From: an uncultured Oscillospiraceae bacterium
Lineage (GTDB): Bacteria > Bacillota > Clostridia > Oscillospirales > Oscillospiraceae
Direction: 5' to 3'
DNA length: 47,216 nucleotides
NCBI GenBank assembly: GCA_944385535.1
Contig: CALWXR010000017.1
Coordinates: 1-47,216 of the forward strand
Positions 1 through 47,216 of the stretch are shown here, piece after piece. Positions within the stretch are counted from its first letter, which is position 1; each line of letters opens with the position of its first letter. The position numbers were made by a program, and so were the translations under genes. The notes beneath the pieces are model-generated. The model was not told the origin of the DNA. It searched no databases and saw only the letters and a list, made by a program, of their open reading frames with translations.

Positions 1-103
1 CTGGAGAAAAATCAGTAGTAATTATCTCAAAAAATCCAGTGTTTTCAATGGGTTTTTGAGTTTTACAAGAGACTAAATCCAATTCTTTCATAGGAGGAAC
101 ACC

Positions 104-736
104 ATGAACAAATTGATTGCACTTCTTCTCGTTTTCGCCCTGGTCTTTTCAATGTGCGCCTGCGGCAGCAGCGGAAAAACAGAATCTACCACCGCGCCTG
201 CCATTGCAGATGCTGCACCACCCGCCACACAGGAAAGTGAAGAATCGGTCATTGAGGATATCGGTAAGGTGGAAGTTGAGCAGAAACTGCTCAGTGTTGA
301 AATCACCGTTCCTGCCGATTTCGTAGGTGAAACGACCCAAGCTGATTTAGATGCCAATGTCAGTGCCGGGAAATTCCTCTCCGCAAAGCTCAACGACGAT
401 GGCAGCGTTACCTACAAGATGACCAAGGGACAGCACAAGGAAGTCATGGAAGGCATCAAGGAGTCCATCGAGGAAGCCCTAGACGAAATGATTGTCTCCG
501 AAGATTATTCCTTCACGAAGATCGAGCCGAATGCCGACTTTACCAAGTTCGCAGTGACCACGACTTCTTCTGAACTAAATCTGGCAGAGTCTTTCTCTGT
601 GCTGGCTTTTTATATGTATGGCGGAATGTATAATATTTTCAACGGCACCGAGGTGGAGAACATCGCTATTGACTTCATCAATGAAGCGACCGGGCAGATC
701 ATTAACAGCGCCAACTCCCGCGACATGGGCGAGTAA
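104..736 (+). CDS. Small secreted lipoprotein of unknown function
   Basis: This 210-residue protein starts with a lysine, a hydrophobic stretch and a lipobox-like MCAC, so lipidation at Cys20 is likely and the mature protein would be anchored outside the membrane. A Ser/Thr/Ala/Pro/Glu-rich linker (about residues 21-50) leads to a globular domain (about 55-205) that I do not recognise. AGGAGGAACACC precedes the ATG at good spacing. The gene stands alone. Downstream, hairpins at 804-832 and 907-950 may end the transcript. No function can be assigned from the sequence. The call rests on the signal peptide and the ribosome binding site. Confidence 0.8.
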   Translation: MNKLIALLLVFALVFSMCACGSSGKTESTTAPAIADAAPPATQESEESVIEDIGKVEVEQKLLSVEITVPADFVGETTQADLDANVSAGKFLSAKLNDDGSVTYKMTKGQHKEVMEGIKESIEEALDEMIVSEDYSFTKIEPNADFTKFAVTTTSSELNLAESFSVLAFYMYGGMYNIFNGTEVENIAIDFINEATGQIINSANSRDMGE

Positions 737-803
737 AAGAAATACGGGCAGTGCAAGGATTTCCCCGTCTGATTTCCGGTCAAACCATAGTCTCCTGCAA
801 AAG

Positions 804-832
804 CTGGCTGGGCTCAATACGAACCCAGCCAG
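804..832 (+). terminator. Hairpin downstream of the lipoprotein gene
   Basis: CTGGCTGGG (804-812) pairs with CCCAGCCAG (824-832) across an 11-nt loop. No T-run follows, so this is a weak terminator or only a stabilising hairpin. Confidence 0.35.
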
Positions 833-906
833 TCAAATATATTGCAGATAGTTCTCTCATACGGTGTACTCTGGGCCTATTTCCGGAGTTTGGCAATTTA
901 CATGCA

Positions 907-950
907 CAATCCCCTTGTTATCCCCTTTTCCTGGACAGAACAGGGGATTG
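907..950. terminator. Second hairpin in the 737-1021 gap
   Basis: CAATCCCCTTGTT (907-919) pairs with AACAGGGGATTG (939-950) with one bulged base. It lies between the convergent lipoprotein and pyrophosphohydrolase genes, so it could serve either strand. Nothing else is visible in the 285-bp gap. Confidence 0.35.
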
Positions 951-1021
951 ATTCTTCAGGATATACAATTTTCAGAGCATACTGTTAGACCGCTTTCCCT
1001 TCTTGAGCTAAATAGAATCAC

Positions 1022-1333
1022 CTACTTCTCAATGACTTCCTTCAATAGAATTTTGTTTGCAAAGGCACCACGCTTTTCAGCTTTAGCAGCTCGAACAGAT
1101 TCCAACTGCTCCAGCGTATAACCTCGCGCCATCGCGGCAGCGTAAATCACCTCAAGCAAATCAGCTAACTCTTCAATATTTTGATCGCTGTGGTATTCCG
1201 CCAGCTCCTCGTCCAACTTGGCGTCCACCAAGCGCAGATAGGCTTTGTCGGAGAGTATTTCTGTAACGCAGGACTTACCGGAAGCTTCGATAATTTCCGG
1301 AATTCGATCACGGACAAGCTTGTTATATTTCAT
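1022..1333 (-). CDS. MazG-like / phosphoribosyl-ATP pyrophosphohydrolase-type protein
   Basis: This 103-residue all-alpha NTP pyrophosphohydrolase-like protein begins KYNKLVRDRIPEII, the signature of a family often labelled phosphoribosyl-ATP pyrophosphohydrolase-like. The acidic motif KLDEELAEY (about residues 43-51) and EELADLLEVIYA (about 57-68) supply the usual Mg-binding ExxE...ExxD pattern. The start at 1333 is preferred over an upstream in-frame ATG at 1360 because AGGAGATGGATTAT lies directly before it. The protein probably hydrolyses nucleoside triphosphates; the substrate is unknown. It diverges from the HNH/helicase/Wadjet block. Small MazG-like proteins can be housekeeping or defence-associated, so its link to that block is only a suggestion. 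Confidence 0.8.
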   Translation of the reverse strand: MKYNKLVRDRIPEIIEASGKSCVTEILSDKAYLRLVDAKLDEELAEYHSDQNIEELADLLEVIYAAAMARGYTLEQLESVRAAKAEKRGAFANKILLKEVIEK

Positions 1334-1453
1334 ATAATCCATCTCCTGCATAAAAGACAATACTGTTTGGTCATTTTATCATGAACTACGCAATATTTCA
1401 ACATAAAGCCCTCGGGCTTGTTTCCACTGATTTGAAAATCGTAGGTCGATTTC

Positions 1454-1482
1454 TTGCTTTTTATGCCATCTGGTCCTATAAT
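1454..1482 (+). promoter_or_regulatory. Sigma-A-type promoter for the defence island
   Basis: TTGCTT (1454-1459) and a perfect TATAAT (1477-1482) are separated by 17 bp, about 80 bp upstream of the HNH gene. It is the clearest consensus promoter in this part of the window and probably drives at least the HNH-helicase pair. Confidence 0.65.
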
Positions 1483-1561
1483 AGACTCAGAGTGACTCCC
1501 TGATTAACGATAGGTTGAGTCGTGTCTCGGGTACAGCTATAAGCAAAAGGTGTGATCTCAA

Positions 1562-2410
1562 ATGGGCATTGAAGACAGCTATGTTTATCAAAAAGAAGTC
1601 GATTGGTCTTTGTTGACTGAAGGGTTTACTCTGCCTATTAAGGAACAGGTTGTATTCGGGCAAATCATGGGACGTTACCTGGAGAAGGGAGAAGCAAAAC
1701 CAATTCGACTTATCCTGGGTGGAAAGACCTACAATGCAACGATTCGCAATGTCAAATTTCAAGAGAAGTGGAACCACAAATCTGACATTTTGCAGATTCG
1801 CTATGTCAAGAATGGTGATTTGGCCCGAGCACTTCAGGTTGTCTTTTCAAAAAGCTACAATTATCTGAATGGAGTTCGCCAAAGTCGTGAGAAGGGCGAC
1901 CGTCGGATAATCAGACTGCCAGATGATGCAAAGGACTTCCTCGCAATCTATACCACAGAATTCGACGATACATACGTACTTGACCCAATTCTTTCAGAAG
2001 ACGTAATTGCGGTAGCTACGTATGCTCGTGATTTTTCGGAACAGCACATTGAAAACGAAATGAACTTCGAGATTGATGACCCGTCTGCAGGCATTCAAGT
2101 TTCGGAGGGTGTCCAGAAAATCAGAAAACTGAACAAGAAGATTGGTGACAATCTGAAGCAACTGTATAGTTATCGATGTCAGATCTGTGGACAATCCATT
2201 GGTGAAGAATACGACGCACACGTCTGCGAGGCTCACCATATTGATTATTTCACAAAGAGTTTGAACAACAGCGCAACCAACCAGATGATTGTTTGCCCCA
2301 ACCACCACAGGATCATACACGCAGGCAATCCCCGCTTTGACAGGTCCGTTCTTCAATTTACTTTTTCCAATGGCTACATAGAGCCAGTTAGACTAAACTA
2401 CCACCTCTAA
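1562..2410 (+). CDS. HNH endonuclease with an N-terminal unassigned domain
   Basis: This 282-residue protein has a C-terminal HNH nuclease (about residues 205-262). A CQIC zinc knuckle at the start of the domain, then EAHHIDYF, then VCPNHHRIIH form the beta-beta-alpha metal fold with paired cysteines and the catalytic histidine. The N-terminal roughly 190 residues resemble the DNA-recognition half of restriction-type HNH proteins in layout, but I cannot name the family. The gene is 26 nt upstream of the PLD-helicase gene on the same strand, so the two are probably co-transcribed. The likely role is DNA cleavage in defence. Composition is AT-richer than the glycan locus, consistent with transfer. 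Confidence 0.85.
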   Translation: MGIEDSYVYQKEVDWSLLTEGFTLPIKEQVVFGQIMGRYLEKGEAKPIRLILGGKTYNATIRNVKFQEKWNHKSDILQIRYVKNGDLARALQVVFSKSYNYLNGVRQSREKGDRRIIRLPDDAKDFLAIYTTEFDDTYVLDPILSEDVIAVATYARDFSEQHIENEMNFEIDDPSAGIQVSEGVQKIRKLNKKIGDNLKQLYSYRCQICGQSIGEEYDAHVCEAHHIDYFTKSLNNSATNQMIVCPNHHRIIHAGNPRFDRSVLQFTFSNGYIEPVRLNYHL

Positions 2411-2436
2411 CTCCATTTATATCGAGGGAAATAGAT

Positions 2437-5400
2437 ATGCTGCAACACGGCCTATATGAACAAGTCATCAACAACGCCCTGAACAGCGAGCTGGCGGAAA
2501 TTCCGGAAGCCCGCAAGGCTGTTGCGCCCATTGACAAGGCGGAAGCCTCCAAGGTATTGGCCCAGTATCTGGCGGACGTGGTTCAGAAGGGCCTGGACAA
2601 TGTATTGGATAATGGTGGGGACCTCTCTGCCCAGGTTGGTCTTGCCAACAAAATTGTAGATCTCATTCAGAAAACCACACAGGAAGCTGACTTTGCCAAT
2701 CTGAGCGTGAGCCAGAGGGCAGAGCAGCTTCTTGCGCTTTTACGAGAGCAGGACCCCCGGTTGGCTACTGGAAGAAGCGCCGCTGACCTTCCCCGTCCGG
2801 AGACCTCCATTGCCCAAAGCAGTCTCTTTACCGGAGCTATCCAAGAGCCCCAGATGTATACCGAGCTGAAAAAGGAGATTCTCTCCTCTGACCGCATCGA
2901 TATGCTGGTGTCGTTCATCAAGTGGAGTGGCCTGCGCCTGCTGATGGATGAGCTTCGGGAGTTTACACAAAATGGCGGCGAGCTGCGCATTATCACGACC
3001 TCTTATATGGGTGCTACCGATGTAAAGGCGATTGAGGAGCTTCGTCAGCTGCCCAATACGAAAATCAAGGTCAGCTATGACACCAAGCGGACGCGTCTCC
3101 ACGCGAAAACCTATGTGTTCTATCGTAATACTGGCTTCACAACGGCTTACGTCGGCTCTTCCAACCTATCCAATGCGGCTATTTCCAGCGGTTTGGAGTG
3201 GAACGTGAAGGTCACGAAGAAAGATCTGCCGGAGACCATCGACAAGATTGCGGCTACCTTTGAGAGCTACTGGAACTCCAATGACTTTGAATATTATTCT
3301 GAGAATCAGAAGGAGCGTCTTGCCCGGGCACTGAACGCTGAAAAGTATTTCGGCTCCAATAATGCCGAAGTCTATACCATGGACATTACGCCGTATTCCT
3401 ACCAGCAGGAGATATTGGACAAACTGGAGGCAGAACGTACCGTCCGCGGATACAACCGCAATCTGGTCGTAGCTGCCACCGGCACCGGCAAAACCGTCAT
3501 TTCCGCTCTGGATTACAGGCGGTTCCGCAAGCAGAATCCGGACAGACCCTGCCGTCTGCTCTTTGTAGCCCACCGGGAAGAAATCCTCAAGCAGAGCCTG
3601 TACACCTTCCGGGCTGTGCTGAAGGATGCCAACTTCGGTGAGATGTTTGTAGGCAGCTATAAGCCGGACAGCATCGACAATCTCTTTATCTCCATCCAGG
3701 CCTTCAATTCTCAGGATTTTACGGCAAAGACGGCACCGGACTTCTACAATTACACCATAGTAGACGAATTCCATCATGCTGCAGCACCGACATATCAGAA
3801 GCTGCTGGCATACTATCAGCCCTACATCCTGCTGGGATTGACTGCTACCCCGGAGCGTATGGACGGCAAAAGCATCCTCTCCTATTTTGGGAACCGTATC
3901 GCGGCAGAAATCCGCCTGCCGGAAGCCATTGACCGGAAACTACTGTGCCCGTTCCAGTATTTTGGCGTCACGGATACTGTGGACTTGGATACTCTGAAAT
4001 GGAGTGCCGGCGGCTATGACAAGAGTGAGCTGACAAAGATTTATACCTTCAGCGGGGCGATGGCGCAACGGCGTGCCGATCTGGTAGTCTCGTCTTTGTT
4101 GAAATATGTCACCGATATTGATGAGGTAAAGGGACTTGGTTTCTGTGTCTCCATTGAACATGCGGAGTTTATGTGCCGTTATTTCAACGACCATGGCATT
4201 CCGTCCATGTATCTGACAGGCAGTTCCCCTGATGAGGAAAGGAAAACTGCCAAGCAACGCTTGGTTACAGGGGAAGTTCGTTTCATTTTCGTTGTGGACA
4301 TCTACAACGAAGGCGTGGATATTCCCGAGGTCAACACTGTGCTCTTCCTGCGTCCTACGGAGTCACTGACCGTGTTCCTACAGCAGCTGGGCCGTGGTCT
4401 TCGTCTGGCGGAGGATAAAGAGTGCCTGACCGTGTTGGACTTCATCGGACAGGCAAACAAGAAATACAACTTTGAGGATAAGTTTGCGGCATTACTCAGC
4501 AATACCACCCGTAGTGTCACACGGGAAATCAAGGATGGTTTCGTATCTGTACCCAAGGGCTGCTACATTCAGCTGGAAAAGAAAGCGGCTCGATATATTC
4601 TCGACAACATCCGTGCCTCCTACGGAAATACGGCTGGTCTGGTATCCCGGGTGGTCTCCTTTGCCGATGACACCGGCCTGGAACTGACTTTGAGCAATTT
4701 TCTGGACTACTACCATCTGGATCCCAGGGCGGTTTACAAGTTTACACCCTTCTCCCGACTTTGTGCAAGAGCCGATGTTTCACCTGATTTCCAGGAACCG
4801 CTGGAAGATATCTTGACGAAAGCCTTTTCGCGGCTGGCTGTCATTGATTCCCGCCGCTGGATCTCTTTCCTTCTCGATCTGCTTCCAAGGCTGGACGATG
4901 TAGATTTCACCGCGCTGCCGGAACTGCAAAAGCGAATGCTGCAGATGTTCTATATCACCATCTGGGGCAAGGCCGCAGAGGACTGGAGCAGCGACGAAGT
5001 GCTGGATAACCTCTATGCCCTTTCTGACAGCCCTGTTCTTCTGAGCGAACTGTTGGAGCTGCTCCGATATCGGTACGAAAAGATTGACTTTATTGATGAA
5101 CCGGTTGACCTGGGCTTCGATTGCCCGCTGGATCTGCACTGCACCTATACCCGCGACCAGTTGCTGGTTGCCTTAGATTTTTTGAAGCCTTCCACTGTCC
5201 GTGAGGGTGTAAAGTGGCTGCCGGAGAAGCAGTTGGATGTGTTCTTTGTGACACTCAATAAGGCTGACAAGGACTATTCGCCAACGACCATGTATAACGA
5301 CTATTCCATCAACGAGAGCCTGTTCCACTGGCAAAGCCAGAGCACGACAGCAGAAAACTCATCTACAGGTCAGCGTTATATCCACCATAGAGAACGTGGC

Positions 5401-5592
5401 AGCAAGGTGCTGCTGTTCGTCCGGGAGTTCAAATCGGATCGGATTACAAACGGTGCCGAGGCGTATACCTATCTGGGGACTGCCAGCTATGTGAGCCACA
5501 CAGGCTCCCGCCCCATGAATGTCACCTGGAAACTGGACCGCCCAATTCCGGCGAAGTTCTTGAAGAAAACAAACAAATTAGTGGTAGGGTGA
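2437..5592 (+). CDS. PLD nuclease / SF2 helicase / DUF3427 fusion protein
   Basis: This is a 1051-residue multidomain protein. A phospholipase-D-like nuclease domain (about residues 120-290) carries HAK at 222-224 and GSSN at 240-243, one HKD-type half-site, so it probably acts as a dimer. A superfamily 2 helicase follows (about 315-680): Walker A GTGKT at 349-353, a DEFH box at 443-446, and motif VI QQLGRGLR at 649-656. The C-terminal third matches the DUF3427 layout that usually follows such helicases. Expected activity is ATP-driven movement on DNA coupled to nuclease cleavage. It sits between an HNH nuclease and Wadjet. Proteins of this build are found in defence islands, but no mechanism is established to my knowledge. 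The start is preceded by GAGGGA. Confidence 0.88.
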   Translation: MLQHGLYEQVINNALNSELAEIPEARKAVAPIDKAEASKVLAQYLADVVQKGLDNVLDNGGDLSAQVGLANKIVDLIQKTTQEADFANLSVSQRAEQLLALLREQDPRLATGRSAADLPRPETSIAQSSLFTGAIQEPQMYTELKKEILSSDRIDMLVSFIKWSGLRLLMDELREFTQNGGELRIITTSYMGATDVKAIEELRQLPNTKIKVSYDTKRTRLHAKTYVFYRNTGFTTAYVGSSNLSNAAISSGLEWNVKVTKKDLPETIDKIAATFESYWNSNDFEYYSENQKERLARALNAEKYFGSNNAEVYTMDITPYSYQQEILDKLEAERTVRGYNRNLVVAATGTGKTVISALDYRRFRKQNPDRPCRLLFVAHREEILKQSLYTFRAVLKDANFGEMFVGSYKPDSIDNLFISIQAFNSQDFTAKTAPDFYNYTIVDEFHHAAAPTYQKLLAYYQPYILLGLTATPERMDGKSILSYFGNRIAAEIRLPEAIDRKLLCPFQYFGVTDTVDLDTLKWSAGGYDKSELTKIYTFSGAMAQRRADLVVSSLLKYVTDIDEVKGLGFCVSIEHAEFMCRYFNDHGIPSMYLTGSSPDEERKTAKQRLVTGEVRFIFVVDIYNEGVDIPEVNTVLFLRPTESLTVFLQQLGRGLRLAEDKECLTVLDFIGQANKKYNFEDKFAALLSNTTRSVTREIKDGFVSVPKGCYIQLEKKAARYILDNIRASYGNTAGLVSRVVSFADDTGLELTLSNFLDYYHLDPRAVYKFTPFSRLCARADVSPDFQEPLEDILTKAFSRLAVIDSRRWISFLLDLLPRLDDVDFTALPELQKRMLQMFYITIWGKAAEDWSSDEVLDNLYALSDSPVLLSELLELLRYRYEKIDFIDEPVDLGFDCPLDLHCTYTRDQLLVALDFLKPSTVREGVKWLPEKQLDVFFVTLNKADKDYSPTTMYNDYSINESLFHWQSQSTTAENSSTGQRYIHHRERGSKVLLFVREFKSDRITNGAEAYTYLGTASYVSHTGSRPMNVTWKLDRPIPAKFLKKTNKLVVG

Positions 5593-5634
5593 AATCAAAA
5601 GGTGACGTTTATTGGACCAATAAGATGATATAGT

Positions 5635-5657
5635 GTAACTACCAACGTAACTACCAA
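5635..5657 (+). repeat. Tandem 11-bp direct repeat
   Basis: GTAACTACCAA occurs at 5635-5645 and again at 5647-5657, one base apart, in the gap after the helicase gene. Just upstream is the palindrome ATTGGACCAAT (5611-5621). These could be regulator sites or a scar at a module boundary. Confidence 0.5.
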
Positions 5658-5691
5658 TGAAAAGTGTTTGACTATGAACAGCTGGACAAAA

Positions 5692-5898
5692 CTATATTTC
5701 TACACGTTTTCCAAAGGGAACAGGGTAGCTTTTGCCTCTGTAGTAAACGACCCATTCGTCAGAATATTCGAGTCTGACATTGATCCACTGATTCATTTGG
5801 ACATTGAAGCAGTCTCCGCAATGCAAACCACCGTAAAATGTACCATTGTCAAAAATGATATCGGGTCGATCATCCAGTTTAATTAAAATGCCTGTCAT
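5692..5898 (-). CDS. DUF5348-like small protein, divergent to jetA
   Basis: This 68-residue protein has the core layout of DUF5348: FDNGTFYGGLHCGDCFNV, then a W..VRLEYSDEWVVY segment, then a GxxYPVPFGKRVEI tail. TAGGAGTTATCT precedes its ATG, an almost ideal ribosome binding site, which is why I prefer this frame over the overlapping plus-strand frame. It converges on the helicase gene and diverges from jetA with only 26 nt between the two start codons. Any jetA-proximal promoter must therefore lie inside this gene. DUF5348 proteins are common on mobile elements; their function is unknown. A regulatory or accessory role to Wadjet is speculation. Confidence 0.7.
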   Translation of the reverse strand: MTGILIKLDDRPDIIFDNGTFYGGLHCGDCFNVQMNQWINVRLEYSDEWVVYYRGKSYPVPFGKRVEI

Positions 5899-5924
5899 AG
5901 ATAACTCCTATAAGGGGGATTTTC

Positions 5925-7322
5925 ATGAAGTTGTTTGACGCTGTACCAAGTGAGCTTTTCTCCGTTTTGTCCTCACCTAATCGAGTCCTGTACTCAGATG
6001 CTCTGGATGTCCTATACTGTGCGTATAGAGAGAGTTTGAAAATACCGGAAAATATGTTGTACATGATGCTGCGAAGCAAACTGGAGCAGCAGCTGGCAGA
6101 TGCGACTTTTGATGGGGAGGATATTGATGAAGAGGAGCTGCGCGATGTCTCAGGACGTGCCAGATTTTTGATACGAAAGCTTTGCGCCAAAGGCTGGTTC
6201 GAGAAGGAACGCGGAGAGGACTTTGACGAATATATTACGGTCCCTGGTTACAGCAGCCGATTGCTTGAACTGTTCCATCAATTGCGGGATGACAGCCCGA
6301 TTCGGGGGTATTCCTATGTGTTCGGAACCTATTCCACGCTAAAAGTTGCGGATGACGGAGACAATGTGTACGACAAGATGGCTGCAATTTATAGTGCTTA
6401 TGATAACACGCAGTCACTAATAAACTTGTTGCAAATGGTCTACCATAATGTGAAACATTTTTTTCAAGTTCAAATCGAGATGCAGGAGGTAAACCAAGTT
6501 CTAGCATCTCACTTTGATGATTATGGGCAGAAGATTGCGGAGGCATATATCCGTCCACTGAAAATTAAGGATTCCGTTCCCAAATATCGTGGACCGATCC
6601 AAGCGATTCTGAAAAGCTGGGTAGAGGATGATGCCCTTCTGATTGCAATGTCAAATGCTGCGCTGCAGGACAAACGTGGATCTTCATTAGAGGAATGCCG
6701 CACCGATCTTTTGAAAAAAATTTTCTGGGTGAAGGAGCGATATGATAGTATCGAGCGTGACTATTTGGACGAAATTGATGGACAAGTTCGTCGCTATACC
6801 AGGGCAACCACGCAGAAAATCGAAAATCTGACGAACCGTGATCATAATGTTCGCGGCAATCTAAACTATCTGCTTCAGGAACTCTCAAGAAACCGCAGAG
6901 CATCCGAACTTGTAGAGCAGATCCAACCAGCATTTCAATTATATGAGCAATCGTTCATATCAGAAAAAAGCCTATGGTATCGAAAGCGGCCTGGAAAGCG
7001 TACGAAGGCAGTGCCTGTACCGATTGAAGACACGTCTATCGATGACGAGATTTTGAGGCAGGCACAGGCGATGCTGCACTCCGAATACGACAGAGCAGCC
7101 GTAGAGGCGTATGTTGAAAATTGGCTGGGTCAGTCAGATACTTGCTATTCTAAAGATATGCAGCTTCAGGATGATAAAGCGTATATTATGAGTCTGCTGA
7201 CTGTCCTTGCCAGTAGCGATCGAAATGCAAGATATACCGTTAAGGAATTAGGTGGCAATTTCACAGAAAACGAATACACAGTTCCGCAGCTGCAGATTAG
7301 CCGCAAGGAGGAAAAGAAATGA
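5925..7322 (+). CDS. jetA: Wadjet subunit JetA (kleisin-like)
   Basis: This 465-residue mostly helical protein has the length and position of the MukF/MksF-like kleisin of a Wadjet system. It probably matches the JetA family formerly called DUF5716. It would bridge the two heads of the JetC SMC dimer and dimerise the complex. The N-terminal part (about 1-140) looks winged-helix-like and the middle is a long helical region. AAGGGGGATTTTC precedes the ATG. Its stop overlaps the jetB start (ATGA). Assignment rests on gene order and the unmistakable JetC and JetD downstream. The Wadjet type (I, II or III) cannot be settled by eye. Confidence 0.85.
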   Translation: MKLFDAVPSELFSVLSSPNRVLYSDALDVLYCAYRESLKIPENMLYMMLRSKLEQQLADATFDGEDIDEEELRDVSGRARFLIRKLCAKGWFEKERGEDFDEYITVPGYSSRLLELFHQLRDDSPIRGYSYVFGTYSTLKVADDGDNVYDKMAAIYSAYDNTQSLINLLQMVYHNVKHFFQVQIEMQEVNQVLASHFDDYGQKIAEAYIRPLKIKDSVPKYRGPIQAILKSWVEDDALLIAMSNAALQDKRGSSLEECRTDLLKKIFWVKERYDSIERDYLDEIDGQVRRYTRATTQKIENLTNRDHNVRGNLNYLLQELSRNRRASELVEQIQPAFQLYEQSFISEKSLWYRKRPGKRTKAVPVPIEDTSIDDEILRQAQAMLHSEYDRAAVEAYVENWLGQSDTCYSKDMQLQDDKAYIMSLLTVLASSDRNARYTVKELGGNFTENEYTVPQLQISRKEEKK

Positions 7323-7948
7323 ATGTGGATTGGTTAAACAGTGCCTCCCAGCGAGATATCGATCAATTTAAGTCTGTGTGTAACCAGCTGTTGAGTCGTA
7401 CATACGTTGTGAGAACTTTATATAGACCGGATAAAGGCCGTGTTGCAAATCCTGATTATACATTTCTGTCCATTCATTACGAACAGGTTCGGGATTACCT
7501 TGCACTTTTGGATTGGGATCTTCGCAAGGATGATATGAACGGTTATTTTTACATCTTGAATACGGACGAAGCCAACCGCTGCAATTTTGATAAAAAAGAA
7601 ACTGCGATTCTTTTAGCCATCAGAATGATTTATGACGAAAACCAAGAGCGCCTTGGGTTAGAACAGGATGCAATCTGTACTGTAAGAGACGTGTTGGAGA
7701 AAGTAGTCACGGACTATGCCATTTTGCCATCCAAGCCCAATATGGAAGAAGTTAAGCGCGCACTTACGCGCCTTGAAAACCATTCAATCATTCAGAGAAT
7801 TGACGGAAAGTACAATAAAGGCAGTTGTAAGTTTTCGATTCTTCCAACGGTTCTATCCGCTGTGTCCGCTGACAAGCTGAATATGATTGTTTCTGTTCTA
7901 AGGAAGGAGGAGAACGATGAAGAAATTGAAGAAGATTCTGCTGATTAA
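7319..7948 (+). CDS. jetB: Wadjet subunit JetB (KITE-like)
   Basis: This 209-residue protein fits JetB (DUF4194, MukE/MksE-like winged-helix KITE subunit). It would bind the JetA kleisin and DNA within the loop-extruding complex. Visible features are an N-terminal SQRDIDQFKSVCNQLL helix, a central FDKKETAILLAIRMIYDE helix and a C-terminal winged-helix segment (about 130-185) with an acidic tail. AAGGAGGAAAAGAA lies inside the end of jetA. The gene overlaps jetA by 4 nt and jetC by 32 nt, so translation of the three is probably coupled. Confidence 0.88.
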   Translation: MNVDWLNSASQRDIDQFKSVCNQLLSRTYVVRTLYRPDKGRVANPDYTFLSIHYEQVRDYLALLDWDLRKDDMNGYFYILNTDEANRCNFDKKETAILLAIRMIYDENQERLGLEQDAICTVRDVLEKVVTDYAILPSKPNMEEVKRALTRLENHSIIQRIDGKYNKGSCKFSILPTVLSAVSADKLNMIVSVLRKEENDEEIEEDSAD

Positions 7949-10900
7949 CTGGCTCTATTTCTCCAAGCAGATCATTGAAGTTGGCGATGTCAATTTTCTT
8001 ACTGGAAAAAATGGCGCAGGAAAATCTACGGTTATTGATGCATTGCAGATTGTTCTCCTTGGGGAAACCAATGCTAGGAACTTTAACCAGGCAGCAAATG
8101 AAAAGTCACAGCGTTCTTTGGATGGCTATCTGCGCGCGGATATGGATGACAATAACCCATACTCCAGACGCGGAAAGGATTTTTCCAGCTACATTGCATG
8201 TGAGTTTCTCGATGATGTGGAGGGCACACGTTTTGTAACCGGTGTTGTCTTCGACTGCCGTAGTGATGGTAACAATATCGACCACTTTTTTATCTATGAT
8301 GGGGAAATACCGGAAGACGGATTCGTGGAAAACGGCTTTGCCCTCGACTACACGGATTTCCGAAAGCGCATGAAGGAGAAATATGGCCTTCGCGCCAAAT
8401 TCTATGATACACAGAGCCAATACCGTACAGATATGCTGGCAAAATGGAATGTCCATAATGAGCAGGTTACCCGGATGATGAAGAAGGCGGTTTCTTTTCG
8501 CCCAATCGTGGATATCCAAAAGTTCATTACCGAAAACATTTGCGATATTCCAGATAAGCCCAATATTGTGGAGATGCAGCAAAACATACGGGATTATAAG
8601 CGCCACGAACAATTGGCACAAAGACAAGAAGAAAAACTGACTGCATTACAAGAAATCGGAAGATTGTTTCGAGAAATGCAGCTGGCAATCGATCGCTGGC
8701 AGCAGCAGTCATTCCTTGTCCTTTGGGCACAGAAGGAAGATTTGGAGGTGGAGAACAACAAGGGTATATTAGAGCAAAAGGATTGCGAAGAACGGATTCA
8801 GAAGGTGACTTCGGAGATTGAGAGGGTTTCACTTTTGATTCGGCAAAAGAAGCAGCGAAAGGAGGAACTCATTGCCGCATGTGCGCAAAGCGATGTTTCA
8901 CGCGAAGAGGAGAAGCTTCGCCGATCAAAGGAATCCTTACTTACAGAACAGCAACGTTTGCTCCGGCAGCTTCAGAATGAAGTGGTTGACGTGAAACGAG
9001 AGGCTGCTACTATGAGCAGCCTCTGCCAAACAATTCTGGGGTGGGATATCAATGATGTGTTGCATTCGGTCATAGATGCAGCAGATACGATTCAAAAGGC
9101 ATATTCGCTGTTCACAGACTGCAACTACGAAATCTTTGCGAAATCCATTGCAATCTTTGCAAGAGCACAAGATGCAACGGCGAACTTCATGGCTGCAGTC
9201 CGTGATACGGCATATAAAGTGAAAGTTTTGACTGACGATCTAAAAGCCGAACAGGATCAGAAAGCGGTCGCCTTGGACAATCTGCGCAAGAATGTGAAAG
9301 ACTACCCAAGGGGGTTATTGCGCTTGAAGGAGCGTCTTGAGGTAGAATTAACGAAGAAGGCAGGAAAATCGGTTACGGTCGATATCCTTGCGGACGTTCT
9401 GGAAATCCCGGAATCCGAGGAACACTGGCGCCGAGCGGTGGAGGGATATCTGAACACGCAGAAGTTCTATCTACTGGTACCTCCGGAATACTACCGTGAT
9501 GCTCTGCGCATTTATGACCAGATTAAGCGGGAATTTGGAATGAATTCCTTTGGCTTGGTTGATATTGGAAAACTGCGCGAAAGAGAACGATTGGAACCGT
9601 GGTCGGATAGTCTTGCAAAAAAGGTAGAGACGGAGAATGATTTGGCGCGCAGCTATATAGATTATCTGCTGGGACGCGTTGTCTGCTGCAGTCATGTGGA
9701 TCAGCTGAGAAGAAGTAAAACTGCAATCACAGCAGATGGCATGCTCTATCAGGGGTACGTTGTTCGACCAATCCGAAAGGAACTGATGGATGATGCGTTC
9801 ATTGGTCGTCGTGCAGTCGCGCTTCGAATCGCCCGGATTGAAGCAGAGCTTACAGAGATTCAATCGAAACATCAGATTTGGGTGCCGATCTATCAGACGC
9901 TTTCAAGATACCAAAACCATGATGTACTGTTTTCTGCTCGCTATATCCAGAGTGTAGTACCCCAGCGCCAGACAGACTACCTCCGGGGATTAGAAATATC
10001 CGGTGAATTGGAGAAAATCGAGGAGCAAATGTCCCATTTGGATCTGTTCTGGCTTGGCGAGCAAAGAAAAATCATTGCGAAGCTTGATGGAGAGATCGAT
10101 TCTTTGGGAGATAGCAAAGAACAGTACATTACAGATAAAGCACTCCGAGAAAACCGCATCCATGAACTGGTTTGGGATATTCTCCCGGAAATCAATCAAA
10201 AAATAGTGAAAATGGAAGACCGTATAGCGGAAGAGTTTTCCGAAGACTTCATTCAAAAGACAGGTATTCCGCGTTATCAGCAGGAATTGGGCCGACTGAA
10301 GAAAGCATCCGTTGTCTATAAGAACTTCAATGGTCGTCTTGAGCAAACCGTGCGGGAGCGAGAGTCCGCTATGCAAAAGCTGTTCCGTGCGCGTTCTGAG
10401 TATGCAGATAAATTCCGTCCTTGCTCTTTCCGGATTGATGCTATGGATAACGAGGAATATGCTGCTGAACAGCACCTGCTGGAAGAAAGCGAACTTCCAA
10501 AATATCGCGCCAAAATTAAGGCGGCTTACGAAAGCGCCATGGAGCAATTCCAGAATGATTTTTTGGCGAAGCTTAAGTCCAGTATTGATCAGGTTCAGGA
10601 TCAGGTTAAAAGCCTGAATAGAGCTCTGGATCAGGCACAGTTTGGTACGGACCGATATAAATTTCGTGTTGATCGGAACCCTGACTATGCAGATTATTAT
10701 GATATGATTATGGCCCCAGAGCTTATGGAAGGTGAAGCCGGTCTCTTTGCAATGCCGTTCCAACAAAAATATGGAAAACTAATCGATGATCTATTTAGCC
10801 GCATTGCCATGTCAGACGATACACAGGTCAATGCCAGAAAGCAAAGTGAGCTGCAGCAGAATATTGAGCGATTTACGGATTTCCGAACCTATTTGAAATT

Positions 10901-11285
10901 TGATCTGGAAACCATAGATCAAAACGGCTCTAAACAGATGCTTTCTCAGACGCTGAATACCAAATCTGGTGGCGAAACCCAGACGCCTTTCTACATTGCT
11001 GTACTTGCATCTTTTGCGCAGATTTATCAGGTCAACAACCTGTCCGGTCTGGTAAACAATACTGTTCGCTTAGTTGTTTTCGACGAAGCATTCAACAAAA
11101 TGGACAGTGAAAGAATTGTGGAAAGTGTCCGCCTTCTCCGAAAAATGGGATTGCAGGCCATTATCTGTACGCCACCGGATAAGCTGCCTGATATTATGCC
11201 TCTAGCAGATCGTACCCTTCTGGTCAGCAAAGATAAATATCAGATGCATATCCTGACTTACGGAAAAAGGATGGAATGCGTATGA
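7917..11285 (+). CDS. jetC: Wadjet subunit JetC (SMC/MukB-like ATPase)
   Basis: This 1122-residue SMC-type protein carries Walker A GKNGAGKST at 30-38 (Lys36), a signature-like SGGE at 1017-1020, and Walker B LVVFDEAF with Asp1056-Glu1057. Between the heads lie two long coiled coils (about 215-480 and 600-900, rich in charged heptads) and a hinge (about 490-570). In characterised Wadjet systems this subunit dimerises, extrudes DNA loops using ATP and so measures circular DNA before cleavage. The length is normal for the family and no frame disruption is visible. GGAAGGAGGAGAACG precedes the start. The gene overlaps jetD by 10 nt. Confidence 0.95.
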   Translation: MKKLKKILLINWLYFSKQIIEVGDVNFLTGKNGAGKSTVIDALQIVLLGETNARNFNQAANEKSQRSLDGYLRADMDDNNPYSRRGKDFSSYIACEFLDDVEGTRFVTGVVFDCRSDGNNIDHFFIYDGEIPEDGFVENGFALDYTDFRKRMKEKYGLRAKFYDTQSQYRTDMLAKWNVHNEQVTRMMKKAVSFRPIVDIQKFITENICDIPDKPNIVEMQQNIRDYKRHEQLAQRQEEKLTALQEIGRLFREMQLAIDRWQQQSFLVLWAQKEDLEVENNKGILEQKDCEERIQKVTSEIERVSLLIRQKKQRKEELIAACAQSDVSREEEKLRRSKESLLTEQQRLLRQLQNEVVDVKREAATMSSLCQTILGWDINDVLHSVIDAADTIQKAYSLFTDCNYEIFAKSIAIFARAQDATANFMAAVRDTAYKVKVLTDDLKAEQDQKAVALDNLRKNVKDYPRGLLRLKERLEVELTKKAGKSVTVDILADVLEIPESEEHWRRAVEGYLNTQKFYLLVPPEYYRDALRIYDQIKREFGMNSFGLVDIGKLRERERLEPWSDSLAKKVETENDLARSYIDYLLGRVVCCSHVDQLRRSKTAITADGMLYQGYVVRPIRKELMDDAFIGRRAVALRIARIEAELTEIQSKHQIWVPIYQTLSRYQNHDVLFSARYIQSVVPQRQTDYLRGLEISGELEKIEEQMSHLDLFWLGEQRKIIAKLDGEIDSLGDSKEQYITDKALRENRIHELVWDILPEINQKIVKMEDRIAEEFSEDFIQKTGIPRYQQELGRLKKASVVYKNFNGRLEQTVRERESAMQKLFRARSEYADKFRPCSFRIDAMDNEEYAAEQHLLEESELPKYRAKIKAAYESAMEQFQNDFLAKLKSSIDQVQDQVKSLNRALDQAQFGTDRYKFRVDRNPDYADYYDMIMAPELMEGEAGLFAMPFQQKYGKLIDDLFSRIAMSDDTQVNARKQSELQQNIERFTDFRTYLKFDLETIDQNGSKQMLSQTLNTKSGGETQTPFYIAVLASFAQIYQVNNLSGLVNNTVRLVVFDEAFNKMDSERIVESVRLLRKMGLQAIICTPPDKLPDIMPLADRTLLVSKDKYQMHILTYGKRMECV

Positions 11286-12532
11286 CAAAAGTGATTATCC
11301 TCAACCGCCTGTTAGATAAATATGAAAGCAGCAAGCACTTAATGGAACCAGGAGTGTCAAACAGGCGGGTAATGCTTCGCATTGCTTCCGGTAAGAAGGA
11401 ATTTCCAGAATACGATTATCAGGATGCGTCTATCCGGGATACATTTAATGATGCTGCAACTGCGTTGGAAAAAGAAGGTTTCGTTACAAACGAGTGGGTA
11501 AAAGACAGACCGGTGTTATCGTGCGTTAGTCTAAATCTGAACAAAGTTAAGGAGTGTTACAGCCTCGTTGGTCGTACGCATCCGAAAGAGCTTGCAGCGA
11601 AAGTTGCATCAACGGTTCTTGAAAAGCTTTCACATGTCTCTACGCAGTGGATTGTTTCCTGGCGGGACGATATATGTACCGAAGCACAGAGAAATTTTAG
11701 AGTGCCATCGTATTGCAAAAATGACTTTCAGTCTCTTTTAGATTTGCTTACGGCATTTAAAGTATATGACTCCATGCATGGGGAGTCTATTACCATGCGG
11801 GCATTCAGCAGTCAGTGCTATCATGACACCAAATATTTTGAGAGATGTGTGAGAGAGCGTTTCCTGCGCATCGCCCAGACATATGATACGGGTTTGGCGC
11901 AGGCAAGTGAGGAAGGTGAACTAGGTATCCGGGATCAGCTGGCGTACTTAGGCATTTACGCACGCCCTGAATTGTATGAGCTTGCTGGAAGTGGCGTTAT
12001 CCATACCGCAACCGGCTCTATTGATCTGGGCGCTGCCGGTCCATATGGTATTGCACTGCCCAGCACTGCCGTTGATTACATTGCCGAAATAAATCTAAAT
12101 CAAACGCAGAAGATATCATTCATCGAAAACAAGACGAATTACGATGAGTATATTTTATCAGAGCGCTGCAAGGAAGAATTGGTTGTCTATCATGGCGGTT
12201 TTCTCAGCCCGCAGAAGAAAAAGCTCTTTGCCAAAATTGGGGCGGCATTGCATGCAGATTGTGAGGTTTCCTTTTGGGCGGATATTGATCTCGGAGGCTT
12301 CCAGATGTATTCACAGCTTCAACAGCTGATTCCAAAGACATTGCCTATGCGGATGTCTGGGCAAGATGTTACAGCCCATCATATGAATGGCCTTGTTCGT
12401 TCCACTAAATATTTGGAAAAGGTCAAAGCTGCTTTGGTGAATCAAGAGTATCCAATCTTTGAAGATGCGATGGAGAGAATATTAGAGTATGGCGTAACAA
12501 TAGAACAGGAATCTTTCTTATCCACAAAATAA
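11276..12532 (+). CDS. jetD: Wadjet nuclease JetD (Toprim)
   Basis: This 418-residue protein matches JetD, the Toprim endonuclease that cuts circular plasmid DNA after JetABC has stalled on it. The C-terminal Toprim fold shows the conserved acidic residue in FIENKTNY (Glu284) and the DxD motif ADIDLGG (Asp336, Asp338). The N-terminal half is the winged-helix/arm region. Both metal-binding motifs are intact, so the nuclease should be active. The start could also be the second ATG at 11282; the AAGGA site lies 4-10 nt upstream of the two. It is the last gene of the operon, with hairpins from 12603 onward. Confidence 0.92.
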   Translation: MRMTKVIILNRLLDKYESSKHLMEPGVSNRRVMLRIASGKKEFPEYDYQDASIRDTFNDAATALEKEGFVTNEWVKDRPVLSCVSLNLNKVKECYSLVGRTHPKELAAKVASTVLEKLSHVSTQWIVSWRDDICTEAQRNFRVPSYCKNDFQSLLDLLTAFKVYDSMHGESITMRAFSSQCYHDTKYFERCVRERFLRIAQTYDTGLAQASEEGELGIRDQLAYLGIYARPELYELAGSGVIHTATGSIDLGAAGPYGIALPSTAVDYIAEINLNQTQKISFIENKTNYDEYILSERCKEELVVYHGGFLSPQKKKLFAKIGAALHADCEVSFWADIDLGGFQMYSQLQQLIPKTLPMRMSGQDVTAHHMNGLVRSTKYLEKVKAALVNQEYPIFEDAMERILEYGVTIEQESFLSTK

Positions 12533-12602
12533 TATGGATTCCGGGAGAACTGAAAATACGGCGGACTTTTTGAGATGGATTACCAGCATAATCTATAATA
12601 TG

Positions 12603-12632
12603 GCACCCAGCGGGCTGGCAGCCGCTGGGTGC
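12603..12632 (+). terminator. Hairpin after jetD
   Basis: GCACCCAGCGG (12603-12613) pairs with CCGCTGGGTGC (12622-12632), an 11-bp perfect stem with an 8-nt loop 70 bp after the jetD stop. There is no clear T-run. Probably the transcript end of the Wadjet operon or the island border. Confidence 0.5.
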
Positions 12633-12767
12633 TGTTGGCAATTCATCTATTCGTTCATGATCTCCAGCATCATTTTGGCTCCCAGGCGGAAGCTGTTCTG
12701 GAACAGCAGGCATTCGCCTGCCCATCCCCCTTTGCACTTCGGAGGCTTTGGTGCGGTGCTTGTTTAT

Positions 12768-12836
12768 AAGCTTCTACCCGGAAGCTTCCTTTCCCGACAG
12801 TCTGACGCCCCCTGCCGCAAGGCAGGGGGCGTTTTG
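12768..12836. terminator. Strong GC hairpin with T-run, plus a smaller hairpin
   Basis: CGCCCCCTGCC (12806-12816) pairs with GGCAGGGGGCG (12821-12831) around GCAA and is followed on the plus strand by TTTTGATTTT. The AAGCTTC/GAAGCTT hairpin (12768-12787) precedes it. It lies between convergent jetD and the GH20 gene and probably terminates both. The rest of the gap 12533-12854 holds nothing I recognise. Confidence 0.7.
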
Positions 12837-12854
12837 ATTTTCGGGGATGTTCGA

Positions 12855-14720
12855 TCAATAGTCGATCCGGCCGGGGGTGGCGATTTCGTCCATGGTGTTG
12901 GTGCAGCCGATGGTGCCGTCGGCGTGGCGCTTGCAGATCAGAGATTCCTCCGTCAGCTCGGGGATGGTATCCACCTGGCCCAGGGCGAAGGCACGCATCT
13001 TCTCCCCGGCGGTGCTCATTCTGGCCGCGATGCCGCCCATGCGCACCTCGATGATCTCGAAGCCGTTGGGCTTGTTGGTGAACTCCCACAGCTGCCGCCA
13101 CAAAATCCGCAGGGCGTTCAGCGCCTCCACCGTGGCGGGGATCTCATCGGCCAGGGCCGCCGCCCGCTCCCGGTCGCCGGTGCGGACCACTTCTCCGGCG
13201 CTCTTATGCCAGCGGCACTTCAGCGCCAGGGCATGGGCCAGGGCGGTGTAGAAGTCAAAGAGCAGGCCGTAGCCGGGGTTCTCCCGGGCGTACTGGGCGT
13301 ACTTATGAACCAGGCTCTCAAAATGCTCCGTCATGGGATAGTCCTCCGTATCCTTTTCGAACAGCTGGATCAGCGGATCCTGGTAGAGCATGATCTTACA
13401 GGCGTTGCTGGGATCGTTGGGCCGTCCCCCCATGCCCGGAACCGTGTTGAACAGGCTCAGATCCAGGAAGGCCTGGGGATCGGCGCCGCAGCACCGGCGG
13501 AACCGGGCCTTGACGGCCTCCAGGTCATACACCCCGGTGTAGTCCATTTCCCCGTACAGCTGCAATGCCAGCAGCCCCGCCAGCATATTGGTTTCCGCGC
13601 CGTTGTCGCCCCAGGCGGTGGTCAGCACGGTCTTGACCCCTGCCTTCATGGCGGCGGTCAGACCGGGAACGGAGTTGGAAATGGCGGTGGTGTAGGAGGG
13701 GGCAGGGCCGATCCAGGTCCAGATGCCCCCGGCGAATACCGTTTCCGCCGGGAACTGGGCGTGCTTGTACAGGGCGGCGGCGTACTCCTCCTCCTTGGCG
13801 TGGTAGTAGTCCCAGTACACCAGGCTTACCCGGGGATCCACCGCCTTCTTGGCCCGCTCCGAGGGCATGCCCTCGCTGTGGTAGTGGTGGTTGTCCAGGT
13901 GGAAATACATGTCGCTCCAGATCATGGCTTTCAGGCCGTATTTGTCGGTGATGTCCAGCACCCGGCGCAGATGGCGGCCCATGACCTCATGGGGATGCTC
14001 ATAGCCGTACCGGGCCAGATGGGCTCCCAGGCCCACGCCGAAGGCCTCGTCCATGCCCAGGTGAATCCGCTTGGAGCGATAGGGGGCGCAGGCCGCCCGG
14101 ATCATCTGCTCCAGCAGCACATAGGTCTCCTCCTCGTCCGCCAAAAGAACCTCGTCGTTGTCCCGCAGGTGATGGAAGGCAGGCCAGTGGAGAATCCGCT
14201 TCAGATGGCCCAGGGCCTGGATGCAGGGGCACAGCTCGATGCCGAAGATATCCCCGTAATCGTCCAGCGCCTTCAGTTCCTCGTAGGTGTACCGGCCCCG
14301 CTTGTAGCCGAAGAAGGGCTGCTCCGGCACCTCATAGGTATCCTCGGTGTAGAGCATGGCCAGGTTCAGACCCATCAGGGCCATTTTCCGCAGGAAGAAG
14401 CGGATGGCCTCGGGCTTCAGCACCGCGTTGCGGGAGCAGTCCAGCATGACGCCGCAGCTTTCGAACCTGCTGTGCTGACGGATATCGCAGGCAGCGAGGG
14501 GATCCGGAATCAGGCTCAGGCCCCGGTAAAACTCCACAGGCGTCCGCCAGGTCAGGCGAACCCGGACGCCGTCGCTCTCCACCGCCAGGCAGTCTCCCTG
14601 AACGCATGCAATCTCCATCCCCTCCCCGGACAGCTCCATTGCCAGGTCGCCGGACAGCTCCTCAATTCCCTGCCGCCACTGAGGGGGCGTTTGTCCTGAA
14701 ATATGAATTTTTCTGCTCAT
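12855..14720 (-). CDS. GH20 beta-N-acetylhexosaminidase, cytoplasmic type
   Basis: This 621-residue family 20 glycoside hydrolase carries the catalytic Asp-Glu pair in RIHLGMDEAFG (Asp224, Glu225) inside a TIM barrel (about 85-400). It would remove terminal beta-linked GlcNAc or GalNAc using substrate-assisted catalysis. There is no signal peptide, so it acts on imported oligosaccharides; its length resembles the intracellular GH20C-type enzymes of streptococci. The start at 14720 is chosen because AAGGAG lies 7 nt upstream; the open frame extends 67 codons further with no site. It is divergent from the ABC transporter, sharing a 330-bp control region. Chitobiose or N-glycan antennae are the likely substrates. 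Confidence 0.88.
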   Translation of the reverse strand: MSRKIHISGQTPPQWRQGIEELSGDLAMELSGEGMEIACVQGDCLAVESDGVRVRLTWRTPVEFYRGLSLIPDPLAACDIRQHSRFESCGVMLDCSRNAVLKPEAIRFFLRKMALMGLNLAMLYTEDTYEVPEQPFFGYKRGRYTYEELKALDDYGDIFGIELCPCIQALGHLKRILHWPAFHHLRDNDEVLLADEEETYVLLEQMIRAACAPYRSKRIHLGMDEAFGVGLGAHLARYGYEHPHEVMGRHLRRVLDITDKYGLKAMIWSDMYFHLDNHHYHSEGMPSERAKKAVDPRVSLVYWDYYHAKEEEYAAALYKHAQFPAETVFAGGIWTWIGPAPSYTTAISNSVPGLTAAMKAGVKTVLTTAWGDNGAETNMLAGLLALQLYGEMDYTGVYDLEAVKARFRRCCGADPQAFLDLSLFNTVPGMGGRPNDPSNACKIMLYQDPLIQLFEKDTEDYPMTEHFESLVHKYAQYARENPGYGLLFDFYTALAHALALKCRWHKSAGEVVRTGDRERAAALADEIPATVEALNALRILWRQLWEFTNKPNGFEIIEVRMGGIAARMSTAGEKMRAFALGQVDTIPELTEESLICKRHADGTIGCTNTMDEIATPGRIDY

Positions 14721-15051
14721 ATACATACTCCTTATTGATCGTGACGCGGCGCTGCGCCGCCTCTGGCTCGTATTATCCAGGAAAGCGCGGGCAGTGGAAA
14801 GTACCAAAACGATACATTTTCGTAAATTCAGCATAACGCACATTTTATCGCTCAAAAACTGTATGTATTGCACAATTTTTGTAAATAAGATGTTGCAGAA
14901 TTTAAAATTTAAATGAAGCAAAGTATCGTTTTTGCACTATAAAGTAACTTTTGACCACTTTTCGTTTTGTGAAAATGTGGTATAATTACCATGTTGACAA
15001 TACAGGTCTTTTGTGTATTTCGACAACACTGAGGAAGGGAATGATATAATA
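14721..15051. promoter_or_regulatory. Divergent promoter region with paired inverted operator boxes
   Basis: For the GH20 gene (minus), TTTCCA (14795-14800) and GATAAT (14772-14777) are 17 bp apart. For the transporter (plus), an extended -10 TGGTATAAT lies at 14978-14986 with a poor -35. The 10-mer AAAACGATAC (14806-14815) recurs exactly as its reverse complement GTATCGTTTT at 14923-14932. Each copy lies upstream of one promoter, in mirror orientation. This is a layout expected for an activator such as the AraC-type or YesN-like regulators encoded in the locus. A GCGGCGC/GCGCCGC palindrome (14746-14760) lies in the GH20 leader. Confidence 0.6.
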
Positions 15052-16032
15052 ATGGCTGAATTGAAGATTGCAAAGAAAAAGTCGAAAATCATAAGACAAG
15101 GCCACACCAAGTGGACCAGGGATGACACGGAGTTAACCATCCTGGCCATTCCAACCACCGTGTGGTACATTTTATTCTGTTACCTGCCCATGTTCGGTAT
15201 CATCCTGGCGTTCAAGGATTACAAGATTGTGGACGCCACCAAGAGCTTTCTCTACAATCTGCTGAACAGCGATTGGGCGGGCTTCAAGAACTTTGAGTAC
15301 TTCCTGACGCTGCGGGACTTCCCTCAGATCCTGCGCAACACCATCTGCTACAATGTTGTGTTCATCGTGCTGGACATCGTGCTTCCCGTATCCCTGGCCA
15401 TCATGATCAGCAACATCTACTCCAAGCGCAAGTCCAAAACCTACCAGACCCTGATGTTCATGCCCCACTTCATGAGCTGGGTGGTTATCAGCTACTTTGT
15501 CTACGCCTTCCTGGTGACGGACAAGGGCCTGCTCAACAGCATCATCCGCGCCTTCGGCGGCGAAAATATCAACTGGTATTTTGAACCGGACTACTGGCCC
15601 GCCATTCTGACCATCATGCACGTGTGGAAGGTGCTGGGCTACAGCATGGTGGTGTACCTGGCCTCCATTACCGGCATTGATTCCAGCCTGTACGAGGCCG
15701 CGGTGCTGGACGGCGCTTCCAAGTTCCAGCAGGCCCGCTACATCACTCTGCCCTCCCTGCGGCCCATCATCATTATGATGTTCATCATGTCTGTGGGCCG
15801 GATCTTCTCCTCTGACTTCGGCCTGTTCTACCAGGTCACCCGGGGCGCCGGTCAGCCTCTGACTCCTATGGTGGCAACCTTTGACGTGAAGATCTATCAG
15901 ATGGTTACCACCAGCACCAAGCTGGGCCAGAACGCGGCAGCTTCCATGTTCCAGTCCATCATCGGCTGCATTACCATTCTCACCGCCAACGCCATTGTCC
16001 GGAAAGTGGACAAGTCCAGCGCATTGATTTGA
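15052..16032 (+). CDS. Sugar ABC transporter permease, LplB type
   Basis: This 326-residue CUT1-type permease has six predicted membrane segments. The first follows a lysine-rich, cytoplasmic N-terminus, and the EAA loop EAAVLDGASKFQQARYITLP (about residues 218-237) docks the ATPase. It resembles LplB/YteP, which pair with a YtcP-like second permease and a large lipoprotein binder for complex oligosaccharides. The start at 15052 is favoured over 15013 because GAGGAAGGGA lies 11 nt upstream and the Lys-rich N-terminus fits the family. First gene of a permease-permease-binder operon. No ATPase gene follows, so a shared MsmX-like ATPase elsewhere is expected. Confidence 0.92.
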   Translation: MAELKIAKKKSKIIRQGHTKWTRDDTELTILAIPTTVWYILFCYLPMFGIILAFKDYKIVDATKSFLYNLLNSDWAGFKNFEYFLTLRDFPQILRNTICYNVVFIVLDIVLPVSLAIMISNIYSKRKSKTYQTLMFMPHFMSWVVISYFVYAFLVTDKGLLNSIIRAFGGENINWYFEPDYWPAILTIMHVWKVLGYSMVVYLASITGIDSSLYEAAVLDGASKFQQARYITLPSLRPIIIMMFIMSVGRIFSSDFGLFYQVTRGAGQPLTPMVATFDVKIYQMVTTSTKLGQNAAASMFQSIIGCITILTANAIVRKVDKSSALI

Positions 16033-16047
16033 TGGGAGGTGGACATT

Positions 16048-16992
16048 TTGGCTAAGAAGCAAAAAATCAATACCGACATGAACGACAACATGACCCGGCT
16101 GAACCGGATCAACCCGGTGACCAATGTTTTGTTCAATCTGCTGTTTGTCATCCTGGCGCTGTGCTGCGTGGTGCCCATTCTGTTCATCTTCGTCATTTCC
16201 ATTACCGACGAGCAGGTGATCCGCACCCAGGGCTACCAGTTCTTCGTCACCGCCGAGACCGTTTCCGGCGAGGCCTACAAGTACCTGTGGAGCCAGCGTT
16301 CCACCATCCTCAACGCCTTCTGGGTGTCTGTGGAGGTCACCGTGCTGGGCACCGTCCTGGGCGTGGCCCTGACCTGCCTGCTGGGCTATGTGCTGTCCCG
16401 CACCGAGCACAAGCTGAACAATTTCCTGACCATTATGGTGTTCATCCCCATGGTGTTCGGCGGCGGTCTGGCCGCTTCCTACGTGGTGAATACCCAGATC
16501 CTGCACCTGGACGATACCCTGTGGATTCTGATACTGCCCCTGGCGGTATCCAGCTTCAATGTGACCATCGCCCGAACCTTCTTCCGAACCACCATACCGG
16601 ATTCCATCATCGAGTCCGCCCGGATTGACGGCGCTTCCCAGTGGACCATCTTCTTTAAGATTGTGCTGCCCATCTCCAAGCCCGTGCTGGCCACCATCGC
16701 CCTGTTCCTGGCCTTCGGCTACTGGAACGACTGGTACCAGTCCATGCTGTACATCAAGAGCGACGATCTGAAGTCCCTCCAGGCCATGCTGAACTCCATG
16801 CAGAAGGATCTGGAGTTCCTGACCAAGAACCCCACCGCGGGCCTGTCCCAGGCGGACATGATCCAAGCCATGCCTCAGGAATCCGTGCGTATGGCCATCG
16901 CCTTCGTGGTGGCGGTGCCCATCGCCTGCATTTACCCGTTCTTCCAGAAATACTTTATCTCCGGCCTGACCGTGGGCGCGGTAAAGGGTTAA
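16048..16992 (+). CDS. Sugar ABC transporter permease, YtcP/LplC type
   Basis: This 314-residue second CUT1 permease has six predicted membrane spans and an EAA loop at ESARIDGASQWTIFFKIVLP. I choose the TTG at 16048 as the start: GGGAGG (16034-16039) is 8 nt upstream, whereas the alternative GTG at 16039 overlaps the ribosome binding site itself. It heterodimerises with the upstream permease to form the channel. Fifteen nucleotides separate the two genes, so they are co-transcribed. The family handles di- to oligosaccharides; specificity cannot be read from the permease. Confidence 0.9.
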   Translation: MAKKQKINTDMNDNMTRLNRINPVTNVLFNLLFVILALCCVVPILFIFVISITDEQVIRTQGYQFFVTAETVSGEAYKYLWSQRSTILNAFWVSVEVTVLGTVLGVALTCLLGYVLSRTEHKLNNFLTIMVFIPMVFGGGLAASYVVNTQILHLDDTLWILILPLAVSSFNVTIARTFFRTTIPDSIIESARIDGASQWTIFFKIVLPISKPVLATIALFLAFGYWNDWYQSMLYIKSDDLKSLQAMLNSMQKDLEFLTKNPTAGLSQADMIQAMPQESVRMAIAFVVAVPIACIYPFFQKYFISGLTVGAVKG

Positions 16993-17008
16993 GAGGATCC
17001 ATGCATGT

Positions 17009-17034
17009 ATTGACGCGGCTTTCGCCGCTGCAAT
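17009..17034 (+). other. Intercistronic hairpin between permease and binder genes
   Basis: ATTG...GCGGC-TTTC-GCCGC...CAAT forms a 5-bp GC stem with an outer 4-bp stem. Hairpins at this spot commonly protect the binder mRNA so that the binding protein is made in excess. No T-run. Confidence 0.45.
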
Positions 17035-17061
17035 AAACAACCAAACTTAGGAGGAAAAAAA

Positions 17062-18540
17062 ATGAAGAAACTTGTCGCATTGCTTCTGGCGGTCGTGATG
17101 GTCGCATCCCTGTTCGCAGGCTGCGGCTCCAGCGATGTCCAGGAGACGCAGGCCCAGGAAACCCAAAGCGCCGGCGAAACCGCTGGAGAAACCGCTTCTT
17201 CCACCGATGAAGTGGTCACCCTGAAGTGGGTGCAGGTAGGCTCCGGCATGCCCGCCAACTACGATGCCTGGAAGGCCAATCTGGACGCCTATCTGGAAGA
17301 GAAGATCGGCGTACATCTGGAAATGGAGATCGTAGGCTGGGGCGACTGGGATACCCGCCGCAACATGATCGTTTCCACCAACGAGCCCTATGACATCATG
17401 TTCACCAACAACGGCACCTTCTACAACGATGTGTCCATCGGCGCCTTCGCCGACATTACCGATCTGATCCAGACCGCCGCTCCCGAGCTGTACGAGTTCA
17501 TTCCCGAAAGCTACTGGGACGCTTGTAAGGTCGGCGGCAAGCTGTACGCCGTCCCCGCCTACAAGGATTCCTCCATCACCCAGTACTTCGTCTATGACAA
17601 GGAAAAGGTGGAGGCCACCGGCCTGGACTACGCTTCCGCCCACACCCTGCAGGACGTGACCCCCATCGTAGCGAAGATGTACGAGCAGTCCGGCGAGGCC
17701 GTGTTCATCCTGAACCAGGGCGGCCTGGACGCCATCTACGGCGCCAAGTATGACGATCTGTCCTCCGGCCTGCCCGCTCTGGGCGTTTCCTACGCCGGCG
17801 GCGAAGCCAAGGTCGTCTCTGTGTTTGAGCAGGAAGACGTTCTGGCGGATCTGGAGACTCTGCGCAGCTGGTATGAGGCCGGCTACATCAACTCCGACGC
17901 CGCTATCCTGTCCGAGGCTCCCTCCTACCGTCCCTGCTTCGTCGCTCAGGGCTGGTCCGCCGCCGCCGATACCACCTGGGGTCCCCAGATGGGCGTTGAC
18001 GCCGTTGCCATCCAGTGGGGCGATACCGTGCTGTCCAACTCCTCCGTTCAGGGCTCTATGAGCTGCATCTCCGCGTCCTGCCAGTACCCCGAGAAGGCTC
18101 TGCAGCTGCTGGAGCTGGTGAACACCGATTCCTATGTCCGTGACGCTCTGTACTACGGCCTGGAAGGCGACAACTTCGACTACGTGGACGGCAAGGTGCA
18201 CAAGAACAACACCGACTGGACCATGGCCGGCTACACCCAGGGCACCTTCTTCAACGTGACCACTCTGGACACCGATGAGTTCAACCAGTGGGACGAGGTC
18301 AAGGCTCTGAACGAAGCCGCCACTCCCTCCCCCCTGCTGGGCTTCAGCTTCGATACCGCACCCGTTGCCGATGAGCTGGCCGCTTGTATCGCCATCTACA
18401 CCGAGTACCGTCCCATGCTGATGACCGGTACCGGCGATCCCGCCGAAACCATCGCCACCATGATGGACGCCATGCGGGCCTCCGGCTTCGACGATGTGCT
18501 TGCCGAAGCCCAGAGCCAGATCGACGCCTGGAAGGGTTAA
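17062..18540 (+). CDS. Extracellular sugar-binding lipoprotein (family 1 SBP, DUF3502-like tail)
   Basis: This 492-residue protein has a signal peptide and lipobox FAGC, with Cys21 lipidated, then a Thr/Glu/Ala-rich linker and a two-lobed family 1 solute-binding fold. The C-terminal segment (about 425-492, ending AQSQIDAWKG) resembles the DUF3502 tail of LplA-like binders. It captures oligosaccharides outside the cell and delivers them to the two upstream permeases. AGGAGGAAAAAAA precedes the ATG. Neighbouring GH20, GH38 and GH2 genes suggest a ligand of GlcNAc/mannose oligosaccharides. Strong GCC/GGC/CTG codon preference suggests high expression. Confidence 0.92.
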   Translation: MKKLVALLLAVVMVASLFAGCGSSDVQETQAQETQSAGETAGETASSTDEVVTLKWVQVGSGMPANYDAWKANLDAYLEEKIGVHLEMEIVGWGDWDTRRNMIVSTNEPYDIMFTNNGTFYNDVSIGAFADITDLIQTAAPELYEFIPESYWDACKVGGKLYAVPAYKDSSITQYFVYDKEKVEATGLDYASAHTLQDVTPIVAKMYEQSGEAVFILNQGGLDAIYGAKYDDLSSGLPALGVSYAGGEAKVVSVFEQEDVLADLETLRSWYEAGYINSDAAILSEAPSYRPCFVAQGWSAAADTTWGPQMGVDAVAIQWGDTVLSNSSVQGSMSCISASCQYPEKALQLLELVNTDSYVRDALYYGLEGDNFDYVDGKVHKNNTDWTMAGYTQGTFFNVTTLDTDEFNQWDEVKALNEAATPSPLLGFSFDTAPVADELAACIAIYTEYRPMLMTGTGDPAETIATMMDAMRASGFDDVLAEAQSQIDAWKG

Positions 18541-18619
18541 TCTCTCAGGGATCTCATACCGGCATTGTGCAAGCGTCTTCCCCGAAAGACGGCAGCAAAT
18601 CTCTTTGGCATACTCCCCC

Positions 18620-18712
18620 GGGGCGGCCGCCGCATGGCAGGCCGCCCCTTCAGGGGGCTGTAGGGATGACCCTCATGGGGCCGATGCCTGAGCATCGGCC
18701 CCATGCTTCCGT
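18620..18712 (+). terminator. Double hairpin ending the transporter operon
   Basis: GGGGCGGCC (18620-18628) pairs with GGCCGCCCC (18640-18648). A second, stronger hairpin pairs CATGGGGCCGATGC (18674-18687) with GCATCGGCCCCATG (18692-18705), 14 bp with a CTGA loop, followed by CTTCCGTTTTCC. The second is a plausible intrinsic terminator. Confidence 0.6.
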
Positions 18713-18780
18713 TTTCCGGCGCCGCCCCTATGAAAAAGATGAATATGCTTACTGCCGGGGAACAAACGGGAAATTGGCGC

Positions 18781-19160
18781 AAGGGTTTGGCTGGTTCCAC
18801 GCCTAAGCGCTCCCCTACCCTGCCGGGGGCCTTCCTTTCTTGTCTCGGCAAGAAAGAAAGCAAAGAAGCCGACCGGGGAGGCGCTGAACGCTGGCCAGCT
18901 CCCGCGCCAGAGCCATTTCCCAGACTGAGCATTCCGATACCGGGCAGAAATTTTACCGGCGGAATGATGTTCGTGCGCATCATCCGCGGCGATTCGCCGC
19001 CCGCCCTCCCCGGGCCCCACCCGGCGCGCACTTGGTAAGCGCCGGTATACCCTTTCGCCGCTGAATGGGTGCGGTGCCCGAATCGGTCCACAGCATCCCA
19101 ATCACTGCCCAGCCTTGAGATTGCTTTCTCAGGGGACTTGCGGTGGAACCAATTGGCCGC
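18781..19160 (+). repeat. Dispersed repeat copy R1 (diverged, with insertion)
   Basis: Shares CTCCCCTACCCTGCCGGGGG, the TTGTCTCGGCAA hairpin core, GGCGCTGAACGCTGGCCAGC and CAGCATCCCAATCACTGCCC with the copies at 24.9 and 46.8 kb. It is in the same orientation as the 39.6-kb copy. About 85 bp (roughly 18915-18999) unrelated to the other copies interrupts it, and both ends are diverged. It occupies most of the 782-bp gap before the alpha-mannosidase gene. The remainder has a possible promoter: TTGACG (19216-19221) and TCTGAT (19239-19244). Confidence 0.8.
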
Positions 19161-19322
19161 AGTCTGTTTGGGAGTACGTAAAAAGATGAATAAATCCGGC
19201 GGAAAATGTTTCCTTTTGACGATTCACAAGCCAGAGTTTCTGATGTATGATGTAGGCGCATTGGAGATTCTGTCCTATGAATGGTATCATCCATCCATAC
19301 ACCACATAACAAGGAGATGCTT

Positions 19323-22469
<3,147 letters not shown>

Positions 22470-22492
22470 GGCCAAAACTGCATTTTCCCATA

Positions 22493-22519
22493 AGGCGGCA
22501 GTCTCCTGCCGCCTTTTTC
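22493..22519 (+). terminator. Intrinsic terminator between GH38 and GH3 genes
   Basis: AGGCGGCAG (22493-22501) pairs with CTGCCGCCT (22506-22514) around TCTC and is followed by TTTTCC. The GH3 ribosome binding site TAAGGAGG begins two bases later, so this may act as an attenuator lowering GH3 expression relative to GH38. Confidence 0.7.
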
Positions 22520-22534
22520 CTAAGGAGGAAGCTT

Positions 22535-24790
22535 ATGTTTGCATATCAAGATCCCAATCTGACCCCGGAGCAGCGAGCGGAGGATCTGCTGGGCCGGATG
22601 ACCCTCCGGGAAAAGGTAGGGCAGCTGACCCAGCGGCTTTACGGCTTTGCCATTTACCGCCGGGAAGGAGAGGAGATTCTCTTCAGCCAGGAATTCCGGG
22701 AGGAGGTAGCCCGCTACAGCGGCCTGGGGGCGCTGTACGGCCTCCACCGGGCGGATCCCTGGTCCGGCAAGGACTTTGATACCGGCCTTTCCGGGGCGCT
22801 GTCCCCCAAGGCCGCCAACCAGGTTCAGCGCTACGTGCTGGAACACTCCCGGCTGGGGATTCCGGTGCTGCTGAGCAGCGAATGCCCCCACGGCCACCAG
22901 GCCCTCCACGGCTTTTTGCTTCCGGTAAATCTGGCCTCGGGCTGTACCTTCGCCCCGAAGCTGCTGGAAAACGCGGAAAAAGCCGCCGGAAAACAGATGA
23001 AGGCGATGGGCGTGGATCTGGCTCTGGTGTCGGCCCTGGACGTGCTGCGCGACCCCCGCTGGGGCCGCAGCGAGGAATGCTTCGGCGAGGATCCCTACCT
23101 GGCCTCCCGGATGGCGGAGGCCGTGGTTCGGGGCATCCAGAGCCAGGGGGTGGAGGTGGTGGCCAAGCATCTTTGCGCCCAGGGAGAGACCACCGGCGGG
23201 GTGAACGCCAGCGCCGCCCGGATCGGCTGGCGGGAGCTTCGGGAGATCCATCTGCCCCCGGTAAAGGCCTGCGTGGACGCGGGGGTTACCGCGTTCATGG
23301 CGGCCTACAACGAGATCGACGGGGTCTACTGCCACGGCAATTACCAGCTGCTGACCAAGCTGCTCCGGGAGGAATACGGCTTTACCGGCTTCGTCATGTC
23401 CGACGGCGTGGCCATTGACCAGCTGGACGCGGTCACCGGAGACCGAACCGCCTCCGGCGCGCTGGCTTTAAACGCCGGGGTGGATATGGGCCTGTGGGAT
23501 ACCGGCTTCCAGGCTCTGGAAGATGCCCTGGCCCAGGGCCTGGTAGAGGAAAGACGGATCGACGAGGCGGTAAAGCGGATCCTGACGGTGAAATTCCGCC
23601 GGGGGCTGTTTGAAAACCCCTACGTTCCGGAAAACCGGGACTACTGCCGCTTTACCCCCCGAACCGATCCCTGGGCGCTGGAGCTGACCCGCCAGAGCAT
23701 GGTGCTGCTGAAAAACGAAGGCGGTCTGCTGCCCCTGGGCAAAGAAGCGGGCCTGAAAATAGGACTGATCGGCCCCAACGCCAACAGTCTATACAACCAG
23801 CTGGGAGACTACACCCCGCCAATGGAAGAGGAAGCCGGTATTACCCCCCTTCAGGGACTGAAGGAGCTGCTGAAGGACAGCCCCACCCATCTGACCTACC
23901 ACCCGGGCTGCCCCATGTTTGGCGAAAATCCCCGCATGCTTCAGGAGGGCCTGAAGGCCATGGAAGGCATGGATGTGATCATCGCCGTCCTGGGCGGCAC
24001 CTCCAGCCGGTTCTCCGGGGGCCGGTTCCAGGCCAACGGCGCCCTGGCTTCCCAGGACGAGGTGCTCATGGACTGCGGGGAAAATGTGGACGACTGCCGC
24101 CTGCGGCTGCCCGGGGATCAGCTGGCCCTGTTGAAGGCGTTGTCCGCAGCCGGAAAGCCGGTAATCACCGTCCTGATCGGCGGACGGCCGTATGAAATGG
24201 AGGAGCTGGAAGATTGCTCCCAGGCCATTTTCTGCTGCTTCTATCCCGGCCCCCTGGGGGGGCAGGCTCTGGCGGAGCTGCTGTTCGGCCTGGCGGAGCC
24301 CGGCGGGCGGCTGTGCGTCTCCCTTCCGGATCACGCGGGACAGCTTCCGGTGTACTATAACCCCAAGGATTCCTACCGCCCCGGGGCCTACTACAACGGC
24401 CGGCCCCCCCGCTACCGGTTTGGCTGCGGCCTTTCCTACGCCGAATTTTCCTACCAGCTGATGGAATCCAGCAATCAGCAGATCCGTTTCCGGGTGCGAA
24501 ACCTTTCCCATCGTCCCGGCTGGGCTGTGCCCCAGCTGTATCTGCACCGGACGCAAGGGGTGGTCACCGCCCGATACCGTCAGCTGTGCGGCTTCGCCAA
24601 GGAATATCTGCTGCCCGGGCAGTCCCGGGAGCTGACCATTCCCATCCCGAAGGAGAGCCTGCAGCAGTGGGACAGCGCCATGAACCTGCGCCTGCCCGGG
24701 GGCAGGATTCAGTGGTTCCTGGCCGATCATGGCAAAACCTTCCTGGAGGGAGAATTCCAGGCAGTCTCTGAGGAAATGGGCAAGGGCTGA
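22535..24790 (+). CDS. GH3 family glycosidase (beta-glucosidase-like)
   Basis: This 751-residue three-domain GH3 enzyme has a TIM barrel (about 1-330) with DPRWGRSEECFGEDP and VVAKHLCAQ substrate-pocket motifs and the nucleophile Asp290 in FVMSDGVAID. An alpha/beta sandwich (about 370-580) contains FYPGPLGGQALAELLFG, and a fibronectin-like C-terminal domain follows. No signal peptide. Usual activity is exo-beta-glucosidase, but GH3 also includes xylosidases and N-acetylglucosaminidases, and the SDG in place of the common SDW means I will not fix the substrate. Start set at 22535 by AAGGAGGAAGCTT; the open frame runs back into GH38. Likely co-transcribed with GH38 by read-through. Confidence 0.88.
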   Translation: MFAYQDPNLTPEQRAEDLLGRMTLREKVGQLTQRLYGFAIYRREGEEILFSQEFREEVARYSGLGALYGLHRADPWSGKDFDTGLSGALSPKAANQVQRYVLEHSRLGIPVLLSSECPHGHQALHGFLLPVNLASGCTFAPKLLENAEKAAGKQMKAMGVDLALVSALDVLRDPRWGRSEECFGEDPYLASRMAEAVVRGIQSQGVEVVAKHLCAQGETTGGVNASAARIGWRELREIHLPPVKACVDAGVTAFMAAYNEIDGVYCHGNYQLLTKLLREEYGFTGFVMSDGVAIDQLDAVTGDRTASGALALNAGVDMGLWDTGFQALEDALAQGLVEERRIDEAVKRILTVKFRRGLFENPYVPENRDYCRFTPRTDPWALELTRQSMVLLKNEGGLLPLGKEAGLKIGLIGPNANSLYNQLGDYTPPMEEEAGITPLQGLKELLKDSPTHLTYHPGCPMFGENPRMLQEGLKAMEGMDVIIAVLGGTSSRFSGGRFQANGALASQDEVLMDCGENVDDCRLRLPGDQLALLKALSAAGKPVITVLIGGRPYEMEELEDCSQAIFCCFYPGPLGGQALAELLFGLAEPGGRLCVSLPDHAGQLPVYYNPKDSYRPGAYYNGRPPRYRFGCGLSYAEFSYQLMESSNQQIRFRVRNLSHRPGWAVPQLYLHRTQGVVTARYRQLCGFAKEYLLPGQSRELTIPIPKESLQQWDSAMNLRLPGGRIQWFLADHGKTFLEGEFQAVSEEMGKG

Positions 24791-24904
24791 CGCCGGGAGC
24801 GTTTGGCTCAGCCGAACCTTCAAAAAGCGGAGAACGCCTGTATGCATTTCGCCCGTTGTTCCGGCGCAGGGTTTTTGCGCGAAAACAAACACATAAAAGC
24901 AAAT

Positions 24905-25319
24905 ATGCTTATCGGTTTGGTTCAGCAAAGGTTCTGCCAGTGCCGGTGAGAGAGGAATGTTCGTTGGTTCCTCCGGGCTTCCCTGAAAAATTACAGGCTT
25001 AAGTCTGGGCAGTGATTGGGATGCTGTGTACCGATTCGGACACTGCACCCATTCAGCGGTAAAAGGGCATACCGGCACTTCCCAAGTGCGCGCCGGGAGG
25101 GGTCCGGGGAGGGCGGCTCTGGCGCGGGAGCTGGCCAGCGTTCAGCGCCTCCCCGGTCGGCTTCTTTGCTTCCTTTCTTGCCGAGACAAGAAAGGAAGGC
25201 CCCCGGCAGGGTAGGGGAGCACCCGGACGAGGGATGCGCCAAACCTTTCCCGCATTTGCATCATACTTTCTGTTAGAAAACCTGGTTTCTTGCGGAAGCT
25301 GGGTTAACCAGATAAGCAT
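24905..25319 (-). repeat. Dispersed repeat copy R2 (complete, about 415 bp)
   Basis: The left end ATGCTTATCGGTTTGG and right end (reverse strand) ATGCTTATCTGGTT form short inverted termini. The element is flanked by AAAGCAAA at 24896-24903 and 25321-25328, a possible target duplication. Inside is the perfect 12-bp stem CTTCCTTTCTTG/CAAGAAAGGAAG with loop CCGAGA. It is almost identical to the copy at 46829 and lies between the convergent GH3 and AraC genes. The 24791-24904 stretch before it shows nothing notable. Confidence 0.85.
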
Positions 25320-25327
25320 TAAAGCAA

Positions 25328-25377
25328 AAAAAGCGACGCTTACCGTGACCGAACCGGCCCCGGAAGCGTCGCTTTTT
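25328..25377 (-). terminator. Intrinsic terminator of the AraC-type gene
   Basis: AAAAAGCGACGCTT (25328-25341) pairs with AAGCGTCGCTTTTT (25364-25377), a 14-bp stem. Read on the minus strand it ends in a run of T after the regulator stop at 25407; it can also work on the plus strand. Confidence 0.8.
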
Positions 25378-25406
25378 CGTGTATGTTCATCCCCATTTCC
25401 CGAATT

Positions 25407-26294
25407 CTACAGCTGTCCTTTCTCGCCGCTCTGCTCCTCCTGCCGCCGCTGGCGGGCGGCATACTGATAGGGGGTAATGTGCTGAATCCGCTTGAATATC
25501 TGGATAAAATAGGAGGTATTCTCAAAGCCGCAGCTTCGCCCCACCGACTGCACCGTTTCCCCCTTGCGCAGCAGCAGGCAGGCCTTGGACACCCGGACGC
25601 TGTTTAAGTAGTTCATATAGGTGATGCCCGTCAGACTTTTAAACCGGCTGCAAAAATGGTATTTGCTGTAGCCCGTCATGTCCGCCACCTCCTGAATGGT
25701 GATCTTCCGGGCATAGTTCTGGTTTGTCCAGTGGATCAGCTCCTGAAGGCTGGCGCTTTTCAGCCTGGTATGGCCCTCCCCTTCCTCCTGGTGTTGGCTG
25801 ATATGCCGGGACAGCCGAAGAAACAGCGACAAGATCAGCGGCAGGCACCCCATCAAATCCCCGTCCCGCCGGATCAGCTCCTGAAGAATCTGCTTGACCT
25901 CCGCGTACTCCGGACACAGGTACTGCAATTGACTCAGCCCGCAGCCCCGGGTTTGCAGGCAGTTGGCAATGTTCACATACCGATCCATTTCCCGGAAGCA
26001 AACCTTGAACACATACATGATCCCCCCGCCGGGGCGGATGTTGTTGGCGTGCACCGTATAGGGCGGAATCACGAACAGCTGCTGGCCCCGCAGCGAGTAC
26101 CGATTGGTGTCAATCACAATTTCGCCGCATAATCCATCACACAGCAGCATCTCCAGGGTCTCGGCGTAATGCAGCGGAACAATGTCCTCGGTCTGGAATC
26201 GTTTCACATTGATTGTATAGGGCATTTCAGCAGAAAATACAAATTGCTCTTCAAATCCATTGGGAAAATCGCTTTCATAATATACACATTGCAC
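25407..26294 (-). CDS. AraC-family transcriptional regulator with cupin sensor
   Basis: This 295-residue regulator has an N-terminal cupin-type sugar-sensing domain (about 20-150, with FVIPPYTVHANN) and a C-terminal double helix-turn-helix (about 185-285: ITIQEVADMTGYSKYHFCSRFKS is the first HTH, then VQSVGRSCGFENTSYFIQIFK). It binds DNA and most likely activates the flanking glycan genes when a sugar is bound. The start is a GTG at 26294 with a weak GGGGG site. It is divergent from the isomerase-kinase-epimerase-GH2 operon, sharing a 313-bp region. Autoregulation and control of the divergent operon are typical for the family. Confidence 0.88.
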   Translation of the reverse strand: MQCVYYESDFPNGFEEQFVFSAEMPYTINVKRFQTEDIVPLHYAETLEMLLCDGLCGEIVIDTNRYSLRGQQLFVIPPYTVHANNIRPGGGIMYVFKVCFREMDRYVNIANCLQTRGCGLSQLQYLCPEYAEVKQILQELIRRDGDLMGCLPLILSLFLRLSRHISQHQEEGEGHTRLKSASLQELIHWTNQNYARKITIQEVADMTGYSKYHFCSRFKSLTGITYMNYLNSVRVSKACLLLRKGETVQSVGRSCGFENTSYFIQIFKRIQHITPYQYAARQRRQEEQSGEKGQL

Positions 26295-26607
26295 AATAAT
26301 GCCCCCATTCTACAAATTTCCCTTAGAAAAAGCTCCGAGATTTCCAGGCCCGTGCCGGTTTGTCCGCCCTCCTTCCGCCCCTCCGGAGCTTTCCTCCGAA
26401 GCCGGGGAACGCCCAATGGCGCTTCAGGCCCTCAGCAAAACCCTCCCGATCCTCGCTTTTCCTCTATGGTAACACAGGAACCGCAATATTACAACATTTT
26501 TTAAAAATATTTGCTCTTGCGGATTTATCCTGTACAGGTCATAATATCATTAAGAAGAAACATATTACACCACACAATCTATCCAATTATGGAAAGGAGC
26601 CACCACC
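26295..26607. promoter_or_regulatory. Divergent control region, AraC gene / isomerase operon
   Basis: For the plus operon, TTGCGG (26517-26522) and CATAAT (26540-26545) are 17 bp apart. The region 26470-26600 is AT-rich against a GC-rich background, as expected for a regulated promoter. I see no exact copy of the AAAACGATAC box found at 14806. No gene or RNA is visible here. Confidence 0.5.
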
Positions 26608-27294
26608 ATGAAAAGAAGCGAAATCAACAAGGCCCTGAAAGAGCTGGAAGCCATGTGCGAAAAGTACAGCTGCTACCTGCCTCCCTTCTGTCATTTCACC
26701 CCGGAGGAGTGGGCGGAAAAGGGCCACGAGTACGACGAAGTTCGCCAGTGCTGCCTGGGCTGGGACATCACCGACTACGGCATGGGCGACTTTGACAAGA
26801 TGGGCTTTTCTCTCATCACCATCCGCAACGGCAACCGGGCCATGGCGGACAAGTATCCCAAGGTCTACGCGGAGAAGCTATTGTATCTGAAGGAGGGCCA
26901 GTACTCCCCCAACCACTTCCACTGGTATAAGACCGAGGACATCATCAACCGGGGCGGCGGCAACGTGCTGATCCGGGTGTACAACTCCAACCCCGACGAG
27001 TCCATCGACTACGAATCCGACGTCACCGTTCATACCGACGGCCGGACCTACACCGTTCCCGCCGGCACCCAGATCCGGCTGACCCCCGGCGAAAGCATTT
27101 TCGTGCAGCAGTACCTGTACCACGACTTTGAGGTGGAGCCGGGCACCGGCCCTGTTCTCCTGGGAGAGGTGAGCCAGTGCAACGACGACGCCAACGACAA
27201 CCGGTTCAATCCCCCCATGGGCCGCTTCCCCGCCATTGAAGAGGACGAGGCTCCCTACCGGCTGCTGTGCACCGAGTACCCCGCCGCGAAATAA
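26608..27294 (+). CDS. D-lyxose / D-mannose ketol-isomerase (cupin)
   Basis: This 228-residue cupin matches the D-lyxose isomerase family. Metal ligands are visible as His103 and His105 in NHFHWYKTED, Glu110 and His172 in YHDFEV. Family members interconvert D-lyxose/D-xylulose and D-mannose/D-fructose. Here the neighbours (alpha- and beta-mannosidases, fructokinase) point to mannose to fructose as the physiological step. The PAGTQIRLTPGES segment is the second cupin motif. The start follows GGAAAGGAGCCACCACC. It is the first gene of a four-enzyme operon, 12 nt before the kinase. Substrate choice is inference from context. Confidence 0.88.
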   Translation: MKRSEINKALKELEAMCEKYSCYLPPFCHFTPEEWAEKGHEYDEVRQCCLGWDITDYGMGDFDKMGFSLITIRNGNRAMADKYPKVYAEKLLYLKEGQYSPNHFHWYKTEDIINRGGGNVLIRVYNSNPDESIDYESDVTVHTDGRTYTVPAGTQIRLTPGESIFVQQYLYHDFEVEPGTGPVLLGEVSQCNDDANDNRFNPPMGRFPAIEEDEAPYRLLCTEYPAAK

Positions 27295-27306
27295 GGAGGC
27301 GTTCCC

Positions 27307-28263
27307 ATGCTTGACGTTGTTGCTCTGGGCGAACTGCTCATTGACTTTGCCACCTGCTCTGTAGACGAGGACGGCTATCCCACCATGGCCGCCCACCCCG
27401 GCGGAGCCCCCGCCAACTTCCTGGCGGCTCTGACCAAATTCGGCGCCTCCACCGCGCTGCTGGGCAAGGTGGGCACCGACGCCTTCGGCAAAATGCTCAC
27501 CGGCACCCTGCAAAAGGCGGGGATCGAGACCCGGGGGCTGGTATTCGACGATCACTATTTTACCACCCTGGCCTTCGTCACCTTTGACGCGCACGGGGAT
27601 CGGGAATTCTCCTTCTCCCGGAAGCCCGGGGCGGATACCTGCCTGCGGTTTGAAGAGCTGGATCTGGAGCTGATTGACAGCGCCAAGGTCTTTCACTTCG
27701 GCACCCTGAGCCTGACCGACGAGCCCGCCCGCTCCGCCACCTATCAGGCGGTTGCCTACGCCAAATCCAAAGGAAAGCTGATTACCTACGATCCCAACCT
27801 GCGCAAGCCCCTTTGGAAGGATCTGGAGGAGGCCAAGCGCCAGCTGACCTGGGGCCTGTCCCAGGCGGACGTGGTGAAGATCAGCGACGAGGAAGTGGAA
27901 TTCCTCTTCGGCCTGGGAGTCGCCGATGGGGCCAAATACATCCTGGACACCTTCGGGGTCAAGCTGGTGTTCGTCACCTGCGGCGCCGACGGCTGCTTCT
28001 TCAAAAACCCGGTGGCGGAGGGCTGGGTTCCCAGTCTCACCGGCATCCAGGTGAAGGACACCACCGGCGCGGGAGACATCTTCGGCGGCAGCGCCTTGTG
28101 GAAGCTGCTGCAATACGGCACCGACCCCGCCGCCATGGACGCCGATACCCTGACGGATGTGGTCACCTTCGCCTGCACCAGCGCGGGTCTGTCCACCACC
28201 AAAAGCGGCGGCATTTCCAGCGTGCCGGAGTACGGGGAAGTCGTGAAAAGGATGGCCCATTGA
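27307..28263 (+). CDS. PfkB-family carbohydrate kinase, probable fructokinase
   Basis: This 318-residue ribokinase-fold sugar kinase has the N-terminal PfkB signature HPGGAPANFLAALTKFG (about 29-45) and the C-terminal signature DTTGAGDIFGG with catalytic Asp257. It most resembles bacterial fructokinases (ScrK type), making fructose 6-phosphate from fructose and ATP in the cytoplasm. With the upstream isomerase it gives a two-step mannose to fructose 6-phosphate route that avoids mannose 6-phosphate. Its stop shares bases with the next start (TGATG), so translation is coupled. Other PfkB substrates such as ketodeoxygluconate are possible. Confidence 0.88.
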   Translation: MLDVVALGELLIDFATCSVDEDGYPTMAAHPGGAPANFLAALTKFGASTALLGKVGTDAFGKMLTGTLQKAGIETRGLVFDDHYFTTLAFVTFDAHGDREFSFSRKPGADTCLRFEELDLELIDSAKVFHFGTLSLTDEPARSATYQAVAYAKSKGKLITYDPNLRKPLWKDLEEAKRQLTWGLSQADVVKISDEEVEFLFGLGVADGAKYILDTFGVKLVFVTCGADGCFFKNPVAEGWVPSLTGIQVKDTTGAGDIFGGSALWKLLQYGTDPAAMDADTLTDVVTFACTSAGLSTTKSGGISSVPEYGEVVKRMAH

Positions 28264-29138
28264 TGCTCTATACCATTCAAAATGAATATCTCACCGTCAC
28301 CGCCGACGAGGAAGGGGCCCAGCTCCAATCCATCCTGGGCGCGGACGGCACGGAATATCTGTGGCAGGGAGATCCCGCCTACTGGTCCGACCGGGCCCTG
28401 AACCTGTTCCCCTACGTGGCCCGGCTGACCGGGGGCCGTTACCGGCTGGACGGAAAGGAGTACGCCATGCCCATCCACGGTCTGGCCCCCTACAGCGCCT
28501 TTGAAGGGAGCGTTGTCAGCGAGCGCGAAATGGCATTCACCCTTTCTTCCGACGAGAATACCCGGCAGGCCTATCCCCGGGAATTTACCTTCTCCATTCG
28601 CTACGCCCTGGAAGGCAATTCCCTTCATGTGACCTTCCAGGTGGAAAACCGGGACGAAAAGACCATGTATTTCGGCCTGGGAGGACACCCGGGCTTCCGG
28701 GCGCCCCTGGTTCCCGGAAAGGACTTTTCCGACTACCGCCTGCGCTTTGAAGAAGCCTGCGCCCCTTCCCGGGTGGGGTTTACGGAGGACTGCTTTCTGA
28801 ACGGCCAGGACACCCCCTTCCCCCTGGAAAACGGGGACACCCTGCCCCTTCACCACAGCCTGTTTGACCAGGACGCCATTGTGTTAAAGGACATGGCCCG
28901 GCAGGTGACCCTGGAAACCGACGGCGACGGTCACGGCGTCACCGTGTCCTTCCCCCAGATGCCCTACCTCGGGATCTGGCATATGCCCAAAACCGACGCT
29001 CCCTATGTGTGCATCGAGCCCTGGTGCTCCCTGCCCTCCTTCAGCGGCCAAATCGCCGTATTCGAGGAGCAGAAGGATCTGATCTCCCTGGCCCCCGGCC
29101 AGGTCTACCGCAACCGCTGGACCATCACCCCGCACTGA
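28263..29138 (+). CDS. Aldose 1-epimerase-like protein
   Basis: This 291-residue protein has the galactose-mutarotase fold, closest in style to LacX/YeaD-type epimerases: LFPYVARLTGGRY near 60, HGLAPYSAFE near 80, and GLGGHPGFRAPL around 140 with a conserved His. It would speed the alpha/beta interconversion of a released hexose such as mannose, feeding the isomerase. ATG at 28263 overlaps the kinase stop. The open frame extends upstream inside the kinase gene, which is only a shadow. The LacX branch is poorly characterised, so the exact sugar is unknown. Confidence 0.85.
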   Translation: MLYTIQNEYLTVTADEEGAQLQSILGADGTEYLWQGDPAYWSDRALNLFPYVARLTGGRYRLDGKEYAMPIHGLAPYSAFEGSVVSEREMAFTLSSDENTRQAYPREFTFSIRYALEGNSLHVTFQVENRDEKTMYFGLGGHPGFRAPLVPGKDFSDYRLRFEEACAPSRVGFTEDCFLNGQDTPFPLENGDTLPLHHSLFDQDAIVLKDMARQVTLETDGDGHGVTVSFPQMPYLGIWHMPKTDAPYVCIEPWCSLPSFSGQIAVFEEQKDLISLAPGQVYRNRWTITPH

Positions 29139-29151
29139 AAGGATACAATTT

Positions 29152-31545
29152 ATGAACATCCAAAACTGGCACATGCTTTATGAGGGCTGCGAGCCCCTGG
29201 CCTGTCAGGCTCCCTGCACCCTGTACAGCGTACTTCTGGAGCACGGCAAAATTCCCGATCCCTTCTATGGGCTCAACGAGCGGCATCTGCAATACCTGTC
29301 GGAAAAGGACTGCGCGTTCCAGGCGGTATTCTCCGCCGACGAAGCCCTGCTGCGCCGGGAGTACATCGAGCTGAAGTTTTTGGGGCTGGACACCATCTGC
29401 CATATCTACTTAAACGGCATTCTCCTGGACAAGGTGAAAAACATGCACCGGGAGTATGTGTATGATGTGAAGCACCTGCTGCGCCCCGGGGATAACACCC
29501 TGCGGCTGGAATTTAAGTCCCCCCGCCAGTACTTTGCCCGGGAGCAGAGCCGCCACTACCTGTACATGAACGACGGGGACACCCTCCCCGGGGCCGCCCA
29601 TCTGCGCAAGGCCATGTATCAGTCCGGCTGGGACTGGGGCCCCACCCTGCCCGACATGGGCATTTTCCGGAATGTGGAGCTGAACGCCTATGACGGCGAC
29701 CGGCTGGAGGATGTGCGCATCCGCCAGCACCACCGGGAGGGCCGGGTCAGCGTGGAGCTGAACGTGACCACCCGCCGGGGAAAGAACGATGAAATCTGGG
29801 CGGAGTTTGACGGCCAGCGGGTGCCGCTGGAAAAGGGCCACGGGGTAATCTCCGTCAACGAGCCCAAGCTCTGGTGGGTCCGGGGCTACGGCGACCAGCC
29901 CCTGTATGACCTGGAGGTTCTTCTCGTCCGGGACGGAACGGTGATCGACCGTTGCCACAAGCAAATCGGCCTGCGGACCCTGACCGTCAGCACCCAGAAG
30001 GACGCCGACGGCAAGGGCAGCGAATTCTGCTTTGTGATCAACGGGGTGAAGATCTTCTCCATGGGCGCCAACCTGATCCCCATGGACAATCTGCTCAGCC
30101 GGGTCACCCGAAAGCGCTGGGAAGAGCTGATCCGGCAGGCTCTGGACGCCAATTTCAACACCCTGCGGGTCTGGGGCGGCGGCTATTACCCCGACAGCGA
30201 CCTGTACGAGCTGTGCGACCAATACGGCATCATCATCTGGGAGGATTTCATGGTGGCCTGCGCCAACATCTGGCTCACCAAGGAAATGGAAGAGGAATTC
30301 ACCCAGGAGGCCGTGTGCAACCTGAAGCGGCTGCACCACCACGCCAGCCTGGGACTGCTGGCCGGCAACAACGAGATGGAGTGCGGCGTGATGGACTGGG
30401 GCGCGAAGAACAATCTGCTGGTTCAGCAGGATTACCTGCGGCTTTACGAGCACCTGCTTCCGGAGCTGTGCCGGGAGTATGCCCCGGATACCTTCTACTG
30501 GCCCTCCAGCCCCTCCTCCGGCGGCGGCTTTGACGACGCGGCCAACCCGGCCAAGGGGGACTCCCACTACTGGGCCGTGTGGCACGGAGGACTGCCCTTC
30601 ACCGCCTACCGCCAGGAGCGGTTCCGCTTCTGCTCGGAGTACGGCTTTGAGAGCTTCCCCTCCATGAAAACCATCCGCGCCTTCTGCGAAGAAAAGGATC
30701 TGAACTGCTTCTCCCGGGTCATGGAAAACCACCAGAAGTGCAAGGGGGGCAACGAGAAGATCCTGCGCTACTTAGCTTCCAACTATCTCTATCCCACCGA
30801 CTTTGAAAACCTGGTGTACGCCTCCCAGCTATTACAGGCCGACGCCATCAAGTACGGAGTGGAGTCCTTCCGCCGGGACCGGGGCTACTGCATGGGCTCC
30901 ACCTACTGGCAGTTCAACGACTGCTGGCCGGTGGCCTCCTGGTCCAGCGTGGACTGCTTCGGCCGGTACAAGGCGCTGCACTACGCCGCCAAAAAGTTCT
31001 ACGCCCCGGTGGCCATGGCCCTGTTCCTGGAAGGGAAGGCTCTGACGGTGAACATCGCCAACGAGACCATGGATGCCTTCCATGGCAGAGTAAAGCTCTC
31101 CCTGTGCAAGGCGGATATGACCGTGCTGGACGAATTGGAACAGACCGTCCAGGCAGGAACGCTTTCTTCCGTGGACGCCTTTACCTACACCCTGCCAGAA
31201 ACCGACATTTACAGCACCTATCTGGCGGCGGATCTCTATGACGAGGCGGGGAATTTCCTCATGCGGCAGGTGGAGCTGATGGTTCCCCCCAAGCATTTTG
31301 AATGGCTGAAGCCCCAGATCCAGGCGAAGCTGTCCGACACCCCGGAAGGGGTGGAGATCCTGCTGACCTCCGACGTGTTCGCCAAGGGCGTGTGCGTGGA
31401 CTTTACCGGCCTGGACTGCGTTTTATCCGATAACTTTGTCAGCCTGACGGATCACGCCCCCTACCGGCTTCTGGCCCGGACCGATGAAAAAGCGGAGGCG
31501 CTGGCCGGGTGTCTGACCCTGAAATCCGTCTATGATATTCGCTGA
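29152..31545 (+). CDS. GH2 beta-mannosidase
   Basis: This 797-residue GH2 enzyme has an N-terminal jelly-roll (about 1-180, with SGWDWGPTLPDMG, characteristic of beta-mannosidases), an Ig-like domain, then the barrel (about 290-600) with NTLRVWGGGYYPDSDLYELCDQYG, acid/base Glu408 in GNNEME and nucleophile Glu496 in CSEYGFES. It removes non-reducing beta-mannose, for instance the core Man-beta-1,4-GlcNAc of N-glycans or mannobiose. No signal peptide. AAAGGATACAATTT precedes the ATG. It is the last enzyme gene of the isomerase operon. The two candidate substrates cannot be told apart here. Confidence 0.92.
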   Translation: MNIQNWHMLYEGCEPLACQAPCTLYSVLLEHGKIPDPFYGLNERHLQYLSEKDCAFQAVFSADEALLRREYIELKFLGLDTICHIYLNGILLDKVKNMHREYVYDVKHLLRPGDNTLRLEFKSPRQYFAREQSRHYLYMNDGDTLPGAAHLRKAMYQSGWDWGPTLPDMGIFRNVELNAYDGDRLEDVRIRQHHREGRVSVELNVTTRRGKNDEIWAEFDGQRVPLEKGHGVISVNEPKLWWVRGYGDQPLYDLEVLLVRDGTVIDRCHKQIGLRTLTVSTQKDADGKGSEFCFVINGVKIFSMGANLIPMDNLLSRVTRKRWEELIRQALDANFNTLRVWGGGYYPDSDLYELCDQYGIIIWEDFMVACANIWLTKEMEEEFTQEAVCNLKRLHHHASLGLLAGNNEMECGVMDWGAKNNLLVQQDYLRLYEHLLPELCREYAPDTFYWPSSPSSGGGFDDAANPAKGDSHYWAVWHGGLPFTAYRQERFRFCSEYGFESFPSMKTIRAFCEEKDLNCFSRVMENHQKCKGGNEKILRYLASNYLYPTDFENLVYASQLLQADAIKYGVESFRRDRGYCMGSTYWQFNDCWPVASWSSVDCFGRYKALHYAAKKFYAPVAMALFLEGKALTVNIANETMDAFHGRVKLSLCKADMTVLDELEQTVQAGTLSSVDAFTYTLPETDIYSTYLAADLYDEAGNFLMRQVELMVPPKHFEWLKPQIQAKLSDTPEGVEILLTSDVFAKGVCVDFTGLDCVLSDNFVSLTDHAPYRLLARTDEKAEALAGCLTLKSVYDIR

Positions 31546-31660
31546 AACATTCCCCGGCAGCCGCCTTTCTTCGAAAGCGCCCGCTGTGCCCTTATCTGAC
31601 AAAAGCGCTGCTTTTTATCAAAAACCATTATTTCACTACAGGAAGAAAGGCAGGGATCTC

Positions 31661-32479
31661 ATGATGTACCGTCTGCTCATAGCGGATGACAGTTTAGACA
31701 GCGCCGGCAAAACCCAATCCCTGCTGGATTGGGCGGACTTTGGCATCAGCTCCATTACGGTAGCCACCACCTATGCCCAGGCGGAAGCCATGGCCCTGGA
31801 GCTGAAGCCTCATCTGGCCTTGGTGAACACCCGGATCGGCGGTGCCATGGGCCATGATCTGGTGGAGCATCTGCGCTCCCTGGGGCTGAAAACCGCGTTC
31901 TGTATGCTGGAGGACAGCAGCGGCCCCAATTTGATCCGGGAGTCCATGCGCTCCGGCGCCCGGGATTACCTGACCCGCCCCCTGGATCCCAAGGAGCTGC
32001 AAGGCTTCCTGGAGCGGGTGATCGCCGATGGGGTGGACAGCCAACCCGCCGCCCGGCTGGAGGAGCTGGATCCGGTGCTGGGCGTTCCCTACAGCAGTCT
32101 GTCCAGCATCAGCAACCGGATCATCTCCGTGGTTCAAAGCGACTACGGCTCCCCACAGACCCTCACCGCCATCGCCGCGGAAATGCATATGAGCAGCAAG
32201 TACATCGGCCGGGTATTTCTGAAGGATACGGGCATCAAGTTTTCCAAGTATCTCATGGCTTACCGGATGTTTGAGGCAAAAAAACGGATCATCACCACCC
32301 ACGAAAAGATCTCCGTAATCGCCAGCGATGTAGGCTATGTGCAGATGAATAATTTCTACATCCATTTCAAGGAATATTTCGGCATGTCCCCCAGCATGAT
32401 GCGCAACACCCAGTTCCTTTCGGAAGCCCCGGAAAAAACCAACGCCCCAGGAGCGCCTGCCTATGAAGAATCTGTTTAA
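31661..32479 (+). CDS. YesN-like AraC regulator with degenerate receiver
   Basis: This 272-residue protein joins an N-terminal receiver-like domain (about 1-125) to an AraC double HTH (about 170-265: LTAIAAEMHMSSKYIGRVFLKDTG, then ISVIASDVGYVQMNNFYIHFKEYFG). The acidic pair Asp9-Asp10 is kept, but the expected phospho-Asp is Asn56 (ALVNTRIGG) and the conserved Lys is Arg106 (YLTRPLD), so phosphorylation is unlikely. No histidine kinase gene is adjacent. The start at 31661 is favoured over 31532 by CAGGGATCTC and by the receiver beginning directly there. It likely regulates the glycan genes by another signal. The gene overlaps the following yesL-like gene by 17 nt. Confidence 0.85.
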   Translation: MMYRLLIADDSLDSAGKTQSLLDWADFGISSITVATTYAQAEAMALELKPHLALVNTRIGGAMGHDLVEHLRSLGLKTAFCMLEDSSGPNLIRESMRSGARDYLTRPLDPKELQGFLERVIADGVDSQPAARLEELDPVLGVPYSSLSSISNRIISVVQSDYGSPQTLTAIAAEMHMSSKYIGRVFLKDTGIKFSKYLMAYRMFEAKKRIITTHEKISVIASDVGYVQMNNFYIHFKEYFGMSPSMMRNTQFLSEAPEKTNAPGAPAYEESV

Positions 32480-33119
32480 CCTTGATAACCCCTTTATGCA
32501 GTTCCTGTCCAGAGTGGGAGATCTGATTCTGGCCAATTTCCTGTTTATGATCTGCTCCATCCCCCTGTTCACCATCGGCGCCGCCTGGGCCGGGCTTCAC
32601 AGAGTCACCCAGAAAATTGCGGACGACAGCCTGAACAGTACGGTAAAAACCTTCTTTGAAGGCTTCCGGGAGAATTTCAAGCAGGCCACCATAAGCTGGA
32701 TGGGACTGGTGGTGTTCCTTGTGTGCATGGCCTGCAACTACCTGCTCATCATCACCTACTTTACCGGAAACACCGCCATGGTCCTTAAGGCCCTGCTCAC
32801 CTTCCTGGTGTGCCTGGTGCTGGCCGTCTGCGCCTACCTGTTTCCCCTGATGGTGCGTTATGAGAACACCTTGATTAACCATATCCGCAACGGGGTAATT
32901 CTGGCGGTGATTAAGCTGCCCCGAACCCTGGGCATGCTGCTTCTGAACAACCTTCCCTTTCTTTTGCTGTATTTCTCCATTCCCACCTTCTCCAAAACCC
33001 TTGTGTTTTGGCTGGTCATCGGCTTCGGCTTTACCAGCTACATCTGCAGCGTCTGGCTGCTTCCGGTGTTTCGGGAAATGGAAGCCCCCAACGGGCCCAA
33101 TATGCGGATCCTGAACTGA
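32463..33119 (+). CDS. YesL-like DUF624 membrane protein
   Basis: This 218-residue integral membrane protein has four to five hydrophobic segments and the DUF624 start (NLDNPFMQFLSRVGDLILANFLFMICSIP). YesL proteins occur with YesMN two-component systems and LplABC-type sugar transporters, as here; their function is unknown. It overlaps the regulator gene by 17 nt, so it is translationally coupled to it. The C-terminus ends SVWLLPVFREME, also typical. Two long hairpins follow at 33164-33275. Confidence 0.88.
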   Translation: MKNLFNLDNPFMQFLSRVGDLILANFLFMICSIPLFTIGAAWAGLHRVTQKIADDSLNSTVKTFFEGFRENFKQATISWMGLVVFLVCMACNYLLIITYFTGNTAMVLKALLTFLVCLVLAVCAYLFPLMVRYENTLINHIRNGVILAVIKLPRTLGMLLLNNLPFLLLYFSIPTFSKTLVFWLVIGFGFTSYICSVWLLPVFREMEAPNGPNMRILN

Positions 33120-33163
33120 AAGGAATTCCCGCGGACAGGATAAAGGAAGCGCTGACAGCAAAT

Positions 33164-33215
33164 AACAACAGGAAATGCCTTGAGAGCCTCGGCTTTCAAG
33201 GCATTTCCTGTTGTT
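33164..33215. repeat. Long perfect hairpin A (20-bp stem)
   Basis: AACAACAGGAAATGCCTTGA (33164-33183) is the exact reverse complement of 33196-33215. The 12-nt loop GAGCCTCGGCTT can pair further. Direct repeats CAGCAAA flank it (33156-33162 and 33216-33222). No T-run follows, so it is not a standard terminator of the yesL-like gene. Confidence 0.85.
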
Positions 33216-33227
33216 CAGCAAACACTT

Positions 33228-33275
33228 CTAAATGAGCAAATTCAATTTGTGTACAATTTGAATTTGCTCATTTAG
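33228..33275. repeat. Perfect hairpin B (18-bp stem), shared with 43.6 kb
   Basis: CTAAATGAGCAAATTCAA (33228-33245) is the exact reverse complement of 33258-33275, with an inner TTGT/ACAA. The same 18-mer opens the MITE-like element at 43597. This suggests a solo-terminus or minimal form of a mobile hairpin element. Confidence 0.85.
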
Positions 33276-33306
33276 AGATAAGTAGAAACTGCGCTTCATC
33301 AAGAAA

Positions 33307-33660
33307 TCAGATCCTTCTTCCGCACTTGGGGCAGAAGCTGTAGCTTTCCTCTCTGGGGCAGCCGCAGTAGGGGCAGAAGCTTTGATCTTCCTCCCGGGCG
33401 GGGTTTTCCCTGTAGTCACATGCCTGATCCTCCTGCCCGCCGGGATGTTCCGGCTCCTCCCGGTTCAGCGTCAGAACCTTGTACAGCCGGTAGGCGCAGA
33501 GGATAAACATGGGGATGCCGAACAGCAGCATAAATCCCGCCTCCATCCAAACCGCCATGCCGCACCAAAAAAGGATGAACACCAATCCAAAGATCCCCGT
33601 GCCCAGGGTGAGGTTTTTTGCCGCCTTCCGGCGCTTTTCCCGCTGCTCCCAATCTTCCAT
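33307..33660 (-). CDS. Zinc-ribbon membrane protein
   Basis: This 117-residue protein begins with a charged N-terminus (EDWEQREKRRKAAKN), then two membrane helices (about 18-35 and 40-58), an acidic linker, and a C-terminal zinc ribbon made of CPYCGCP (about 95-101) and CPKCGRR (about 110-116). The ribbon would face the cytoplasm or the inner surface. No function is known. GGAGGTGTAAGCT precedes the ATG. It is the last gene of a YdcF - small ORF - zinc ribbon run on the minus strand. Confidence 0.82.
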   Translation of the reverse strand: MEDWEQREKRRKAAKNLTLGTGIFGLVFILFWCGMAVWMEAGFMLLFGIPMFILCAYRLYKVLTLNREEPEHPGGQEDQACDYRENPAREEDQSFCPYCGCPREESYSFCPKCGRRI

Positions 33661-33663
33661 AGC

Positions 33664-33777
33664 TTACACCTCCAGATTACCCTTTGCCGGCCAGCCGGGC
33701 AGAATCGCCCAGCCCTTCAACGGCGGATGCTGCCCGGCCCGCGCCCAGGCATATTGGAAATCCAAATCCTTATTCAT
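33664..33777 (-). CDS. Possible 37-residue small protein
   Basis: A short frame begins at an ATG inside the last codons of the YdcF gene (ATGAATAA overlap) and is preceded by GGGAGGGCAAT at ideal spacing. The peptide is MNKDLDFQYAWARAG then QHPPLKGWAILPGWPAKG with no membrane helix. It ends 3 nt before the zinc-ribbon gene and within its ribosome binding site, so it may serve to couple translation rather than make a stable product. Unrecognised; supported only by its ribosome binding site and its tight fit between two genes. Confidence 0.4.
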   Translation of the reverse strand: MNKDLDFQYAWARAGQHPPLKGWAILPGWPAKGNLEV

Positions 33778-34549
33778 ATTGCCCTCCCAATAAAATATAA
33801 TGCCACACGCCGGCCACTTCCCGCATAAAGTGGTTGATCTTCTGGGGAAACCGGCTTGTCCTGGCGGGAATGCCCACAAAGTCCACGCCGCATTCCCTGG
33901 TGAACAGGCTGGCCCGGAACAGGTGGTATTCACTGGACAGCACCCCGATCTTGCTGGGCCGCTGCCCGGTTTTTTCTTCGATCAGATCCAGAGAGAAATT
34001 CAGATTCTCCCAGGTGGAGGTGGCGTTCTCTTCCCGCCAAATCCGATCCGGATCAATGCCCAGGCCAACCAGCTTGTCAAACATGGCCATGGCTTCCGTC
34101 ATGGGCTCGTCCGGCCCCTGGCCCCCGGAGACAATGGCGATGGCGTTCGGGTTGGCTTCCAGATAGTCGTAGGCGGCATAGATCCGATCCCATAAGGATA
34201 CGGAAGGCCCGTCAGAGCGAACCTTGGCCCCCAGAACCACCACATAGTCCACATCTTCCTCGGGGGAGCCGAAGCTGAAGCGGATAATCACCGCCTCGGT
34301 AACGGCCACCACCAGAAGCCCCAGGCACAATACCAGGGTGAACCCCCGGCGCAGCAGAAGCATCCCCCGGGGGAACCGGGGAAGCAGATGGCCGGTGAGG
34401 GTATAAAAGGCGATTACCCCCATCAGGCACAGGCACACCAGGGCGGAAAAGCTGTAGCCCGGGATGACGAACTTCAGGATCAACGCCATAACGCCCAGCA
34501 GGCAGAACAGGATCCAGGGGAGCAGGCGAAAAACGGTTTGCAATTTCAT
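33770..34549 (-). CDS. YdcF/SanA-like DUF218 membrane protein
   Basis: This 259-residue protein has three hydrophobic N-terminal segments (about 8-90), then a DUF218 domain (about 100-250) with VVLGAKVRSDGPSVSLWDRI, IVSGGQG, ENATSTWENL and SSEYHLFRA, the motifs of the YdcF/SanA family. Family members are linked to envelope processes and vancomycin sensitivity; the reaction is unknown. The extracytoplasmic DUF218 domain is a guess from the three-helix start. Its end overlaps the small ORF. It lies next to a SEDS gene, in keeping with a cell-envelope role. Confidence 0.85.
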   Translation of the reverse strand: MKLQTVFRLLPWILFCLLGVMALILKFVIPGYSFSALVCLCLMGVIAFYTLTGHLLPRFPRGMLLLRRGFTLVLCLGLLVVAVTEAVIIRFSFGSPEEDVDYVVVLGAKVRSDGPSVSLWDRIYAAYDYLEANPNAIAIVSGGQGPDEPMTEAMAMFDKLVGLGIDPDRIWREENATSTWENLNFSLDLIEEKTGQRPSKIGVLSSEYHLFRASLFTRECGVDFVGIPARTSRFPQKINHFMREVAGVWHYILLGGQYE

Positions 34550-34604
34550 AATGTCCCTCGCTGGAAATAGAATGGAATCATTGTACCACGAAAAATCCCA
34601 AAAA

Positions 34605-34635
34605 ACAACCCGCCCGGGCGCGCCGGGCGGGATCG
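34605..34635 (-). terminator. Intrinsic terminator of the SEDS gene
   Basis: CCCGCCCGG (34609-34617) pairs with CCGGGCGGG (34623-34631). On the minus strand it is followed by TTGTTTTTTGGG, a good T-run, 90 bp after the SEDS stop codon. Confidence 0.75.
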
Positions 34636-34719
34636 TAAGGAAGGTTTAAGGATTGGGGCCGGGGAATGGGAGTTTCCGAACCGGGTTGGGCCGTTTTCTC
34701 GGGATAGAACCCTTCAAAT

Positions 34720-35883
34720 CTAGCCTCTGTATGGCTGCACGTATCGCTCATGGGACAAGCTTTGCGGTCGGGCGTAAGCGCCGGACACCAGCCCCAGCAT
34801 GGCGAAGATGGTCACCACCGAGGAGCCGCCGTAGCTGATCAGGGGCAGGGTCAGGCCGATAACCGGCATCGCGCCGATGCACATGCCCACGTTAATCATC
34901 ACCTGGAACATCAGCGCGGAAGCGGCGCCGTAGCACACCACCCGGCGCATATAGTCCTGACACCGCATGCCCACAAAGATGCACCGGGCGATGATGGCCA
35001 GCTCCATGAGCATAATGGCCACACAGCCGATGAAGCCCAGCTCCTCGCCCATGGAGGAAAAGATATAGTCCGTATGCTGGGCGAACAGGCTGCCGCCCTG
35101 GGTTCGGTTGCCGTTGAACAGGCCCTGTCCGGTAAGGCCGCCGCCGGTGAGGGAACGCAGGTTCATGGTGTAGTGGTAGCGCTCGTTGATGCCCTGGGGG
35201 TCGATGCTCTCGTCAAACAGGATCAGAATCCGGTTCTGCTGGTATTCGCCCAGGAAGGGCCACAGCACCGGGAAGCACACGGCGATCAGGGCAATGGCCA
35301 GCACGAACCACCACAGGCTCACGCCGCCGGCATAGGTCATGCCGATGAAGATGAACACGAAGATCAGCGACACGCCCGCGTCGCTGGAGAGCACCATGTT
35401 CAGGCCCACCAGAAGCAGCAGATGGAAGCACATGTGAAACACGGACACAGGACTGGAGATCCGGTTCTGATGGGCGTTCATGACCGAGGCCATGATGATG
35501 ATATAGGTGATCTTACAGATTTCCGCAGGCTGGATGTTGATGGGCAGGAAGGGAAAGTCCAGCCAGCTTCGGTTACCGGTGTTGTTATCGGTGCCGAAGG
35601 GGATGAGCATCAGAAGCAGGAAGCAGTTGAATGCCACCAGAATTCCCCGCTGCTCCGACAGAATGTCCAGATCGATGGAGGAAATGACGATGTACATCAC
35701 CACACCCAGGCAGATGGCAAGCAGCTGAATCAGAATATACTGTAAGTTGTTGCCGAATTTGTCCGCAGAGGTGGCGCTGGTGATACACACGCAGCCGAAT
35801 GCCGCCACGATCAAACAAAGCACCAGCAGGAACATGTCGCCCTTTTTGGTGAAATCCTTTAATTCTTCAAGAAACCGGCGCAC
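34720..35883 (-). CDS. SEDS family glycosyltransferase (RodA/FtsW)
   Basis: This 387-residue polytopic protein of the RodA/FtsW/SpoVE family has about ten membrane helices. Signature segments are LPINIQPAEICKI, DAGVSLIFVFIFIGMTYAGG, GGLTGQGLFNG, DYIFSSMGEELGFIGC and the C-terminal IGLTLPLISYGGSS. SEDS proteins polymerise lipid II into glycan strands and pair with a class B PBP, which is not in this window. I choose the GTG at 35883, with AAGGAGGCGAGTTT upstream; the open frame extends 44 codons further with no site. RodA is more likely than FtsW from the short N-terminus, but this is uncertain. Confidence 0.88.
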   Translation of the reverse strand: MRRFLEELKDFTKKGDMFLLVLCLIVAAFGCVCITSATSADKFGNNLQYILIQLLAICLGVVMYIVISSIDLDILSEQRGILVAFNCFLLLMLIPFGTDNNTGNRSWLDFPFLPINIQPAEICKITYIIIMASVMNAHQNRISSPVSVFHMCFHLLLLVGLNMVLSSDAGVSLIFVFIFIGMTYAGGVSLWWFVLAIALIAVCFPVLWPFLGEYQQNRILILFDESIDPQGINERYHYTMNLRSLTGGGLTGQGLFNGNRTQGGSLFAQHTDYIFSSMGEELGFIGCVAIMLMELAIIARCIFVGMRCQDYMRRVVCYGAASALMFQVMINVGMCIGAMPVIGLTLPLISYGGSSVVTIFAMLGLVSGAYARPQSLSHERYVQPYRG

Positions 35884-36048
35884 AAACTCGCCTCCTTTTT
35901 GTATTGAATCCTCATTATACCATTTTCCCCGGAAAAAGTAAATAGACGTTTTATGAACAAGCCCGGATGATTTTTCATGGGGAAACCAGCGGAAGCTTCC
36001 TTCCGAGGGGGACATCCCCGGTTTTCTCGGAAAAGCGGCGAAAGGTGC

Positions 36049-36076
36049 TTCCCTTTTTTAGAAAATGCTGTATAAT
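36049..36076 (+). promoter_or_regulatory. Promoter for galK operon
   Basis: A perfect TATAAT (36071-36076) lies about 60 bp upstream of galK. The best -35 candidate, TTCCCT (36049-36054), is weak with 16-bp spacing, so an activator may be needed. The 254-bp gap to the SEDS gene holds nothing else recognisable. Confidence 0.55.
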
Positions 36077-36137
36077 GGAATCAGTATCATCCCGAATTCT
36101 GCCTGCTCTTCGCGGGCCTTATCTTAGGAGGTCTACT

Positions 36138-37346
36138 ATGTCAGAATTGATCCTTTCCCGGGACAGCCGGGAAGTTCTGGACGCCGGGTTCGCCGCCGCC
36201 TTCGGGGGGAAGCCGGAGCGCTACTTCTCCGCCCCCGGCCGGACGGAGATCGGCGGCAACCACACCGACCATCAGCGGGGCCGGGTGCTGGCCGCCGCGG
36301 TGAATCTGGATACCCGGGCGGCGGTCCGGGTCAACGGCACCGACACCATCCGGATTCTGTCTGAAGGATACCCCATGAGCGTGGTGGACCTTTCCTGCCT
36401 GACCCCGGTGGAATCGGAAATCAACACCACCCCCGCCCTGATCCGGGGCGTGGCCGCACGGTTTGCCCAGATGGGGTGCCAGGTGAAGGGCTTTGACGCC
36501 TACTGCGTCTCCACGGTTCTGCCCGGCTCCGGATTAAGCTCTTCCGCCGCCTATGAGGTGCTCATGGGCGCCATCCTCAACGGATTGTTCTTTGAGGGGA
36601 GGGCCTCCCAGCCGGAGCTGGCGAAAATCGGCCAGTACGCGGAGAATGTGTTCTTCGGCAAGCCCTGCGGCCTGATGGATCAGATGGCCTCCGCCGTGGG
36701 CAATCTGGTGACCATCGATTTCTTTGACAAGGAAAACCCCGTCATCCAGCCGGTGGACTTTGACTTTTCCAAAAGCGGCCATGCCCTGTGCATCATCGAC
36801 TCCCAGGCCAGCCACGCCGACCTGACAGACGAGTACGCCGCCGTCCCCGGGGAGATGAAGGCCGTCGCCGCCCAGTTCGGCAAGGAAGTGCTGACGGAAA
36901 TCCCTCAGGCGGACTTTTACGGCCGCATCGCCCACTTGAGAAAAACCTGCGATGACCGGGCGGTGCTGCGGGCCATCCACTTCTACCAGGAAAACGACCG
37001 GGTGCCCAAGCAAGTAGCGGCTTTGAAGGAAGGAAGCTTTGGCAAATTCCTGGAGCTGGTCAAGGAAAGCGGCCACTCCTCTTACATGTACTTACAGAAC
37101 GTAATCCCCGCCGGGTACAAGGCCCATCAGGACGTGGCGGTGGCCCTGGCTCTGTGCGAGCACTACCTGAACGGCCGGGGCGCTTACCGGGTCCACGGGG
37201 GCGGCTTCGCCGGGACGGTACAGGCCTTCGTTCCCTTTGATATCCTGGATGCTTTCAAAGCCGGTATGGACGCGGCTCTGGGCGAAGGGGCCTGCCATGT
37301 ATTGGCCATCCGCCCCCAGGGCGGCGTGGAAATGGCGGTAGAATAA
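36138..37346 (+). CDS. galK: Galactokinase
   Basis: This 402-residue GHMP kinase shows the galactokinase signature APGRTEIGGNHTDHQRG (about 33-49), the ATP-binding LPGSGLSSSAAYE (about 130-142) and the C-terminal VHGGGFAGTVQAF. It phosphorylates galactose at C1 in the cytoplasm, the first committed Leloir step. Start at 36138 follows TTAGGAGGTCTACT; the frame opens 57 codons earlier without a site. It is 11 nt upstream of galT. Galactose could come from N-glycan antennae or other host or diet sugars. Confidence 0.94.
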   Translation: MSELILSRDSREVLDAGFAAAFGGKPERYFSAPGRTEIGGNHTDHQRGRVLAAAVNLDTRAAVRVNGTDTIRILSEGYPMSVVDLSCLTPVESEINTTPALIRGVAARFAQMGCQVKGFDAYCVSTVLPGSGLSSSAAYEVLMGAILNGLFFEGRASQPELAKIGQYAENVFFGKPCGLMDQMASAVGNLVTIDFFDKENPVIQPVDFDFSKSGHALCIIDSQASHADLTDEYAAVPGEMKAVAAQFGKEVLTEIPQADFYGRIAHLRKTCDDRAVLRAIHFYQENDRVPKQVAALKEGSFGKFLELVKESGHSSYMYLQNVIPAGYKAHQDVAVALALCEHYLNGRGAYRVHGGGFAGTVQAFVPFDILDAFKAGMDAALGEGACHVLAIRPQGGVEMAVE

Positions 37347-37357
37347 GGAGGAACACC

Positions 37358-38854
37358 ATGACCATTGAAACTTACATCGATTCTCTGATATCCTACGCCA
37401 TGAATCGGGGACTTGCCCAGCCGGAAGATCATCAGGTGCTGATTAACAGACTGCTGGATCTGCTTCATAAGGACGACTACACCCCCTCGGAAGAGCCGCA
37501 GACTGAGGACTTAGAGCAGATCCTGGCCGGGATCCTGGACTACGCCGTAGCCAATGGGCTGTGCGAGGACAACATCACCGCAAAGGATATCTTCGACACC
37601 CGGATCATGGGCGCCGTCACCCCCATGCCCCGGGAGGTGATCCGGGAATTCCGGGAAAAGTACGCCGAAAGCCCGGAAGCCGCCACCGACTGGTATTACG
37701 ACTTCAGCCAGAACACGGACTACATCCGCCGCTACCGGATTGCCAAGGACATGCGCTGGAAGTATGAAAGCGAATACGGCGCTATGGACATCACCATCAA
37801 CCTGAGCAAGCCGGAAAAGGATCCCAAGGCCATTGCCGCCGCGAAAAACGCCCCCCAGTCCGGCTACCCCAAGTGCCAGCTGTGTCGGGAGAACGAGGGC
37901 TACGCCGGACGGATGAACCACCCCGCCCGAGCCAACCACCGGATCATTCCCATTGATGTTTGCGGGGCGGACTGGTGCCTGCAATACTCCCCTTACGTGT
38001 ACTACAACGAGCACTGCATCGTGTTTAACGCCCAGCACATTCCCATGAAAATCGATCTGTCCGCCTTTGAAAAGCTGTTGGACTTTGTCCGGGCCTTCCC
38101 CCACTACTTTGTGGGCTCCAACGCGGATCTGCCCATCGTGGGCGGCTCCATCTTAAGTCACGAGCACTTCCAGGGCGGCCGGTACACCTTCGCCATGGAA
38201 GAAGCCCCCATAGAGCGGGAGGTGACCTTCCGGGGCTGTGAGGATATAAAGGCGGGCATCGTCAAGTGGCCCATGAGCGTGATCCGTTTGACCGGCAAGG
38301 AACCTGATCGAATCGCCCGGCTGGCGGACAAGATTCTGAACGCCTGGCGGGGCTACTCCGATGAAAGCGTGGGCGTCGTCGCCTTCTCTGACGGGGAACC
38401 CCACAACACCATCACCCCCATTGCCCGGCGCAGAGGGGCGGATTTAGAGCTGGATCTGGTACTCCGGTGCAACATCACCACGCCGGAGCATCCCCTGGGA
38501 GTATTCCACCCCCACGGGGATAAGCACCACATTAAGAAGGAGAACATCGGCCTGATCGAGGTCATGGGTCTGGCGGTGCTGCCCAGCCGGTTAAAGGGCG
38601 AGCTGACTGACCTGGCGCAGGCCCTTGCAGAGGGAAGGGATATTTCTTCTGACGAGGCCCTGTCCAAGCACGCCCCCTGGGTGGAGGGGCTAAAGAAGCA
38701 GTATGCCTTCACCCGGGAAAACGCCCTGGACATTCTGAAGGAAGAGACCGGCAAGGTCTTTGCGGGCGTGCTGGAGGACGCAGGCGTGTATAAGAACGAT
38801 CCCCGGGGAAGAGAAGCCTTCCTGAAGTTTGTGGAGGCAGTGAACCGGACGTAA
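37358..38854 (+). CDS. galT: UDP-glucose-hexose-1-phosphate uridylyltransferase, Firmicutes type
   Basis: This 498-residue enzyme belongs to the second GalT family found in Firmicutes, which is longer than the E. coli type. Diagnostic segments are YVYYNEHCIVFNAQHIPM, GGSILSHEHFQGG and FHPHGDKHHIKKENIG, which together hold the catalytic histidines. It exchanges UMP between UDP-glucose and galactose 1-phosphate. AAGGAGGAACACC precedes the ATG. galE is not in the window. A hairpin follows at 38861. Confidence 0.94.
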   Translation: MTIETYIDSLISYAMNRGLAQPEDHQVLINRLLDLLHKDDYTPSEEPQTEDLEQILAGILDYAVANGLCEDNITAKDIFDTRIMGAVTPMPREVIREFREKYAESPEAATDWYYDFSQNTDYIRRYRIAKDMRWKYESEYGAMDITINLSKPEKDPKAIAAAKNAPQSGYPKCQLCRENEGYAGRMNHPARANHRIIPIDVCGADWCLQYSPYVYYNEHCIVFNAQHIPMKIDLSAFEKLLDFVRAFPHYFVGSNADLPIVGGSILSHEHFQGGRYTFAMEEAPIEREVTFRGCEDIKAGIVKWPMSVIRLTGKEPDRIARLADKILNAWRGYSDESVGVVAFSDGEPHNTITPIARRRGADLELDLVLRCNITTPEHPLGVFHPHGDKHHIKKENIGLIEVMGLAVLPSRLKGELTDLAQALAEGRDISSDEALSKHAPWVEGLKKQYAFTRENALDILKEETGKVFAGVLEDAGVYKNDPRGREAFLKFVEAVNRT

Positions 38855-38860
38855 AAAATA

Positions 38861-38891
38861 ACTGCGGCAGCCTGATACAGACTGCCGCAGT
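38861..38891 (+). terminator. Hairpin after galT
   Basis: ACTGCGGCAG (38861-38870) pairs exactly with CTGCCGCAGT (38882-38891). No T-run, and the next ribosome binding site follows closely, so it may attenuate or insulate rather than fully terminate. Confidence 0.45.
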
Positions 38892-38907
38892 CTTCAGGAG
38901 GACGCTT

Positions 38908-39528
38908 ATGGAGAAATGGGACAACTATGCCTTACAGGTAAAGCAGGCCAAGGCCGCCTTTTTGACCTACGACCAGGAGGCCCTGATCCGAAAGCTGGGA
39001 ATCCGGGCGGATGAAAAATACCTGTATATCCCCCTGATCCACCAGATCTACCGGCTGGACAGGCGCACCGCCTGGCTGGAGCGCAGCCGCCGGGGAGAAT
39101 GGGTGGACGCCAACAGCCATGAAGAGGTGATGACCCTGCTGGATCTTCTGTGCGACAGCAAGGAAAGCCGGTATCTTTCCGGACGGTGGAAGAATATGAA
39201 CGCCTTCGGGCTGATGTTCCATCAGAATCTGCTGGAAGATGCGAAAGATCCCTGGGCGGCATATTTTCAGGATCGGCTGCAGGACTTTCGTCGCGCGTGT
39301 TTGGCCCTGGGAGGCCGTCCCCTGCCCACTGGCGACGCGTCCTATGCCATCGAAATATTCGACGGACTGCCCACAGCCATTCAGCTATGGCTGGGAGACG
39401 AGGAATTCCCGCCCAACCTTCGCTTTTTGTGGGATGAAAACGCCCTGATGTACATCCGCTATGAAACCATGTACTTTGCAAAGGCCCTGCTGCTGAATAG
39501 AATCCGGGAGGAAATGGAGGCCCTCTGA
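38908..39528 (+). CDS. DUF3786 family protein
   Basis: This 206-residue soluble protein fits DUF3786: an early MEKWDNYALQVKQAKAAFLTYD, a central KNMNAFGLMFHQNLLEDAKDPWA and a C-terminal LPTAIQLWLGDEEFPPNLRFLWDENA. The family is found in Clostridia and anaerobes; its function is not established. TCAGGAGGACGCTT precedes the ATG. It follows galT by 53 nt across a hairpin, so it may be part of the gal transcript. A likely terminator lies at 39741-39772. Confidence 0.82.
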   Translation: MEKWDNYALQVKQAKAAFLTYDQEALIRKLGIRADEKYLYIPLIHQIYRLDRRTAWLERSRRGEWVDANSHEEVMTLLDLLCDSKESRYLSGRWKNMNAFGLMFHQNLLEDAKDPWAAYFQDRLQDFRRACLALGGRPLPTGDASYAIEIFDGLPTAIQLWLGDEEFPPNLRFLWDENALMYIRYETMYFAKALLLNRIREEMEAL

Positions 39529-39552
39529 TACTGATTCTCTTTTAAAATCTTT

Positions 39553-39722
39553 ATGCTTATCTGGTTAACTCAGCTTTCGCAAGAAACCAGGTTTTCTATC
39601 AGAAAGTATGATGCAAATGGGGGAAAGGTTTGACCCCTCCCTCGTCCGGGTGCTCCCCTACCCTGCCGGGGGCCTTTCTTTCTTGTCTCGGCAAGAAAGG
39701 AAGCAAAGAAGCCGGCCGGGTG
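39553..39722 (+). repeat. Dispersed repeat copy R3 (truncated half)
   Basis: Begins ATGCTTATCTGGTTAA, the same terminus as R2 reversed, and continues through the CCCTACCCTGCCGGGGGCC and CAAGAAAGGAAG hairpin core. It stops after CAAAGAAGCCGGCCGGG, so the other half is missing. It sits between the convergent DUF3786 and trkA genes. Confidence 0.8.
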
Positions 39723-39740
39723 CGCTTCCTTAAAACATTG

Positions 39741-39772
39741 AAAACGGTGTGATTTCGGTCATGCCGTTTTTT
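39741..39772 (+). terminator. Possible plus-strand terminator
   Basis: AAAACGG (39741-39747) pairs with CCGTTTT (39764-39770), with an inner TGA/TCA, followed by TTCTGTTTTC. It fits as terminator of the DUF3786 transcript after the repeat. Confidence 0.45.
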
Positions 39773-39814
39773 CTGTTTTCATTTGCCATGGCGGTCCCCT
39801 CTTTCCCTGAAGGG

Positions 39815-39852
39815 GCAAAGCAAAAGCGGCCAACCTTTCCGGTTGGCCGCTT
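39815..39852 (-). terminator. Intrinsic terminator of the trk operon
   Basis: AAGCGGCCAACC (39824-39835) pairs exactly with GGTTGGCCGCTT (39841-39852). Read on the minus strand it is followed by TTGCTTTGCC just after the trkA stop. Confidence 0.75.
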
Positions 39853-39866
39853 GGAACGCAGGCCCC

Positions 39867-40541
39867 TCACTCTGCCCACATGGAGAATTTATTCAGCCCT
39901 TCTTTGGAGCCGCATATGTAAAGGATGTCGCCCCGGCGGAATTTGTACTCCGGCCCCACAATTTCAATAAGACTGCTTTCATTCTCGATGGCAATGATAT
40001 TTACCCCGAAGTTTTTTCGCAGATTCACTTCCAGAACGGTTTTGTCTTCCATTTTCTTCGGGATCATCAGCTTTGAAATATTCAGCTTTTCGGACAGCTG
40101 GATGTAGTCCAGCATCCGGGACGCTTCCAGCCGGTGGGCAAGGCGGATTGCCATATCCTGTTCCGGGTACACCACCTTGGCTCCCAGCTTCTCCAGAATC
40201 TCCCCATGCTCCGCGCCGGTGGACTTTGCCATGACCGAGGGAATTCCCATGCTCACAAGATTCAAGGTGGTCAGAATGGACTGATCCATGGCTTCCCCGA
40301 TGCAGACCACCGCCACATCACAGTTTTGAATGCCGGTTTCGTACAGGGTTTTCTTATCCAGGGAGGGGACGACAAAGGCGTTGTCGGTGTATTCCCGCAT
40401 CTGCCTGATTTTTTCCTCGTCCCGGTCCAGGACGATCAGATCCGCGCCGGATTGGGCAAGCTCCAATGCCAGCGCCATGCCAAACCGCCCCAAACCGATA
40501 ATACCGTAGGTTGATTTGTCTTTCGCGCTTTTCTTAAACAT
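39867..40541 (-). CDS. trkA: Potassium uptake regulator TrkA/KtrA
   Basis: This 224-residue cytoplasmic RCK protein has a Rossmann RCK_N domain (about 12-135) with IIGLGRFGMALALELA and the nucleotide-ribose acidic residue in VLDRDEE, followed by RCK_C (about 140-220: NFGVNIIAI...IVGPEYKFRRGDILYICG). It forms the gating ring on the TrkH/KtrB channel and responds to nucleotides; RCK_C domains of Firmicutes can also bind c-di-AMP. GGAGGTATAAGAT precedes the ATG, 18 nt after trkH. It is the last gene of the permease-trkH-trkA operon. Confidence 0.92.
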   Translation of the reverse strand: MFKKSAKDKSTYGIIGLGRFGMALALELAQSGADLIVLDRDEEKIRQMREYTDNAFVVPSLDKKTLYETGIQNCDVAVVCIGEAMDQSILTTLNLVSMGIPSVMAKSTGAEHGEILEKLGAKVVYPEQDMAIRLAHRLEASRMLDYIQLSEKLNISKLMIPKKMEDKTVLEVNLRKNFGVNIIAIENESSLIEIVGPEYKFRRGDILYICGSKEGLNKFSMWAE

Positions 40542-40559
40542 ATCTTATACCTCCATTAA

Positions 40560-41879
40560 TCATCCGATTGCAATATTTCCTTCCGGGTAAGCCGCTCGTT
40601 CGCCTCTGGTGAAGTACCACAGGGAGGCAACCGTCAGAGGGCCAAGGCGTCCGATATACATAACCAAAATGGACAGCAGCTTGGAGCCCACACTGAGGTT
40701 TGGCGTGATGCCGGTGGACAGGCCCACGGTGCCGAACGCGCTGGTAACTTCAAACAGCGCATCGATCATCGGCACATAGGGGTCCATAACGATCATCAGC
40801 CAGGTTCCGGTGAGCACAACCGTCAAGGCAAGCAATGTGATCACGGAAGCCTTCCGGAAAAGATCCCCGGGAATGGAATACTTAAAGGCCTTCTCCTGTC
40901 TGTTGGTTGCCGCCGACAGAATTCCTCTGAACAGCACAAAGAATGTGCTGGTCTTAATACCGCCGCCGGTGGATCCGGGAGAGGCGCCGATGAACATGAG
41001 CACCGTAAGCACCAAAAGTCCCGCGTCGGAGTAGCTTGCCATATTGGTGGTGGAAAAGCCGGCTGTACGGGCGGATACGCTGTGAAAATAGGCGCCGAGC
41101 CAGCTCTCGTCCTTTTGGGTCAGTTTGATTAATACGGTGCCGGAGATCAGCAGAAACGCCGTCACAGACAGGACGATCTTTGCGTGCATGGAATATTTCT
41201 TCCAATGAAACTTGTTCTTACGCATTTCCTGAATCACCAGGAAGCCAATACCGCCAAAGATAATCAGGCCGGTCGTCACCAGGTTCAGCAGGATATTGTC
41301 ATGATAGGCAAGCAGGTTTACATTGGAATACAGCTCCCCGGAATGTCCCAGAATATCAAAGCCCGAGTTGTTAAACGCCGCTATGCTGTGAAACAAGCTG
41401 TACCCCAGCGCCTCCAGAGGCGGGTAGTCCTGGACAAATACCAGAAAGCTGATGCCCGCGCCGGTCAGCTCGATGGTCAGGGTGGTCAAAAGCACCTGGC
41501 GAACGAAGCGGACGGTTCCTTTGCCGTTTCCCAGGTTGCTGGCCTCCTGAATGAGATTGCGTCCTTTCAGATTGATTTTTTTACCCATCAGCAGGATCAC
41601 ACCGGCGCCAACGGTTGTAACTCCCAAGCCGCCCACCTGGATCAGCATGGCAAGGAAAAACCGTCCGATTGGCGTAAAGGCCACGCCGGGGTCAATGGCA
41701 ACTAAGCCGGTCACGCACACGGCGCTGGTGGAAGTATAGAGGGCGTCGATATAGTGAACGTCCTGCCCCTCCTGCACGCTGCACGGCAGCATCAGCAGTC
41801 CCGACCCGATGAGAATCACCGCCGCGAAGCCAAGGGCAATGATTCGCCCGGGAGATAGTTTCATAATTCGTTTCAGCAT
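40560..41879 (-). CDS. trkH: Potassium channel/transporter TrkH/KtrB
   Basis: This 439-residue membrane protein has four repeated M1-P-M2 units. The four filter motifs are visible as CVTGL, FNNSGFD, RTAGFST and GTVGLSTG. The gating-loop segment IGASPGSTGGGIKTSTF lies after the third. It carries K+ (often with Na+) inward and works with TrkA. The size suits KtrB-like proteins. GGGAGGCTGAGCC precedes the start, and the gene begins 3 nt after the upstream permease stop. No kdpFABC pump genes are near. Confidence 0.93.
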   Translation of the reverse strand: MLKRIMKLSPGRIIALGFAAVILIGSGLLMLPCSVQEGQDVHYIDALYTSTSAVCVTGLVAIDPGVAFTPIGRFFLAMLIQVGGLGVTTVGAGVILLMGKKINLKGRNLIQEASNLGNGKGTVRFVRQVLLTTLTIELTGAGISFLVFVQDYPPLEALGYSLFHSIAAFNNSGFDILGHSGELYSNVNLLAYHDNILLNLVTTGLIIFGGIGFLVIQEMRKNKFHWKKYSMHAKIVLSVTAFLLISGTVLIKLTQKDESWLGAYFHSVSARTAGFSTTNMASYSDAGLLVLTVLMFIGASPGSTGGGIKTSTFFVLFRGILSAATNRQEKAFKYSIPGDLFRKASVITLLALTVVLTGTWLMIVMDPYVPMIDALFEVTSAFGTVGLSTGITPNLSVGSKLLSILVMYIGRLGPLTVASLWYFTRGERAAYPEGNIAIG

Positions 41880-41882
41880 GGC

Positions 41883-43190
41883 TCAGCCTCCCCATACCAT
41901 CCAAATGTAAATGTAACCGGCAAGCACCGCCGAGAGCGTAAAGGGAACGCCGATCCGCAAAAAGTCACGAAGCCTGACGGTTTCTCCGTTTTTACGCAGA
42001 ATGCCAATGGCGGCGATATTGGCAGATGCCCCGATGGGCGTCAGGTTGCCGCCAAGGGTCGCGCCGGTCAATAGGCCAAAATAGAATACATAGGGCTCCG
42101 CTCCCATCAGAAGAGAAATGCTCTGCACAACGGGCAGCATGGTGGCAACATAGGGAATGTTGTCAATAAACGCGGAGAGCACAACCGAAGCGAATACGAT
42201 AATCGTATACAGCAGGAAGGGATTGTCGCCCGCAAAATTATAGAACAAATCCGCCACCGCGTCAATGACACCGGCTGTTTTAATGCCTTCAATGACCATA
42301 AACAGCCCGAACAGCAAAAGCAGCGTATCCTTGTCCATATCGCACAGCACTTGCTTTAAGGCAGCCAGGGATTTTTTCTGAACACAGGCCCGAATCACGC
42401 CGATTACGCAAAGGGTTAAGCAAATCAAGCCGCTTCGGATATTGTATATGCCGCGCAGAAAAGCGTTTTCAGGCTCCGGCAGGAACGAGGCGACAATCAG
42501 AAGCCCCACTGCGCCAAGGAGCAAAAGGGAGGGGAAATAGTCCGTAACCGTTGTTTCCACTTTCGCGCTGACCGGCTGGCGGTCTTTTCTGAACAGCACC
42601 AAAAGAGCGATGCAAGATACAACCGCGCCCAGCTCCACGCCCCAGAAAATACCGGGCTTGCCGTTCATCCAGAAGAAGTCCAGAAAATTCATGCTGGCGA
42701 AGCTGCCCAGCAGCATGCTGGTGGTATCGCCTACCATGGTAGCCGCTCCCTGCAAATTGGAGGATACCGCAATGGCAATCAGAACGGGAACCGGGGATAT
42801 TTTCAGCTTGCGGGAAATTGCCAGACCGATGGGCGCCACCATCAGAACCGTTGCCACATTGTCCACAAAAGCGCTGACAATGCCCGCAAACAGGGCAAGG
42901 GCCGTTACCGCCCATTTCACATTGGGCACACGGGCAATCAAATGCTCCGCCAGCAAGGCGGGCATTTTGCTTTCAATAAAGAGGGTCACAATTCCCATGG
43001 TGCCCGCGATCATCAAAAGCACATTGTAATCCACGGCCCCCAGGGCTTGCATGGGCGTAAAATCGTATACGCCGGCCAGTCCCAGCAGAAGAAACAGCGC
43101 AGCGCCGGACAGGGCGATCCACGGCCTGTATTTCTGCAAGGTAAGCATCAGTATGTAAAGCACAAGGAAGATGCATAATGCGAGAATCAT
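41883..43190 (-). CDS. SLC13/ArsB-NhaD-like ion permease
   Basis: This 435-residue protein has about eleven membrane helices and two related halves. ArsB/NhaD/SLC13 hallmark segments are SAFVDNVATVLMVAPIG in the first half, AVSSNLQGAATMVGD, SAFIDNIPYVATMLPV and GGNLTPIGASANIAAIG. Family members move Na+ against H+, or carry anions such as arsenite or dicarboxylates. The operon with TrkHA favours Na+/H+ exchange or another role in ion balance, but that is inference. GGAGGCGGACTTT precedes the ATG. It is the first gene of the operon, downstream of the 43272 box. Confidence 0.85.
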   Translation of the reverse strand: MILALCIFLVLYILMLTLQKYRPWIALSGAALFLLLGLAGVYDFTPMQALGAVDYNVLLMIAGTMGIVTLFIESKMPALLAEHLIARVPNVKWAVTALALFAGIVSAFVDNVATVLMVAPIGLAISRKLKISPVPVLIAIAVSSNLQGAATMVGDTTSMLLGSFASMNFLDFFWMNGKPGIFWGVELGAVVSCIALLVLFRKDRQPVSAKVETTVTDYFPSLLLLGAVGLLIVASFLPEPENAFLRGIYNIRSGLICLTLCVIGVIRACVQKKSLAALKQVLCDMDKDTLLLLFGLFMVIEGIKTAGVIDAVADLFYNFAGDNPFLLYTIIVFASVVLSAFIDNIPYVATMLPVVQSISLLMGAEPYVFYFGLLTGATLGGNLTPIGASANIAAIGILRKNGETVRLRDFLRIGVPFTLSAVLAGYIYIWMVWGG

Positions 43191-43271
43191 AAAGTCCGCC
43201 TCCGAAGGTAAGTTTTCTTGGGTTTCATTTTACCGGAAAATATACAAAGATGCTCTTAAAACCGAAGCCGC

Positions 43272-43290
43272 CAGTTTAAGACGGCATTAA
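43272..43290 (-). promoter_or_regulatory. Putative KdpE/OmpR-type box upstream of the permease-trkHA operon
   Basis: Read on the minus strand this is TTAATGCCGTCTTAAACTG, about 80 bp upstream of the permease start. It contains an 11-bp-period repeat (ATCTTAATGCC followed by GTCTTAAACTG). It matches the site at 46805-46823 in 17 of 19 positions. Confidence 0.55.
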
Positions 43291-43303
43291 GATAATAGGT
43301 ACT

Positions 43304-43589
43304 GAATAACACAAAAAAGCTTGAAAGTCAAGGCTTTCCGTTTTCTTTCGTGTTATTCGGGTGCGAGGTTTTTGCTCGTATTAGAGCAAAAGCCTTGCGC
43401 CTGCTGATCCGGCATGGTACGCCATGCCGGATCAGATACCCATTGATTGCTGTCTGAATTCCATAAAAGCGGTTAAAAAGAGCCGCTTTTATGGAATTAC
43501 ACACCTTCCGTGTGTGAATAAGTCGTTATCACGGCTTATTCAGCAGACATTAAGATAGGACACCCGCTTTCCGAAGGCGTCCTATCTTA
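43304..43589. repeat. Array of seven consecutive hairpins
   Basis: H1 GAATAACAC (43304-43312)/43350-43358, with an inner AAAGCTTGA/TCAAGGCTTT; on the minus strand the inner part ends in T6. H2 43361-43377/43384-43400, 17 bp with three wobbles. H3 CTGATCCGGCATGG (43404-43417)/43422-43435, perfect. H4 AATTCCATAAAAGCGG (43457-43472)/43483-43498, perfect. H5 ACACAC (43499-43504)/43510-43515. H6 GAATAAGTCG (43516-43525)/43532-43541, one wobble. H7 TAAGATAGGACACC (43551-43564)/43576-43589, one mismatch. The stems differ in sequence, spacers are short, and no gene is present. Confidence 0.85.
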
Positions 43590-43596
43590 ACGCGCT

Positions 43597-43943
43597 CTAA
43601 ATGAGCAAATTCAAATTGTACGCATATTGCAGATAAAGAAAGCAGCCAAAGGCCCCCTTGTGTAACGGGTAAGCCAAGCGCAGTCGCAGTAGTGAATGAC
43701 AGCGTAAGTGGGCAGTCAGAGCCGCGACCGGGCTCGCCGCAGCGAGCTGTCACGGCGCAGCCGTGGCTGGGGATTGACGCGGCAGAGCGCTTCCCTTTTC
43801 GCCGGAGCGGGGGCGAATTCGCAGCATTTCACTGCACAATCCCTCAGGCCCTACGGGCCAGCTCCCTTTACATAAGGGAGCCTTGGGAGCTCCCGCTCCG
43901 GTGCGATTCCGAAATTGTGCATTTATCAAATCTGCTCATTTCG
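43597..43943. mobile_element. MITE-like element with CTAAATGAGCA termini
   Basis: The left end CTAAATGAGCAAATTCAA matches hairpin B at 33228 exactly. The right end, reversed, reads CGAAATGAGCAGATTTGA, an imperfect inverted repeat of it. It is about 347 bp, has no transposase, and ends 11 bp from the kdpE stop codon. It carries a second element nested inside (43646-43886). Confidence 0.65.
43646..43886. mobile_element. Nested MITE-like element with CCAAGGCTCCCTT-type ends
   Basis: CCAAAGGCCCCCTTGTGTAA (from 43646) and the reverse complement of 43864-43886 (CCAAGGCTCCCTTATGTAAA) form imperfect inverted termini of about 23 bp. The GC-rich inside has several short palindromes and no gene. From memory, similar ends occur in short repeats of gut Clostridia. 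Confidence 0.6.
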
Positions 43944-43954
43944 CGTTGATGCGG

Positions 43955-44647
43955 TTATAATTTCTGCATTCGGTAGCCGACGCCGATATGGGTTTGAATG
44001 TACTGGGCCTCTTCTTTTCCGGCGCTCAGCTTCTTTCGCAGGGTGGCCATGAAAACACGCAGGGACGCAATGTCGCTCTCCGTGGAGCTGCCCCAAACCT
44101 TCTGGGTGATAAAGGAGAGGGTCAGCACCTTGCCCACGTTCTGGGCCATGACGCACAGCAGCTTATACTCCATGGGGGTCAGATGCAGCTCCTGTTCCCC
44201 CAGCCAGGCGCATCCGGCAGCATAATCGATCTTCAGCTCTCCATTGGTGAACACGGGGCTTGGGGCGGAGGTTTGCATGAAGCTTAACCTTCGCTGGGTG
44301 ACCCGAAGCCGTGCCAGCAGTTCCTCCACCGAGAAGGGCTTGGTCAGATAATCGTCCGCGCCGGCGTCCAAAGCGTCGATCTTGTCGGTATCCTCCGCTC
44401 TGGCGCTGACCACGATGATTGGCATTTGGGACCATGTGCGAACCTTCCGGATGATTTCCACACCGTCCATATCGGGAAGTCCCAAATCAAGCAGCATAAT
44501 GTCCGGCTGGGCGGTGGAAGAGTGCATCAGGGCGGAAGCGCCGGTGGACGCGGTTATAAAACGATAATCGTGGGATTTCAGCGTGGCCGCCATTAAATTT
44601 CGGATGGCGGGATCGTCCTCCACCACTAAAACAAGAAATTTATTCAT
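43955..44647 (-). CDS. kdpE: KdpE-like OmpR-family response regulator
   Basis: This 230-residue regulator has a receiver (about 4-118) with the acidic pair Glu10-Asp11/Asp12, phospho-Asp54 in MLLDLGLPDMDG, Ser81 in VVSARAED and Lys103 in YLTKPF, and a winged-helix DNA-binding domain (about 135-229) with LTPMEYKLLCVMAQNVGKVL and IQTHIGVGYRM. All phosphorylation residues are present. It overlaps kdpD by 8 nt. Likely targets are its own operon and the permease-trkH-trkA operon, as the same 19-nt box precedes both. Confidence 0.92.
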   Translation of the reverse strand: MNKFLVLVVEDDPAIRNLMAATLKSHDYRFITASTGASALMHSSTAQPDIMLLDLGLPDMDGVEIIRKVRTWSQMPIIVVSARAEDTDKIDALDAGADDYLTKPFSVEELLARLRVTQRRLSFMQTSAPSPVFTNGELKIDYAAGCAWLGEQELHLTPMEYKLLCVMAQNVGKVLTLSFITQKVWGSSTESDIASLRVFMATLRKKLSAGKEEAQYIQTHIGVGYRMQKL

Positions 44648-46499
44648 GGATCGTCACCTCGCAAACGGGCAGTGTAAAGGCAAAGACACACCCCTTTGGT
44701 GTGTTATCGGTCACGGTGATTTCGCCGCCGTGCAAATGGATAATGGACTTGCACAGGTAAAGTCCCAGGCCCATGCTGCGGCGGCAGTCAACGATTTTGG
44801 TATTGCCGGTATAGAACATATCAAATACCTTCGGCTTGATTTCATCGGCAATGCCGGGGCCGTTATCGGCGACACGGACAAGGATCCGCTTCCCCTGCTT
44901 CCCGGCCGAGACGCGGATCTTCGACCCCTCCGGGGTGTATTTCACGGCGTTGTCCACCAGGTTGATGATTACCTGGCTGACCAGTCTGGCGTCCATTTTG
45001 GCCAAAAGAATCTCGTCAGAGAAATCCGTTTCCAAGACGTGGGTCTTGGCGCGAATATGCCGCAGGGATTCCATGATGACTTCGTCCACCAGTTCCGTGG
45101 TCATGTTCAGCTGGGTTTGCCCCTCGTCGATTTTGGTAATGGACAGCAGATTTTCCACCAGCCGGGTCAGCCAGATGGAGTCCTCATAAATCGCCGTCAG
45201 CAGATTGCGCTTGTCCGCGTCCTCCATCCCGGCGCCGCTGGCCAGCAGGGTCTGGGCATTGCCGGAAATGGAGGTCAGAGGCGTTCTCAGGTCATGGGAA
45301 ATGGAACGCAGGAGATTGGCCCGAAGCTGCTCGTTTTTCGCCAGAACAGCGGCTTCTTCCTTCTGCCTGGCATTTCGCCTGTTTTCCATGGCCAAAGCGC
45401 CTTCCCCAAAAATAGAATGCAGAATGCCGCTTTCCATTGGCTCCAGAGCGTCCCCGTAGATCAGCAGCTCTCCAAAGGATTCGCCGCCGCTTTGAAAAGA
45501 GAACCGCTGGGAGGGGGTGTCTGCGGAATCCTCAAAGGATTCCCCGTCGGGAACCCGCCGGATTGTCATTCCGTTTTTACACCGAAGAAGGAGCGGGCGG
45601 TTCAGCAATTTCAGAAGCTGATCCCCCATAACCTCCAAAATGTCCCCTTCCTCTTCCGCCCGGCCCAGCTGCTGGTTGGTTTCCAGCAGCACCTGGGTGC
45701 GCCAGGCCGTCTGGGTGGAACGCTTTACATGGTCGGCCAGGCGGTTTGCCAGCGTTCCTGTCAATAAAGAGGCGAACAGCATAATGGCAAAGGTCACCGG
45801 ATAGCCGGAGGCATAGGCGCGAAAGCTGAGCCGGGGTTCCGTGAAAAAGAAATTGAACAGCAGCACCCCCGCCATGGAGGAAATGCCGCTGCATACATAG
45901 TTTTTTGTGAACAGCGCGGTGAGCAGCACGCCCAAAATGTACACCGTAATGGTATTGGCCTCGGTAAAACGCAGCTTATGAAAGACAAACCCGATGGCCG
46001 TTGAAAGGGTCAGAATGCCGGCGGTGACCAGCACATCCTGGACAGAGGGCAGGATTCTTTGCTTGGTGGCGGGATTCGGACGCCGCTTGTTCTTGCCCGC
46101 CGTGTCAGGAATGATATAGATATCCAGATAGGGCGCTAGCTCCACCAGCTGTTCCGTCAGGGGCTTGGGCGCGAAAATTCTTCCTTTCGGGGCAGCGCTT
46201 CTGCCCAGTACAATTTTCGTAGCTTTGGAGATCCTGGCAAACTCCGCGATCTGGAACGCCACATCATCCCCGGTGACCGTAGAGACAGAAGCGCCCAGTT
46301 TTTCCGCCAGCCGGGTATGCCGCTGCAGGCGCTGCCTGTCCTCCGCTCCCATTTGGTCAGAGCTTTTGGTCTGCACATAAAGGGCGGTCATGGTCCCCCC
46401 AAAGGCCCGGGACAGCTTGGCGGCGGCGCGAATGGTATTCGCGTTTGAGGGAGCGGAGGACAGACAGACCAGGATATGCTCATGAATGACTTTTCCCAT
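44640..46499 (-). CDS. kdpD: Shortened KdpD-like sensor kinase (USP domain start)
   Basis: This 619-residue histidine kinase begins with a universal-stress-protein domain (about 5-130). It then has a four-helix DUF4118 membrane region (about 155-250), a GAF-like segment (about 270-375), HisKA with His402 in SISHDLRTPL, and HATPase_c with DNAVKYTPEGS, DNGPGI and GLGLYLCKSI. The roughly 210-residue N-terminal KdpD domain of E. coli KdpD (with its Walker motifs) is absent. The USP segment keeps most of a c-di-AMP-type motif (Ser14-Ser15-Ala16 then Met37-Thr-Ala-Leu-Tyr41). Start at 46499 follows AAGGAG. It senses K+ or c-di-AMP and phosphorylates KdpE. Confidence 0.88.
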   Translation of the reverse strand: MGKVIHEHILVCLSSAPSNANTIRAAAKLSRAFGGTMTALYVQTKSSDQMGAEDRQRLQRHTRLAEKLGASVSTVTGDDVAFQIAEFARISKATKIVLGRSAAPKGRIFAPKPLTEQLVELAPYLDIYIIPDTAGKNKRRPNPATKQRILPSVQDVLVTAGILTLSTAIGFVFHKLRFTEANTITVYILGVLLTALFTKNYVCSGISSMAGVLLFNFFFTEPRLSFRAYASGYPVTFAIMLFASLLTGTLANRLADHVKRSTQTAWRTQVLLETNQQLGRAEEEGDILEVMGDQLLKLLNRPLLLRCKNGMTIRRVPDGESFEDSADTPSQRFSFQSGGESFGELLIYGDALEPMESGILHSIFGEGALAMENRRNARQKEEAAVLAKNEQLRANLLRSISHDLRTPLTSISGNAQTLLASGAGMEDADKRNLLTAIYEDSIWLTRLVENLLSITKIDEGQTQLNMTTELVDEVIMESLRHIRAKTHVLETDFSDEILLAKMDARLVSQVIINLVDNAVKYTPEGSKIRVSAGKQGKRILVRVADNGPGIADEIKPKVFDMFYTGNTKIVDCRRSMGLGLYLCKSIIHLHGGEITVTDNTPKGCVFAFTLPVCEVTIHE

Positions 46500-46713
46500 T
46501 TTCCCGATTCTCCTTGCGCTGATACCGTTTGGAGCAATTCTCAGGATCCTCATCGGAATGGTCATGCCAAACGGAAGGGTCTACAAAAATGATTCTCCGC
46601 CTGCCCGGGAAGGCCCGGCGGTGTTTGCTCAGAAACTTGTCCGCTTTGCACGCAAAGATATATCCCACCGCGAACGTATAAATCATGCCTAAAATCAATA
46701 CCAATTCTTCCAT
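46480..46713 (-). CDS. Small membrane protein at head of kdpDE operon
   Basis: This 77-residue protein has one N-terminal membrane helix (EELVLILGMIYTFAVGYIFACKADKFL), then a basic stretch, a VDPSVWHD motif and a highly charged tail. AAGGAGGTGTGCCGA precedes the ATG at 46713; the GTG at 46722 lies in the ribosome binding site and is rejected. It overlaps kdpD by 20 nt, so translation is coupled. The function is unknown. Position and coupling suggest an accessory to KdpD, such as a signal input or membrane partner. Confidence 0.72.
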   Translation of the reverse strand: MEELVLILGMIYTFAVGYIFACKADKFLSKHRRAFPGRRRIIFVDPSVWHDHSDEDPENCSKRYQRKENRENGKSHS

Positions 46714-46759
46714 TCGGCACACCTCCTTAGATCACTGGGCGCTTTCTATCTGTATCTGT

Positions 46760-46823
46760 ATTATACAGCAGCGCATACTAAGGTGACCTTAGGGATGCAG
46801 GGTTCAGTTTAAGATGGTATTAA
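46760..46823 (-). promoter_or_regulatory. kdpDE operon promoter with palindrome and KdpE-type box
   Basis: On the minus strand a perfect TATAAT (46760-46765) lies about 47 bp before the first start codon, with a poor -35. The 15-bp palindrome CTAAGGTGACCTTAG (46778-46792) covers the -35 zone. Further upstream is TTAATACCATCTTAAACTG (46805-46823), matching 43272-43290. Confidence 0.55.
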
Positions 46824-46828
46824 ATTAT

Positions 46829-47216
46829 ATGCTTATCGACTTTGTTCAGCAAAGGCTCAGCCAGTGCCGGTGAGAGAGGAATGTTCGTTGGTTCCTCCGT
46901 GCTTCCCTGAAAAATGGCGGGCTTAAGGCTGGGCAGTGATTGGGATGCTGTGTACCGATTCGGACACTGCACCCATTCAGCGGTAAAAGGGCATACCGGC
47001 ACTTCCCAAGTGCGCGCCGGGAGGGGTCCGGGGAGGGCGGCTCTGGCGCGGGAGCTGGCCAGCGTTCAGCGCCTCCCCGGTCGGCTTCTTTGCTTCCTTT
47101 CTTGCCGAGACAAGAAAGGAAGGCCCCCGGCAGGGTAGAGGAGCACTTGGACGAGGGATGCGCCAAACCTTTCCTGCATTTGCATCATTCTTTCTGACAA
47201 AATAATTGGTTTCTTG
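46829..47216 (-). repeat. Dispersed repeat copy R4 (runs off the window end)
   Basis: Starts ATGCTTATCGACTTTG and follows R2 almost base for base, including the 12-bp stem CTTCCTTTCTTG (47093-47104)/47111-47122. It is cut by the window edge about 30-45 bp before the expected far terminus. It fills the 503-bp gene-free end of the window together with the kdp promoter. Confidence 0.85.

Follow-up and report, generated by a model that had tools for sequence, protein, structure and literature searches.

Six adjacent hairpins (H1 to H6) lying between the trk and kdpE genes of an uncultured Oscillospiraceae bacterium are likely to form a single non-autonomous, MITE-like transposon of 256 bp, inserted at TAAGATA, whose folded body matters as DNA. 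The insertion site of the element is the trk-kdpE intergenic region of the window, by which we mean the whole 47,216-nucleotide stretch of DNA that was analyzed. On one side of the hairpins, Pfam identified a CitMHS-type transporter gene (41883-43190) and the TrkH and TrkA genes (40560-41879 and 39867-40541, respectively), all on the minus strand. On the opposite side, and also on the minus strand, are a response-regulator gene (43955-44647) and the gene of its kinase (44640-46565), which we take to be kdpE and kdpD. No ORF of at least 100 aa is present in the element according to the ORF list of the window. A second dispersed repeat directly adjoins the element at 43595-43942; parts of it, namely 43595-43638 and 43646-43700, are found many times over in the same and in related genomes. 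The ORFs 18703-19038 and 46846-47166, located on opposite strands, share a near-identical peptide stretch and point to additional copies of a repeat within the window.

The first-pass annotation had described seven adjacent stem-loops at 43304-43589, two of them with perfect stems of 16 and 14 bp, and had suggested folding both strands against shuffled sequence. All seven were present in the fold, the two perfect stems being found at 43457-43498 and 43404-43435. The minimum free energy (MFE) of 43304-43589 was -149.6 kcal/mol on the plus strand, compared with a mean of -70.9 (sd 4.7) for 200 dinucleotide shuffles (z -16.7), and -136.5 kcal/mol on the minus strand (z -14.05); on neither strand did any shuffle fold as low. 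Folded alone as single-stranded DNA, the element (43294-43550) gave z -13.5 on the plus and -13.0 on the minus strand. Its layout consists of two four-way junctions with three hairpins in each: in module 1 the closing stem AATGNGTA/TACNCATT encloses H1, H2, and H3 and is followed by a linker, and in module 2 the closing stem TGTCTG/CAGACA encloses H4, H5, and H6 (Table 1). In the window copy, pairing of the module 1 closing stem is limited to 43298-43301 with 43437-43440. Neither the two closing stems nor the 7-bp direct repeat around H1-H6 had been noticed before, and while the hairpins themselves stand, the limits first drawn around them do not delimit the unit, as they start 9 bases inside the element and take in H7, which lies outside it. 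The statement that the stretch is neither a tandem repeat nor a CRISPR array was borne out, the sole direct family having two copies and containing the target duplication.

Table 1. Features of the element and of its immediate surroundings in the window
Feature	Position	Strand	Basis or remark
Left target site duplication TAAGATA	43288..43294	.	7-bp perfect direct repeat with 43551-43557
Mobile element, 256 bp	43295..43550	+	Dispersed copies, alignment, orthologous site without the element
Module 1 closing stem, 5' strand AATAGGTA (consensus AATGNGTA)	43294..43301	+	Pairs with 43437-43444
H1, with inner stem 43323-43338	43304..43358	+	Fold
H2, 19-bp stem; loop inverted in other copies	43359..43402	+	Fold, apex comparison
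H3, perfect 14-bp stem; loop mostly TNCG across copies	43404..43435	+	Fold, alignment
Module 1 closing stem, 3' strand TACCCATT	43437..43444	+	Covariation
Linker joining the modules	43445..43450	+	
Module 2 closing stem, 5' strand TGTCTG	43451..43456	+	Pairs with 43544-43549
H4, perfect 16-bp stem; apex GGTTNNNNNGAGCC in most genus-set copies	43457..43498	+	Fold, alignment
H5	43499..43515	+	
H6	43516..43541	+	
Module 2 closing stem, 3' strand CAGACA	43544..43549	+	
H7, native host hairpin outside the element	43550..43589	.	Left base = right duplication copy
Right target site duplication TAAGATA	43551..43557	.	7-bp repeat around H1-H6 only

The element has the ends ATA/ATG...CAT, with ATA in the window copy and ATG in the consensus. 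Its short similar ends, ATGNGTACTGAAYAA on the left and ATGTCTGCTGAATAA on the right, read inwards, are imperfect as terminal inverted repeats: AATGCGTACTGAATAA and AATGTCTGCTGAATAA agree in 13 of 16 letters, and the left end of the window copy in 12 of 16. With the left flank read as far as ATG and the right one from the base that follows the element, perfect duplications were found in 35 of the 63 distinct full-length copies described below (21 of 6 bp and 14 of 7 bp). Among the other 28, two bases match in 21, including one copy at a contig edge, and none in 7, and mispaired or shuffled flanks, used as a control, reach 5 bp or more in 3.7% of cases. Fifteen further copies carried duplications of 7 bp (10 copies), 6 bp (1), and 2 bp (2), or none (2). 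Over 45 perfect duplications the majority target forms were TA-N-W-T-A (6 bp) and TA-D-N-W-T-A (7 bp, mostly TA-W-N-A-T-A), the usual target thus being TA-N2/3-TA. A duplication length of 5-6 bp was discarded in favor of 6-7 bp because copies starting with G or C repeat that base in the right flank.

The same-genus genome G020 keeps the trk-kdpE gene order without the element, with an identity to the window of 85% on the kdpE side and 76% on the trk side. Its target is not letter-for-letter identical to that of the window, and the intergenic DNA farther on differs. Since an H7-like hairpin follows the single-copy target region in this genome, which has no element, H7 is native, and the long copies found elsewhere in the same and in same-genus genomes never cover it. 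The suggestion of an array of small mobile hairpins was therefore right about mobility and wrong about the unit: the hairpins do not move separately, as it is the whole six-hairpin unit that moves, and H7 is host DNA.

A search of the bacterium's own genome (2.85 Mb, 121 contigs) with positions 43240-43640 (401 bases) returned 58 matches, part of them to the neighboring repeat. Apart from the query itself, the long matches span about 43286-43553 with 68-94% identity; part of the short ones belong to the adjoining repeat from 43595 on. The element is also present in same-genus genomes, and HMM collection over the loci gathered yielded 75 full-length copies, of which 63 are distinct. In a survey of the genus, 15 of 136 genomes had a match at E 0.001, as did 15 among 394 genomes sampled from the order, several of the latter just through short, weak matches. 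The 15 further full or nearly full copies include representatives of one other genus (G349, G191, G221, G274, G429), of three more genera (G458, G367, G160), and of another family of the order (G177), besides one from the element's own genus (G147). Beyond the element's own genus, four or more genera of the family harbor related copies, and full-length matches across genera have 67-71% identity. A pattern scan of the genome contigs found at least 108 stretches, many of them chance-like. One copy, together with its near flanks, is identical between the bacterium's own genome and G014 (L035 and L061), which an insertion common to both, a recent transfer, or a contaminated draft genome would explain.

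The layout was also evaluated strictly, in each copy's own MFE structure, as six apices of at least 3 bp each plus both closing stems. Of the 63 copies, 45 show the whole layout, 61 the first closing stem, 59 the second, and 47 all six hairpins; the corresponding numbers for the 15 further copies were 5, 12, 10, and 7, five or more hairpins being present in 14. The first-pass annotation had proposed to look for array length variation in related genomes, and the number of hairpins does differ from copy to copy (L074, L077, L253, L250, L252). H2-H3 are missing in L074 and L077 and H4-H5 in L253, and intact duplications flank copies without H2-H3 or H4-H5 (L074, L076, L253). Smaller still are single-hairpin palindromes, those of 46 bp composed of the ends and H6 alone (L080, L082, L224, L250, L251) and those of 72-74 bp composed of the ends and H1 alone (L179, L228, L252). 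We infer that a simple palindrome underlies each module and that two further hairpins were set into it, an arrangement that these shorter relatives, whether the ends with one hairpin or the result of hairpin losses, fit. Because the flanks of L250 are inverted and not direct repeats, its small palindrome may stem from template switching and not from transposition.

Some copies have themselves been invaded. Another repeat lies inside element copies in L024 (about 2766-3244), L282 (1970-2540), L283 (2030-2545), and L030 (3016-3471), and in three of these the invaded hairpin, H1 in L024 and H5 in L282 and L283, is duplicated on both sides over about 18-19 bp by eye, as if the inserted repeat targeted hairpins. 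A 16-base remnant of the left end, flanked by TAAATA repeats, was also seen at about 2023-2040 of L257, and is possibly the footprint of a deletion or an excision.

Conservation of pairing was evaluated in 60 of the 63 copies, L042, L058, and L071 having been excluded before alignment for their deletions or insertions. Over 67 pairs, 97.3% of the cells hold standard pairs, and changes on both sides were found at 37 of the 67. In total, 519 cells are changed on both sides, compared with a mean of 156 after shuffling and 47-78 after sliding the partners, numbers in which the structure is favored over its slid versions because it was derived from the same alignment, and in which events are not independent because the copies are related. 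The number of further pair types in the same alignment was no higher than in shuffles (77 versus 79.8). H3 and H6 are imperfectly aligned, and the tested structure does not contain H6. The exchanges are evident in single pairs: column pair 5/150 of the module 1 closing stem is C-G in 27 copies, U-A in 19, G-C in 9, and unpaired in 5 (n=60), and in H3 both sides have changed at 10 of the 10 counted pairs. The 60-copy set also shows conserved apex motifs in H1 and H4. These results agree with the first-pass annotation, which had read compensating wobbles as a sign of kept structure; the structure is indeed kept, but the signal comes from double changes between copies and not from wobbles within one.

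Exactly inverted apex pairs were found six times among 76 copies, in H2 (3), H3 (1), H4 (1), and H5 (1), and never in H1 or H6. Reverse-only and complement-only strings, taken as controls, numbered 0; these controls are weak, since strings of either kind would disrupt the closing pairs. The idea that the loops of H4 are locked in orientation was ruled out by two exactly inverted apices from other genera. Over 103 close copy pairs (up to 12 substitutions), we counted 27 double changes from one Watson-Crick pair to another, compared with a mean of 2.1 and a maximum of 6 in simulation; they collapse to 7 distinct events, one of which involves the first column, itself counted as target DNA. Inverted loops together with paired double changes are the footprint expected of template switching between hairpin arms, a process proposed in PMC8794818, where, in the passages bearing on it, loop inversions are rare in the rRNA data.

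The pairing itself is probably kept at the DNA level, judging from the sequences, since G-U is rare on both strands and some loops are exact inversions. With wobble allowed, G-U made up 3.5% of the pairs on the plus strand and 3.8% on the minus strand, below the 9.9% of 19 tRNAs from the collected loci and the 11.6% of 30 shuffled copies. With wobble forbidden, single mismatches within Watson-Crick helices were GT/TG in 53 cases and AC/CA in 69 on the plus strand, and G-T in 69 and A-C in 50 when the minus strand was folded, and subfamily consensuses gave G-T to A-C ratios of 14:13 (12 clusters of at least 2, with 16 singletons excluded), 12:16 (16 clusters), and 3:7 (9 clusters). A fold selected as RNA should favor G-U over A-C on one strand, and the element does not, which argues against RNA. 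We therefore think it quite unlikely that the folded RNA of the mobile element is what is selected, be it co-transcribed and acting on mRNA stability or termination, or a transposition intermediate. The inverted apices in H2, H3, H4, and H5 speak against such an RNA as well, as does Rfam, in which neither the window nor the element copies of 11 loci had any match at the gathering score (the best weak match reached 26.6 bits against a cut-off of 100). The structured RNA considered in the first-pass annotation is thus not favored, although it gains some weight from the orientation of the copies: between co-directional genes (ORFs of at least 80 aa), 19 are sense and 3 antisense, the remaining ones being located between divergent or convergent genes (34) or having one side undetermined (7). 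This bias beside genes hints at an effect of an element transcript, but it is weaker under some of six stricter gene-call settings, all of them crude (10-16 sense versus 1-7 antisense, p 0.0005 to 0.13), and the window copy is antisense under a 150-aa gene call. Full-length pairing would also suit an RNA, as would the TNCG loops of H3, present in most copies and inverted in none of the 60-copy set, and one U-G pair of H4 kept in 59 of 60 copies. The view that H1, read on the minus strand, terminates kdpE gained no support: a simple terminator scan did not return H1, and the six consecutive A (T on the minus strand) that follow from its sequence here have been lost or never existed in most of the other aligned copies. 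In L197, 10 bases separate a T-box leader (RF00230, 1824-2059) from an element copy of the same strand (2070-2324).

It is also possible, though on the whole doubtful, that the element is an ordinary MITE in which only the ends count, and that its hairpins persist mainly by template-switch correction of quasi-palindromes, without selection on the fold. The exact loop inversions, the excess of paired double changes in close copies, and the missing preference for wobble would all follow, and the intact duplications on copies that lack H2-H3 or H4-H5 point the same way, as do L282 and L283, which come from one genome and hold an inserted repeat at H5 yet have different perfect duplications. In the MFE structures of many copies from other genera, moreover, one of the closing stems or hairpins is missing. 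This explanation fits less well with a length that stays near 256 and with the five or more hairpins of nearly all of the further copies, with full-length matches across genera, and with the conserved apex motifs of H1 and H4. At the other extreme is a transposon family whose entire body is conserved folded DNA, with two cloverleaf modules recognized in single-stranded or cruciform state by some enzyme and evolving by template switching that rewrites arms and flips loops; in this full form the proposal is speculative and rather unlikely. That an unrelated hairpin array or cruciform boundary arose and became fixed at the trk-kdp locus is what a single copy's look would suggest, but it is extremely improbable given the many dispersed copies of the same six hairpins and the gene order kept without H1-H6 in G020.

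For the MITE-like transposon that we prefer, a transposase is inferred because of the target duplications. Such an enzyme, making staggered cuts and supplied in trans from elsewhere, would move the element, and the folded body would play its part as extruded or single-stranded DNA while the element is excised or copied. Template switching between the arms would keep them complementary and flip some loops, while copies no longer able to fold would be lost. In a search by eye of four genomes (G018, G084, G349, G458), no otherwise unpaired facing ends with up to 2 mismatches were found 0.6-6 kb apart; gaps in the draft genomes may hide an autonomous partner. The partial copies and lone ends were deletions, nested repeats, small palindromes, and probable chance matches. 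A 337-aa ORF of G084 (L252), with three copies clustered around it within 2.1 kb, was rejected as a transposase, as it matches DUF4325 and, weakly, HATPase_c_2. In the genomes tested, none of three transposase families has a distribution that follows the element: DDE_Tnp_1 had 3 matches in G000 and 0 in G018, Y1_Tnp (PF01797) was present in G018 and G084 and was not found in G000 (99% complete) and G007 (85%), and Transposase_mut was present in G018 and G007 and was not found in G000 and G084. A phage or plasmid origin was discarded, as positions 43280-43562 had no blastn match in phage or plasmid collections, and so was an origin from viral contigs, whose 7 pattern matches reach no more than 4.9 bits with the element HMM.

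The element shares with MITEs its flanking target duplications (35 of 63 and 11 of 15 further copies) and its short (256 bp), dispersed form without a transposase gene, whereas ends shared with an autonomous element were not seen in the four genomes; as no such partner was found, MITE-like denotes here a way of working and not a proven membership. REP/BIME sequences are moved by a Y1 transposase (RAYT) without target duplication, and this system was rejected because target duplications are present and the Y1 transposase was not found in G000 and G007. Target duplications speak against an integron attC array too. The AAV terminal repeat, a palindrome with smaller hairpins set in, resembles each module in look, with no homology claimed, as it is not a dispersed bacterial element. 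Double-hairpin elements of mitochondria were reportedly described by Paquin in 2000. Like these and the GC clusters, as far as PMC4478555 describes them, the element is a mobile palindromic unit, but they are organellar and tens of bases long. The same source places the changes of GC42, which also occurs merged into a larger cluster, in loops, whereas the stems of the element vary by paired changes.

Closer to the element are the small mobile repeats ERIC, RUP, Correia/NEMIS, and YPAL, of about 100-200 bp and with long stem-loops according to passages of PMC2229807. They are likewise short, (nearly) non-coding, dispersed, strongly folded, and mostly flanked by target duplications, and most of them also have TA at their ends. 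In contrast to these repeats, as that source portrays them, the element consists of two multibranched three-hairpin modules covarying over 256 bp, has duplications of 6-7 bp, and has no partner found. The CIR of Caulobacter and Brucella, likened here by description, also have two structured arms and a linker, but measure about 110 bp with two long inverted repeats, one per arm (in the account of PMC2229807). The bcr of Bacillus cereus, similar by description and not by structure, are interspersed mobile repeats of 100-400 bp with a short AT-rich motif (TTTAT), and differ in host group and motif (PMC6542083, in the part that characterizes them). No earlier description of the element was recognized among the matches listed in the PMC literature, a scope outside which subscription papers mostly fall.

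The element represents a new family, of a kind that is itself known, of folded and mobile MITE-like sequences scattered among related gut bacteria of the Oscillospiraceae type. What is unusual is that nearly its whole length is kept as structure, apparently in DNA: accounts of small mobile repeats usually center on the ends, while in this element paired changes preserve the pairing from one end to the other, at the DNA level as far as the wobble test shows. An RNA search based on covariation could report such an element among structured RNAs. Its dozens of copies with duplications and subfamilies are a natural data set, which bears on whether covariation always means RNA function and on how often template switching rewrites hairpins.
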